Source: Entophlyctis helioformis (lineage: Eukaryota > Chytridiomycota > Chytridiomycetes > Chytridiales > Chytriomycetaceae). From it: 64,000 nucleotides of DNA. The first letter of the stretch is position 1. Every line of letters starts with the position of its first letter. Shown here in pieces: positions 1 to 64,000 of the stretch. The notes under the pieces were generated by a model. That model worked only from the letters and a program-made list of their open reading frames with translations. It was not told the origin of the DNA and ran no database searches. A program made the translations under genes and the position numbers. The stretch spans positions 17,853-81,852 of the forward strand of contig JAHLKH010000127.1 in assembly GCA_025526915.1 (NCBI GenBank), read 5' to 3'.

Positions 1-1
1 T

Positions 2-2410
2 CGCCGTCTTGGCGTGCGTGAACCGGTCCTGGATCGACAGGATCTCGTCGCGCTTCTTGGCCTTGTACGACTCGTAGTCTTGCTGGTCGCGCGTCACCTG
101 GCCCTGCATGTCTGCCAGCTTGCTCTGCATCTCCACCAGCGTCGCGTTCTGCCCGCGGATCGTCTCCTCGCGCTGGCGGATCGTCTGCCGCAGCACCGAC
201 TCGTTCTCGCGCAGGTCTTGCAGCTGCAGCTGCGTGTCAGAGAGCGTCGACTGCAGGTCCGCGATCTTGGCCGACACGGACATGAGCTTGTCCTTGTTCT
301 GCTGCCGGATCTCGCCGTTGGTCCGGATCTCCTGCTCGAGCCGCGACCCGACATCGTTGAGCTGCGCGTGCAGATCGTCGGCTTCGCGGTGCTTGGCGTC
401 GCGGTCGGCCTCGAGAATCGACCGCTGCGCAAGCAGCGTCTCCTTCTCCGCCTTGAGCGTCTCGATGATCCCGCGGAACTGCGACAGGTCCTTGTCCATG
501 GCCTGGTTGTCTGCACGCAGCTCGTGCAGCGCACCCTGCATCTCCGACACGTCGCGAAGCAGCCGGCCATTGTCGCTCTGGAACTGCCGCGCCTGTTTCT
601 CGAGATCCATGAGATCCTGCGCCTGCTGCGCCGTCTTGCCCAGCGTCTGCTCCAGCTCCTGTCGCAGCTGCGCCTCGATCGTCTTGCTCATCTCGGCGTC
701 CTGCAGTAGCGTGCTCTGCCGCGCATTCAGCCGCGAGATCTCGCTCACGTATTTGCGCTGCTGCGCCGCAAGCTCTTCGACCTCGTTGAACAGCTTGCGC
801 TCACGCGCCGTCACTTGCTCAATCTCGGCCAGGTAGTTCTTTTCGCGCCGTGACTGATCGTCTACCTCGCGCTTCGTCTCGTTGAGCACCGACCGCACCT
901 TGGACAGCTCATCCACCTCGGCCTGCTTGCGCTCGATCGTGTCATGCAGCTGTCGGATCGCCGCGTCGCGCTCGCCGAGCGTCTCTTCCAGCTTGAGCGC
1001 CTTGACCTCCATCTTCATGCGCGTCTCCTTTTCGCGCATCCAGTCGCCCTCACGCTCGCGCAGCGCTTTGGCGTACTTGACCAGCTCCTGCTCGCGCGTG
1101 GCCACGCGCTCGGCCAGATCCTTGCGCAGCCGGCCCAGCTCCGCCACCTTTTTCTCGCGGTCCTGCAGCGTCGCGTCCGCCTCCTTCCACGCCTTTTCCG
1201 TCATCTCCACCTTGCTCAGCAGCAGCGTGCGTTCCTTGGTCAGCTCGCGCATGTCGCGCTCGTACCGTGCCTGCACGTTTGTAAGCTGGTTCGACAGCCC
1301 CACCGTCTCTTCCGACTTGAGCACCAGCGCCTTTTGCAGCGTCGTCGACGCCGTGTGGAACCGCGACTCGGTGTTGCGGATATCCTGCAGATGCGACTGC
1401 TGCAGCTGCTGCACCTGCGTCAGCAGCTTGCTGTACGCTTCCTCGAGATGGTTGTACCGCGCACGCTCTTCGTCGAGCATCGCCTTGTCAGACACGTGGT
1501 ACTTGGCGCGGTGCTTGAGATCCTTGACGACCAGCTTGCCAAACGCGTCGGTCGACGTGGGCGACGAGCGGCGTTCGGACGACGATCGGTGTCGGCTGGA
1601 TCCCGACGCGGCAGCCGCGGCAGCCACCGCCGCAGCCACCTCGCGCTCGCGTGCATGTTTCTCTGCCTTGAGCCGTGCCTTTTCCGCCTTGGCCAGCTCG
1701 ACCAGCGACCGCGACAGCGACATGCTGTTGGACCCGCCCGCACCGCCCGATGCCGACAGCCCCGCATGGCCATACGCGGGCGCCTCCAGATCCACAAACG
1801 AGTGCTTGCCGTCTTTCGAGAGCCGGATCTTGCCGCGCAGGCCGCCCTGGTCCGTCGCGTAGCAGACATCGTCGCCCACCGAGCTGCCCGAATCGTCGGC
1901 ATCTCGCCCATGGCCGCGGTGGATCGCCGGCTGGCTCTGGTGGTGCGGCTGCCGATGATGGCCGAGCGTCGGCGAATGCGCTTGCGGCAGTGGCAACGGC
2001 TGGTACGGCGGCTGCATCGGCATCTGCATCGGCTGCATCGGCTGTAGTGGTTGCTGCTGCTGGAACCCAAACGGCATCTGCTGCTGTGGCTGCTGCTGGA
2101 AATGCGACGGCTGGCCGTACGACGGAGAGTAGGGATCGCCCATGGGCGGGCCAGACAGGCCGGATCCGTTGGTGTTGGTGTTGGTGTTGGTGTTGGTGCG
2201 TCCGAAGCCCGCAGGATTCGATCCGTTGGAAAAGCCTCCGGCTGGCTGCTGCTGATAGTAGGGCGACTGCGGCATGCCGTAGTCCTGGTGCGGCTGTTGC
2301 TGTTGCTGCTGGCCATATGTGCCTGCAGACGGGCCGTTGCTGCTGCCAAAGGCGGTCGATATCAACGGCGGCCGCTGCTGCCCGCCATCCCAGGCGTGCT
2401 GGTAAGCCAT
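2..2410 (-). CDS. Coiled-coil protein with Q/P-rich N-terminus, 3' end outside window
   Basis: One uninterrupted frame of 803 codons runs from the ATG at 2410 to the window edge, so the C-terminus is missing. Residues 1 to about 240 are low complexity (Gln, Pro, Asn-Thr repeats, Met-Gln-Pro repeats). Residues 240-310 are mixed and basic. From about residue 315 onward the sequence is almost pure Glu/Lys/Arg/Leu/Gln heptads, a long parallel coiled coil with no obvious break. No catalytic motif is seen. Such architecture is typical of cytoskeletal or basal-body scaffolds, but I cannot assign a family. The upstream region holds another possible coding frame, so the true N-terminus could be longer. 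Confidence 0.8.
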   Translation of the reverse strand, partial: MAYQHAWDGGQQRPPLISTAFGSSNGPSAGTYGQQQQQQPHQDYGMPQSPYYQQQPAGGFSNGSNPAGFGRTNTNTNTNTNGSGLSGPPMGDPYSPSYGQPSHFQQQPQQQMPFGFQQQQPLQPMQPMQMPMQPPYQPLPLPQAHSPTLGHHRQPHHQSQPAIHRGHGRDADDSGSSVGDDVCYATDQGGLRGKIRLSKDGKHSFVDLEAPAYGHAGLSASGGAGGSNSMSLSRSLVELAKAEKARLKAEKHAREREVAAAVAAAAAASGSSRHRSSSERRSSPTSTDAFGKLVVKDLKHRAKYHVSDKAMLDEERARYNHLEEAYSKLLTQVQQLQQSHLQDIRNTESRFHTASTTLQKALVLKSEETVGLSNQLTNVQARYERDMRELTKERTLLLSKVEMTEKAWKEADATLQDREKKVAELGRLRKDLAERVATREQELVKYAKALREREGDWMREKETRMKMEVKALKLEETLGERDAAIRQLHDTIERKQAEVDELSKVRSVLNETKREVDDQSRREKNYLAEIEQVTARERKLFNEVEELAAQQRKYVSEISRLNARQSTLLQDAEMSKTIEAQLRQELEQTLGKTAQQAQDLMDLEKQARQFQSDNGRLLRDVSEMQGALHELRADNQAMDKDLSQFRGIIETLKAEKETLLAQRSILEADRDAKHREADDLHAQLNDVGSRLEQEIRTNGEIRQQNKDKLMSVSAKIADLQSTLSDTQLQLQDLRENESVLRQTIRQREETIRGQNATLVEMQSKLADMQGQVTRDQQDYESYKAKKRDEILSIQDRFTHAKTA

Positions 2411-2433
2411 CGCGCTGCTGCTGTGGCTCTTGC

Positions 2434-2823
2434 TATTGTTTGCGGCGGCGGCGGCGGCGGCGGGGTGCTGCTGGCTGGATCTGCTGTGGTGGGTGCGGTT
2501 GGTGTGGGTACGGCAGGCACGGCAGGCACGGCAAGCAGGCTCTTCTGGGCAAACAGGCGTCGCTCTCGCTCGAGTTCTCGCAGTCGCTCTTGGCGTGTCG
2601 CTGCTGGTGTCGCTGCAGATGCAGAGGCAGAACGGACAGATGCAGAAGGGCCGGAAAGAGCTGGCGCGGGCGCAGGCGCAGACGCACTCGCTGCGTGTGC
2701 GTTGTGCGAGTGCCGTGGAGCAGCAGAAGGAGCAGCGGCGGCGGCATTCGAAGGAGCAGCGACGTCATCTCCACGGCCGCCATCTCCACGGCCGGCGTCG
2801 TGGACACGCTGCGCTGCCGCCAT
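2434..2823 (-). other. Possible upstream exon of the coiled-coil gene
   Basis: An ATG at 2823 opens an Ala/Pro/Ser-rich frame containing a charged amphipathic stretch (RQERLRELERERRLFAQKSL) that looks coding. It lies in a different frame from the ATG at 2410, so it would need an intron or a frameshift to join. I could not find a convincing splice pair. It may be an alternative 5' exon or merely GC-rich leader. Confidence 0.2.
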
Positions 2824-2925
2824 GAATCGACCGGCGGCGTGCGATTGCCGATCTTGCGCAAAGGCCGGGCGGAGCTGCCCGCTGCCGCATGTGCACCAGC
2901 AAGACATGCCAGCCACATCGAGCCA

Positions 2926-3034
2926 CAACCACAACTACAACCACAACTACAACCACAACTACAACCACAACGAGCCAGCCACAACCAGCCACAACCAGCC
3001 ACAACTACAACCACAACGACAACAACCACAAACA
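2926..3034. repeat. ACAACC/ACAACT minisatellite
   Basis: Tandem copies of a 6-bp ACAACC / ACAACT motif, with interspersed CAGCCACAAC units, sit just upstream of the gene starting at 3097. The repeat lies in the divergent promoter region between the coiled-coil gene and the repeat protein. Confidence 0.85.
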
Positions 3035-3096
3035 CGCTTTCCCGCCAACTGTTGTGCCGCATTCTCCCGCGGCTGCCACGACCAGATCTAACGACC

Positions 3097-4776
3097 ATGC
3101 TCGCTGCGCAAGAGCCACAGCTACAACCGCCGCCGCCAGCCTACGGCAGCAGCGCGCCGTCGATCAGCAACACCGCCTGCCTGTCGTTCCCGCTGACCGA
3201 CAGCGTCCGCATCGTCTACGGCCCGCCCGAGACCGTCCTCCTCGTGCGCCAGGCCATCCGCGCATCGTGGCCCGCCGGCATCCGCCTCGAACGCACGCTG
3301 GTGGATAAATTCGCCAGCCAGGCCCGCAGCCTGAGCGACGCCTACGGCCTCGTCTCGCACAAGTTTGAGCTCAACGGGATCCCGTGGCAGACGGCCTTTT
3401 CCGTCGATGCCGCCGCCCGTGCCCGGCTCGTCTTTCTGTCGATCCTGCACACCATGGCCACCAACGGCTGGCGGGTCGTTGCGTCCACGATGCTGGGCAA
3501 GACCGTCGACCGCTGCGACAATCTGTTCTTTGTGCGCGACGTGCCCAACCCTTCGCCCATGGTCGCCGTCGGCTTGCGGCCCGTCGACACCCTCCTCGTC
3601 GTCGGCTGGCAGACGGCAAACGACCGTGCCGTGCAGGCGATCCGCGAGACGCTGGCTGCCCATTGGCCGCGTGGGTTGCAGGCCGACAAGGTCATGGGTC
3701 CGGCTGCCCACCGCTTCCGGCTCCGCGGCAGGCCGTGGCTCCTCGACAAGGAAGACGCGGTCGAGGCTCGCTTGCTGGTCAAGGCCATGATCGAAAAGGT
3801 CGCCCTGCTCGGCTACGATCTCGTCTGCTGCAACATGGTCGAGCCGTGGACGTTCAATCCGCGTGCCCCCGTGTTCCTCCACTGCGACACGCTGTTCTTC
3901 CAGAAACGCAGCCCCGCCGCGCAGGACGCTGTGCAGGACGCCAGCGCCGCCATGCTCGATGAGCTGCCGCTGTATGAAACGGTGGCCAGCCCGCCTGCGT
4001 ACGGCGGCATGGCGGGCATCTCTTCCCGCCAGCGCGACCATCTGGATCTGTCCAACCTGGCCTGCATGGCCCTCGAGTCCACCGAAAGCATCGTGCTGCT
4101 GTCGGACCCGGCCGGCGTCATGCCTTCTGCAGTGCAGGACGCCGTCGCGCTCGCATGGCCGCGCGGCATCCAGGGCTTCAGCGAGCAGCCAGGCAGCTCG
4201 CAAGGAACCAGCATCACCGTGCCCGAGATCAAGCTCAAGGGCAGCCCGTTTGGCAGCGCAGGCGACGACGCCGTCCTCGGCAAACGCTTCATTCTCACCC
4301 TCCTCTCGCAGATGGCCCTGCGTGGCTGGCGACTCGCCGAATCGCTCGACATCAAAGCCACAGACGACCTGTCCATGCTCGTGTTTGCCCCCTCGGCCCC
4401 CGCGACACGCGCGGTGCATTTCGCTGTCGCGTTCAGCGTGCAGAACAAGGTGCGGCTCATTGGCTGCAACAGCACCGATCCGTGCAGCCTCTCGCCCGCC
4501 GAGTCCACCCAGGTCGCTGGCATCATCACGGATGCGCTCAACGAGATCACGGCCAAGCCGACCCAAGACGTTTTTGCTGGCGCGATCGAGTGGACCGCCG
4601 CCGTCAAGGGCCTGGATCTGTACATTGACAAGGCGGAAGCCATGCGACGCGTGCGCCTGTTTGTTGGGTTGGTCATGGTCAGACTGGAGGCTGCTGGATG
4701 GTCGCTGGTCGGCACGCCCAGTCTCAACAAGAAGACGCTGCAGTCGGATGTTCTCGTCTTTGCTCGCTTCGAATGA
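3097..4776 (+). CDS. Four-repeat fungal protein with PPxY motifs, unknown function
   Basis: Intronless, 559 residues. The frame is open further upstream, but that part is repeat DNA, so I start at the ATG at 3097. Four copies of one unit are visible (about residues 30-150, 158-270, 325-430 and 435-559). Each has a 'WP-G-I/L' strand, a 'F-L-G-PW/PF' element, then a helix ending in G(W/Y)-L/V and a 'D-LFF' or 'D-LVF' strand. I recall this unit from uncharacterised fungal proteins, usually with one or two copies. PPAY motifs occur at the N-terminus and between units 2 and 3, which would suit WW-domain ligases; that is inference. No signal peptide or TM segment. Tandem paralogue follows 54 bp downstream. 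Confidence 0.85.
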   Translation: MLAAQEPQLQPPPPAYGSSAPSISNTACLSFPLTDSVRIVYGPPETVLLVRQAIRASWPAGIRLERTLVDKFASQARSLSDAYGLVSHKFELNGIPWQTAFSVDAAARARLVFLSILHTMATNGWRVVASTMLGKTVDRCDNLFFVRDVPNPSPMVAVGLRPVDTLLVVGWQTANDRAVQAIRETLAAHWPRGLQADKVMGPAAHRFRLRGRPWLLDKEDAVEARLLVKAMIEKVALLGYDLVCCNMVEPWTFNPRAPVFLHCDTLFFQKRSPAAQDAVQDASAAMLDELPLYETVASPPAYGGMAGISSRQRDHLDLSNLACMALESTESIVLLSDPAGVMPSAVQDAVALAWPRGIQGFSEQPGSSQGTSITVPEIKLKGSPFGSAGDDAVLGKRFILTLLSQMALRGWRLAESLDIKATDDLSMLVFAPSAPATRAVHFAVAFSVQNKVRLIGCNSTDPCSLSPAESTQVAGIITDALNEITAKPTQDVFAGAIEWTAAVKGLDLYIDKAEAMRRVRLFVGLVMVRLEAAGWSLVGTPSLNKKTLQSDVLVFARFE

Positions 4777-4830
4777 CGTTGTTGCTCTGGCCAGTAAAAT
4801 GGCTGCAGCCAAGCATGTGGCTGTGGCGCA

Positions 4831-6463
4831 ATGAATCTTATGTGCCGCTTGGACTTGCCTCTGTGTGCACCGAACATGCCCGCCGACATCGCTTGTGTCT
4901 CGTTCGAGTACAGCGGCCTGCATCTGACATACGGCCCGCCAGAGGTCGTCCCACTGCTGCGTCAAGCCCTCAGTGCCTCGTGGACCAAGGGCATCGATAG
5001 CGAATGGAGCATCAATATCGAGCGTCCTCTTGAGGCCGCCTTCCTCTCGACCATTGCCGGCGGCCTCGTCTCGCACAAGTTTGGACTGAACGACTCCCCC
5101 TGGAATGCCACCTCGTCTGAGTCTGCAACACTCAACCGCTGGATGGTCGCAACCATCCTGCAGACCATGTCGGCTGCCGGCTGGCGGGTCATTGCGTCGC
5201 CCATGGTTGGCAAGACGATCAAGCGATGCGACGATCTGTTCTTTGTGCGCAGCGTTCCAAACCCCATGCCGTTCGTCTCTGTCGCCCTGTGGTCGTATGA
5301 CAGCATTCTGTCGTCGCACCCACCACATTGGCCACCGGTCGTCGAGGCTGTCCGTGGATCGATCCCTCGCACCGGCCACAAGCATCCAGAGCAGAAGGCA
5401 ACCGGAATCATGTCCAAGTTCAAGCTCAAGGATACCCGTGGCATATGAACCAAGCGGACGCCGTCGACGCTCGTCTGCTGGTCAAGCCATTATCGAGGCG
5501 ATGCATGCCGTTGGTTACGATCTGGTCACCTGCAACGCTGTCGAACCATGGATCTACGAGAAGGACAAGAAGAACCCCCGTGCCGATACGATGTTCTTCC
5601 AGATGCGGTCTGATGGCCCACCGCTCGAATCATTGCCGCCAAGCTACGAGGAAGCAGTCGCTGAAACTAGTGGACCAACTGGATTCGGTGGCATGGCGGG
5701 ATCGCCACAGCCGCTGGCGCCTTTCCCGCAGCCAGCCATCGATATGAGTGACCTCACGCTTCTGGCTCTCCACGATGCTGAATCCATCATCCTTGTCTCG
5801 AGCCAGTCGCAGATCCTCTCGCCTGCCGTCTTGCAGACCATCAACACAGTGTTGCCCAATGGTCTGAAGGAAGAACAGATCAAACAGGGCACCGTGTACG
5901 CTGTCCCCAGGTTCAAGCTGAAAGGCAACCCGTTCTGGTACGGTTATACAGCCCCCGTCGCCAGTAAACGCCTGATCGTCACTCTCCTGGCTCGGTTTGC
6001 GAACTACGGTCTTCGAGTAGTGACGGACGTTTCCACGATGTCGACTTCCAAAGTGTCCACATTCGTCTTTGGCAACGCGCCGCCTGTCAGACGCGCTCCG
6101 CACTTTGGGCTCGCCTTCAGTGACGTCAACAAGATTCAGCTGATCGCACTCAACAAGGGCGATCCCAACGCACTCACGGCGCTCGAAATGCTTTACGCAG
6201 AGTCGGTCATTGTCGAAACACTGCAAGAGATCACCGCTCGGGACTGCGTGCGCGACGATCTTGATGGTGTGATAGAGTGGACTGCTCCGCGTGAATCGTT
6301 TGACCTGCAAAGCAACGACTCCGACTCGATGCGCAGGACACGCCTGTTTGTCGGGTTGGTCATCGCCGGAATGGCCTCGCTTGGCTGGGCTGTAGTTAGC
6401 ACCCCGTCATTGGGCGTCTATGGACAGCAATCGGATGTTGTTGTGTTTGCCCGCTTCGAGTGA
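4831..6463 (+). CDS. Tandem paralogue of the four-repeat protein, two frame breaks
   Basis: Colinear with the preceding gene along its whole length and ending in the same ARFE tail. Start at the ATG at 4831 or the in-frame ATG at 4876. The frame breaks twice in repeat unit 2: near 5430 (one G missing relative to the paralogue's GRPW element) and near 5486 (one G missing in the codons after LLVK). Outside these points the reading is clean, and a PPSY motif is conserved between units 2 and 3. Either a very young pseudogene or two assembly deletions. AATAAA follows at 6494. Confidence 0.75.
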
Positions 6464-6493
6464 CTGCCGGACTGAGATGCATTGTGAAAGTCC

Positions 6494-6499
6494 AATAAA
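6494..6499 (+). promoter_or_regulatory. Poly(A) signal AATAAA
   Basis: AATAAA 31 bp after the stop codon of the second four-repeat gene. Confidence 0.6.
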
Positions 6500-6569
6500 C
6501 AGGCACTGGCATGTCCAAGCCGAGTCCATCTCACCATCGATGCCACGATCCCTGCCACGATCCCTGCCA

Positions 6570-8192
<1,623 letters not shown>

Positions 8193-9148
8193 ATGAGTCG
8201 TCGGAAACGCTCATCGCCAGCGAGTCGGTGACGTCCATTTCAACATCGTCGTCGTCGTCGTCGTCTGCATCGGCATCTGCCCACCAGCTCGCAGCCGTGC
8301 GTGCCCAGCGTGTGCTCACCCGCAAGTTTGTCGCCGAGCTCGTCGGCACGTACCTGCTTGTCCTGTTTGGCGTCGGCTCGGTGTTCTCGGCCGTGCTCAC
8401 GGGTGCACTGCAGGGTCTGTGGCAGGCCGCCGTCGTGTGGGGCATCGGCCTCGCCATGGCCATCTACCTCACGGCGTCCGTCTCTGGCGCACACCTCAAC
8501 CCGGCCGTGTCGCTGGCCATGGCCGTGTACGGCGAGTTCACGGGCTTTGGCTGGAGCGAGCTGCCCGCATACGTGGCCGGCCAGATGGCTGGCGCGATCC
8601 TTGGCGGTGCAACGCTGCTGGGCATCTGGGGGCCGTTCATTGCGCACTTTGAGACGCAGCACGGCATCGAGCGCAGTGTGCAGCCCGACTGTGTGCGCTC
8701 GGCCATGATCTTTGGCGAGTACTTCCCCAACCCGGGCGTCTTCCCGCCGCTGTCTGCGGGCGGCTCGCTGGCATCGCCGCTGCGTGCGCTGTGCGTCGAG
8801 GCCTTTGGCACGTTCGTCCTCGCCTTTGTGATCTTTGCGCTCACGGACCGCACCAACAAGACCGTGCCTGCTGCCGCCGTGCCGGCCGCCATTGGCGCCA
8901 CGGTCGCGGCCCTCATTGCCTGCTTCGCCCCCATCTCGCAGGCCGGCTGGAACCCTGCGCGCGACCTCGGCCCGCGCATCGTGGCGGCGCTGTCGGGTTG
9001 GGGCAGCTGTGCGATCCCCGGCCCCCACGGCGGCTTCTGGGTGTACATTGTCGGCCCGTGCCTCGGCGCGGTTGCTGCCGGCGCCTTTTACTTTGGCGTT
9101 GTGCGTCCTCAGCCCGGCGACGTCTCCAAGGACGGCAAGGCCGAGTAG
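8193..9148 (+). CDS. Aquaglyceroporin (MIP family channel)
   Basis: About 310 residues; a six-helix channel with both pore motifs, NPA in GAHLNPAVS and NPARD in WNPARDLGPR. The Asp after the second NPA is the usual mark of glycerol-conducting members. N-terminus is Ser/Thr-rich and C-terminus is short and charged. The open frame runs back to 8054 without any ATG. The only nearby ATG (8193) is in another frame and would join the channel frame if one base were missing between 8195 and 8228, the same kind of loss seen elsewhere here. Start therefore uncertain. AATAAA at 9275. No introns. Confidence 0.9.
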
Positions 9149-9153
9149 TCGAG

Positions 9154-9194
9154 CCATCGAGCAGTCGAGCAGTCGAGCAGTCGAGCAGTCGACA
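9154..9194. repeat. 8-bp tandem repeat TCGAGCAG
   Basis: About five head-to-tail copies directly after the aquaglyceroporin stop codon, in its 3' UTR. Confidence 0.8.
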
Positions 9195-9274
9195 CCAGGC
9201 ACCATCCTCCTCATCCTCATCCTCACCACCGTTGTTCTTTCTGCAATCCCTGCCGCCCTCCAAGTTGGCCTCCC

Positions 9275-9280
9275 AATAAA
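9275..9280 (+). promoter_or_regulatory. Poly(A) signal AATAAA
   Basis: AATAAA 127 bp past the aquaglyceroporin stop. Confidence 0.55.
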
Positions 9281-9330
9281 CCGCTCGTGTCCTGACACGT
9301 GCCCGATCTGCCTGCCAGACAGAAGCGTCG

Positions 9331-9358
9331 CCTGCCTGCCTGCCTGCCTGCCTGCTCG
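9331..9358. repeat. (CCTG)n microsatellite
   Basis: About six to seven CCTG units between the aquaglyceroporin and the LRR gene, which converge here. Confidence 0.8.
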
Positions 9359-9399
9359 CTGCCACTTGAACGCGAGCCGCACTTTGCCAAACACAGCTT

Positions 9400-12300
9400 T
9401 TACTTCTTGGCCAAGGCTTCGATATGCTCGCCAACGCTTTCAGACAGCGTTCCAAGGCGGTTCTGTCGCAGGTTAAAGTTCTTGAGCAACCGGAGTTGCG
9501 TGATGGATTCGGGCAGCGTCTCGAGCTCGTTCTGGCTCAGGATCCTGTCCAGACAAGTTGAGTATCGTGCGCCAATGTGCTGATCGGCGGAGACGGCTCT
9601 TACAGCTCGGTGAGTGCGGTGAGGTTGCCGATCGATTCTGGCAGTGCCTTGAGCTTGTTGTGGCGCAGGTTGCTGTGTTGCAGGCATGGATGAGATTGAG
9701 CATCGGGAGTGATGGCTGCGTTGCAGATTGGACTCACAGCTGCGTCAGATGCGTCAGGTTGCAGATGCTGTCTGGCAGATGCGTGAGCTGGTTGTCGCTG
9801 AGTCCCCTGTATCCATGCAGTCAGTATGAGCGCGTCCGTCATCATGCCATGCCACTTTGACGAACAGGAAAGTCAGCTTGGCGAGCTGGCCGATCGATGC
9901 GGGAAGCGACTCGAGTTTGTTTTCCTTGGTGTACCTGGCGCGTCACAGCATTCAGCATTCACGCTGCTCGAGCAGAGCACAGGCACGATCAGCAGAATGC
10001 GTACAATTCTTCGAGGCCCCTCATCCCGCCAATCGACTGCGGCAGCTCCTCGAGCATGTTTTGCGAGACATTGAGTTCCTGCACATGCACAAGCCTGCCA
10101 ATTGATTCAGGCAGTCTCGTGATCTTGTTATCGCGGATGTTGCTGTCATCCACATGTCAGCCATCGCGAACAATCAACAAGCAGCAAGAGGTGCACGCAC
10201 AGCTTGAACATGTTGGTTAGGTCGCCAATGTTATCAGGCAGCTTGGTCAAGTGGTTCTCATCAAGGTACCTGGCAACGCAAGCATGTCAACAACTGCATC
10301 TCACAACACAGACTGCCACAAAATAAGCAACAAACAGCACGGTACTTACAGGCGTGTCAGGTTGGAGAGGTTGCAGATCGAGTCGGGCACAGAGGTGAGC
10401 TGGCATTCACGGAACCCACTGGCAAGTACCCGTGTGAGTTGGCGAATCCAGCTGCAATGCACATGGCCAGAACCCACAGTCGCTTCAACGACGTCAGACT
10501 GCCAATGCTCTCGGGCAGTGTGCCGAGATTGTTGGTGCGCAAGGCCCTGTCCAGCGAATGAGCCTTTCTTGCCGAGTGTTTTGCATAGGTCCATCAACCA
10601 TCTATCCACCCGTTCATCCATCAAAGCCACTCACAAGACCTCGAGACTCTTGAGGTCGCCAAACCGCTCTGGAAGGCACCTGAGCTTGTTTGTGCCGCCA
10701 ACACTGCACAGAGACTAGAGTAAGCTCACTGCAGGCAAACACGGATCCACGTCCAGAATGCAGACGTACAAGACACGAAGAGATGGGAGCCGGCAGAACG
10801 AGTCTGGAAGCGTCTCGAGATTGTTGTTTCGCAGCTCGCTGTTGCCGCCGAGATGCCAGCCAGTGTCAGTTCCCAAGGCAGCGCGTTTGGCAATGCAGAG
10901 CAGAGGCCGACACTGACAGGTAGGATAGGCTGGCCAAGTCTCCAAAATTGTCTGGCAAGACCTCGATCGCATTGTTCTGCATCGTCCTGGAGGGTCAACT
11001 TAGGGTTAGATATCCTTCGCTCCGATCCGGCCGCAATTGCCGCATCATGGATCTGGCATACATATTGTCCAGATTTACTAGCTTGCAGAGCGAGTCTGGT
11101 AGTCTGGTGATCTTGTTCGACGCCAGTCCGCTGTTCCATTGCGTCAGCATGCAGAACGCCTGAGCATGAGCATGCCAATGCGACCCACAGTTCAACCAGG
11201 TTGGTCAAGTTGCCAATCTGGTCGGGCAGAGCCTCGATCTGGTTCTTGTCCGCTTTCCTGCACAGTACGGTTAGCAAAGGCATCGAGAATGGGAATCAGC
11301 ACGAAGGGCAGGCTCACAGAATGGACAGGCTGTAAAGCTGGCAGATGGAGTCGGGCAGCGACGTGAGCTTGTTGTCGCCCGCATACCTGCAGGTATGGAT
11401 TGAGCGTGAGTGCCGTGTGTTGATTGACACCGCACGCATCTGCTGTTCAAACACCCACAGCTCCTGCAGGCAGCTCAGATGGCCCATCTCTGGAATGCAG
11501 GTCAAGTTGTTCCGGCTCAACTCTCTGGAATGGCAGTCAGCGGCACGACAAGTGCATCCCTGCAAAACATTGTCGCCGTTATGCACACACTTACAGCGTG
11601 TTGAGAAGGTACAGGCCGTTGAGTGACGGCACGCTATCCAGCTTGCATCCACTCAGGTTCAAATGCGCCAAACGGCTGAGCGTCCAGATGCTCTCGGGCA
11701 GCTGGTGCGGCAGCTTGTTATCACGCAGGTCGAGCGTCTTGAGGTTGCGCAGATTGCCGATATTGGCGACATTCTCGAGACTCTTCCTGTCCCAGCGCGT
11801 GGCTGCCGAGCTGGAAACCACGATGGCAGTCAGTGCAACTGTAAACGGCGTCTGGGCGAGATCCGCGTGTACTCACAAGACTTCCAGCTTGGTCAGTTTC
11901 TCGAGGTTTGGAATATGCGTGATGTTGTTGGCAGCGATGTTGCTAGCGACCCACACGTTGTGAGCGGGATGTCGTGCATGTGACAGGCATGCATTCATAC
12001 GTCACGTAACACTTACAGAATCCGCAGATTGACACATTCAGAGAGAGTGGAAGATACCGTCTCAAACTGGTTCGAGTTGATGTCTCTGCAGACAACCTCG
12101 GTTGTGTCAGAACGCGTGCAGCCATGCACAGTGCCTCTTGAGCAGCTATCGCGACTCACATTTCGTGCAGCTCGGTCAACATGGACAAGAGGTGCGGCAC
12201 AGATCCAACCAGGTTGTTCTGCCCAAGGCGACTGCATCGCATGTGTCAGAAAATGAGACGGCTGGCCACACGCCTGCGATCCCAGCTCACAGCGAGGTCA

Positions 12301-15068
12301 GCTTGGTCAGCTTGCACAGCTCCATGGGGATCATGCCCTCAAAGTCGTTTTGATCGAGCCACAGCTCTCTGAGCTGCGTGAGCAGGCCGATATCCTTGGG
12401 GATGGCTCCGGACAGACCGCATCCCGTCAACCGCCTGTCGAACAATGCCCGCCCTAGCATCAGCATCCCGCCAAGGTCTCGGCAAACCAAGACGCCTCGA
12501 CCTACAGCGCAACCAAGTTGTACGTGTCGTCCCACTCAATGCGCCACTTGGGGATGTTGCGCTTGGCGAGCCGGTCGTACATGTGCAGCATCTCGCCAGT
12601 GGGCAGATGCTCGGCATTGGCAGTGATCTCGCTGTCCTTGGCCCAATCGGGGAAGATGCTGCACAGCACCTCCAGATCCGACGCGCCGTCCGTGAGCTTG
12701 GTGCCTCCGTCTTGGCGTAATGCCATGCGGCGAGTCAGCTTACAATCCATGCAATGAGCAACGGCCGGAATCGGCATACCGGCGTTGATGGGACTGACGG
12801 CCGATGCCAGGACATTGACAATCTCGTCAAAGTGAGGGCGGTACTTGAAGAACCCGAGACACTTGACCAGGCATTGCCACAGCTCATTGCTCACGTCTTC
12901 CGGCCGCTCGGCCGTCTCAATGTCGAGGTCTTGGATGGTCGAGCGCGTCAGGACAGCCATGGCAATGACGGCAAACGCATAAATGTCGAGCGACGGCTTG
13001 GGCGAGTAGTCCTTGACTGCAGCCTCTGGCGCCATGCACTTGGTCGCCTGCTGCGGCCCAGCCAGCGCACGGATCGACTGTATGCCGACACCAATCTTGA
13101 CCTTGTTGCCCTTGGCATCTGTGTGTCGTTGATCCATGAGGAGGTGGGTGGAGCAGGTGAGCGGCCAGCCAAGCATCCTCTCCCACTGCCAATCCTAGCG
13201 AAACTGACCCAGCAGGATACGCCGCATGGTGATGCTGCCGTGGAGAACAGGAGCTCCAGGTGCGTACACATGCAGGTACTTGATGCCACGTGCAACGCGA
13301 GATATAATGCGCAGACGGTCTTGGGTACTCAGATCGGGATACTTGGCCAGGTAAGTCTCGAGGTTGTACTCCATGAACGGCATGGCAATAAACGGCCGAT
13401 GGGTGCTGCCCTTGGGGGTCTTGAGACAGATGCCCGTGATGGGCAGCAGGTTGGCGTGGCTGAGCTGGAACCACTTGCGGGTCTCGGTCAAGAAGTCCTC
13501 GCGCACCTTCTCATCGAGCTCCTTCTTGAACTCCTTGATAACGTAGTCGCTGCCGTCCATCTTTGCTTTGTAGACCAGGAATACGCCCTTGGAGTCTTCG
13601 GGTGCAGTCGAGACGAGAAAGTCGTCATGGCGGATGTGGAGAGTGCGAGGACGGATGAGTCTGTAGGTGGATCTGTCAGCGGGGCTGTTGAACGCAAGCA
13701 TCTCAAAGATCCAGCGTACCCGAGGATCTTGTCTGTCTTGGTGTCGATCAGGTTGAGTTTCTTGGCCGTGTGCATGAGCATGACAGCAGAGTCCACTTGC
13801 ATGGCAAGCGAGATCAGCTGGTGGGTGGACAGAGTCAGTCAGCCAAGTGCACAGATCCATGAGAGCAAAGCGATCGTCACGCACCTCCTTGATCTTGGCA
13901 AGGCGTGCCCTGAACTCAGCAATCTGGGCTTCGACCTCTGCTTTCTTGGATCCCATGACAAGCATAAGCCAGTTTCTCCCGGGTCTCGTGGTCAAGATAA
14001 CCGTGTCTTGCACATCCTCGAGCAGATCCACCAGCTCAGCGCACTTGCCGCGCACATCGGCAGAGAACCACTGGTTGGCCATCGGTGCAAGGATCGTCTT
14101 GAGCTCCTTGAGGTCGGCCAGGAAGCTCTTTAGACCACCAATGCTGTCCATGCCGTCCTTGATGTTGCTGAGGATGCTGTCGATGATGCCAATGGCGACG
14201 GCAATGCCTGGGATCGGCACAAACTGCGACGCGGCCTTGGCAGCAGAGATGACGGTCGAGGCGACTTCGAGACCGTTGGTGGCGAGGAAGCGCGTGACGG
14301 CCTTGACGCTGCTGCCGTCGGTCTTCTTGGGAGCCTTGCGGATCATGTCGACAAACTCGACGACAGTGCTGCTGAGCGTGGCGATGCTGGAGATGGTGGC
14401 CGTGTCAAAGTCGGATGCATCCTGGCCGAGGCTGGCGAGGAACGAGTTGCAGGCCGTGATGGTCTGGCCTTGGTTCTCAAGGGTCGAGCGCAGAACACCC
14501 TTGAGCTCCTCAAAGGCGGCATCGGCTGTGGCCGACTTTGCTGCAACGGCCGCTTGCAGCTGTGCATCGTCGAGCACAGAGGCGGCAGGCGGGGTGGCTG
14601 ACCGGCTCGTCTGGTAGATGAGCGCCTGCATGTCCAGGCAGCGGCCGACAACGTCGTCAAAGGCCGTCTTGATGGACTCGGCCGCTGGATCGAGACTTTG
14701 GATGTGGTCTGCCGCCCTGTGCAGCATCGTCACAACATCCGCCTGCAGCTGTTGCACAGGGCAGCTGGATGGGTCAGTCGACAGCGGCAGGCAGCAGGCA
14801 GTGCGCAGCAGCAGCAGATGATGGGCAGCAGCCTCACTTTGGCAGCGTCGATTGGCGAGATGACGGGGGCGGCCCTTGGCGACGTTGTGCGGTCGTTGTC
14901 GCTGTCGTTGTCGCTGTCGTTGTCGTCAGCAGCCGCATCAGCCACTCCCCCGACGCCGCAGATGAGGCGGTCGTACAGCTTGCTCAGGCTGTCGTGGTGC
15001 ACAGGCGTGGAGCGAGACGGCGGCTTGGCGGCGCCAGACTTGGACGTCGGCCTCTTGTCGACACCCAT
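9400..15068 (-). CDS. Helical-bundle / pseudokinase / leucine-rich-repeat protein
   Basis: 25 exons, all in phase, about 1,337 residues: 14838-15068, 13885-14748, 13720-13817, 13209-13672 (or 13660), 12506-13118, 12291-12434, 12160-12231, 12017-12085, 11877-11942, 11595-11810, 11459-11524, then 69-bp exons at 11318, 11189, 11062, 10918, 10770, 10635, 10478, 10350, 10201, a 138-bp exon at 10005, 69-bp exons at 9866, 9738, 9604, and 9400-9544. Residues 78-365 are helical and contain a VPIPGIAVAIGIIDSIL segment like the MLKL / Cbl N-terminal bundle of plant and fungal kinases. Residues 410-660 are a kinase fold with the VAIK-type Lys (YVIKEFK) and APE, but HRD reads HGS, the catalytic-loop Asn is Arg, and DFG reads GVG: a pseudokinase. 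An LRR cap and 25 LRRs follow. No TM segment, so probably cytosolic. Confidence 0.85.
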
Positions 15069-15199
15069 GGGCAGCAGCGGTTGTCAGAAGGCAAACTCGG
15101 GCCGGATCGTTGCCGCTCCACTTTGCAGGAGAGGTGGTACTGCCACACGTTGAACGCCACAATGAGCATGTATTTGGATGATCACTCGTTACGCAGGGT

Positions 15200-16929
15200 C
15201 TAGATTCGCTTTCTAGGCTGGGCCGCGACTGGCTTGACGCGGGCAGTGGCAGCAGCAGGGCTGGCTGCAGGGTTGGCAGCAGGGCTGGCAGCAAGCTCGG
15301 GCTCGCCAAGCAGCCCAAACTCGTCATAGTATCCAGTGCGAGCGGGCACAGCACCGGAATGGTGAGTGTCATCGTCATCGTCGTCATTGTCGTCCACTGG
15401 TGCTTGAACGGCTGCTCGTCTGGCGCGTGTGGGCTGAGGCTGCGGCTCGGCTGCACGGCTGGCAACAGGGGCAGGGGTGCTGGCAGGCTGAGCAGCCTGC
15501 TGCGCGCGGACGGAAGGGCGACGGACAGGCGCAGGTTCGGCAGCGGCGGCAGCAACCTTGGATGACGCGACAACAGGAGCAGGCTTGGAGAGAGCGGCAG
15601 ATGAGATCTTTGGGACGGCACTCGCGGCAGGAGCGACAGCAACAGGAGCAGGAGCAACAGGAGCAGGAGCAGCGCGAGGAGCGGCTTTGGCTGTCTTGAC
15701 AGGCTTTGGCGTCGCGATCTCTTCAACAGGCTCATCCTTCTGTACGGCGGGCTTGGTCTTGTGTCTGGGAGTCGTCGTTGGCGCAACATACTCGACCTCC
15801 TCCTCGACAGGCTCGTCCTTTTGCACGACAGGCTTGGCCTTGCGTTTAGGAGTGGCGGCTGGCGCAACATCCTCGACCTCTTCTTCGGCGGCGGCATCGT
15901 CGTCAACAACCGCCTTGCTCTTCTTCTTGGTTGTGCGCGTTCCCGCAGCCTTCTTGGCAGTCTTCTTGCCAGACTTTGGTGCCTTGGGGAGGTCCTTTTC
16001 AGGAACTTGCGGCGACATCATCATCTTGCCAACACCAACCGCGGCAGCCGAGACCACCGCCGTCGTCATGGCAATCGCTGCTTCCTCCGACGTCTGCGGC
16101 GCAGCCTGTGCCTGAGGCTGTCTGGTGTTGGGGTCATCACCATTGTCCGTGCCTTTGATCTGGTTGTTGATGTCCTGCGCCGTCTTTGGGAGCTCCCCGA
16201 TGCTCTTGCCGCAGGCCTCGCTCCACCAGCCCTGCTGCGTGCCGTACCAGCCGATGAAGCCAAAGATGACGAAAGCGCCAATGACTCCAGCCGAAGCGCC
16301 GGCTGCCGTGCCTGAGGATGACGTTGTCCGTCCAATGATGTTGACGGGAAGCCTGTTGCGATCATCGCAGCATTGGTCAGATCTTGTGTGCACTGCCTCT
16401 GCCGTGCACATGAGCCGTGCACACACAAGCAAGGAGTGAGCCGTGTGGCAAGACGGACTCACTTGGACGTTGTCGAGTCGTCAAGGAACTGGAACGACAG
16501 GGGGCAGCTGGCTTGTTGACCGGCCTGCTCGCCAGACTGCGGGCCAGTCTGCGGGTCCGCCTGCGACGCAGTGAACACCTTGGTACATGCCGCAGGCTGT
16601 GCACAGGCGACGGACGGGCAGGCAAAGGCGTCGAGCGTCTGATTGGTGGGCGAGAGCACATAGAACGACGATGACGGGTGCTGAGCAGCGGCGGCGTCGA
16701 CAGCGGCAGAAGCAACGGCAGCAGCAGCAGCCGAAGCAGCAGCCGAGATGGAGACGGTGCCGGGAAGGCACTGGATGGGTGCACCAGCCAGCGAGGCTTG
16801 GACGGTGCTGGACGAGAGCACGGCTGTGCACGACGGGCCGGCGAGCGCAGACACTTGGACGACGGCGGCCGAAGCCAGCGACGAGCACGAGACGAGCAGA
16901 GCGACGGCAGCGACAGACGAGCGGTGCAT
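15200..16929 (-). CDS. Single-pass surface protein with Lys/Pro-rich repetitive tail (copy A)
   Basis: Exons 16463-16929 and 15200-16352 (110-bp intron, phase 2) give 539 residues. A signal peptide (residues 1-21, ending ASA) is followed by a Ser/Ala-rich ectodomain with several Cys. One TM helix (GVIGAFVIFGFIGWYG) starts exon 2, and a long cytoplasmic tail carries imperfect repeats of 'TPKRK-KPVVQKDEPVEE' and a GYYDEFGL motif near the C-terminus. No family recognised; the layout resembles a wall sensor or adhesin, which is inference. It starts 226 bp downstream of FIGNL1 on the same strand. An inverted copy lies at 43931-45642. Confidence 0.8.
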
Positions 16930-17058
16930 GGTCGCTGGTGTTGGCTGTTGGCTACTGGCTGTTGGCTGTTGGCTGTTGCTGAAGAGTGGAGTGGAAGAGC
17001 ACGAGAAAGAAAAGGGGCGGCGACGGCAGAGGCCGTGTGGCAGTGACGATCTGGAGGC

Positions 17059-17104
17059 GGGCACGTGTGGCTGGCGAGTGGCTGGCGAGTGGCTGGCGAG
17101 TGGA
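17059..17104. repeat. 11-bp tandem repeat GGCTGGCGAGT
   Basis: Three to four copies in the spacer between FIGNL1 and the surface-protein gene; arm B keeps fewer and imperfect copies. Confidence 0.75.
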
Positions 17105-17143
17105 TGGGGGGATCGGCGGGCAAGGGCAGCAGTGCGGCAAGTG

Positions 17144-17149
17144 TTTATT
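17144..17149 (-). promoter_or_regulatory. Poly(A) signal AATAAA (minus strand)
   Basis: AATAAA seven bases after the FIGNL1 stop codon; duplicated at 43711. Confidence 0.6.
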
Positions 17150-17155
17150 GGCGGC

Positions 17156-19818
17156 TCACGGCGCAGCGGCAGACGTGCTGGACTTGCTGCCGTACTCCTG
17201 GTCAAACGACAGGTAAAAGTCGAGGTCCTTGGCCGACACGCTCGCCCGCACCTGGCTGAGCGCCTCCATAAAGTCGCGATGTCCTATCGGCCGCACATCT
17301 GCTGCTGCAATGCTGGTGATGTCGCGGATGTCGCGGATCGGTCCTGCAGCGCCAGCCAAATGGCAGTGAGTCATCCGCATCCACACACATCCAGTGCATC
17401 GCAGGCACTCACCCAGAGCGGCCTCGCGAACAAGCCCGTCCATGTCCGACCCGCTGTAGCCGTCTGTGCGTCTCACAATATCATCGACCTCCGCCTCGGT
17501 CAGGTTGTGCACCTGCTTGGACACCAGATTCATCACAATCGACTTGCGAGCACCAGCCTCGGGCAGCGGAATGTACAGCTTCTTCCTGAAGCGTCTGCGC
17601 GCGGCCTCGTCAATCTCCTGCGGGCGGTTGGTCGCGCCAATGAGGAGCACACGGTCAGCCGCCGCCGTGCCTGCGCCGTCAAACTGCACAAGGAACTCGG
17701 TCTTGAGCCGGCGCGTGGCCTCGATCTCGCCTTCGGTGCGCTGCGTGAGGAGCGAGTCGATCTCGTCCACAAAGATGACGCTGGGTTGGTGCACGCGCGC
17801 AACGGCAAACAGCGCGCGCACCATCTTCTCGCCGTCGCCCACCCACTTGGATGTGAGCGACGACGACGAGATGTTGAAGAACGTCGCCTTGGACTGGCTG
17901 GCGATGCATTTGCCAATGAGCGTCTTGCCTGTGCCTGGCGGTCCAAACAGCAGCAGTCCTATGGAAGGTGTTGGTTGAAAGTCAGCATCGTGTGTGTATG
18001 TGTCTGTGGATCACTCCAGTCACTCGAACCTTTGGGAGGGCCACGCAGTCCCGTAAAGATGTCTGGCCGCAGCATCGGCCACACCACAATCTCGCGGATC
18101 GTCGCCTTGGCATGCTCGAGCCCTGCAACATCGTCCCTGCACGCATCAGCCACCATCGATCGTGTCAGTCTGTTGCCGTGTGCTTGCTCAATCTCAAGCA
18201 AGCCACTCAGACGGCCACCACCCACCATTCAACCTGAGCGACATTGTCCATGATCTCGTTCTTGATCGTCTCGATCATCTCGGGATCAATGTTCTTGAGA
18301 CGCTCGTCAATGGGCTCGGGTGCCGACGACGACGGCACCGGTCCAGCAGCACCACTCTGCTTGCCGTCGGTTGTGCCGTCGGTCTTGGCATTGCTGAACA
18401 GCGGCGACACAAACTTGGATCGCTTGGACAGTCCGCTGGGTCCAATGGGCCGTGACCGTGCCTGGTTCTGTGCCGCTGCTGTTGCTGCATCCATCTTGCC
18501 CGACTTGATCTGATCAGCAATCTGTCGAGCGTGGCACTCCTGTCAGCTGGACAATGGCCGAAGTTTGCATGGGGACATGGTGGATGGACTCGCCATTTTG
18601 GCCTTGGCACTCATAAAGTCGCCTGGCTTGTGGCTTTGTTGCTCTGCGTCTGGCACGGTCTGCGATGACGATTGGATGGGCGATCTGGGACGCTGCGATG
18701 GAAAGCACAAAGGGTCAGATCCAGCACGATGACGCTAGCAGAGTGTGGCAAGGCTACCTTGGCGCCATTAGAATAGGACTGCGATGGCGCACTTGCAGAG
18801 ACATGTCGAGACGGATTGGATGGGCGTTGCTGCGGCTGTGGATTGTAGATGCGGTTTGTGAGACCTGCGGTGCTGTTGGCATGACCGCGATTGGGCAGGG
18901 CTGCTGGCTGCTGCTGCTGCTGCTCGTGCAGTCGGCCATCGAATCCGTCTGCAAACACATCCTGCATCCAAGTCACGGCCGGATCCAGATGCTCGAGTGT
19001 GCCAATAGGCGTGGCTGGATCCAACGAGAACACAGGCTGCGATCAGGCGGTAGGTGAGCCTGCAGAAGCAGCATGCAGACGTGTTGGCGTGCAGACGCAC
19101 CATGAACGCCAGAGTGTCGATGGACAGGCTGGTCGGTTTCCATTCTGCCATGCGTCCCGGTGCTGCACGGCCGGTGGCAGCAGCAGACGCGGTCTTTCTG
19201 GACGCAAGGATCCTGAGCACCTGCTGGTCGAGCTGCGCGTCTGCGCTGTTCAAGCGGCGACGTTGTGGTGGCGGGTGGGCGAGTCAGATCCGGTAGTTGC
19301 ATGCAGCGGTGCTCTGGAAGGCGAGCAGGCAGACAGAGCGGACTCACGCAGACGAGCACAGCGCGGCCGCTTGGAGCTGCAGGTGCACAGCGCCGTGCCA
19401 GTCAGCCAATCCATCAGTCAGTCAGTCGGCCGGCCCCTCGCATGCAGCAGCCACTTGCCTCGCCGAGCAGACTGCCGAGCGTCGCGGCCGTTGCCGTGCG
19501 TCCGTGCGGCCCGCCAGCACCACCAGACGCCACGCCGCTAGTAGCAGCAGCAGCAGCAGCAGCAGCGTGTCCGGTCGTCGTCCGCCGAGTCTCGGACAAG
19601 TCCGCAAACAGCGGCGACTGCAGCCGCAGCAGCTCCATCTCAACCAGCGCCTGCCTGGCACTCGCACTGGCACTGGCACTGGCGCCTGCTCGTCCATCTG
19701 CCGTGCCGGCCTGCCGCGCCGCCTCGCCGTCAGCCCTGACTGCCAGCAGCGCACGCTGCACACACCGCAGCACCAGCATCTGCTGCTGTCGTCGATGCTG
19801 CTGCGCGACCTGCTCCAT
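17156..19818 (-). CDS. FIGNL1: Fidgetin-like AAA ATPase (FIGNL1)
   Basis: Nine exons, all phase-consistent: 19459-19818, 19348-19376, 19101-19245, 18758-19036, 18594-18692, 18226-18521, 18030-18136, 17413-17958, 17156-17343; 682 residues. The N-terminal 300 residues are low complexity with a short [16 protein letters not shown] lead-in typical of FIGNL1. Then WDDVAG, Walker A GPPGTGKT, Walker B VIFVDEID, the sensor GATNRP, the Arg-rich EIDEAARRR finger and the Vps4-type C-terminal helix ending [10 protein letters not shown]. The family acts as a hexamer that dismantles filaments (RAD51 and microtubules in animals and plants). Two introns appear to use GC donors (after 19459 and after 18594); the phases fit only that choice. 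Confidence 0.92.
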
Positions 19819-19896
19819 TCCTTTGATATCACAAAGGTGCGTTCAAACAAAACAATGTATTTCAGAGGCGAGCAGACTAGGCTGGGCAAGGACATG

Positions 19897-22800
19897 TCAC
19901 AGCAGCCGGCTGAACTTGTGGCACAGGTCGTCGAGACCCATGTCGGCCACGACGACATCGAAAAACACCTCGATAAGGTCGTCGGGCGTTGCTCGCTTGA
20001 GCACCGCGTCCATCGCCGCCTGGTGATCCACATCTCCAGAAGCAGATGCAACAGAAGGAGTTGTTGTCGCGGGCAGCAGCCGCGTCTTGAGCTGCTGCAC
20101 GGTGGAGAACCGCACGCCCTGCAGCACGCCCTTGATGGCCGCGAAGCGGGTCTCAATGTCGGACCGCGTCGGACGGCTGGACGGCAAACGTGACGGCGAC
20201 GACTGCGGCGAGATTGTGCGCCGTGCCAGCGTGCTCGTGCTCGTGCTCGTGCTCGTGCCGGGCGTGGCTGGGGACAGCGAGACCATCGATCCCACCAGCG
20301 TGGATGGTGTCATGGACCCCGAGTCCGTGTCGCGAGTCCCACCACCACCACTGCCACTACCACCACCACCAACACTGCCACTGCGACTCCGGGAACCCGG
20401 CGATGACACGGACGACGTGCCCGTGCGGAACAAGTCCGAGATCTGGGTCTTGAGCTTCGACCACGCGCTGTTGCGGCTCGTCCGACGCCGTCCAGCCGTT
20501 GCTGACCATGCCGGCCCACGCCGCCGCACCATCTCGCCATGCACGTGCTGCAAGAGCACCACCACCTCGGCAATCAGCCGCTGCACCTCGCCATGCGAAT
20601 GGTCGCGTGACGCTGGCACGCCGAGTATCCGCGGTGAAGAGTACATCTCGAGAGACGACTGTTCTGAGCCAATGTCTGTCCCATCGTCACCCTCGCCATC
20701 GCTGTCGTTCAGACTGTGGTGGTGGTCGTGGTCGTGGTTGTTGATGCTGACGACATCCAGACGCCGGTCGCTCATGTAAATGGGGCCATGGTGGCTGACC
20801 GCCGGCTCGTCGACCCGGAGCGGCAGCGACAGAACAAGTGCTTCCCTGTGCCGCACAGATGCCGACGACTTGCTCGACGACGAGTGCGATGCGATCGTCA
20901 GGACCGTCATGTCGCCAACGCCTGCCGCCTCCATGCCGCGGCCACTGTCAGGCTCGCTGGCTGATGACGGCGATCGGATGCTTGCCGGTGCGTCGGGCAT
21001 GTCGGCCGTGTTGTTGATGTCGGCCGTGTTGTTCGCGTCGGACGCGGCTGCCACGGCGTTGCCGGCATCCATCACGAGTCGTGATAGACGTGGGGATCCC
21101 GACCGCGACGGCAGATCCAGCTGCAGGTACGTTGTTGACGCAGATATGGGGCCAGGTGTCCGCGCCGCTGTCGTCGCCGATTTCGGCAGCGTGTACGTGC
21201 GGTACAACCCTCGTGTCACCACAGCAGGCGGCTGGGGTTGTGACGCAACCAACGCCTGCGTCGTCTCGTCCTGTTCAAGTCCTGCCGGTTCGGCCTGATG
21301 CATGCCGGCCAGCGGTGAAGCGTGGACCGACAAACTGGGCGATACGGGCGAACTGGGCGATGCAGCAGCAGCTGATGAAACCCAGTCGGAGCTCGTCGAT
21401 GAGCACGTGTCGGTGTTCAGATAAAAGGCCGTGGCGCGGTCGCCGTACCGCTCTGATGCCAGTGTGACGGCACGCGTGTACGCTTGCATCGGCACACACC
21501 GTGACAATCGCCGGATCTTGCGTGCTGTGCGATCGTCTGTCGAGTTTGCCAGTGCGTGCATGTGAGTAGAGATGCACAGCGTGTGTGGGCATGCAGGGCG
21601 CAGACCTTGGTCTTGCGGCGTGTCGGCCAGACTGGCGCAGATAAACTCAAACAAGAGATCAGCGGCTGCGTGCACATCCTCGTCGTCCTCGTCCTCGTCC
21701 TCGTCCTCTTTATCTTCGCCCTCGACTTTGCCCTCCCCATCGAGTCCGTCTGCAGCACTACTCGCAGATTCACTGCCAACCACCACGACCTCGTTTCCGT
21801 CTCCGGCCTGTGTCTCGTCTGCCTTTGTCTCGGTGTCTTGCACACCAGCCAGCGCATCAGGCCGGTCATAGAACGCGAGCACCGACATGTCGCCGTAGCC
21901 GCCGTAGCCTCCACTGCGCGGGCTTGCAACTCTGCCACCAGCACTCGTCGGCCCATCGTCCAACACCGTACTCTGCTCCGTGTACACCGACTCCCTGTAG
22001 ACCAGTTCAACGCGCGTCATCGGCACCGAGTTGCCTCTGTCATGCCAACCACTACTACGCCCCGCTTCCATCGCACCACTAACACCGCCACCACCACCGT
22101 CAATACCAGTTGGCGATGACAAGCTCGCCACACGCGTCGCAGCATTGAACGTGCCACCATGTGCACCCGACGGCGACGACGGCAGACTCGTCGATCGCGT
22201 GCTCAGCACAACCAGTGTCGGCCGCGCGAGTGACGGCAGCAACGGCGGCGGCGGGACAGGTGCCGACCCCTGCATGCGCGCAACCTGCCGCATGGTCGCG
22301 GCAGCAACGGACGCGGGGGTCGGGACGCCAGCGACAAACGACGGGCCAGCGGATCCGGCAGACGTCTTGGAGCCCGACCCGATCGGCCGAGCGCTCTGGC
22401 CCAGCAGAGACTTTGTGCGCGGCGGGGGCGTGTACGTGTGCGGCGAAGCGGCATGCGGTTGTTGGGCCGGACACAAGGGAAGAGGTGGAGGAGGAGGAAT
22501 CGTCTGTGGCGAATCGGCTGCATGGACGGGCGGAGTTTGGGCGGTCGGAACGGACGGCCGGCGGGCGTGTGCGGCAAATGAACGGCTGGGCGACTCGGCT
22601 GGGCGGTCAGCAGACGCTGGCGTGTGTGGTGCTGGGGCATGCCGTTGTGTGTGTGCTGGCGTTGGTGCTGGTGTCTGGACAACAGTGTCGGCCGTGTCGG
22701 CTGCAGATACGGTTGTCGGACGTGTGCGTGGACGTGGTCGTGGTCGTGTGCGTGTTGGCACGGGCGGCGTGCAAGTGGAAGGCGAGCGGGTTGCACACCT

Positions 22801-23101
22801 CGGTCACGGCTGGCGACACAAGGCGTACGGGCAGCACCGACAAAAAGTCAAAGTCGTGCTGGTCAACGTTGTGCTGCTGGCCGTGGCTGTGGTTGTGGCC
22901 GTGGCCGTGCTCGGCATGTGGCTCAGCAGCAGCAGCCATGCTTGCCGAGTGAGCAGCAGGACGAGGGCCAGCAGCCGGTGCAGATGCAGATGCAGATGCA
23001 GATGCAGATGCAGAGTCCGTCGTTGCCATGGGCGACCCTCGAACAACAGCAGAAACGTCGAGACGAAGCAAGTCAGGTTCGGGCGGCGGAGGACGCAACA
23101 T
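19897..23101 (-). CDS. Large low-complexity protein with His-rich N-terminus, unknown
   Basis: Exons 22762-23101, 21606-22700 and 19897-21536, joined in phase (61- and 69-bp introns), give 1,024 residues. The 69-bp intron is a multiple of three and could be read through, but it has clean splice ends. An Ala/Ser start is followed by a His/Gly block (about residues 50-75), then long Ser/Pro/Thr-rich regions, an acidic Asp/Glu run, and two islands that look folded: DLLFEFICASLADTPQDQ joined to a helical stretch around AYTRAVTLASERYGDRATAF, and the C-terminal 130 residues ending in DDLIEVFFDVVVADMGLDDL. No TM helix or catalytic motif. I do not recognise the family. It lies tail-to-head with FIGNL1, 78 bp away. 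Confidence 0.7.
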
Positions 23102-23299
23102 GAACGGGATCTCAGAACGCGCGTTTGTGCACAAGGGGCGGAGGCAGCCGATGAGCAGATGCGCACACAAGGGGCGGAGGGCGGTGACGGACAATGCAGA
23201 ACGTTCATTCGCGGCCAGTGGGCAGACCGAATCGCAGACATGGGAATGGGGAACGGGAGTGGGAAATGAGGGTAGGGGCGACGAGTGTGCACACGGCAA

Positions 23300-26200
23300 T
23301 CAGAGCTTGGCGGGCGGCTTGACAGCGTCGCGCTCCTTGTACATGGCATTGATCTGCTCGCGGTACACAATCTGTTGCACAGGCGTGTCAGCGCATCTCC
23401 GCCACCAGCCACAAACGGCAGCCACAAAGACAGCCACAAACGACAAGAGCGCACTCACCGCAGCCTCGTTACGCTTGAGCTTGAATGTCGGCGTGAGGAG
23501 CCCGGTCTCGATCGAGAACATGTTGGGCTCGAGGTGGATCGCCTTGACAAACTCGAATCCAAGCAGCTTGTCCGCCTTACCAATCGCCGTCATGTCCGCC
23601 AGCACGGCGTCCTTGAACTCCTTCTTGGCGCAGATTTCGACGGTGGCTGGGTGCGGTGCCTGGCCGGGCTGGCGCACCACGTCGGCGAGCGGCGTGGACG
23701 CAGGGAGCAGACCCTTGGACACGCCCCACTTGACCGCCATCTCGGGGTCGGGCACCACCACCGCGACGAGCTCGCTCTGCAGCGAGTCGCCGTGCACGAA
23801 GATCTGGGCAACAAGCGCACTCTTGAGGTACGAGTTTTCAATCTGGGTGGTCGTCGACCAAGGTACGTGTGTCAGCGAGTGAGTGCTAGCCGATCACCGG
23901 CGAGAGGCAAGGCGGCAGAACAAGCAACACACGACTCACCTTTTCGGGGGCAATGTACTCGCCCTGGGCAAGCTTGAAAATGTTCTTCTTGCGGTCGACA
24001 ATGGACACACGGCCACGGGCGTCAATCACACCAATGTCGCCCGTCATGAGCCAGCCGTCCTCGGTAATGGTCTCGCGGGTCTTTTTCTCGTCCTTTAGGT
24101 AGCCGCTGAACACGTTGGGTCCGCGCACCCAGATCTCGCCCTTGTTTTCCTTGGCGTGGTAGTTCATCTCGGGCACAGACACGAGCTTGACCTCGTTACT
24201 GTGACGCATGGGCGGCAGCCATCAGTATCGCCACAAAAGAAAGAAAGGTGGTATAGACGCCGCACAGGCGACGCGGCTCTTACCAGGGGAGACAGGGGCC
24301 AACGTTGCCACGGGCGTAGTCGCCAGCCCAGGTGGACGTGAGGCCACCCGTGGTCTCGGTCTGGCCGTACGCCTCCTGCACCTGGCAGGCAAACACGACG
24401 CGGAGGAACTCCATGACCTCGCCCGTGATGGGAGCCGAGGCAGACACAATCAGACGCACGCGGCCGCCAAGGAGCGCCTGTGCCTTGGCAAAGACGAGCG
24501 GGTCCCAGATGGAGTGGGTGAGCGAGCCGTTGGTGCGCAGGTTGGCGATTTTGGAGTCGAGCGCGCGCTGGAAGAGAGCGGCCTTGACCGCCGAGCCAGA
24601 GTGCAGGGCCTGCTGCGTAATGCGGTCGTAGATGCGGTTGAGCAGACGCGGCACGGAGGGGAAGAGGGTGGGGCGGAGCAGGCCCATGTCCTCAATCAGC
24701 AGCGCGACTGGGATCCGTGCAAGCGAGGGTCAGTCGTGGGTCAACGCGCATGGAATGGCATGGGCTGACATGGCATGGGCTGGCATGGCATGGGATGGCA
24801 GGACAGCAGACTCACCATCGCCGCGGAAGAAGCCAACGCTGCCGCCGACACCGAGAACAGAGGTCATGACGACGCGCTCAAAGATGTGGGCAAGAGGCAG
24901 GTACGAGATGTGCACATCCGTATTGTTGATGCCGTATGCCATGTGAGTGGCACGCTGGACAGCCATCATGTTGGCGTGGGTGATGACAGCGCCCTTGGGG
25001 TTGCCAGTCGTGCCTGCCAGGTGGGATCGCAGAGACCCGTCAGCTATCGAGCCAGGCGGCCAGCAAGGGTTGCATTGCATGACTGCAATGACAAGCATGA
25101 CAAGCATGTTGGCTCCCATACCCGACGTGTAGCAGAGACAGAAGGTGTCGTTGGGGGTGGGAGGACGGAAGGGGATGGGCTTCTTGGCACCGATCGCGAG
25201 CACGTCCTCAAAGGAGAAGAGGGCAATGCCCTTTTCGGCGGCCCACTGCTTGCACATCTGGAGCGGGTCCGCGACGCCGACCTTGAGCGCGCTGGTGGGC
25301 AGGGGGTTGATGGCGATGATGGACTTGAGCTTGGGGGTCTTTGCGGCGAGCGAGAGCAGCAGCGGCACCTTGTCGATGGTGGCGACGACAATGGGCACGT
25401 CGGCGTGGGTGAGGATGAACTCTGTGGTGTCTGCGCCGAGCGTGTCGTAGAGGGCGACGACGGGCACGCTGAAGGCCTGCGCGCCGAGATCAGCAATGAT
25501 CCACTCGGCGCGGTTGATCTGGATCGTGGAAGAATGCCGTTAGCTTGCTGTGGCCATCGTCGTGGCGGGGATGGGCAGCTCCAGACGGCGGCTTACAGAG
25601 AAGAGGGCCAGGTGCCACTTTTCTGCCGGATCACCCTTGATGACGTTGTTGTAGATCTCCTGCAGACCGCAGCCAAAGTCTGTGCGCGACTTGAGGAGCT
25701 GGACACGAGACGGACGTGAGTATGCAAGGAGAGCAGAGAGGCAAGACAGGAGATGCGAGAGGGAGAGGGAGAGGGAGAGGGAGAAGAGGGTCGTACATCG
25801 GCGTAGGTGGAAAAGACAAAGGGGGTCCAGGTGACGGCGCCGGTGGTCGGGTTGATGATGGGCGTGCGGGTGCCCAGAGCCGGCGCGGCGAGGTTCTTTT
25901 TGGCGGTCGCGTCGATGAATTCATGCACGGTGGTGGCGGTCGGGAAGCCAGACACGAGCTCGTTGGGCGAGAGGACCGAGCGGTAGGCGGCTGGATGGGG
26001 CGAAGGAGAGTGTAAGTGCCAGAATAGAAGGAGGAGTAAAGGTTGAAGTAGGAGTAACAGTTGAAGTTGGAATGGCTGGCGAGAGTGGCACGTGGTTTGC
26101 ACGGACGGATCATTGGAAGGCGAGCACGCGCCAGACGGGAGCGTGACCGGGCGGCAGCGAGCGGGGGAGCGAGCAGGACGGCGGCGGGGGAGCGAGCGGG

Positions 26201-26630
26201 CGTGGGGGAGAGCGGCGAGTGGCAGAGTGGCAGAGTGGCAGGTGCACACGCACGGCCAAGTGCAGGCCAAGTGCAGGCCAAGGCCAAGGGCACGCTCGCT
26301 CAGTCGGTCGGTCGGTCGGTCGCTCGGTCGCCCGCCCGCCCGCTCAGTCGCCCAATAGCGTATCTGGCAGGCGACCACGCACGTCGGCGCATAACATGGA
26401 CAGGCGGACGTATAGGCAGGCAGGCAGCAGGCAGGCAGACGTATAGGCAGGCAGCAGGCAGACGCATAGCACAGGCACGCACGGGTCTCGGTGTCTGCGG
26501 CGGCAGGGCCAAAGGGCACGGCCATGGTCTTGACGCCGTGCAGCGCGGTGCCTCTGTACACGGGCACGCCCATGTCCGACATGACGGCGCCGGGCAGCGG
26601 GCGGAGCTCGTTGCTCTTGGTCTTGGGCAT
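23300..26630 (-). CDS. Long-chain fatty-acid--CoA ligase, peroxisomal-type C-terminus
   Basis: Nine exons: 26483-26630, 25797-25990, 25597-25698, 25122-25518, 24816-25013, 24284-24707, 23940-24198, 23459-23842, 23300-23371; 725 residues, normal for the ACSL/Faa class. It activates long-chain fatty acids with ATP and CoA through an acyl-adenylate. Visible are the AMP-binding loop YTSGTTGNPKGAVITH, the VQEAYGQTET motif, the TGDIG motif, and the hinge and Lys region RKKNIFKLAQGEYIAPEK. The last three residues are AKL, a canonical PTS1 signal, so peroxisomal beta-oxidation is the likely job. No TM anchor. Intron 1 (25991-26482) is unusually long and repeat-rich (CGGT runs, GAGTGGCA repeats). Confidence 0.94.
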
Positions 26631-26776
26631 TTGCTTGGTTGTTGGTTGGTTGTGGTGGAAGGTTGTTACTGGTGGTGGTGGAAGTTCGTGGTCAAAGGTG
26701 TTAAGGTTCCAAGGCTCACGCTTAAACGCCAACACCACAAACACCAACAACGCCTGGAATCCACGCTTTAGTTGCA

Positions 26777-28939
26777 ATGGCCCCGTCCCGCTGCTGGCTG
26801 CTCGCGGCCGTGCTTGCGGCCGTGCTCGCGATCCTCGACGCTGCTGCCCCTGCCCTCGCTGCCCCTGCCTCTGCCTCGAGTGGTGGCTCCCCACAGCCGC
26901 GCTTCCGGCTGGCCAAGGTGCTGCATGCCGGCTGGAACATCCCGCCTGCTCAGACGCAGACAGCATCAGCAGCAGCACACGCAGCAGCAACAACAACCGC
27001 CGCTCGTGCCATTCCTGCTCGAGAACAGCAACGTCGGCTCGCTCAGGCACCCGGCCAGCGACGAGCCGCTGCACGCTGCTGCCGCCCACCAGCCCGGCGG
27101 CCCCGCGCCACTCACCATCAAGACGCTGCAGCGCAGCATCCCGCAGTGGTCGCTGCTCTCGCCGCGCAGTCTGGCCCTGGCGTCGGCGTCGGCGTCGGCG
27201 TCGGCGTCTGCTCGCAGCGACCACGCCACCACCACCACAACGACCGACAACGACTACAACAACAACGACGCTGCGGCCCCTGGCCCGCACCCCGGCACAG
27301 ACACGGATCCAGAGTCGCCGGCCGCCAGCCACCGTCGCCGCCTGCACCAGCAGCCGCTCGGCTCGTTTGCCGATCCATCTCCGCTCGGCGTGAGTTTCGT
27401 CTCCGCTCGTGCACCGTCCGAGCCTTGCTGGCCCGGCATTCTCCGACACCCACTCACCCATGTCCATCCACCCCCCATCCACGCTGCCAGGCCAAGCAGC
27501 AGCGCCTGCCCGTGTCGCCGCGCTTCAAGTCCATGCTCGTGCCCGACCACACCGACCCAGAGACCGTGCTCAACTTTGCCCGCTTCACCTACGACGCCTA
27601 CTACGAGCCCGACGACAAGGCCTGGACTCCCGTGCCCGGCTGGAACGTCGTACGTCTGCCTCGTCTGTCTGCCTGTCTCTGTTGGTGCACAGGTGGCTGA
27701 CCCATCCCGATCTGCTGCGTGCCCTTGCCGTCGACAGACGGGCAGATTCGGCTGGCGCGATGGCGGCATTCGCGGCTACCTGTTCATCGACGAGACGGAA
27801 GAGATCCTCGTCATTGTCATCAAGGGCACGTCGCTGTCGACGCCCATCGGCAGCGGCCCGACGGCCAAGCTGGACAAGTTAAATGTGAGCATCTCTCTCT
27901 ATCTGCCCCTCGCTTGGCGTTCGCACACCATCATCGCGTCTGACGGCTGTGTTGCCCGCGTTGGACAGGACAATATGATGTTCTCGTGCTGCTGCGCAAA
28001 GGCGGCTGGGAGTGGAAGGCCATCTGCGACTGCCCATGACGGGCAACCAGTGCAGCACCAGCTGTCTTCTCAGGGAATCCAACTTTGACGGCTCCTACTA
28101 CAACCTTGCCCAGGTTCGTCGTGCCATGCCTGTCTCCTGTCCTGTCCATCCATAAGCCCTTGGGTCTCACGGTTACCACAATCGCTTTCGCGGCAGACCA
28201 TCTACCTCGCGGTCAAAGAGTGGTTCCCCAAACACACCAACATCTGGATGGCCGGCCATTCCCTTGGCGGCGCACTGGCGGCCCTCGTGGCCCTCACAAA
28301 CGACCTGCCGTCCTTTTCCTTCGAGTCGCCCGGCGATCTCCTGTTTGCCACGCGTCTGGGCCTGGTGCCCGACGTCGTTGACCCAACCGAGTTCCTGGGA
28401 TCGCTGCCCATCTACCACTTTGGCAACGACGGCGACCCCATCTTCCTCGGCATCTGCACAGGCGTGACGTCGTCGTGCTACTGGCTCGAGTACGCCCTCG
28501 AGACAAAGTGCCACATTGGCCATGAATGTGAGTCCGTTGTCATGCTTTGTGCATTGCTGTGGCATTGCTGCTGTGTGTGTGTGCAGAGGCTGACACTGTC
28601 GCTGTGCTAGGCATGTACACGGAAAAGATGAGCAAGAAGATGTGGCCTTGGTCGGCCACGGCATCAGCATCAGCATCGGATCAGTCCAAGGCTGCGATCG
28701 GCCCTGCAGCCGTCCGAGACAGTGCGCGCTCACAGCTGCACAGACTCGGCAACCCCCACTCGCTACCATCCACTCACACGCTCAATGACGGCAAGGTCGA
28801 TGCCGAGGGCAGCATCCAGTTCCATTCCATCGACTTTGTCATCAAGCGCTTCCTTGAGCCCGCAACCAGCGTGCCCAAATGCGTCACCAAGCCGCAGTGC
28901 CTCAAGAGCGAGTGCCCCACCTGGTCGTTTGTCGACTAG
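26777..28939 (+). CDS. ATG15: Autophagic body lipase Atg15
   Basis: Exons 26777-27389, 27491-27649, 27738-27884, 27969-28113, 28197-28527 and 28611-28939; about 575 residues. A signal anchor (residues 1-28) leads to an Atg15-type FRLAKVLHAG start, and later to PETVLNFARFTYDAYY, PGWNVTGRFGWRDGGIRGYLF, the Cys-rich DNMMFSCCCAK block and the lipase elbow GHSLGGA. Atg15 lyses autophagic bodies in the vacuole. Three frame problems: near 28001 and 28034 one base each is missing (GG and CC runs), and between 26920 and 26975 a CAG-rich stretch changes frame, either a 55-bp intron or two more lost bases. The C-terminal 100 residues are poorly conserved. Confidence 0.88.
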
Positions 28940-29282
28940 CCGTCCCGTTCGCTCCTTATCCCGCCACTTGCTGGCCCCCCACCATACCACTTCCCTTGTC
29001 CCACTATTTCGTTGACGTTTTTGCACATGATGCACAATGTATTGCTTCCCCCTTGGCGTTTATAGTCGTGGCGTTTATAGTCGTGGCGAGCAGCCGTTCA
29101 GACGTGTGGATCTGGACGCCATTGTCAGCCGCCGATCTGAAATCGCTGAAATTGCCTGCGATCGGAGGCGTCCATGCCCGTCAGTTCGCGGAGTAATAGT
29201 ATAAGCACGATCTTATCACACGACGGGGCTTGCCGCTGTTCCCGAGTTAGCACTAAGCTAGCAAGCGAGTAACGAAGTACTC
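28940..29282. other. Intergenic, ATG15 to P450
   Basis: About 340 bp. It contains a direct duplication of GCGTTTATAGTCGTG near 29055-29085. I see no gene. Confidence 0.5.
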
Positions 29283-31979
29283 ATGCAGGATCCTGGCCAC
29301 ATACTCCACGCCGTATCTGCATCGGCATCCGCATCTGCGTCGGCATCTGCGTCGACATCCACTGCTGCTCTCAGCACAGCACTGGGCCATCTGTTTGGGC
29401 CGTCGGCGCTGTGGCTGGCCGGGTCGCCCCTGGCACTTGCCTGCACCACAGCGATCGCCAGTATCCTCGTAACGTACCTTGCATACAGTCGTCGCCTCAA
29501 GCAGGCGCTGGGCTGGTCGGCTGGACAAGAGTATGCATCACGCCGCATTCCCGGGCCGCGTGGGTACCCGCTCCTTGGCGTCGGGCTCGAGTTTGCAAAG
29601 TGAGTTGCTCGCGGGGGCCCTGGAACTTGTCTGCTGGAGGGCGGCTTGGGGGCGGTTTGGGGGCGGTTTGGGGGCGGCTTGGGGGCGGCTTGGGGCGGCT
29701 TGGCTTGATCTTGGGTGCAGGCGGCTGGCTCCGATTTGGTGCTGGCGGCGCTGCCGGATCGCGGAACCCCGTGTCTGAAAATTGCGCCTCCCGACCATGG
29801 TCTCGAGCGGCCGTCTGGCCAGTGAGTCTGCAGATTCCGGGGCTGGTCCTCGCGTGGCGTGGCGTGTCTCGCTATCGCGGCTTGGGCTCTCGCTCGAAGC
29901 TGGGCAGCAGACGCGTGGTGCCTCACTGCACCACCATGGATCTGGTCTCTCTCTCCCTCGTGCCCGCTCCTCTCGCTTGCCATAGCATGCCCTGTGGCAC
30001 TCGTCGTTTTTCCGCAATCTGCTCGTCGCTGCTCGTTTCTGCTCGGCCCGCATGCATACTTGCTGCTGGCATCGGCTTGTTTGCCCGATCCCTTCCCGCA
30101 CTATCGCGTCCGATCTCTCGTCGCATATGACACGCGCTCGCGGGCAACGTCATGCCATGCAATAGATCGGCAGCTGCGGGCAAGATCCACGAGTTTATCG
30201 GCGGCATGCTGGCCACCTACGGACCGATCGTCTCTGTCCCCATTTTCGGCGCGTGAGTCCCGTTCCGCCCTGTCCCATGCACCTCTTGGTCGTTTGAACT
30301 GACAGCCAGACTGCCACGCTCTCGACAGCCGCATGGTGTTTGTGTCTGACCCCGTCCTCATCCGGCGCTCGCTCACAGACACGCACACCTTCTCGAGAGG
30401 CGACCTCATGGCCGAACGTGTGCAACGGGCTGTTTGATGATGCGCTGTTTGCGCTCCCGGTGGTGACAAGTGGACCCGCCATCGCAAGCTGCTGCAGCCG
30501 AGTTTCGCTCCCCGTGCGTTGCGCCGCGCGGCTGCCGTCGCGTCCGACCGGACGAGCAGCCTGGTCGCGTCGTGGAAATCCCGCGTCGTGGACTCTGCCG
30601 TGGATGTGCCCACGCACCGGGGACGAGTGTGTCGTGGACCTGTACCAGGTTTTCTCGGCCTTGACGCTGGATATCATGTAAGTAGCCACGCGCACGCGCG
30701 TGTGTGCGAGGCTCGACATACCCGCCTGACTGACGCTCTTGGTGCAGTGGCGCCACGGGCTTCTCGCACGAGTTCCGTGCCGTCGAGAGCCTTGACCATG
30801 GCGGCATCAACATTGGCCGTGCCATGATCGAAAACCTGATGCTCATTATCCAGAAAGTGGGTCTGCCTGCGCATCATCGTCCATGCGTGCATCGCGACTC
30901 ACACGCGCGTGCGGGGAGTGTAGAGGATCGGGCAGCCGTTTGCGTGGCGCTTTACGGGCATCTCCAACAGCAGTCCTCAGGTCATTGAGATCCGCTCGTA
31001 CATTCGCGGCCTCATCCAAAACGTGATTGACGAAAAGCGTAAAGCGATTGCTGATGGTCTTGTGCGCGGTCCAGACGAAATGGACGTGCTCGACCGTCTC
31101 CTGAGCACGCAGGCGGACAGTTTCAGCGACGAGGAAGTCATTGGCGAAGTGATTGCGTTTTTCATTGCCGGCCACGAGTGAGTGTCTGCATGGCTGTTCG
31201 AGCGTGCGTGCATGCGGCGGTGTGCGGCATGGCTGCTGGATGGTGGCGGCGGATGCTGACAGGCGTGGCAGGACAACGGCAAACACCATGACGTACGCCG
31301 CGCTTGAAATTGCGCGCAACCCTTGGGTCGTGGGCAAGCTGCGAGAAGAGATTGCCGCGGTCAAGAAGATGGGTGCCCTCACGGACCATCTGCATGAGCT
31401 CAAGTGCGTACGCCGTGCAGCTTTTCTTCACTGTGGCTGCGCGTGCAGCACACACCTGACCCACTGTCTGGCACACACAGGTACATGGACGCTGTCATTA
31501 AAGAGTCGCAGCGCCTGCACACAGTCGTTGGCGCGTTTCCCCGCGTCGTCACCAAGCCGCTTCAGCATGCCGGCTACGATTTTCCCGCGTCGACCGTCTG
31601 TCTCATCAGCATCGCCGACGCACACCGCGACCCTGCCCACTTTCCGCGTCCCGACGTGTTTGACCCTGACCGATGGATGGGCGACGTGCAGCCAACGGGG
31701 TTCCTGCCATTCGGCGACGGCCCCACCAAGTGCATCGGCTTCCGTCTCGCGCTGATCGAAGTCAAGGTAACAGCCGGTTGCACTTGGCCGTGGTCTAGCC
31801 TGACTTGCTTCAACATGATGCTAACCACACGCCTAAATGGTTTGCAGATTGTGTTTGCAATGATTGTCGAGACGTTTGACATGTCCATCGAGGCTGGCCA
31901 GGTGCTCGAGGATGTCACGACTCTGAGCATGGGCCTCAAGAACGGGCTGCGCATGCGGCTGAATCTGCGCGCCGACTGA
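29283..31979 (+). CDS. Cytochrome P450 monooxygenase
   Basis: Exons 29283-29599, 30166-30252, 30329-30677, 30748-30856, 30924-31177, 31272-31403, 31481-31766 and 31848-31979; about 556 residues. N-terminal membrane anchor (around residues 35-65), proline hinge RIPGPRGYP, C-helix KWTRHRKLLQPSF, I-helix AGHETTANT, ExxR in KESQRLH, and the haem loop FGDGPTKCIG with the Cys ligand. It resembles CYP3/CYP5-like microsomal enzymes; substrate unknown. In exon 3 the frame changes near 30418, 30460 and 30615, while conserved residues continue on either side. Intron 1 is long (566 bp) and contains a G-rich minisatellite. AATAAA at 32167. Confidence 0.88.
29638..29706. repeat. G-rich minisatellite (GGGGGCGGTTTG-like units)
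   Basis: About five copies of a 12-13-bp unit of the type GGGGGCGG(T/C)TTG inside P450 intron 1. The G runs could form quadruplexes in the transcript. Confidence 0.8.
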
Positions 31980-32352
31980 TGCCGCGTGGCGTGTGCGGTG
32001 GCTAATAGAGCCGTCTGCGATGGCGTCACGAGCGAGCGTGGTGCTGCACGGCGGTTGGCGGTGAAGTGTATGACGATGTAGTGTATGACGACGACTCAGG
32101 GCGGGGTGAGGATTTGCCGCAACAGAATGCCAGCAGACGGTCTCGACCCGCCTTGACGCGCACTGCAATAAAACAAATTAGACGCGCGCGTGCTTGAGCA
32201 GCCGTGTGTGGCACTTTCAGCCAGTGGCACTGGTGGCGCGCCTCTGTCGGTGCCATCCGACGGCCGCTGGTGCACAGCGAGCGTGGTGCACAACGAGCGT
32301 TTCCCCCCAAAGCAACTACTTTGCAACAGCAGTCGCCTCGCACTCGCGCACC
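31980..32352. other. Intergenic, P450 to seven-TM gene
   Basis: About 370 bp with the P450 poly(A) signal at 32167. I see no other gene or clear element. Confidence 0.5.
32167..32172 (+). promoter_or_regulatory. Poly(A) signal AATAAA
   Basis: AATAAA 188 bp past the P450 stop codon. Confidence 0.5.
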
Positions 32353-34338
32353 ATGTCGTCGACGGCGAGACCCACTTCCCAGCCACCCCCACAACCGTCG
32401 CCGAGACTACAGCAGCCCGCACGGCAGCTGCTGCCGCCCGTCCTGGCCGTCGTGCCCGAGCCCGGCGTGTACCTCGGCCGCACCATCAGCGCATCCCTTC
32501 CCATCGCCCTCCTCTTTGCCGGCATCGCTCTGCGGCTCCTCTTCTCTGTCCTCTGTGCCCTGCATGTGTCGCCGCACTTTTCCAGACGCCTCGTGGTGCT
32601 CGCCGGTGTGACGGGCTTTGCCCTTGCTGCGGCCGCCGGCGGCGATGTCGCTGTGGCCGACTGGTTCGTGTCCACTTATGCCGTGGAGACGGGTTGGATG
32701 GACATGGTGTCGGCCATTGTGCACGCCGCACGAGGTGCTGGCGCTGCGGGTGTGTCTGTCCTCACGGTCGCTGCCCTGGGTCGCAAGGTCGAGGTATGCT
32801 TTCCTGCATGTCTGCCCCTCTGTCTGTCTGTCCCTCTGTCTGTCCCCTCTGTTTACGGTGGCCGTGCCCTGCTGCATTCATGCCGTCCCTTTGCGAGCCC
32901 GACCGCCCTGCTGTCCAATGACTCACGTGTGCACCAACACAACAGGGCCGCGCCAAAGCATTCACTGCATACGCCGTCCTCGGGGCGATGGCCGTCACGC
33001 TCATCGCCTCCAACGCCGCCATCTACACCTACACCATCATTGCCCGGTCGACGCTTCCGGCCCCTCCGCCCGGTGCCCACCGCGCCGCCGTCCAAAACAC
33101 CGTGGTTCCAGTCCACGCTGTCGTCGGCCGACTCTGGCCTGCTGCTCCTCAACCTCGTGGCCGAATCCATAGCCGCGCTCTTTACCGTTGCTGCATTCGC
33201 TGCTTTGCACCGCCGGATGAGCGGGCTGCGGTACACGACCAACGAGGCGTCCGACGACGTCGACCGGCTCGGATCGTCCAAAGCCATCCCCGCACACCGC
33301 GTGCGCGAGACAACGGTGCACTACCTGTCCACATCCACGTTCCTGCTGCACACGCAGCTGGCCACGGCTGTCGTCGCCCGGCTCGTCTGCCTGGCCACCG
33401 TGGTCATCGTGTACATGCGCGGCAAGGATGCCTTTAGCTATGTCAGCATCGGGCTCTTGTACACGCCCGTGTGGGCATCGGCGCTCGAGCTGAGGTCGTG
33501 GTGCAGTGCTGGCACGAGATTGGCGTCGCGGGCGAGCTGAGCCGCGCGCACCAAAAGGCTGCCCTGTTTATTGATAATCTGGACCCGACATTCAAGACAA
33601 GCTCGGCTGGTGGGTGGCGGTGGCGGTGGCGGCAAGGTGGGCGGTGGCGCGGTTGGGCCGGCTGCCGACTACGCGGCGTACCAGGCACAGTTGACGCAAA
33701 AGCTGAGCATGGGATCCTTGCTCACGGCCGTCAACCGCCCCTCCAACACGTCGCTGGCATCGTCTGCTGCGGCCTCAGCCAGCATGCCGCCCACCGCCGT
33801 CCTCGTCGTCGCGTCGGCCATCGCAGTCCCAAGTGCCGTTCATGCCGCCCATGCCGCCCATGTCTCGCCAGCCGTCGTCCACTGCCCACAACCACCGCCC
33901 CGCGGCCACCAACAAACGCGCCGCCCGCAGCCACTGCCATGTACAATCAACCGTCGTCGGCCCAGGGATCGGCGGCCTCGATGCCGTCCAACGACCTCCA
34001 ACTGCCCGTGTACCACATGTCGCAGCTGCCCTCGCAGTCGTCGCTCCAGTCGCTCATGAACCACCAGTTCCAGGCCATGTCGTCGTCGTCGTCTTCGACA
34101 GCTGCCGCTGCTGGGTCGCATGATTCTACGGGCTGCCCATGCCGCTACCGTGCAGCAGCAGCCGTCGCAGACGTCCCTCGCGTCGCAGCAGCAGTACGAC
34201 GAGTACCAGCAGCTGTACTACCAGTACGAGCAGGAGCTGGCCGAGCTGCAGAGACTGCAGATGCAGCAGATGCAGCAGATGCAGCAGGCACAGCAGACGC
34301 AGCCGACGCTGCAGGTGCACGCGCAGCAGGGTTCCTGA
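32353..34338 (+). CDS. Seven-TM protein with Gln-rich C-terminus, many frame breaks
   Basis: Exon 1 is 32353-32793 (147 codons); exon 2 starts at 32946. Hydropathy by eye gives seven helices: three in exon 1 (around ISASLPIALLFAGIALRLLF, VVLAGVTGFALAAAAGG, VSAIVHAARGAGAAGVSVL) and four in exon 2 (around VLGAMAVTLIASNAAIY, LNLVAESIAALFTVAAFAAL, VVARLVCLATVVIVY, VSIGLLYTPVWASA). This is GPCR-like topology, but I recognise no receptor family. A cytoplasmic tail of about 270 residues ends in Ser/Met-rich and Gln-rich sequence (LQRLQMQQMQQMQQ). The frame changes near 33080, 33490, 33615, 33830, 33925 and 34125, so the tail is read with low certainty. Confidence 0.6.
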
Positions 34339-34673
34339 GCAGCCTGCCGCCGCCGCCCTTGCACAGCCCGTCGACGTAGCGGAAACCGCCGCGTAGTCCG
34401 CGGTCCGTGATCCGTGGCTTGGTAGCTTGCTTACAGCGGCTTGTGGATGTTGTGGGTTTGTTGTGGTTGTTGTGGATGTAGATGCACCCTCGCGATATGC
34501 GCATAATACACACGCTCTGTGCACGCCTCCGTTCCGCCTTTGATGCAGTGATCAGACTCCGCCGGCCGCACGGCTGCGCCTCCCGCACCGCGCGCGTTCT
34601 TGTGTGAACACACGAACACACGCAGCAGCGTCCTTGTGCGCGTGGCCTTTGTGCTTTGCCGGCAGATACGCAC
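34339..34673. other. Intergenic, seven-TM gene to M28 peptidase
   Basis: About 335 bp. A short TTGTGG(A/T)TG-like run occurs near 34440-34480. No gene seen. Confidence 0.5.
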
Positions 34674-36814
34674 ATGGCCAAGGGCAAGACTTCTGCTGCT
34701 GCTGCTGCTGCTGCTGCTAGTGTGAACGAGACTGCGCCGCTGCTCGGCGCTGCGTCCAGCTCGACCGTCGTGGACGTGCCCACTGCTGCTGCCGAAGACG
34801 CCGCAGACGCTGCTGCAGGCGCCAACACCAGCGCCAGCGCTGCCGCCGCCACGCCCGCCGCCGCCACGCCATTCGCCCGCCCGTCGCTCAAGACGCTGCT
34901 GGCCGGCTCGCTCGCCGTCGCCGCCACGGTCGTGCTACTGTCCAGCGTCGCCGCGCCCGCCGCGCTGCCGTCCGTGCCGTCCACGCCGTCCAAGCCGTCC
35001 GGCCCGTCCACGCCGCAGCCCGTGTTCAAGCACCCGGCCTCGTACACGCCGGCGCCCCGCTTCGCGCCGTCGGCCGCCCGCGTCGTCGGCCACCTGCAGG
35101 CGCTCGAGCGGCTCGCCGACTCCAAGGGCGGCGGCTCGCGTTCCGTGGCGACCGGCCACCCGGCCAGCGTGGCCTACGTCGTCGAGCAGCTGCAGGCCAT
35201 GAACAGCAGCCTGCGCGTGTGGACCGAGGACGTGGATCTGCTGGCCCAGGTCGACAAGCGCCCGCCCGTGCTGTCGCTCTTCAAGGTGGCCGCTCCGCGC
35301 GACTACGACGGCGGCGACGGCGACGCGAGCGGCTCCGACCACGACATCAACGACGACATCAGCGACGACGCGAGCGGCCGCGTCGACAGCGGCATCGACA
35401 GCCTGCGCAACACCGCCGGCAAGCGCACCGACGAGACCGTCTTTGCCCCGCGCATCGACGTCGCCGTCGCCGCCGGCTCGGGCCCGGGCTCGGTGCTCGA
35501 GGGCCGCCTGCGCCTGTACACCGAGTGCGCGCCGCCGCCCACCGCGCCGCCCGCCGCGCTCGGCCACAAGGACCGATCCGAAGACCCCGAGGAGTGGGTC
35601 GCCGTCATCGGCCCACGTCCAACGCCCGGCTGCACGCTCTGCGACCGCATCACGTCGGCTGTGCGCGCCGGCGCGCGCGGCATCATCCTCTACGCCGTGC
35701 CGGGCGGCGAGCGTGGCTACCCTCACTCGCTGCCGCCGTCGCCGGGCTCGTGTGCCCGCAACCCCACCAACGCGCGCATCATGGGCCGTGTCCCGATCGT
35801 CTCGCTCTCGGACTCTGCCGCCTTCAAGCTGCTGGAACGCATGAGCGACGTGCCCCCGCCGCCCCCGCCGCCTCCCGCACCCCCTGGCCGTCGTCCGTCG
35901 CCTCCGCGCCGCCGCCCGCTGCTGCCCCAGTGGCGCGTCGATCTCGACGTGCACTCGGCCTACACGCGCATCGTGTCCAAGAACGTGCTTGCAGAGTCGC
36001 TCGCCGGCAAGGAGGATCCATTGTCATGTTTGGGTCGCACCTGGACTCTGTCCCTGCTGGCCCCGGATCAACGACGACGGCTCGGGCGCCATGGCCACCC
36101 TTGAGCTTGCCCAAGCGTTCCACGAATCGGATCTTGCCAAGAACACTGTGCAAAAGGTCCGCTTCGCATGGTGGACAGGCGAAGGTGAGCGATGCGTGTC
36201 TGGTGTGTGTCTGTGTGTGCGTCTGCGTGTGCTTCTGCGTGACGACGGCGCCAGTGTGCTGACAGTCCCTTGCAGAGATTGGTCTGCTCGGCTCCAAGTA
36301 CTACGTCGCCAACCTGCAGGCCGCCGACTCGCTCCTCCTCTCTCGCCACAAGCTCAACATTGACACGGACATGATCGCGTCGCCCAACTACGTGCGCGGC
36401 ATCTGGGACGGCTCGGCCATCACCAACGCCACCCTTGCCCGCCGCTGCGCCTCGCTCTTTAATCTCTTCGCCTCGTGGTTCCTTGACCAGGACCTCCCCG
36501 TCATGCCGTTCCCCTTCAACGGCCGCTCGGACTTCCAGCCGTTCCTCGACGCCGGCGTGCCCGCTGCCGGCGTCATCACCGGCGAAGACGAGATCAAAAC
36601 CCCCGAGCAGGCTGCCCTGTTTGGCGGCGTGCCCGGTCTCGTTCTGGACCCCTGCTACCACCAGGACTGCGACCGCGTCAAAATGGTCGAGCAGGGCCCT
36701 GCCAGAGTCATTCTCGAACAGAACGTTGCTGTGCTTGGCTACGTCCTCGATGTCGTTGCAAGCGCCAAGGATATCGACGACCTCCTTGACAATGGCCCTG
36801 CGGTCGCTGTTTGA
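34674..36814 (+). CDS. M28 aminopeptidase (aminopeptidase Y-like) with PA domain
   Basis: Exons 34674-36184 and 36276-36814 (phase 1), about 684 residues. After an Ala-rich cytosolic N-terminus comes one TM signal anchor (LLAGSLAVAATVVLLSSV), a PA-type domain (GCTLCDRITSAVRAGARGIILYAV) and the zinc peptidase core MFGSHLDSVPAGPGINDDGSG with the metal-binding His and Asp, then EIGLLGSKYY, and DPCYHQDCDR as in vacuolar aminopeptidase Y. An Asp/Ser/Gly-rich insert (around residues 215-240) and a Pro run are unusual. One base is missing near 36019 and one near 36066, both in C/G runs within the active-site region; the homology resumes perfectly. Type II vacuolar membrane location is inferred. Confidence 0.88.
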
Positions 36815-36942
36815 CTCTGATGGCTCCCTCTTCTTCACTTTCCTTCCCTCTCTTTCTCCCTTTCTCCTTTCGTCTGATCTTCATCGTATCTACTTTTTTG
36901 TCTGGTCGTGGCTGGCGAATACAATTCATTCGCGCCAGTCCT

Positions 36943-38330
36943 TCAGAGCCGCAATTCAAACGACGGGCGGACCGTCGTTGTAAAGCGGCTGCCTGGCAGG
37001 AACGCGACCGGCATCTTGGCGGTTGTGATGGTCGTGCCGTCGACGCGTACATGGTCGCCCAGCGTCATCAGCTCGGCCAGGGCGAGTGCGCAGCCGTACG
37101 CGCGTGGCATGCCGTGTCCGCTGTATCCTGCGCACACATACTCGTTTTGTGTGCCTGGCACGCGGCCGACGATGGGGTTGCCGTCGCTCGTCCAGCCCAT
37201 CACGCCAGCCCATTCTTCAGCGACAACAACCACACGCTACTGCTGCTGCTGTCTTGTTTGGGTCGGCGAGATCAAACGACTGCGGAATGTACCGGCGAGT
37301 GCTTGCGAGACGTTTGGGTCGAGGTTCGCGTCGTCTGACGTGCCCACCTCGCTGTTGACGCCCAGGTACCGCAGTCCGCCCAGCACGATGCGATGGTCGG
37401 GTCGCTGCGACATGTACTCGTAGCCATCATGTGCCGAGACGGCCGTATGGCTGAACAGCCCAGCCCTCACAGGGTCCGTCACGACCACCTGGTTTCGTAC
37501 GGGCGTGACGTCGATGGCCGGTAGCAGACTGGCCGTGTACGCGTTGGTGCAATACACCACACGGCGCGCGGCAATGTCGCCGTGCTGCGTGTGCACCGTG
37601 AGGCTTGGCCCGGATCGCGTCACGCTCTTGACGAGTGTGTGCGACGCGTAGCGCACGCGGCCCGTAGTCACGGCCGTCTGCAGCAGCGACTGCGCAAGCG
37701 ATGCCGACCGCACCATGTACGCGACGCTGCTGTGCACGCCGCCAACCGCCTGCGTGCCGGGCACCACCTGCCGCACACGGTCGGCGTCCCAGACTTCCAT
37801 GCCCGCCCCGCACCCGGCCGCGTGCATCAGCGCCACCTCTGCACGCCATCGCGACAGCCGCTCCTCGCTCTCCACCAGATGCAGGCCGCCGCCCTGCAAC
37901 GCTTGCACCACTTGCGCTGCTTGCCCATCGCCCAGGTGGCGGCGCGCGTACTCGACCACGGCCGCACACGTGGCGTGGTCAAAGGCTTCCATGCCACGCA
38001 CGGCGGCCGCGCCGTGCTTGGATACAAGCGTCGACCAGCTGTCCGTGAGGCCCGGCCACAGCAGCCCGCCGTTGCGGCCCGTCGCACCACCGCCCACGTC
38101 CCGCGCATCGACGACGAGAATCTCGGGGCTGTGTCGGTCACCGTTGGTGGTGTTGATGTTGTTGAAGACGGCGCTGCTGGCTGGCGCGACAGGTGGTATG
38201 CGAGCGAGGCGCCTGTGATGCCTGCGCCTATCACCACCGTGTGTGCTGTGCGTGGCAGCGCGCTGGCTGCGACCGTGACGCCGTGCAGCCAGTACGCTGA
38301 CGCTGTCGGCTTCTCGACCGGAAACGACAT
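36943..38330 (-). CDS. FAD-dependent oxidoreductase (DAO family)
   Basis: Starts at the ATG at 38330 with SAYWLHG and the FAD-binding HTVVIGAGITGASLAYHLSR; continues through GGGATGRNGGLLWPG and the barrel of a DAO-type flavoprotein, and ends with EEWAGVMGWTSDGNPIVGRV and a GHGMPRAYGCALALAEL cofactor-closing helix. About 450 residues. Substrate unknown: amino acid, sarcosine or polyamine oxidases all look like this. One base is missing near 38128. A short intron (acceptor at 37237) seems to lie at 37237-37280 but the phases do not match, so another lost base is likely there. Its start codon is 28 bp from that of the divergent Ap4A phosphorylase gene. Confidence 0.82.
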
Positions 38331-38358
38331 TCTCGTCGTTGCCTTCAGATCTGCAACG

Positions 38359-38553
38359 ATGAGTCGCGGAAACCTCGATGCACGTATCGCCGCCGTGTTC
38401 GACGCGGCGCTGGCTGGCGGGCGGCTGCTCTGCGACGAAGGCGTGCTGCGCCGCTTGCCGTCTGGCGGCATCGACTTTGAGGTGCGGCTGGTCGAGTCGC
38501 TGGGTGCCAAGCCGGCCACCAAGCTCAGCGACCAGGTTCCCAGTGCGGCACCG

Positions 38554-38594
<41 letters not shown>

Positions 38595-39546
38595 GACCGC
38601 GGCCAAGGCGACGTTCAACCCGTTCCTGCCGCACGACCCGACGCTGTACGTCGACGACCTCGGCTCGCATCTGCTGTTACTCAACAAGTACTGCGTGAGC
38701 CGCCACCACTGTCTGATCACGACCAAGGGTGAGTGCGCCGCTCGTGCGTCGGCGGGTCCGTCTGCAAGCCGTCTGGTGCTGATCGCCTGCGGCCAGAGTT
38801 CAAGAGCCAGCTGAGCCCGCTGTCCGTGCACGACTGGGCCGCTGCCCTCGCCTTTATGCGATCGGGCGGCACGCTGCGTCCGCACCTCGGCTTCTTCAAC
38901 TGCGGATCGCTGTCCGGTGCGAGGTGTGTGTGTGCTTCGTCACGACCATGGCGTCCTGCCTGTCTGTGTCTGTCGATCGCTGACATGCTGCCCAAGTGTG
39001 CTGCACAAGCACATGCAGATGCTGCCGCTGGATGGCGACGCGGCGAGCGCCCCGCCAGTGTCGGCTGCCATCCACCGCCACATGCGCCAGGCGACCGTCA
39101 AGGCAGCCACGCCGTTCTTGGTCGACGGACTGCCGTTTGCGCACGCGTGTGCGCTCATGCCGCCGCGTCTGTCGCCGGCCGTCGCACTGGACCTCAACAC
39201 GGCAGCTGCCAACGCGACGACGCATCTCGAGGCTGCGCGGTCGCTGCACGCCATCTACACGGCTGTCCTCACGGCCGCGATGCAGGCTGCCCGCGTCGAT
39301 CCGGCACCCTCGCTCGGCGTCTCGGACGCCACCACCACGGAGCCCGCCGGCTTTGTCTCGCACTCGCTGCTGTTCACGGACGAGTGGATGATGGCCGTGC
39401 CGCGCCGTGCCGACAAGAGCGGGCCGATCAGCATCAACTCGGTCGGCTTTGCCGGCATGATACTCGCCAAGCGGCCGAGCGACGTCGAGTACATTACGTC
39501 ACGCGGTGCCATGGCCATCCTGCAAGACGTCGCCTTCCCGCTGTGA
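38359..39546 (+). CDS. ATP adenylyltransferase (Ap4A phosphorylase, Apa1/2-like)
   Basis: Exons 38359-38728, 38797-38923 and 38997-39546; 348 residues, normal for the family. It phosphorolyses diadenosine tetraphosphate to ADP and ATP. Diagnostic blocks: TFNPFLPHDPTLYVDDLGSH, LNKYCVSRHHCLITT, HDWAAALAFM, FNCGSLSGA followed by the catalytic HKHMQ (His-x-His-x-Gln), and NSVGFAGMILAK near the C-terminus. A Thr-Ala repeat encoded by (ACAGCA)n at 38560-38595 interrupts an otherwise conserved N-terminal region. Its 3' end overlaps the poly(A) signal of the convergent DPCD gene. Confidence 0.92.
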
Positions 39547-39557
39547 CCTTGCCTGTC

Positions 39558-39563
39558 TTTATT
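39558..39563 (-). promoter_or_regulatory. Poly(A) signal AATAAA (minus strand)
   Basis: AATAAA for DPCD, only 12 bp beyond the stop codon of the convergent Ap4A phosphorylase gene, so the two 3' UTRs overlap. Confidence 0.5.
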
Positions 39564-39636
39564 CAATACCAGCCCTTGTTTCTTCCACTTTTCTTCATCT
39601 TGACCAGCCCTGGGGGGAACGCGAAACGAGCACATG

Positions 39637-40305
39637 CTACGACGGGTTGCACTGCACATCGCCGTCCTTGGCAACACCGTCGTTGCTGGACGCCATCCCG
39701 CGCCGCTCCTCCCGCTCGGCCTTTTCAATGTCCAGCACGGCCTGCGGCTTCTGGTACATGATCACAAGCGTGTTGGATCCCCAGTCGAACGCCATGCTCG
39801 CCGGGTTGAACGGCAGACCCAGCCTGTCCATGTCAGGGATACTGATCCGCGTGTAGTACCTTGCACCGCGAGTGAGTAGTCGACCAAAAAGACAATGCGG
39901 CGTGGAACAACAAACAACAGCAGCAGCAGCCAGCAATACCTACTTTTTGTTGGTCGTGCGCACCGTGATGCGGCGGTCCGCCACGTCCACGCTCACCTGG
40001 TACGTCTCGCGCGGCCACGGCACGTTGCGCACACGAAACACGAAATGCGACTTGGTGTCGCGACGCACGACCACGGGGCTTGTCCGGCTCTCGGCGATGA
40101 GCAGCCCTGTCCCTGCCGTCGACGTCGGGTCCGCCACTGCGGGTGCCTCGCCCACCTCGTACGTCCATTCCGTGTATGCACCGAGCGCCGTCTTGGACCG
40201 GTGCCGACGGACAACGAGGTCGTCGGTCTTGATGTCGTATTCTTCAATGAGCTCTCGGCCGTCTGGATGCGTTGTGTGGATACGCTTCCTGCCGTTCTGT
40301 ATCAT
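39637..40305 (-). CDS. DPCD: DPCD family protein (cilia/flagella associated)
   Basis: Exons 39944-40305 and 39637-39859 (phase 2) give 194 residues; vertebrate DPCD is about 200. The whole length matches the family: GRKRIHTTHPDGRELIEEYD, SKTALGA, RRDTKSHFVFRVRN, ITVRTTNKKYY spanning the intron, SIPDMDRLGLPFN and the final VIMYQKP. DPCD interacts with the R2TP/RUVBL chaperone and is linked to ciliary motility; it is kept in organisms that build flagella. Start at the ATG at 40305 is slightly short of the family N-terminus, so an upstream exon is possible. A divergent rhomboid gene starts 185 bp away. Confidence 0.92.
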
Positions 40306-40490
40306 GCATGTGCGTGTCGGTTTGGGTGCGCCTGCGTGCTGCTGGTGTGGCCGCTGGCTGGCAGTTGCCGGAGTAGCAGCAGCAGAGCAGTGGTATTGTG
40401 GTTGTTGCGCAGCATCGTTGCCGGATCTGGGCTAACCGCTTCGCGTTAAACCCAAAGCCGGCGACAACAACAACAACAACAGCGCCAACA

Positions 40491-41428
40491 ATGTTTGTGC
40501 AGGACGGAACGGCGCTGTTCCTGGTGGCGGCGGTCGGCCTGACGGTGCCGTCGCTCGTCTCGGCCAACGGAAACTGGCAGCGGCTCAACCTCGCCTCGCC
40601 GCCCGTCTCGCCGTCGTTCACCAAGCGCTTCTTCCTCTTCTCCTACAAGACCGAGCCGTCGCTCACGCTGCTCTCGGAGCGAGAGTCGCTCGTCATGTAC
40701 ATGTTCCACCACCTGGACGCATCGTAAGCCAGGCTGCTCTTGCCGGCCATGAGCGGCAGCGACACCCACTCACGCCTGCTTGACAGACACTGGCTCGGCA
40801 ACATGTGCTCGATTGCCGCATCGGCCGCGCTGCTCGACCTCGGCTTCTGGCGCACGTCGCTGCTGTTTGTTGGCGGCGGCATCTCTGGCGCGATCGCCCA
40901 CGTCTGCGAGTGGAGCCTCATCCGCGACAACAAGGGCCACATCTCCAGCGATCCGCTCATCTCCCTGGTGCAGTCGGCGCACAAGGACTTGTCCAGTGGC
41001 TCCGCGGCACGCCCTACGAAGTGCCCGTCAAGGGCCTGTTCAGCGGCCTGTTCCCCACCACCTACTCGCTTGCTGGCGCCAGTGCCGGCGCGTTTGCGCT
41101 CACGGGTGCCGAGTTCTGGCTCATCTGCTCGGCGATGCGGTCGATCCTCACGGGCAGCCGCGGGTCCAACGACAAGGGCCGTCGGAGACGCAGCGCGCGT
41201 GTCGAGAGCCAGGACCCGAACCAGCGGCTCGCGGATCTGATTGTCATGGGTGCGACGCGCTTGGTTACCCTCGGGCTCCAGGTCGCGGCCGTCTTGGAGC
41301 CCGGCGCCGCTGACCTGGCGACGTCATGGCCGGGATCCCTTGCTCAGAACGTCGGGCACTCTGCACATATCGGCGGGTTCCTGTTCGGCTTTGTTGCCAT
41401 GGGCGTCTTGTCCCAGTTTCCTCAATAG
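40491..41428 (+). CDS. Rhomboid-family intramembrane serine protease
   Basis: Exons 40491-40723 and 40787-41428, about 291 residues. TM-rich throughout. The rhomboid signature HHLDASHWLGNM (His-His...Asn) spans the intron, the nucleophile Ser is in GASAGAFAL and the catalytic His in GHSAHIGGFLFG, so it should be active. A basic loop (RGSNDKGRRRRSARVESQ) separates the last helices. No mitochondrial presequence is obvious; the N-terminus is short, more like a secretory-pathway rhomboid. One C appears missing near 40989, moving the frame by one; conserved sequence continues after it. Confidence 0.88.
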
Positions 41429-41452
41429 ACTAGAATCCAAATGTATTGGTGT

Positions 41453-42347
41453 CTACAGCAGCAGCGGGATCACTGCCTTGCGAGAGCGCGGGTAGTTGGG
41501 GAACGTGGCCTGGTACCATGCGTGCTGCTTGATCGCTCGCGGCACGAGGTTGCACGCTGTAAACAGGGCAAACGCCGTGCCGGCCCAGCTGCCCGTCGCG
41601 ATCGCCCATCCAACCCATTCCAGGATCTCGCCCAGATAGTTGGGGCACGACACCCACGAGTACAGCCCACCCAGTGGCACCGAGTAGCGCTCTCCGCCCG
41701 CATGGCGTCCACGGCGCAGACCAAACAGCACATTGTCTGCCCAGATGTTGATGACCATGCCCACCGCGAACACCGCTACGCCTGCCAAGAAGCGGGGCGA
41801 GGTCGCCACCGAGTCGGGCAGATCGCCAAAGTACCCAACGAAGCGTCCGTTGACGTAGCCGTTTGGCACGTTGAAGCAGATGGCACCCAGCACGGTGAAC
41901 ACGCTCATGGGTGCCATTCCAGGTGCACGCCAGGTGTACACGAGCGATCTGTGAATGTAGTGCACCTCCCACAGGAGCACCAGCACGAGCTGGGTGCTCG
42001 ACAGCGCTGCCAGCGAGCTCGATGCCGTGACGGCCAGGTAGAAGGCGACGACGGGGATGGACTCGAAAAAGAGCCAGCCGAGCTTGCCGTTCACTGTGGG
42101 GCCGAAGCCTGGCCTGTTGAACTTGCCTGCCGAGCTCAGACGTCAGCTGGATGCCGGCCAGGGCGGTGTGCCGGCACTGCGTATGCTTACCGTACGGTGC
42201 GACAATGACGTTGAGGATCACAAGGAGCAGCGGCGCATGCAGCAGGACGACTGCCAGTGTGCGGGCATAGAGCAGCGTCTCGGGGATGTCTGCCGGCGTT
42301 GGCGCTCTCGGCCGCAAGAACGCAATCGAGTCGTCGAGCCAGTCCAT
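41453..42347 (-). CDS. Steroid 5-alpha-reductase-like membrane protein
   Basis: Exons 42191-42347 and 41453-42126 (phase 1, 64-bp intron) give 276 residues. Six or so TM helices. Family marks: NVIVAPYGKFN, HYIHRSLVYTWR, the cofactor-site run GLYSWVSCPNYLGEILEWVGWA, and the ending HAWYQATFPNYPRSRKAVIP. These enzymes reduce delta-4 steroids or polyprenol-type double bonds with NADPH in the ER. The exact substrate cannot be read from sequence. It converges on the rhomboid gene with only 24 bp between stop codons. Confidence 0.92.
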
Positions 42348-42401
42348 GACAGATCTGGGCGAAGTTGGAATAGAAGGAGATCGACAAGGAAACCAGCTGG
42401 C

Positions 42402-42407
42402 TTTATT
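42402..42407 (-). promoter_or_regulatory. Poly(A) signal overlapping a stop codon
   Basis: On the minus strand the last codons of the first membrane paralogue read GAATAAAG, so the TAA stop is part of AATAAA. Confidence 0.4.
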
Positions 42408-43546
42408 CGGTCTTGGTCTTCTTCTTGCCATGGACGGCGGCGGTGCGAGTCAGGCGAGCCTCGCGCTGCACGGCAAAGACGAACACGCCCGTGCCCGGTC
42501 CAAGGAGCGCACCGAGAGCAAGCACGGTCGCCACGCCACGGATCCCGTCTTCGGCCAGTGCCCACAGCACGAATCCTGTCACGCATCCCACCAGATCGAC
42601 GAGCAAGAAGTATGCACCGTTATCCCTGCCCGCATGGACGTACACCAGATCGCGGAACACCCGAACGGCGTCGTCGAACGAGCGCACGCCAAAGTACATG
42701 TAGAGCGAGTAGAACCAGTAGAGCGACGAGACAATGGCGACGGTCTTGTAGATGGCCGAGGCCGAGCGGGTGCCGGATGCGTGTGCGGTCGGGATCGACG
42801 CGACGGGGCCTTCAGCTGCATACAGCATGGCATGGATCGGGATCCACAGCAGCGGCGCGACGACCGGCGCAAAGTTGATGACCAGACAAGCCGGCGCAAA
42901 GAAGGCCATGTCGTCTGCCATCTCGGTCATGACGGCCATGACGACAAGCGACGAGATGGACGCGATGGCAATGACCCACACGAGCGACGAGCGCAGCGGG
43001 CCGTGTGCGCTGCCCTTGTGCGGCGCACCGAGCACCATGGACGGCACCCACAGCAGCGGGATCACGACGCCGATGCCGACGAGCTGGCCTAGCACGATGA
43101 TGAGCGGGTACATCCACGCGAACCAGCGCACCGTCGGCCGAGTGCTCTCGAGCGCCGCAATGAGAACGGCCGCACCGCCCAGCGGGGTGAAGATGCGCAC
43201 GACCAGGGAGCCGGCCGGCGACATGATGGCGTCGTGGAAGAAGGTCGTGATGAGGCACATGAACTGGTCGATGAGCAGGATGTTGGTGCGGTGGAACGGC
43301 GGCAGCGACGCCGGGTCCAGCGAGTGCAGGTCGGGCACCATGCACTGGGCGAGGAGCGGGTCGTAGTGCTTGATGGGGGGCTGCAGCGAGAGGTACGTGG
43401 CCACTCCCACGGCAGCGCTGTTGTGAGGCAGCGTGTGTGTACTGGTGAGCAAGCGAGTGTGCGTGTAGTTGCATGTCTGCCAGCCCAGCCCAGCCCAGCC
43501 CAGCCAGCGTGTCTTACCTTGCAGCAGCCAGGATCCAGCGCGACAT
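42403..43546 (-). CDS. Polytopic membrane protein, tandem family member 1
   Basis: A 29-bp first exon (43518-43546, MSRWILAAA) is joined in phase 2 to 42403-43417; 347 residues with about eight TM helices. Shared with members 2 and 3: LPPFHRTN-L--DQFMC, ALESTRPT-RWFAW, PLLWVPS, MAFFAPACLVINFAPVV, YVHAGRDNGAYFLLVDLVGC and the GPGTGVFVF block before a basic KKKTKTE tail. I do not recognise the family; the paired acidic and His residues in helices could suit a membrane-bound enzyme or transporter. Its start codon lies about 50 bp from the breakpoint of the inverted duplication, so its original promoter has probably been replaced. Confidence 0.82.
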
Positions 43547-43594
43547 GTTTGTTGTTGGCGGCCAAGGCGCGATCTGCGGATCTGGGCCTGGACA

Positions 43595-43704
43595 CCGCGC
43601 TCAGCCAGGTGCGGGCGAGCGTGTCGGCCAAGGACCTCGACTTTTACCTGTCGTTTGACCACGAGTACGGCAGCAAGTCCAGCACGTCTGCCGCTGCGCC
43701 GTGA
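43595..43704 (+). pseudogene. Truncated duplicate of the FIGNL1 3' end
   Basis: The last 35 or so FIGNL1 codons (from [13 protein letters not shown] to the stop), with one His-for-Gln change, plus the 3' UTR with AATAAA at 43711. No ATPase domain is attached; it is carried along by the inverted duplication. Confidence 0.85.
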
Positions 43705-43710
43705 GCCGCC

Positions 43711-43716
43711 AATAAA
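43711..43716 (+). promoter_or_regulatory. Poly(A) signal AATAAA, duplicated
   Basis: Copy of the FIGNL1 poly(A) signal in arm B, now upstream of the surface-protein gene copy. Confidence 0.4.
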
Positions 43717-43930
43717 CACTTGCCGCACTGCTGCCCTTGCCCGCCGATCCGCTCATCCACTCGCCAGCCACTCGCCAGCCACTCGACCGCCACACGTGCC
43801 CGCCTCCAGATCGTCACTGCCACACGACCTCGGGCATCGCCGCCCCTTTTCTTTCTCGTGCTCTTCCACTCCACTCTTCAGCAACAGCCAACAGCCAACA
43901 GCCAGTAGCCAACAGCCAACACCAGCGACC

Positions 43931-45642
43931 ATGCACCGCTCGTCTGTCGCTGCCGTCGCTCTGCTCGTCTCGTGCTCGTCGCTGGCTTCGGCCGCCGTCG
44001 TCCAAGTGTCTGCGCTCGCCGGCCCGTCGTGCACAGCCGTGCTCTCGTCCAGCACCGTCCAAGCCTCGCTGGCTGGTGCACCCATCCAGTGCCTTCCCGG
44101 CACCGTCTCCATCTCGGCTGCTGCTTCGGCTGCTGCTGCTGCCGTTGCTTCTGCCGCTGTCGACGCCGCCGCTGCTCAGCACCCGTCATCGTCGTTCTAT
44201 GTGCTCTCGCCCACCAATCAGACGCTCGACGCCTTTGCCTGCCCGTCCGTCGCCTGTGCACAGCCTGCGGCATGTACCAAGGTGTTCACTGCGTCGCAGG
44301 CGGACCCGCAGACTGGCCCGCAGTCTGGCGAGCAGGCCGGTCAACAAGCCAGCTGCCCCCTGTCGTTCCAGTTCCTTGATGACTCGACAACGTCCAAGTG
44401 AGTCCGTCTTGCCACACGGCCCACTCCTTGCTTGTGTGTGCACGGCTCATGTGCACAGAAGAGGCAGTGCACACAAGATCTGACCAATGCTGCGATGATC
44501 GCAACAGGCTTCCCGTCAACATCATTGGACGGACGTCATTGACCAACACGACGGTCAGCTCGGTTTTCGGAGTCATTGCCTTTATCTTTGTCTGCAGCTT
44601 CATCAGCTGGTTCAGCGTCAAGGAGAAGCTGTGCTGCAAGTCATGCCGTGACGACGACACAGAAGAGCTTCCAAAGACGACGCAGGACATCAACAACCGG
44701 GCCAAACACGCTGGAACGAGCACACATGTAAATGCCAGACAGCCCCAGGCGCAGGCTGCACCGCAGACGTCGGAGGTGGCGATCGCCATGTCGCAGCCAC
44801 CGCCTGTTCCTGAAAAGGACCTCCCCAAGGCACCCAAGTCTGGCAAGAAGACTGTCAAGAAGGCTGCGGGAACGCGCACAACCAAGAAGAAGAGCAAGGC
44901 GGTTGTTGACGACGATGCCGCCGCCGAAGAAGAGGTCGAGGATGTTGCGCCAGCCGCCACTCCTAAACGCAAGGCCAAGCCTGTCGTGCAAAAGGACGAG
45001 CCTGCTGCAGAGATCGCGCCAACGACGACTCCCAGACGCAAGACCAAGCCCGCCGTGCAAGTGCACGATGCCGTCGAGGAGGAGGTCGAGTATGTTGCGC
45101 CAGCCGCCACTCCTAAACGCAAGACCAAGCCTGTCGTGCAGATGGACGAGCCTGCCGAAGAGATCGCGACGCCAAAGCCTATCAAGACAGCCAAAGCCGC
45201 TCCTCGTGCTGCTCCTGCCGCGAGTGCCGTCCCGACGATCTCGTCCCCCGCTCTCTCCAAGCCTGCTCCGGTTATCGTGTCGTCCAGGTTTGCTGCCGCC
45301 GCTGCCGAACCTGAGCATGCACCTGCACCTGCACCTGCACCTGCACCTTCGCCTGTGCCTGTGCCTGTTCGCTTCACTCCCGTCCGCATACAGCCGGCAT
45401 CTCAGCCTGCCAGCATCCCTGCCCCTGTTAGCAGCAGGGCAGACGAACCGCAGCCTCAGCCCACACGCGCCAGACGCGCAGCCGTCCAAGTACCGGTGGA
45501 CGACAGTGACGACGATGATGATGACGACATTGTGCCTGCTCGCAGCGGATACTATGACGAGTTTGGTCTGTTTGGCGCGGCTGAGTCTGCTGCCAGTGCC
45601 GGTGGCAAGCCAGTCGCCACCCAGCCCAAGGAGCGCATCTAG
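43931..45642 (+). CDS. Single-pass surface protein with repetitive tail (copy B)
   Basis: Exons 43931-44397 and 44508-45642 with the same lengths and phases as copy A at the splice junction; 533 residues. The 155 residues of exon 1 (signal peptide and ectodomain) are identical to copy A. Exon 2 differs: the TM helix reads FGVIAFIFVCSFISWF and is followed by a Cys-Cys-Lys stretch absent from A; the middle of the tail is again near identical (KSGKKT-KKAAGTRTTKKKSK), and there are fewer Pro-Val repeats but an Ala-Pro run (APAPAPAPAP). It ends with the same GYYDEFGL motif. Both copies look intact. Divergent from membrane family member 1. Confidence 0.8.
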
Positions 45643-45765
45643 ACCCTGTGTGACGAGCGATCGCCGCCGCTTGCAACCGCATTGTTCACGAATACATACA
45701 CGTGTATACATTTCTTTCAGAAGGCTGTTGGACGACGTGTTCATTCAATGGTAACGGACACGGAT

Positions 45766-46977
45766 CTACTCGGTTTTGGTCTTCTTGAGACCAGCAGCAG
45801 CCAGACGGCCAAGACGGCGCTCGCGACCAGCAGCAAAGAGGAACACAGCCGCACCCGGTCCAAGCAGCGATCCGAGACCCAACACGGTGAACAGGCCCGA
45901 CAGCCCGCCCTCGGCAGCAGCCCACACGGCAAACCCAAACCAGCAGCCAAGCAGGTCCACAAACAGCACATAGCCGGCCGCGTCACGGCCCGCATGCACA
46001 TTCACAAACGTGTTGAACTCGGCAACGGCAGCGGTGATGGCCTCGTTGCGCGTCGAAGCGTTCAGGAGCCCGCGCGGCTCTGCGTACATCCAGATCGTGT
46101 AGAACCAGTAGAGGGCCGACGCAAACGCCAAGAGACGGTACACGGTGCGCGCGGCATCGCTGCCCGTCTTGCCCGCCGTCGCGATCTTGGACACGGGACC
46201 TTGCACGGCACGCAGCAGTCCGCGCACGGGCATCCACACCAGCGGCGACACGATGGGCGCCACGTTGAACAGCAGGCATGCGGGAGCGAAAAACGACATG
46301 TCGGCCGGCCCGTCGACGAGCGATACCAGCGCCGCCATCGAGACGCCCATGACGGCTGTCACGGTCCACACGAGCTCGTGGCGGAATGCGCCGACGGGCT
46401 TGCCGGTGGACGTGAGGATGTACGTGGGCACCCACAGGATCGGCATGATGATGCCGATGCCCAGCAGCTGCGCAGCAAGAGCAATGAACATGAACCAATG
46501 CACAAAGTAGCGGGCGGTGGGCCGGGTGCTCTCGAGTGCGGCAATCAGGAAGCCGGCCGCGCCGATGGGAATGAGCACACGGGTCGCAATCGCACCGAGC
46601 GGACTGCCATGGCAGGCGTCGTGGAAAATGGTCGTCAACAGACACATGAACTGGTCGAGCTTGAGCACGCCCGTGCGGTGGAACGGCGGCAGCGTCGAGG
46701 CGTCGACCGAGTACAGGTCGGGCACCATGCACTGCTGCTTGAGCGGCGTGTAGAAGGCGCTGCCGGCCTTGAAGTAGATGTGGGACGTGTACCCGACGGC
46801 GACGCTGCGTGGTTGGCGGGGGGCGGTGGAGGTGGCGAGATGGTGGAGTGCAGAGCAGCAGGCGTCAGTGGACAGACATGGCAGACAGACAGACACATAG
46901 GCAGACGGACAGACAGACAGACATGGCAGACGGCCGGCCGGCCCTCACCTCGCCGCAGCCAGCAACCAACGAAACAT
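45766..46977 (-). CDS. Polytopic membrane protein, tandem family member 2
   Basis: Exons 46949-46977 (MFRWLLAAA) and 45766-46804, phase 2; 355 residues. Same helices and motifs as members 1 and 3 (LPPFHRTGVLKLDQFMC, ALESTRPTARYF, PILWVPT, MSFFAPACLLFNVAPIV, VNVHAGRDAAGYVLFVDLLGC, LLGPGAAVFLFA) and the same KKTKTE ending as member 1. No frame problems. The intron contains a CAGA-rich run near 46880-46925. Confidence 0.85.
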
Positions 46978-47020
46978 GGCGGGTCGTTGTTCGATGATGT
47001 GGCAAGCCGCCGCGTCATGT

Positions 47021-47026
47021 TTTATT
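47021..47026 (-). promoter_or_regulatory. Poly(A) signal AATAAA (minus strand)
   Basis: AATAAA about 50 bp past the corrected stop codon of membrane family member 3. Confidence 0.45.
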
Positions 47027-47075
47027 CCAGACGTGCCGCGGGCACAACCGGCCGCGGCGATGCACTCGGCCCGAC

Positions 47076-48246
47076 TCACTCCAGCTTGCGCTTGGCGGCC
47101 GCCTCGCCCAGACGGCCGAGCCTGTACTCGCGCAGAGCGGCATAAAAGAATACGCCTGCGCCGGGCCCAGCACGAGGCCGAGCACCACCACCGTCAGCGT
47201 CCCGCGCAGCAGCCCGTCCTCGAACGTTGCCCAGATCGCGAATGCCGTCCAGCACGCCATCAGATCCAGCAGCAAAAAGTACCCGGCATTGTCCGGCCCT
47301 GCATGCTCGCTGACAAACCGGGCGAGCACGTCCATGGTCGCCGCGAGTGCGTCCGTGTGCGTCGATGGATCAAACAGCCCAGCGGGCAGGAACCGGTACA
47401 GGCTGTAGACCCAGTAGATGGCCGACACCGTGCCCAGGATCTCGTACAGCGCATGCGCAGCATCCGACCCGCGGCGTCCGGCGTGCGGCAGCGACCGCAC
47501 CGGCCCGTACACGGCATACAGAAGCACATGCACGGGGATCCACACGCAGCTTGCGACCACGGGCGCCACGTTGAAGAACAGACACATGGCCGCAAACGTT
47601 GCCGTGTCCATTGGCGCCTGCGACTCGGCCATCACGGCCAGGCTCAGCAGACACGTCAGCGACACGAGCGGCACAAACCGCACGAGGCCGACTCGCAGTG
47701 GCGCGTGCCCACCACTGCTGTTACCACTGTTACCGCTGCTTCCGTTCCGATGCCCGAGAATCATGGACGGCACCCACAGCAGCGGCAGTATGACGCCAAC
47801 GCCAAGCAGCTGCGACAATGCAGTCACGAGGGGATACGCCCACGCGAACCACCGTGCGCTCGCCCGCGTGCTCTCGAGCGCCGCCAGCAGAAACACGGCA
47901 CCGACCATGGGCACCAGCAGCCGAGTAAAGAGCGAGCCCGTGGCCGTGCTCACGGCGTCGAGGAAAAACGCCGTGGCGACGCACATGAACTGGTCCAGCG
48001 GCAAGATGCCCGTGCGGTGGAACGGCGGCAGCGTCGACGGGTCCAGCGAGTATAGGTCTGGCGTCTTGCATTGGGCCATGAGCGGCTCGTAGTGGCTTAC
48101 TGGGTCTTTGAGGTTGATGTACGTGGCTAATCCCACGAGCGCGCTATGGCGAGACAGGGGGCGTGTGAGTGAGTGTGTGGCTGAGCGTGGTTGCCAGTCG
48201 CCGCCTGCGAGCCTTACCTCGCGGCAGCAAGAATCCAGCGCGACAT
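47076..48246 (-). CDS. Polytopic membrane protein, tandem family member 3
   Basis: Exons 48218-48246 (MSRWILAAA) and 47076-48143, phase 2; about 365 residues. Motifs as in members 1 and 2, with a Gly/Ser/Asn insertion (HRNGSSGNSGNSSGG) in the loop after LLWVPSM. As assembled the frame runs to a stop at 47015 with an unrelated tail; one base appears missing near 47163, and in the next frame the family-type ending (VFFYAALREYRLGRL) appears with a stop at 47076. Confidence 0.8.
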
Positions 48247-48295
48247 CTTGTTGTTGCGCGATCGTGTAAAACCCAATCTCCAAAATACGAGGTCG

Positions 48296-48301
48296 TTTAT
48301 T
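48296..48301 (-). promoter_or_regulatory. Poly(A) signal AATAAA (minus strand)
   Basis: AATAAA 15 bp downstream of the stop codon of the CC1-box gene. Confidence 0.5.
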
Positions 48302-48315
48302 GCCAATCCAACTCT

Positions 48316-51300
48316 CTACACCATGCGGTCCATGGTCTCTTGCCAGTACCCTTCCGCCGACATCGCCTCGCTGCCGGCACCGCCAACCACCACAGAAAGT
48401 GGCCGGCCGACAATGCGTTCAATGAACCGCAGCCACCCGCCAACGAGCGCGCCGAGGATCATGGAGCCGGGGTTGGACGCGGGCGACTCGACCGTGCGCC
48501 GGAACACCTCGGCCAGCTCGGCGCGTCGGTGGATCAGCGACCCGCCCTTGATGTAGTCGGAGGTCGCGCCAGTGGCAGTGGCACGGCCATGGTCGACGTC
48601 CATGTCAATCGCAAACGTGGACGACGACGGCGCGGCGGCAGCAGCAGCAGCAGGTGAAGTGTAGGCTGCCATGCGCGACGCAAACAACGTCGGGGAGATT
48701 GGGTCTGCTGCTGTCGACGCCGACGACGAGGCCGGCCCGCTTCCGCTGGCCATCCTGCCTGCAAACAGCGACGAAGGATGGCTGCCCATCAAGCCGGCAC
48801 TCGCAGTCGCCGAAGCAGCAGCAAGCCCGATCGGTGATCCCGGGTAATGCCAGTACTTGCCACCGGCAAACGCATGCGCCAGACCATCGTGCATGACTTG
48901 CGCCGGCGACGAGATGCGCGCCGGCGTGTAGTACTCGTCCATGTCGTCATCATCGTCATTGTCCGCGTCTTCCAGGTCGCTCATCGATCCGCTGTCCTCG
49001 GACGCAAACGTGTCCGTCTCGCCGTACTGGCGTTTGCGGCCGCTGCTGGAGGCTGCTGCAGGCTGCGTCATGGACGACGCGCCAAACGACCCTAGCGATG
49101 CCGGCACCGACTGGGATGACTGCAGTGACGGGAGGTGCGGAAGCCATTGCGAGTGCGTGACAGACTGAACGGGTGCCATGGACTGCGACCGCATGTGCGG
49201 CTGGTACAGCGCAGTGGCGGGGATGGGCTGCACTGCACCGATGCTCGTGGGTCTCGACGGGTCTGTGGCTGAGCGGCCGTGTCCGCCTGAGCCCGAAAAG
49301 GACAGACGCTGTCCAACTGGCGTGCCGTGCGCCTCGGCAGCTGGTGCAAAGTCTACTGACCAAGACCCAGCAGGAGCAGGAGCAGGCGCGGCAGATGCGG
49401 ATGCAGATGCGGGCGGCACGATAAACGCGCTGTCCATCTCGTCCTGCAGACTCAGGCTCTTGAGCGATGATGCGATCGAGTGGCGTTTGCTGGGCTTGCG
49501 CACAATGACGCGACGCGGCTGGGTGGGCCGTGATGCCGACGACGACGACGACGACGACGAGCGTGGCGCGGGCTTTCCAAACGCCGATGCGCCAGAACCC
49601 AGGCCCAAGTCGGCTTGCGAGCTGGACTGGCCGGCTGGTGCCGTGCTGTCTGCGAGGGTATGAGGGGCAGCGAGGGCAGCGCGAAGCGACTGCGGGCGTG
49701 GGCGGATCGCACCGGGCAGCGCACCGGCCGTGCGGTGGTAGATGGTGGGCCGATGGACGGGCGTGTCGTTGTGGTCGCCGCTGCCATAGTCGTCGCCGTG
49801 GCTGCCACTGGCGCTGTCGTTCAGCTGGGACGTGGGGCTGGGCGAGAGACTGCGAAGACCGCCAGCGGATGCAGCGACAAGCTTGTGATGCAGCGACTGG
49901 GGCGGTGTGGGCGACGCACGCGACGCATTCGAAAGCGACTCGTAGTCTTGAAGGGGACTGTCCAGCCCGTGCAGGTCGCGTGCCTCGCGCAGCAGCTGCA
50001 ACTCGACGCGCAGCTCTTCCAGCTGCTCGAGCAGCTGCTCTTGGAGCGCGTCCTTTTCACGACAGTCTGCGCGAAGTTGGCGGTTCTCAGACTCCAAGTC
50101 AGCGAGCCGGTCGAGCTCGCTGCGCATGGAAGATGCGTCCGCCATGACCTGCTTGAGGCGAGTCTCGATGGTGGACAGCTGCGAGCGGGCTTGGACAAGC
50201 TCAGCCTCGAGGCTCTGCTTCTCGGCCTGCAGACTCCCAATGACCTCGGTCTCCGTGTCGCCAAGCGATGCCTGCATCATGCGGGTCTCGCGTTGCATGC
50301 GCAGAGCCAATCTCCGCTCGTCACGAGCCGCCTCTGACTCCTGTTGAGCCAGCAGGAGCGAGTCGTGCATCAGCGACAGCTCGTGCTCGAGCTGGGCAAC
50401 ACGGCGCAGATGGGCAGCATCGCGGTCGTGCAGCTTCTGCGACGAGGCGGCGAGCTGCTGCTTGAGGTCCTGGTTGGCCTTTTCGAGAGATGCGACGTAG
50501 ACGAGGTCCTGGCCGGCCGAGGTGGCCGCAGCGTTGGCAGCACGGATGCGCGAGAGAGATCGCTTGGTCGGCGTGGCAGCGGGCGGAGAAGCGGCCGGAG
50601 CCAGACCAGGGGCAGCGCCAGGCCGCGTGCGCATCAGATGACGCGGCGTGGGTGTCGGAGTTGCATGTTCAGCCGGGGACGACGGCAATGCAGATGAAGC
50701 GGGAGCAGATGAGGCATGTGATGATTCCGGCGGGTTGCTCGAGGATGACGGCGACGACGCAGTGGGCGGCGACGAGGAAGCGATGAGGTCGGGACTTTGT
50801 GCAGCAGCAGCAGCAGCAGCAGCAGCAGTGGTGCCTGTGGTGGTGGTAGTTGGCGGTTGTGGTGGCAGCGACAGATCGGCAGCGACCAGGGCGGCATCAG
50901 ACAGGGTCGTCGACGACGAGGAAGACGAGGACGACAGCGACATGCGACGAGGCTCGGAGAGGGCGGCGGGTGCAGCGAGAGCGTCTGCAGGCATAGATAG
51001 GTGGATGTGGGGAATAGATACGAGGCCGTTGGTCGGAGTGGCCGTGGTTGTGGTTGTGGTGGTCGTCGTCGGAGTGGCCGTAGGCGTGGCCGTGGCCGTG
51101 GCATTGGCGCTTGAACGCACGGCCGGCGAGCTCTTTTGGCGACGCACGGACCTGGATCTGGCGGGCGTGTGCTGGCTGGCGTGGTGGGCCTGGTGGGCCT
51201 GGAAGGCCTGGAACGACTGCTGGGCCTGGACGAGGTGCTGCTGGTGCGTGGCCGACAGCTCCTCGTAGGCGGTCTGCAGGGCGTTGTTGGCCGTGAGCAG

Positions 51301-51579
51301 CTGCTGGCCAATCTCGGCGGCGAGCGACAGCTCTGCATTCGGGTGGTGGTTGTTGCGGTTGTTACAGTGTAGGCGTGGGTCAGCATGCATGCAGCAACTA
51401 CGAGCAAGTACTACGAGCAACTACTAGCAAGCACTACTAGCAGGTAGTAGGAGGAGTAGCAACTACGAGCAGACAGACTCGCCTCGCTCGCGGGCCGCCA
51501 GCAGGCCCTCGACCTCACGCAGCCGCTCGACGAGCACATCGGCAGGCGGCAGCTCTGCAGGCTCTGCAGGCTCTGCCAT
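48316..51579 (-). CDS. Coiled-coil protein with CC1-box-like motif (dynein-adaptor-like)
   Basis: A short first exon (ATG at 51579 to about 51479) is spliced to 48316-51330, giving about 1,040 residues. Across the junction the protein reads ...RLREVEGLLAARERGE then LSLAAEIGQQLLTANNAL, matching the CC1-box (charged residues, then AAxxG and LL) of BICD, HAP1/TRAK and Spindly dynein adaptors. After 250 residues of Ser/Thr/Pro/Ala-rich sequence comes a coiled coil (from about EKANQDLKQQLAASSQ to LQLLREARDLHGLD), then 480 disordered residues and a C-terminal amphipathic or membrane-associated helix (GSMILGALVGGWLRFIERIVG). The splice phases at the first intron are not fully consistent, so the boundary is approximate. 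Confidence 0.75.
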
Positions 51580-51736
51580 GCGTGTCTGTGTTGGAGTGGA
51601 GTGACTGTCTGTCTGTGTTGGAGTGACTGGCTGTCTGTGTTGGAGTGACTGGGCGGGCTGGCTAGTTGGGACTGGCAACTTGGCGTGAACTGGGAGAAGC
51701 AGAATTTGTCGTTTGGTCGCTTTGTGCTGTGCTACG

Positions 51737-51784
<48 letters not shown>

Positions 51785-51909
51785 CGTGCTCCTGGCACAA
51801 GGTTGGACAGCTGCCCTGCTTCCCTCTGCTCATTCCCGCTGATGCGGCTCGAGAAACGCTTCTTTATGGTGCACACTCGCATCCATCACACTACACCTGC
51901 TGCAGCCAA
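51580..51909. other. Intergenic with (GT)22 microsatellite
   Basis: About 330 bp between the CC1-box gene start and the methyltransferase stop; a short CTGTCTGTGTTGGAGTGACTG duplication near 51590-51650 and the GT run are the only features. Confidence 0.55.
51739..51782. repeat. (GT)22 microsatellite
   Basis: Uninterrupted run of 22 GT dinucleotides. Confidence 0.95.
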
Positions 51910-54229
51910 CTACACCCGCTGCGCACACCACGCGCTCGCAAGCTGCAGAATGTACTGCTCTTCCACCCGCAGCATCAGCGCGACAAACCGGCGCCGCTCG
52001 TCCGCGCTCCACGCCTCCATCACTGCCGGCACCGCCTCCTGCGTCTCGGGAATCTCGGCTGCGATCTTGGCGAGCGCCGCTTGGTCCTTGTCAAACTGCG
52101 ACGGGAACTTGCGCAGCGCCTCGTCACACAGCCGTCCAAGCAGCTTGAACACCTTGGCTTGGTCGGCGACCGATCCGGCACCACCGCTGCCTTGCTTGCG
52201 CCGCCCTTCTTGCCCTTGCCTCGCTTGGCGCTGCCGCCGCGCTTGGCATCCGCCGCTGACGGGCGGTCCGTCCAGACGCCCTCGTACACCTGCGTAAAGT
52301 ACTCGACCGCCGCGTTGGGGTCCGCCTGCCACTCGCCCAGGAGCGAGTTGCTGCACACAAGCACGGCGAGAATCGCCTGCGTCACAATCGGCGCCTTGCC
52401 GTCCCATGCAATGTGGATCATCTCCGTGTCCACTCCCAACACGCCCTCGTCCTCCTCGTCGTCGTCCTCCTCCTCCTCGTGGCCGTCCTCATCAGTCGCA
52501 TCCAGATCAATCATCGCCTCATCGTCGTCGTCGTGGTCATCACCATGCGCGTGCTTGGCCTTGGTCTGCTTCTTGGCCTTTGGCCCACAGCATCCACCCT
52601 CGTGCTTGTGCTCGTGCTCTTCGTGGCCGTCGTCCTTTTCGCCATCGCCACACGCACCGTCGTTGCACTCGTCGTCGCCACAGCATCCACCACGGCCGTT
52701 CATCAGTCGCTCCTTGGCTCGGATGCGGGACAGCACCTCGCCCATCACTTCTTGGAACTCGCCCTCGAGATACTCGAGCCGGTCCTGGATCGCCATCGGG
52801 TTGGGCATGCCCTCGGCCACCCGCGCCGTCACCGTCTCAATGTCAATCGTCACTGTCGTGTACGGGTTGTTCATCTCCACAAACCCGTAGCGGTTGAGCA
52901 GGTCCGTGTTCGACTTGTCGCCGTACGTGTTGTACACCTCGTCGCCCTTGCTGAATGGCGTGTACACCACCATCTCGATCATGTCGCCGCCCGTATTGGG
53001 GATAAAGTCGGCGTCGTTCTCCATGTCCGTGCCCATCGTGTCGTCTTCGCTGTCGCCCTCTTCGTCGTACAGCTCCGATGGGCAACTGGCCGCGTCATCG
53101 TCGTCATCGTCTTCTGTTTCGTCACCGCGACCGTGACCATGTCCGTGATCGTGATCACAGCAGCCTCCATCGGCGTGCGAGTGAGCGTGCGAGTGCTTCT
53201 TGCCAGCACCCACATGCTGCTCGTCCTCGTCCTCCTCGTCCTCCCACTCGGCATCTTCGTCGTCCTCCTCCTCCTCGTCGCCGTCCTCGTCAAACATCTC
53301 GCAGGCACAGTCGCCATTCGAGCCGCAGTGCACACAGACGTCGCCGTTGGTCTCAAAGTGCACGTGCTCGCCATCCGTCCGGTGGTTGAACCTGCCGCAT
53401 CACGCCGCGCAAGTCAGCCATGCAAACCCTCTCGGCACGGCAAGCCAACTCGAGCTCGTAAAGCACAACTCACAGGTCGGCAAGCGGCACCATCGAGTTG
53501 CCGTGATAGTCGTCCACCTGGAACGCACGCGATGTCACCAACGACGTCGCCGCCGCAAAGTCGTCGTACGTGCTCTTGGCCACCACAAACACGTCCGAGT
53601 GCTCCTTGACCAGCGGCAGGATCGTGTCGTTGTACTCTTCGCGCAGCTGCTTGAGGTCGCTGGCGACGCGGCGGCTCGTGCTCGTGCCCTTGAGCTCGGC
53701 CAGCTGCGCCTTGGTCCAGAACAGCGGAATGTCCTCGTGCGGCGGCAGCGAGTCCAGATAGTCGGCCCACGGCGACTCGGCACCTTTGGAGCGCTCAAAC
53801 ATGACCGCAATCGACAGCCCCAGCAGACCGGTGATGCCCGCCTCCTCTGCCAGCAGGGCGTGTGTCAGCAGCAGCGCGTGGATGTGTGCACAGGCACATG
53901 GTGTGCACCAGTGGACTGCGATGCAACTCACCGAGGATGTCGGCAATGCCAGTGTTGCGCACCGACAGCACAGCGTCCTTGGGGATGGCGCACAGCACCG
54001 ACCCGAGCTCGTCTTCGGGCAGGTCTTGCAGCGCAACGACCGAGTACGAGCCGCTCGGGCTCGTGCGGATGCTGATGCGCTCCCTGTCGTAGGCAATGCC
54101 GTTGCGCTTGAACCACCGCTCCAGGCGAGCCAGTCGCTCAGTGGCCGAAACCGTCTGCTCGCTGGTTGTCGATGCAGCCGTCGATGCGGTCGTCGATGCG
54201 GTCGTCGATGCAGCCTTTTTCTTTGCCAT
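51910..54229 (-). CDS. SET-domain lysine methyltransferase (SETD6/Rkm4-like) with His/Cys/acidic inserts
   Basis: Exons 53932-54229, 53474-53846 and 51910-53391; about 717 residues. SET-domain marks: SPSGSYSVVALQDLPEDE, SPWADYLDSLP, SMVPLADLFNH at the cofactor site (spanning an intron), GDEVYNTYGDKSNTDLLNRYGF, followed by a Rubisco-LSMT-type C-terminal helical region. This is the SETD6/Rkm4 group, which methylates ribosomal or nuclear proteins. Two long inserts are unusual: an acidic block with CVHCGSNGDCACE and HSHAHSHADGGCCDHDHGHG between the SET motifs, and a second with GGCCGDDECNDGACG and HEEHEHKHEGGCC after them. One base is missing near 52190, after which the C-terminal helices continue cleanly. 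Confidence 0.88.
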
Positions 54230-54414
54230 TGCTGTGTACTATTCGGTGGCCAGCGGGCCATGCCATGCGCAAAGGGTCAGCGGCCTGCATGGACGGCCAG
54301 AGGGCGGCGGGCATCCACGGGCATGCCAACCTACTCGTATGCGACTGTCGAGGTCGATCAGAGTGATCGTCCATTCAAAGAAAAAAGTTGGATGAGGTCA
54401 CGTGACTCGATGGC

Positions 54415-55200
54415 AGTGTGCGAGGCTCGAGACCAAAGGCGAGAAAGTACGGAGCATAGCCAGTCGATGCACTTGGAGCAGAGTTGAGGGCATGGACAGC
54501 CGCATCAAGCATGTGCTCCCAGTTGCTGCCGCGGTGGTTGGCGTACTTGGACAGCAGGTCTTTGAGCGTGCGGATGGTGCGTTCGGACTGGCCGTCGGTC
54601 TCCTGGTGGCGGGCCGTTGCCATGACCTGCTCAATGTCCAGTGCCGCACAGAGCGCCGTCCAGAGGGCAGACAGGAAGCGAGCGTCGCGGTCCGAGACGA
54701 TAGACGACGGCAAGCCGTGGTCAGCGAGCACCCATCGGTTGAGGAACAGCGCGGCAAGATCCTCGGCAGTCGCATCGCGTCGCGTCGGCACGCACTTGAC
54801 AAGCTTTGTCAGGCGATCCACAACCACAAACAGAGCATCGTTGCCCTCGGCCGACATGGGCAGCAGGGCAATGTCGCAGGCCACAGACTGGAAGCGGTCG
54901 GCAGGGATGGGCAGCGGGTGCAGCAGGCCGGCAGGAGCCTGCGTCGACGAGTTGAACCGCTGGCAGGCGTCGCACGAGCCCACAAAGCGGCCGACCGACG
55001 CACCCATGTCCGGCCAGTAGTAGTGCAACGGCCAGCTTGCCCGCTGACACACAACCCCGCGGATGAGCTTGCCGAGATGTAGCACGACTGCATTTCCAAA
55101 TTTGGGCATATGACAGCGGTAGACGTCTCCTTCGCAAGCATTTTTGAACGTGCCGTGCAGATCTTGTCTGATTGGACAACGTGCGCGTGCATGCTGGCGA
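54415..55200 (-). mobile_element. Ty3/Gypsy integrase relic, fragment A
   Basis: Reads right to left: zinc-binding remnant (YYWPDMG...CDACQRF), then the integrase core with the catalytic residues in SVACDIALLP, VSDRDARFLSALW and the ETDGQSERTIRTL motif, ending abruptly at FGLEPRTLP. The open frame (54375-55109) is intact for this part, but there is no protease, reverse transcriptase or LTR nearby. Similarity to fragment C covers 54418-54890. Left boundary is where similarity stops, right boundary approximate. Confidence 0.85.
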
Positions 55201-55313
55201 ATAGGATCGCTTCATTGTAGACGTTGCACGGCCGCGTCCATTGACGCCACTCCCTTTAAGAGGAGCCTGCTTCCCCAGCGTCCTTCCAGCACACAACACT
55301 CGCTTCTGACACG

Positions 55314-57451
55314 ATGTTTGCCAAGGCTCTTGTCACGGCTGTCTTTGCCGCTGCCGCTCTTGCCCAGTCGACTGTCCCGCTTGCTGGTCAGCAGGCCAGA
55401 TACCGCGCTGCGCAGGGCAACTCGCTCCTTGCCGTCGTGGTGAGTTTCGGCCGTATCTGTTGTATCTGCCGTGTGCTGCTGTCCTTCTCGTCCTGACGAA
55501 CGGCATGCTGACATGCCATTTCCATGCCCTCAACCCCCTGCCCAACCAACAGCCCGTCAGCGACGCCGAGTTCATCCCCGACCAGTACTTTGATGTCTCG
55601 ATCGAGCTCCACAATGACAACTCGACCGCCATCCCCGACATCTCGGCCATCTCGGCCACCATCAACGGTGCTCCCATCGACAAGTTCTTTGGCAAGGGCT
55701 TCAACCCCGTCGACACCTGGACCTTCAACTACTTTGCTGACTCGGCTGCCCGCGACGCCAAGAAGCCCACTCCCGTCGGCGTGTCCCGTCTCGCTCTCCG
55801 CTCTGTCAAGATTGCCAAGCCCGGCGTCTACAAGGTCGAGGTCAAGGTCGGTTCGCAGTCCACGACCGTCAACTGGGTCGTCCGCTCGATCGGCCAGCGC
55901 AAGGTCAAGAACATGGTCCTCTTCATCGGTGACGGCATGGCTCCGTCGATGATCTCGGCCGCTCGCTACATCTCCAAGAAGACCAGCCACGGCAAGTTTG
56001 GTGACAACTTCCTCGAGATCGAGAAGCTCGGCACCATCGGCAAGATCGCCACCAACGGTATCGAGTCGATCCTCACCGACTCGGCCAACTCGGCTGCCAC
56101 CTACGCCTCTGGCCACAAGAGCTGGGCCAACGCGCTCAACGTCTACTCGGACACCTCGGACGACACCCTCGACGACCCCAAGGTCGAGACCATCACCGAG
56201 TACATCCGCCGCACCCGCAACAACATGTGCATTGGTGTCGTGTCGACTGCCGAGATCCAGGACGCCACTCCCGCCGCGTTCTTCTCGCACACTCGCCGCC
56301 GCTCTGACTACCCTTCGATCACCGACCAGATGATCAACCAGTTCAAGCCCACGACCGGCAACATGACCTGGGACCCCAAGCCCGTCCGCCCCGATGTCGT
56401 TCTCGGCGGTGGTGCTGCCACGTTCTGTGTCAAGACCAACTCGACCCCCTCTTGCAACAACAAGGTTGACTACTTTGACATCTTCGCCAAGGCTGGCTAC
56501 CAAGTTGTCAAGAGCAAGGATCAGCTCGCGGCTGTCAAGAACAACGCTCCCGTTCTCGGTCTGTTCCACACCAAGAACATGGACACTTGGCTCGACCGCA
56601 ACGTCTACACTTCCAACCTCGCCACCAACAAGGCCTCGCCCGATGGCACTGGCGCGTCCGCCACCAACCAGCCCGGTCTCTACGAGATGACCATGACCGC
56701 CATCGAGGTCATGTCCAAGAAGTGCTCTGACGGTTTCTTCCTCATGTCCGAGGCCGCCTCGATCGACAAGGCCATGCACCCCATGGACTACGACCGTGGT
56801 CTCGCTGATCTTCTCGAGCTCGACCGCACCGTCGGCGCTGTCAACACGTGGGCCAAGAAGAACGGCGACAACACCGGCATCATTGTCACTGCCGACCACG
56901 CCCAGGCCTACGACGTGTACGCCACGGTCGACACCCAGTACTTCAACTCGCTCCCCATCGACGACAAGAACATCCTCGGCGACGCCGATGCTGGTCTCCA
57001 GGTCCAGAAGCGTCTCTCGATCGCCGAGGCTACCCAGGGTGGTTGGCCCGACCTCGTTGTTGACGAGAACGGCGTCCCCAACAAGTGGGAGGGCCGTTAC
57101 CGCCTCGTTTCCGGCAAGGTCGACGGTCTCGACGCGCGCGAGAACTGGCAGACGCGCAAGTCCATGCGCGTTCCTGCTCTTACCAACGCCGCCCTCTCTG
57201 CCAAGTTTGGCTTCTCGGTTGCCGCCGTCAACCCCGCCGAGCCTGCCGGTGTCCGCAAGTCGCCCACCCTCCCTCCCGATGTCTCGTCCACCGTCCACTC
57301 GCTCCAGGCCGTCGACATCTACTGCTCTGGCCCCTGGTACTTCCGCCGCAACTGCGCTCGCGTCATGGACAATACCGAGCTCTTCTTTGTCATGGCCGAT
57401 GCTCTTGGCCTTGGCTACTCCCCCTCCAACCCCAAGACCCGCGACTGCTAA
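55314..57451 (+). CDS. Secreted alkaline phosphatase
   Basis: Exons 55314-55439 and 55553-57451 (phase 0); 674 residues. Signal peptide (residues 1-18, ALAQS). A beta-sandwich-like region of about 160 residues precedes the phosphatase fold: KNMVLFIGDGM (metal Asp), TDSANSAATYASG (nucleophile Ser), FFLMSEAASIDKAMH and IIVTADHAQ (metal Asp-His). The first module and length (usual enzymes are 450-550) are unusual. No C-terminal TM or GPI signal seen, so secreted or vacuolar. Codons are strikingly uniform (CTC, GTC, ATC, AAG, GGT), unlike neighbours that favour CTG and mixed codons, suggesting high expression. Confidence 0.93.
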
Positions 57452-57544
57452 GCGGCCCGTCTGAGTCTGGCCCCTAACTTTACATCCACCTTTGCATCTT
57501 CAAATACACCATCCCCGCTAGAATCTACAACTTTTGCAGTCATG

Positions 57545-57785
57545 CGTGTCGGTGGGCCACACAATGCCGGCGGCTTGCAGCATGACCATGTCGCCGACAG
57601 CGTAGGCAGGGGCATCACGGCGGTGGCGATCGGCGTTGCGCTTCTGCTGTTCTTGAGCCTTGACCAGGTTGGCTGTGGCATCAACGCGAGCCTTGTCAAT
57701 GGCAGCGAGCAGGTCGCGGACAGCAGGCGGCGACGATGCAGCCGGCTCGTGTGGCAGCGTGCGAGGCTCGAGGCCAAACACGGCC
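57545..57785 (-). mobile_element. Ty3/Gypsy relic, fragment B
   Basis: About 240 bp matching 60050-60285 of fragment C: from FGLEPRTLPHEPAAS to YAVGDMVMLQAAGIVWPT on the minus strand. Both ends are abrupt. The rest of the 57452-57995 gap shows no gene. Confidence 0.85.
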
Positions 57786-57995
57786 GCACTTGGACTGGCC
57801 GGACTGTGCAAGCCGTAGAGACATGAAAAGCATCGCTTTGGAGTGGAAAGAGCCAAGCCCGAGTGAGATCCAAGACAAGGAGTGTTATTGCCTCGAGGCA
57901 GTCTGTGGGGATATGAATACGAGAAGCGTGTAGGTGGCAAGAGTGGATGATGGTCGGATTTTGGGGGGCGGAATGTGGAAAGCATCGCAGAGCGT

Positions 57996-59223
57996 CTACA
58001 GCGCCATGCTCGCCTGCAGCTCTGCCAGCTCTGCGTCTTCGTCGTCTGCCACCTTTGTCGCTTTCGTGGGCCGAGGCGCCTGTGCAATGGCTTGGAGAAC
58101 AAACGTGTCCGCGTACGCATCGCGTTGTGCATCCATCCGATATCGTGTAAAACGCCAATATACATAAGGATCAGCGTCAGTAAGCGTAGTCGGCCGTGGG
58201 GCACAGAAAAGAGACGGGCACATCCTTCCTGATGGCATGCTTACCGGGAACTGCCGTAGAGGGGACAGCCGGCGCCAAGTTGATGTCGACGCCCGTGTCC
58301 AGAAGCTTCGCGTCCAGCTCCTCCTGTTCAAGCTGCTCAAGCTCGGCGTTGAGCTCATCCTCGTCAAACTCGACACCAAAGTTGACCGGCTGTGAAATGG
58401 CGTCCGAGATCTCGTTTGCAAGGTCCATCTGCTCTCTAATGTCGTCCATCGTCTGGTCCACCTTGTCAATGTTTCTGTGCCAGGCCGCGATGCAAGCGAG
58501 TTAGTTGAGCAACAGGCCGCACGATAGAGCGTGTTTGGAATGCATGCCACAGCCTGCTTACAGCTTGCCATGGATTGTCTTCATGGCATCGGCGCCGGCC
58601 TTCATGGCCTGCATCGTCTCGAGGTTGACGCTTGCGTTCTCAATGGCCATGGCCTGTGTCTCGAGGGTCATGCGAGAGCCCATGATCTTGCTGACCTGGT
58701 CCTCGTACGCCTTCTTGCGCTTGAGCGCCATCAGAGCCACTGTCGAGCACAGACGCATGTCCACAGTCAGACTCTCTTGCCGGCCAGCGAGCATGGCGAC
58801 CGCACAGCATGCATCGTTGTGCGTCCAAAACGTGGCAGCCGTGCCGCAAGCGGACAAGCGGCAAGTCACCCTGGCCACTGGGCTGCCGCTCAACGCTGCC
58901 GCAAGCAGGCAAGAGAGCGCCGATAGTGCAGAGCCGGACGGCCAGCCGTGCCGGACATGCCTCCGCAGACAGGCGGGTCGTGGTGGCAGGCAGCGACACA
59001 GGGGGGTCTCGCCCACACGGCCCGATGAACCAAGAGCGAAGAGAGCGCTCGCAGTACCTCGCTTGTTCTTGGTGGCATTGAGCTTGGCGACCTTGAGCTC
59101 GGCGTCAATCTTGGTCTGCAGGTACTTTTCCCGCTTCTCGAGCATCTCGAGCGACTCTCGCAGCTTGACAATGGCATCCTTGGGCGTCGTCTGTGCAGCC
59201 TTTGCCTTTCCAAACAGATGCAT
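57996..59223 (-). CDS. SNF7: ESCRT-III subunit SNF7/VPS32 (CHMP4)
   Basis: Exons 59058-59223, 58562-58739, 58245-58474 and 57996-58090, all phases consistent; 222 residues, normal for the family. Start at the ATG at 59223 (MHLFGKAK). The alpha-1/2 hairpin ([37 protein letters not shown]), the [20 protein letters not shown] helix and the acidic C-terminal [14 protein letters not shown] (MIM region for Vps4) are all present. It polymerises on endosomal and other membranes for neck scission. Intron 1 is long for this genome (318 bp). It is the stable landmark between retroelement fragments B and C. Confidence 0.93.
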
Positions 59224-59458
59224 GGTCGACACTGAGGCGGGTTGAGTTGGGTTCGCGACGTGAAGGTAAGCAATTTCATTGACATTTCACGGATCTGTAT
59301 GCAGGCTGCTGACTTGAGCAAGTGCCGAGCCGATAAACATGCCCACATCCTGAAGTCGGTAGGACTGCAAGGCTTGGCACTGGCAAGACTTGTGGGTGTG
59401 TAGACCACTACATGGCTTGCCAGGCGGCGAAATGCGCGGCAATGGTCGGTGCCAATCA

Positions 59459-60705
59459 TTACAGCCCCCCATGACGAGAGATCCCAGCGTGGCGGCTCCT
59501 TGCACAAGAAAGAGAGGCAGCATGAGCATTACCAAGCTGAACACCTGCAATACGATTGCTACGACGCAAGGAAACAGAGGCGTTGCGATCCACTGGGGCA
59601 GGCACGCGGCGAGTCGGTTGAGGTGCGGGCTGGTTGGCATCCAACAAAGCAGCCAGGTACTGGTCCAGCAACTCAGGTGCAGTCTCGCGCAGCTTGGCCT
59701 CTGAGTGGTACTCGTTGTGGTATGGGCCGTAGCCGAGGTACATGACCACAAAGGAGCGATGGCCGTTGCGAGAGACCTCGTGTCCAACAATCGCGTCAAT
59801 CTCCCACTCAGCTGCTGCAGGGTCATCGGCAAAGGCGACTGCAGGCGACTGAGCAGGCAGTGGCCGGCCTGGGAAAGCAGCGGCCGGATCGCGGTACGGC
59901 TTCAGCAGACGAACGTGGAGCCACGGATGCAGACGATGCATGGTTGGATGCAGAGCCAGCTTGCAGTTGAGACCATCCAGTGCGGCGTTGACCTCTGCGA
60001 TCGGGAATGGGCCCAGCCAGTTGGGCAGGAACGCATTGGGGCGATGCGTGTTGGTGGGCCACACAATGCCGGCGGCTTGCAGCATGACCATGTCGCCGAC
60101 AGCGTAGGCAGGTGCATCACGGCGGTGGCGATCGGCGTTGCGCTTCTGCTGTTCCTGGGCTTTGACCAGGTTGGCTGTGGCGTCCACGCGAGCCTTGTCA
60201 ATGGCGCGAGCAGGTCGCGACAGCAGCGCGATGATGCTGCAGGCTCGTGTGGCAGCGTGCGAGGCTCAAGGCCAAAGGCGAGGAAGTACGGAGCGAAGCC
60301 GGTCGATGCACTTGGAGCAGAGTTGAGGGCATGGACAGCCGCATCCAGCATGTGCTCTCAGTTGCTGCCGCGGTGGTTGGCGTACTTGGACAGCAGGTCC
60401 TTGAGCGTGCGGATGGTGCGTTCGGACTGGCCGTCGGTCTCCTGGTGGCGAGCCGTTGCCATGACCTGCTCAATGTCCAGTGCAGCACAGAGCGCCGTCC
60501 AGAAGGCAGACAGGAAGCGAGCGTCACGGTCCGAGACGATAGATGACGGCAAGCCGTGGCCAGCAAGCACCCATCGGTTGAGGAACAGCTCGGCAAGATC
60601 CTCGGCATTCGCGTCGCGTCGCGTCGGCACGCACTTGACAAGCTTTGTCAGGCGATCCACAACCACAAACAGAGCGTCGTTGTCCCTCGTCCGACATGGG
60701 CATGA

Positions 60706-60729
<24 letters not shown>
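59459..60729 (-). mobile_element. Ty3/Gypsy relic with chromodomain, fragment C
   Basis: Reads right to left: 3' part of the integrase (VVVDRLTKLVKCVPTRRDA, VSDRDARFLSAFW, ETDGQSERT), the integrase tail (YAVGDMVMLQAAGIVW, LPNWLGPFPI) and a chromodomain (EWEIDAIVGHE, SFVVMYLGYGPYHNEYH, LLDQYLAAL). It carries a nonsense codon at 60358-60360 where fragment A has Trp, and a frame break near 60200. A chromodomain after integrase places it in the chromovirus group of Ty3/Gypsy elements. Its right end stops sharply at 60729, inside the 5' part of the ABC transporter gene. Confidence 0.88.
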
Positions 60730-63921
<3,192 letters not shown>

Positions 63922-64000
63922 GGCATGATAAATCCAGGCGGCATCTCAGCCGCCGTGCCACGACTGCGGATACAGCGTTTTTTGTTGACTTGTTTGCCAA

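Follow-up and report, generated by a model that had tools for sequence, protein, structure and literature searches.

The gene described here raises the question of whether a fungus can carry, in one chain, a helical bundle like the cell-killing one of vertebrates and plants, a dead kinase and a long LRR sensor, a combination that is unexpected in fungi. According to the excerpt of a 2010 survey available to us, LRR receptors are almost entirely absent from fungi (PMC2939053), and the fungal NLRs, in the excerpted text of another source, are described with ANK, TPR or WD40 where LRRs would be (PMC9815663). The window, a 64,000-nt stretch of Entophlyctis helioformis contig C127, holds the gene on its minus strand at 9400..15068, from an ATG at 15068 to a stop at 9400. 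The features that an earlier note had read in this region are present on that strand, but the protein has 1310 aa, not 1337, and is encoded by 26 exons. From the N- to the C-terminal end it consists of a low-confidence tail, helical domain 1, a second helical segment, a pseudokinase, a cap and 25 LRRs. One 69-nt intron (12711..12779, minus strand) is part of the deposited model P0001, and its stretch is missing from the aligned relatives; without this intron the chain has 25 exons and 1333 aa.

The deposited protein P0001 has 778 aa and ends after LRR 2. Its model runs into the intron behind the second LRR and terminates there, which leaves 23 of the 25 LRRs missing. Relatives deposited with lengths of 1046–1438 aa contain long LRR arrays, and the kinase and the LRRs are therefore one chain. 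The array occupies 20 exons (9403..12434, minus strand; exons 7–26 of 26, or 6–25 in the 25-exon numbering), and the introns preceding them are all GT-AG, 58–88 nt long and in phase 2 (20/20). Thirteen of these exons are exactly 69 nt, far from chance, and this, together with the uniform intron phase and the deposited relatives, rules out an exon chain that arose by chance. The cap (12506..12669, minus strand) lies in exon 5b, DLEVLCSIFPDWAKDSEIT..., and LRR 1 starts at the end of the same exon. A motif search gave 23 matches, or 21 once two overlapping pairs were merged, and reading by eye added three clear repeats and one degenerate one at the remaining repeat positions, so that the 25 LRRs first noted behind the cap are borne out. 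The predicted order of helical part, pseudokinase and LRRs also agrees with the exon chain and the deposited relatives, and the observation of such a gene is confirmed as real.

The TKL-type pseudokinase covers residues about 404–660 (12784..13644, minus strand, exons 4–5a), and the protein matches the Pfam family PK_Tyr_Ser-Thr with an E-value of 6.4e-17. All motif changes that had been proposed are found on the minus strand. The beta-3 (VAIK-type) lysine, Lys440 in VIK (13534..13536), is retained in all 16 aligned rows. At the HRD position the sequence is HGS (residues 538–540, 13234..13242), and the catalytic Asp is missing in each of the 15 rows with letters there, out of 16 aligned; GVG stands at the DFG position (558–560, 13084..13092), and no DFG is seen in any of the 16 rows. 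The APE at 578–580 (13024..13032) is kept, with P-E in 15 of the 16 rows and a gap in the remaining one. A TKL-type fold with lost catalytic motifs is, judged by its sequence, a TKL pseudokinase, and the beta-3 Lys kept together with the loss of the HRD Asp and DFG throughout the 16-member alignment is the pattern of MLKL. The protein has C-terminal LRRs as NLRs do, but the suggested NLR-like nature fails, as no NOD domain was found: residues 1–778 gave no NACHT or NB-ARC match in Pfam at E up to 10, and the accessions precomputed for the relatives did not include NB-ARC PF00931. An LRR receptor-like kinase was rejected from hydropathy, since the 19 residues with the highest mean hydrophobicity in the chain (253–271, mean 1.92), at the start of the bundle, lie ahead of both kinase and LRRs.

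Two helical parts precede the kinase. Helical domain 1 (residues 78–215; 14335..14748, minus strand) shows the lowest conservation among the four parts that were compared, and the second segment, which opens with FVPIPGIAVAIGIIDSIL, contains the putative MLKL-like bundle (residues 250–397; 13720..14232, minus strand; end of exon 2 and exon 3). The mean identity is 62.3% for the bundle, 53.6% for the cap and 47.2% for the pseudokinase (66 pairs of 12 proteins), and 38.0% for helical domain 1 (55 pairs). Predicted helices run to residue 400 and the kinase match starts at about 403, which in layout, whatever the helix family, places a helical bundle directly before the pseudokinase as in MLKL, with further parts on both sides. 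In the search against the MLKL and HeLo families, Pfam MLKL_N (PF22215) was matched, at E up to 10, in five of nine members, and also in P0018, the listed scores all being below the curated cut-off (P0010 4.2e-05, the best; P0018 5.6e-05; P0011 9.6e-05; P0013 0.00099), and in none of four reversed-sequence controls; the window's own copy had no MLKL_N match. The 24 families listed for the nine members (E up to 10) include none of HeLo, HELL, Goodbye and SesA, in a search where the HMMER filters discard most weak matches. Single-member Pfam matches (DUF1611_N, Bacillus_HBL, cwf21 and others) were set aside. A genome search with PF22215 gave no match, and neither did the control genomes. These comparisons support an MLKL-like module before the kinase, probably at about 250–397, with 78–215 as a separate, poorly conserved helical region; residues 78–365 do not appear to be the single bundle first assumed.

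Structure prediction of the N-terminal and kinase parts gave models with mean pLDDT of 55 and 52, too low for them to establish an MLKL bundle. In a Foldseek search with the weak model of pLDDT 55, full-length mouse MLKL (4btf) ranked 4 of 1963 with 444 alignment columns, where the other rows listed beside it had 266–287; we take this alignment to span both the helical part and the pseudokinase. Residues 75–403 folded alone (pLDDT 52) gave a best Foldseek E of 0.17, and VIA-align with this model found generic bundles, with no MLKL among the best 50 matches listed. With exon 2 as query, a PDB sequence search found nothing at E up to 10; the N-terminal profile gave 23 matches (among them alpha-synuclein, clusterin and a huntingtin fusion), the best at E 0.96.

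The best explanation is that the gene belongs to an expanded chytrid family and encodes a soluble, cytosolic LRR receptor, in which the pseudokinase is a switch that releases the MLKL-like bundle. We have modest confidence in it, a probability of roughly 0.45, because the strong MLKL_N matches all come from one species, Polyrhizophydium stewartii, and reversed sequences reach E-values as low as 0.0078. The LRR array would sense a ligand, and binding would shift the pseudokinase, which by analogy with MLKL may be a non-catalytic switch. The shift would free the bundle at 250–397, and its hydrophobic first helix could then engage the membrane and harm or signal to the cell. It is also possible, and we give it somewhat less weight, that the protein is a signalling adaptor, in which the LRRs bind partners and the unit of pseudokinase and bundle serves as a scaffold for TKL kinases (IRAK/ILK-like) or activates them allosterically, and that it neither damages membranes nor kills the cell. 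Contrary to this, the bundle is conserved more than the kinase, and MLKL_N is the best Pfam match, though below cut-off, in four of the seven individually listed members and in P0018.

The earlier note treated the gene as a single protein, and it is instead one of a family (type B) of about 20 loci. The bundle segment is present at 20 or more loci of the E. helioformis genome; the contig counts are lower bounds, with at least 20 contigs matching the bundle region and at least 16 the kinase exon. Relatives are already deposited as hypothetical proteins, one of them named IRAK1. The protein searches gave 21 records, every one from E. helioformis or P. stewartii; relatives were thus found in one other chytrid and in no further species among the candidates scored, about 8000 per search, those sharing most words. 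No published description of the family was found in the literature, with bioRxiv and most subscription journals outside the search, and a plant query was likewise empty. No kinase match was seen at four of the 20 loci (C286, C318, C27, C111), and the deposited models of several members are truncated, as would fit old LRR-kinases that turned pseudokinase and were amplified into a decaying or neutral repeat family without a defined role. This is very improbable, as both species retain the splice sites, the long open exons and the pattern of motifs, with 39–60% identity to the window protein, and the bundle is strongly conserved.

The LRR types are unlike one another between close type B paralogues. 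The N-terminal half of the window protein is nearest to P0002–P0005 (64–66%), and its LRRs are nearest to P0006 and P0008 (50% and 48%, as compared to 39–40%). Of 19 loci, 16 lie no more than 12 kb from the end of their contig, where 9.8 would be expected for these contigs (KS p 0.0013), and at one locus a telomeric repeat is about 10 kb away. The differing LRR types and the copies near contig ends are reminiscent of recognition families. The same machinery could have another trigger, with the proteins being self/non-self (allorecognition) receptors and not anti-microbe defence. In the excerpts at hand of two reviews, the fungal cell-death receptors that have been described are mostly associated with allorecognition (PMC10197012, PMC12881547). 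The LRR differences and the location would suit polymorphic recognition loci. Still, we consider allorecognition unlikely; hyphal fusion is not known in this chytrid group. For the MLKL-like receptor that we prefer, sensing and cell death by type B proteins would follow from the parts that they contain.

Six sister loci (type A) carry a helical exon, kinase, cap and LRRs, and in three of them the catalytic motifs are intact. The type B N-terminus and the type A bundles align collinearly in hhalign, but with a probability of just 1.7%. When the bundle profile was compared with 1318 ORFs, the top four were helical exons of type A, including a near-identical pair (best E 0.21). C223 and a window ORF came next, and which of them ranks higher changes with the E-value chosen; C56 was missing from the listed matches. 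The profile of helical domain 1 found nothing above noise at the type A loci, and a PDB search with the type A bundle profile gave one designed protein (E 0.14). It is conceivable, though we find it doubtful, that the two types form a chytrid LRR-based intracellular immune system built from necroptosis parts, where the bundle of the dead type B proteins, the window gene included, is an executioner phosphorylated or recruited by type A proteins of the same plan, as in a RIPK3–MLKL-like pair with each partner having its own sensor.

Like the window protein, vertebrate MLKL has a helical part followed by a pseudokinase that retains the beta-3 Lys and has lost its catalytic motifs, but MLKL is without LRRs and has its bundle at the N-terminus, by sequence MLKL is not the closest match of the window kinase, and the bundle match is below cut-off. 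Plant MLKL and wild wheat Pm13 have MLKL_NTD fused to a kinase, a pseudokinase in AtMLKL and active-looking in Pm13, comparable to types B and A here, but according to the excerpt available these chains do not also carry an LRR array (PMC10951266). The fungal HeLo, HELL, Goodbye and basidiomycete MLKL-like NLRs, as far as the excerpted text describes them, also have an MLKL-type bundle as effector of a one-chain receptor, and the Goodbye-likes a helical extension ahead of it, but they carry NACHT or NB-ARC with ANK, TPR or WD40 where the window protein has a pseudokinase and LRRs (PMC9815663). MLKL homologues with a repeat domain in early-diverging fungi were reported, in the excerpt, exclusively from Glomeromycotina, with Sel1 repeats and not LRRs (PMC8778642). 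Another chytrid, Batrachochytrium dendrobatidis, has four genes with LRR and kinase in one protein and no membrane span, compared here by description, and for which the excerpt mentions neither a bundle nor a pseudokinase state (PMC2939053).

A fungal family whose many copies join an MLKL-like bundle to a long LRR array would place fungi in LRR-based intracellular sensing. It would also supply a natural sensor-switch-effector fusion of the necroptosis type, and would make the detection of non-self by early-diverging fungi directly testable.

The window spans bases 17853-81852 of contig C127. The window gene lies on the minus strand, and an exon chain built by dynamic programming, with the short LRR exons fixed by hand, gave 25 exons and 1333 aa. 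The deposited protein of the gene, P0001 (778 aa), has an extra intron at 12779-12711, and since the stretch is also absent from the aligned relatives, the final chain has 26 exons and 1310 aa. P0001 is identical to our model of the same gene except for one intron. At the 3' end of the deposited model (BC831DRAFT_42442) the exon of the second LRR reads on into the intron and meets a stop (in the region of 12291), so 23 of the 25 LRRs are missing from the public model. Every one of the 20 introns preceding LRR exons is in phase 2, and 13 of the 20 LRR exons are 69 nt long. The domain order and the lost catalytic motifs, both claimed in the earlier note, are borne out for the window gene.

The gene belongs to a family, here called type B. 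Of the 21 records that protein searches for relatives gave, 12 belong to E. helioformis; the other 9 are from Polyrhizophydium stewartii and include alternative models. In the E. helioformis genome (29.57 Mb, 482 contigs) the bundle region was matched on at least 20 contigs and the kinase exon on at least 16. Mean pairwise identity, calculated without the truncated or duplicate models P0009, P0012, P0015 and P0016, is highest in residues 250-397, 62.3%, followed by the cap (53.6%), the pseudokinase (47.2%) and helical domain 1 (38.0%). P0020 (287 aa, contig C286) has the bundle region and no kinase match, and represents either a bundle that stands alone or a fragment of a gene. The P. stewartii protein P0017 (HK105_003092) has two tandem bundle-like segments, with PF01094 and PF00003 at the N-terminus, and is probably a gene-model fusion.

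The LRR arrays are mainly of the LP type in the window gene (15 LP-like and 8 IP-like motifs), P0006, P0008 and P0014, mainly of the GxIP type in P0002-P0005, and mixed in P. stewartii. In the LRRs the window gene is closest to P0006 (50.2%) and P0008 (48.1%), as compared to 38.7-40.3% for P0002-P0005, whereas in residues 250-660 its closest relatives are P0002-P0005 (64.0-65.7%, as compared to 53.6-55.8%). An exchange of LRR arrays between paralogues would explain why the two parts have different closest relatives; convergence of the repeat type is a possible alternative.

The earlier note had proposed an MLKL-like bundle, and in the profile search this was carried by relatives, with every score below the 27-bit cut-off, and not by the window gene, whose own bundle copy gave no MLKL_N match in the Pfam scan. 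MLKL_N (PF22215) was matched in five of nine members at E up to 10, and in four of seven scanned singly at E up to 1. The four were the P. stewartii paralogues P0010 (4.2e-05), P0011 (9.6e-05) and P0013 (0.00099), and P0014 (0.0068); a separate scan added a further P. stewartii paralogue, P0018 (5.6e-05). The P. stewartii matches all align to profile positions 45/46-126. Reversed-sequence controls never matched MLKL_N (0/4), yet they reached E 0.0078 with other families, and the value of P0014 therefore carries little weight. The best Pfam match of the bundle profile consensus was MLKL_N, at an E of only 0.0039. By eye, three helices, a short Trp turn (NWLMLVMG) and a further helix follow in an order which we take to resemble that of human MLKL. 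In a Foldseek search with the P0001 model (pLDDT 55), full-length mouse MLKL came fourth of 1963 and aligned over 444 columns at rmsd 20.4, probably through the helical part as well; the model of residues 75-403 alone (pLDDT 52) matched generic bundles. It is probable, but not proven, that the bundle in 250-397 is MLKL-like.

Six loci form a sister family, type A, all with a helical exon upstream of a TKL kinase and an FPxW-type cap. HGDLKANN and DFG are both kept in three, at C153:58390-59328, C223:4645-5577 and C36:121346-122275 (14, 20 and 19 LRR motifs downstream), and one or both motifs are lost in the other three: the near-identical copies C2:314665-315755 and C64:112458-113547 (HGNLNARN, DFA; 2 LRR motifs each) and C56:10277-11289 (HGDLRAKN, GFG; 14). 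These LRR counts refer to the kinase strand of the stretches examined; the opposite strands total 1. In the stretches of C36 and C223 a unit of LRR exon and intron recurs every 130-132 bases (19 and 20 units), which suggests recent tandem duplication. The type B kinase profile recovers all six loci (E 1.6e-41 to 4.3e-19), and judged by sequence the kinases clearly have a common origin. For the bundles this is only suggested: when 1318 ORFs are searched with the type B bundle profile, the top four places go to type A helical exons, but at E 0.21-0.98. Of the five type A helical exons scanned for MLKL_N, those of C56 (0.0076) and C153 (0.04) match weakly, at a level that the reversed controls mark as noise-like, and those of C2, C223 and C36 have no match.

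For 16 of 19 family loci the nearest contig end is no more than 12 kb away, as compared to 9.8 expected (KS test p 0.0013), with the limit set after the data were inspected and only loci on contigs of known length counted, which leaves out C111. On C29 a telomeric repeat stands some 10 kb away from the copy, none was present at the readable ends of C450, C382 and C242, and the window gene has no contig end close by. The pattern may partly come from assembly breaks at repeats. The window gene is adjoined by an aquaporin ORF (8054-9145, plus strand; MIP E 1.2e-42), the nine other large ORFs scanned in the window matched nothing in Pfam at E 0.001, and neither tRNA nor Rfam families were found there. 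No partner gene was seen nearby, spliced modelling in the window being confined to the window gene itself.

No description of a bundle-pseudokinase-LRR family was found in the literature searched. According to published work, fungi are almost entirely without LRR receptors in a 101-species survey, B. dendrobatidis has four LRR and kinase genes without a membrane span (PMC2939053), the repeats of fungal NLRs are ANK, TPR or WD40 (PMC9815663), MLKL-family proteins with Sel1 are reported exclusively from Glomeromycotina (PMC8778642), and a review places HELL domains in kinase- or pseudokinase-bearing proteins (PMC12881547). The 250 residues preceding the bundle in the window gene have no counterpart in MLKL or HeLo, which is a real difference. 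They resemble the extension seen in Goodbye-like domains, and there the authors want experiments before any claim of cell death (PMC9815663). The most hydrophobic segment of the chain is 253-271. On the reading judged most likely, the LRR array would sense, the pseudokinase would be the switch, and the bundle would work on a membrane.
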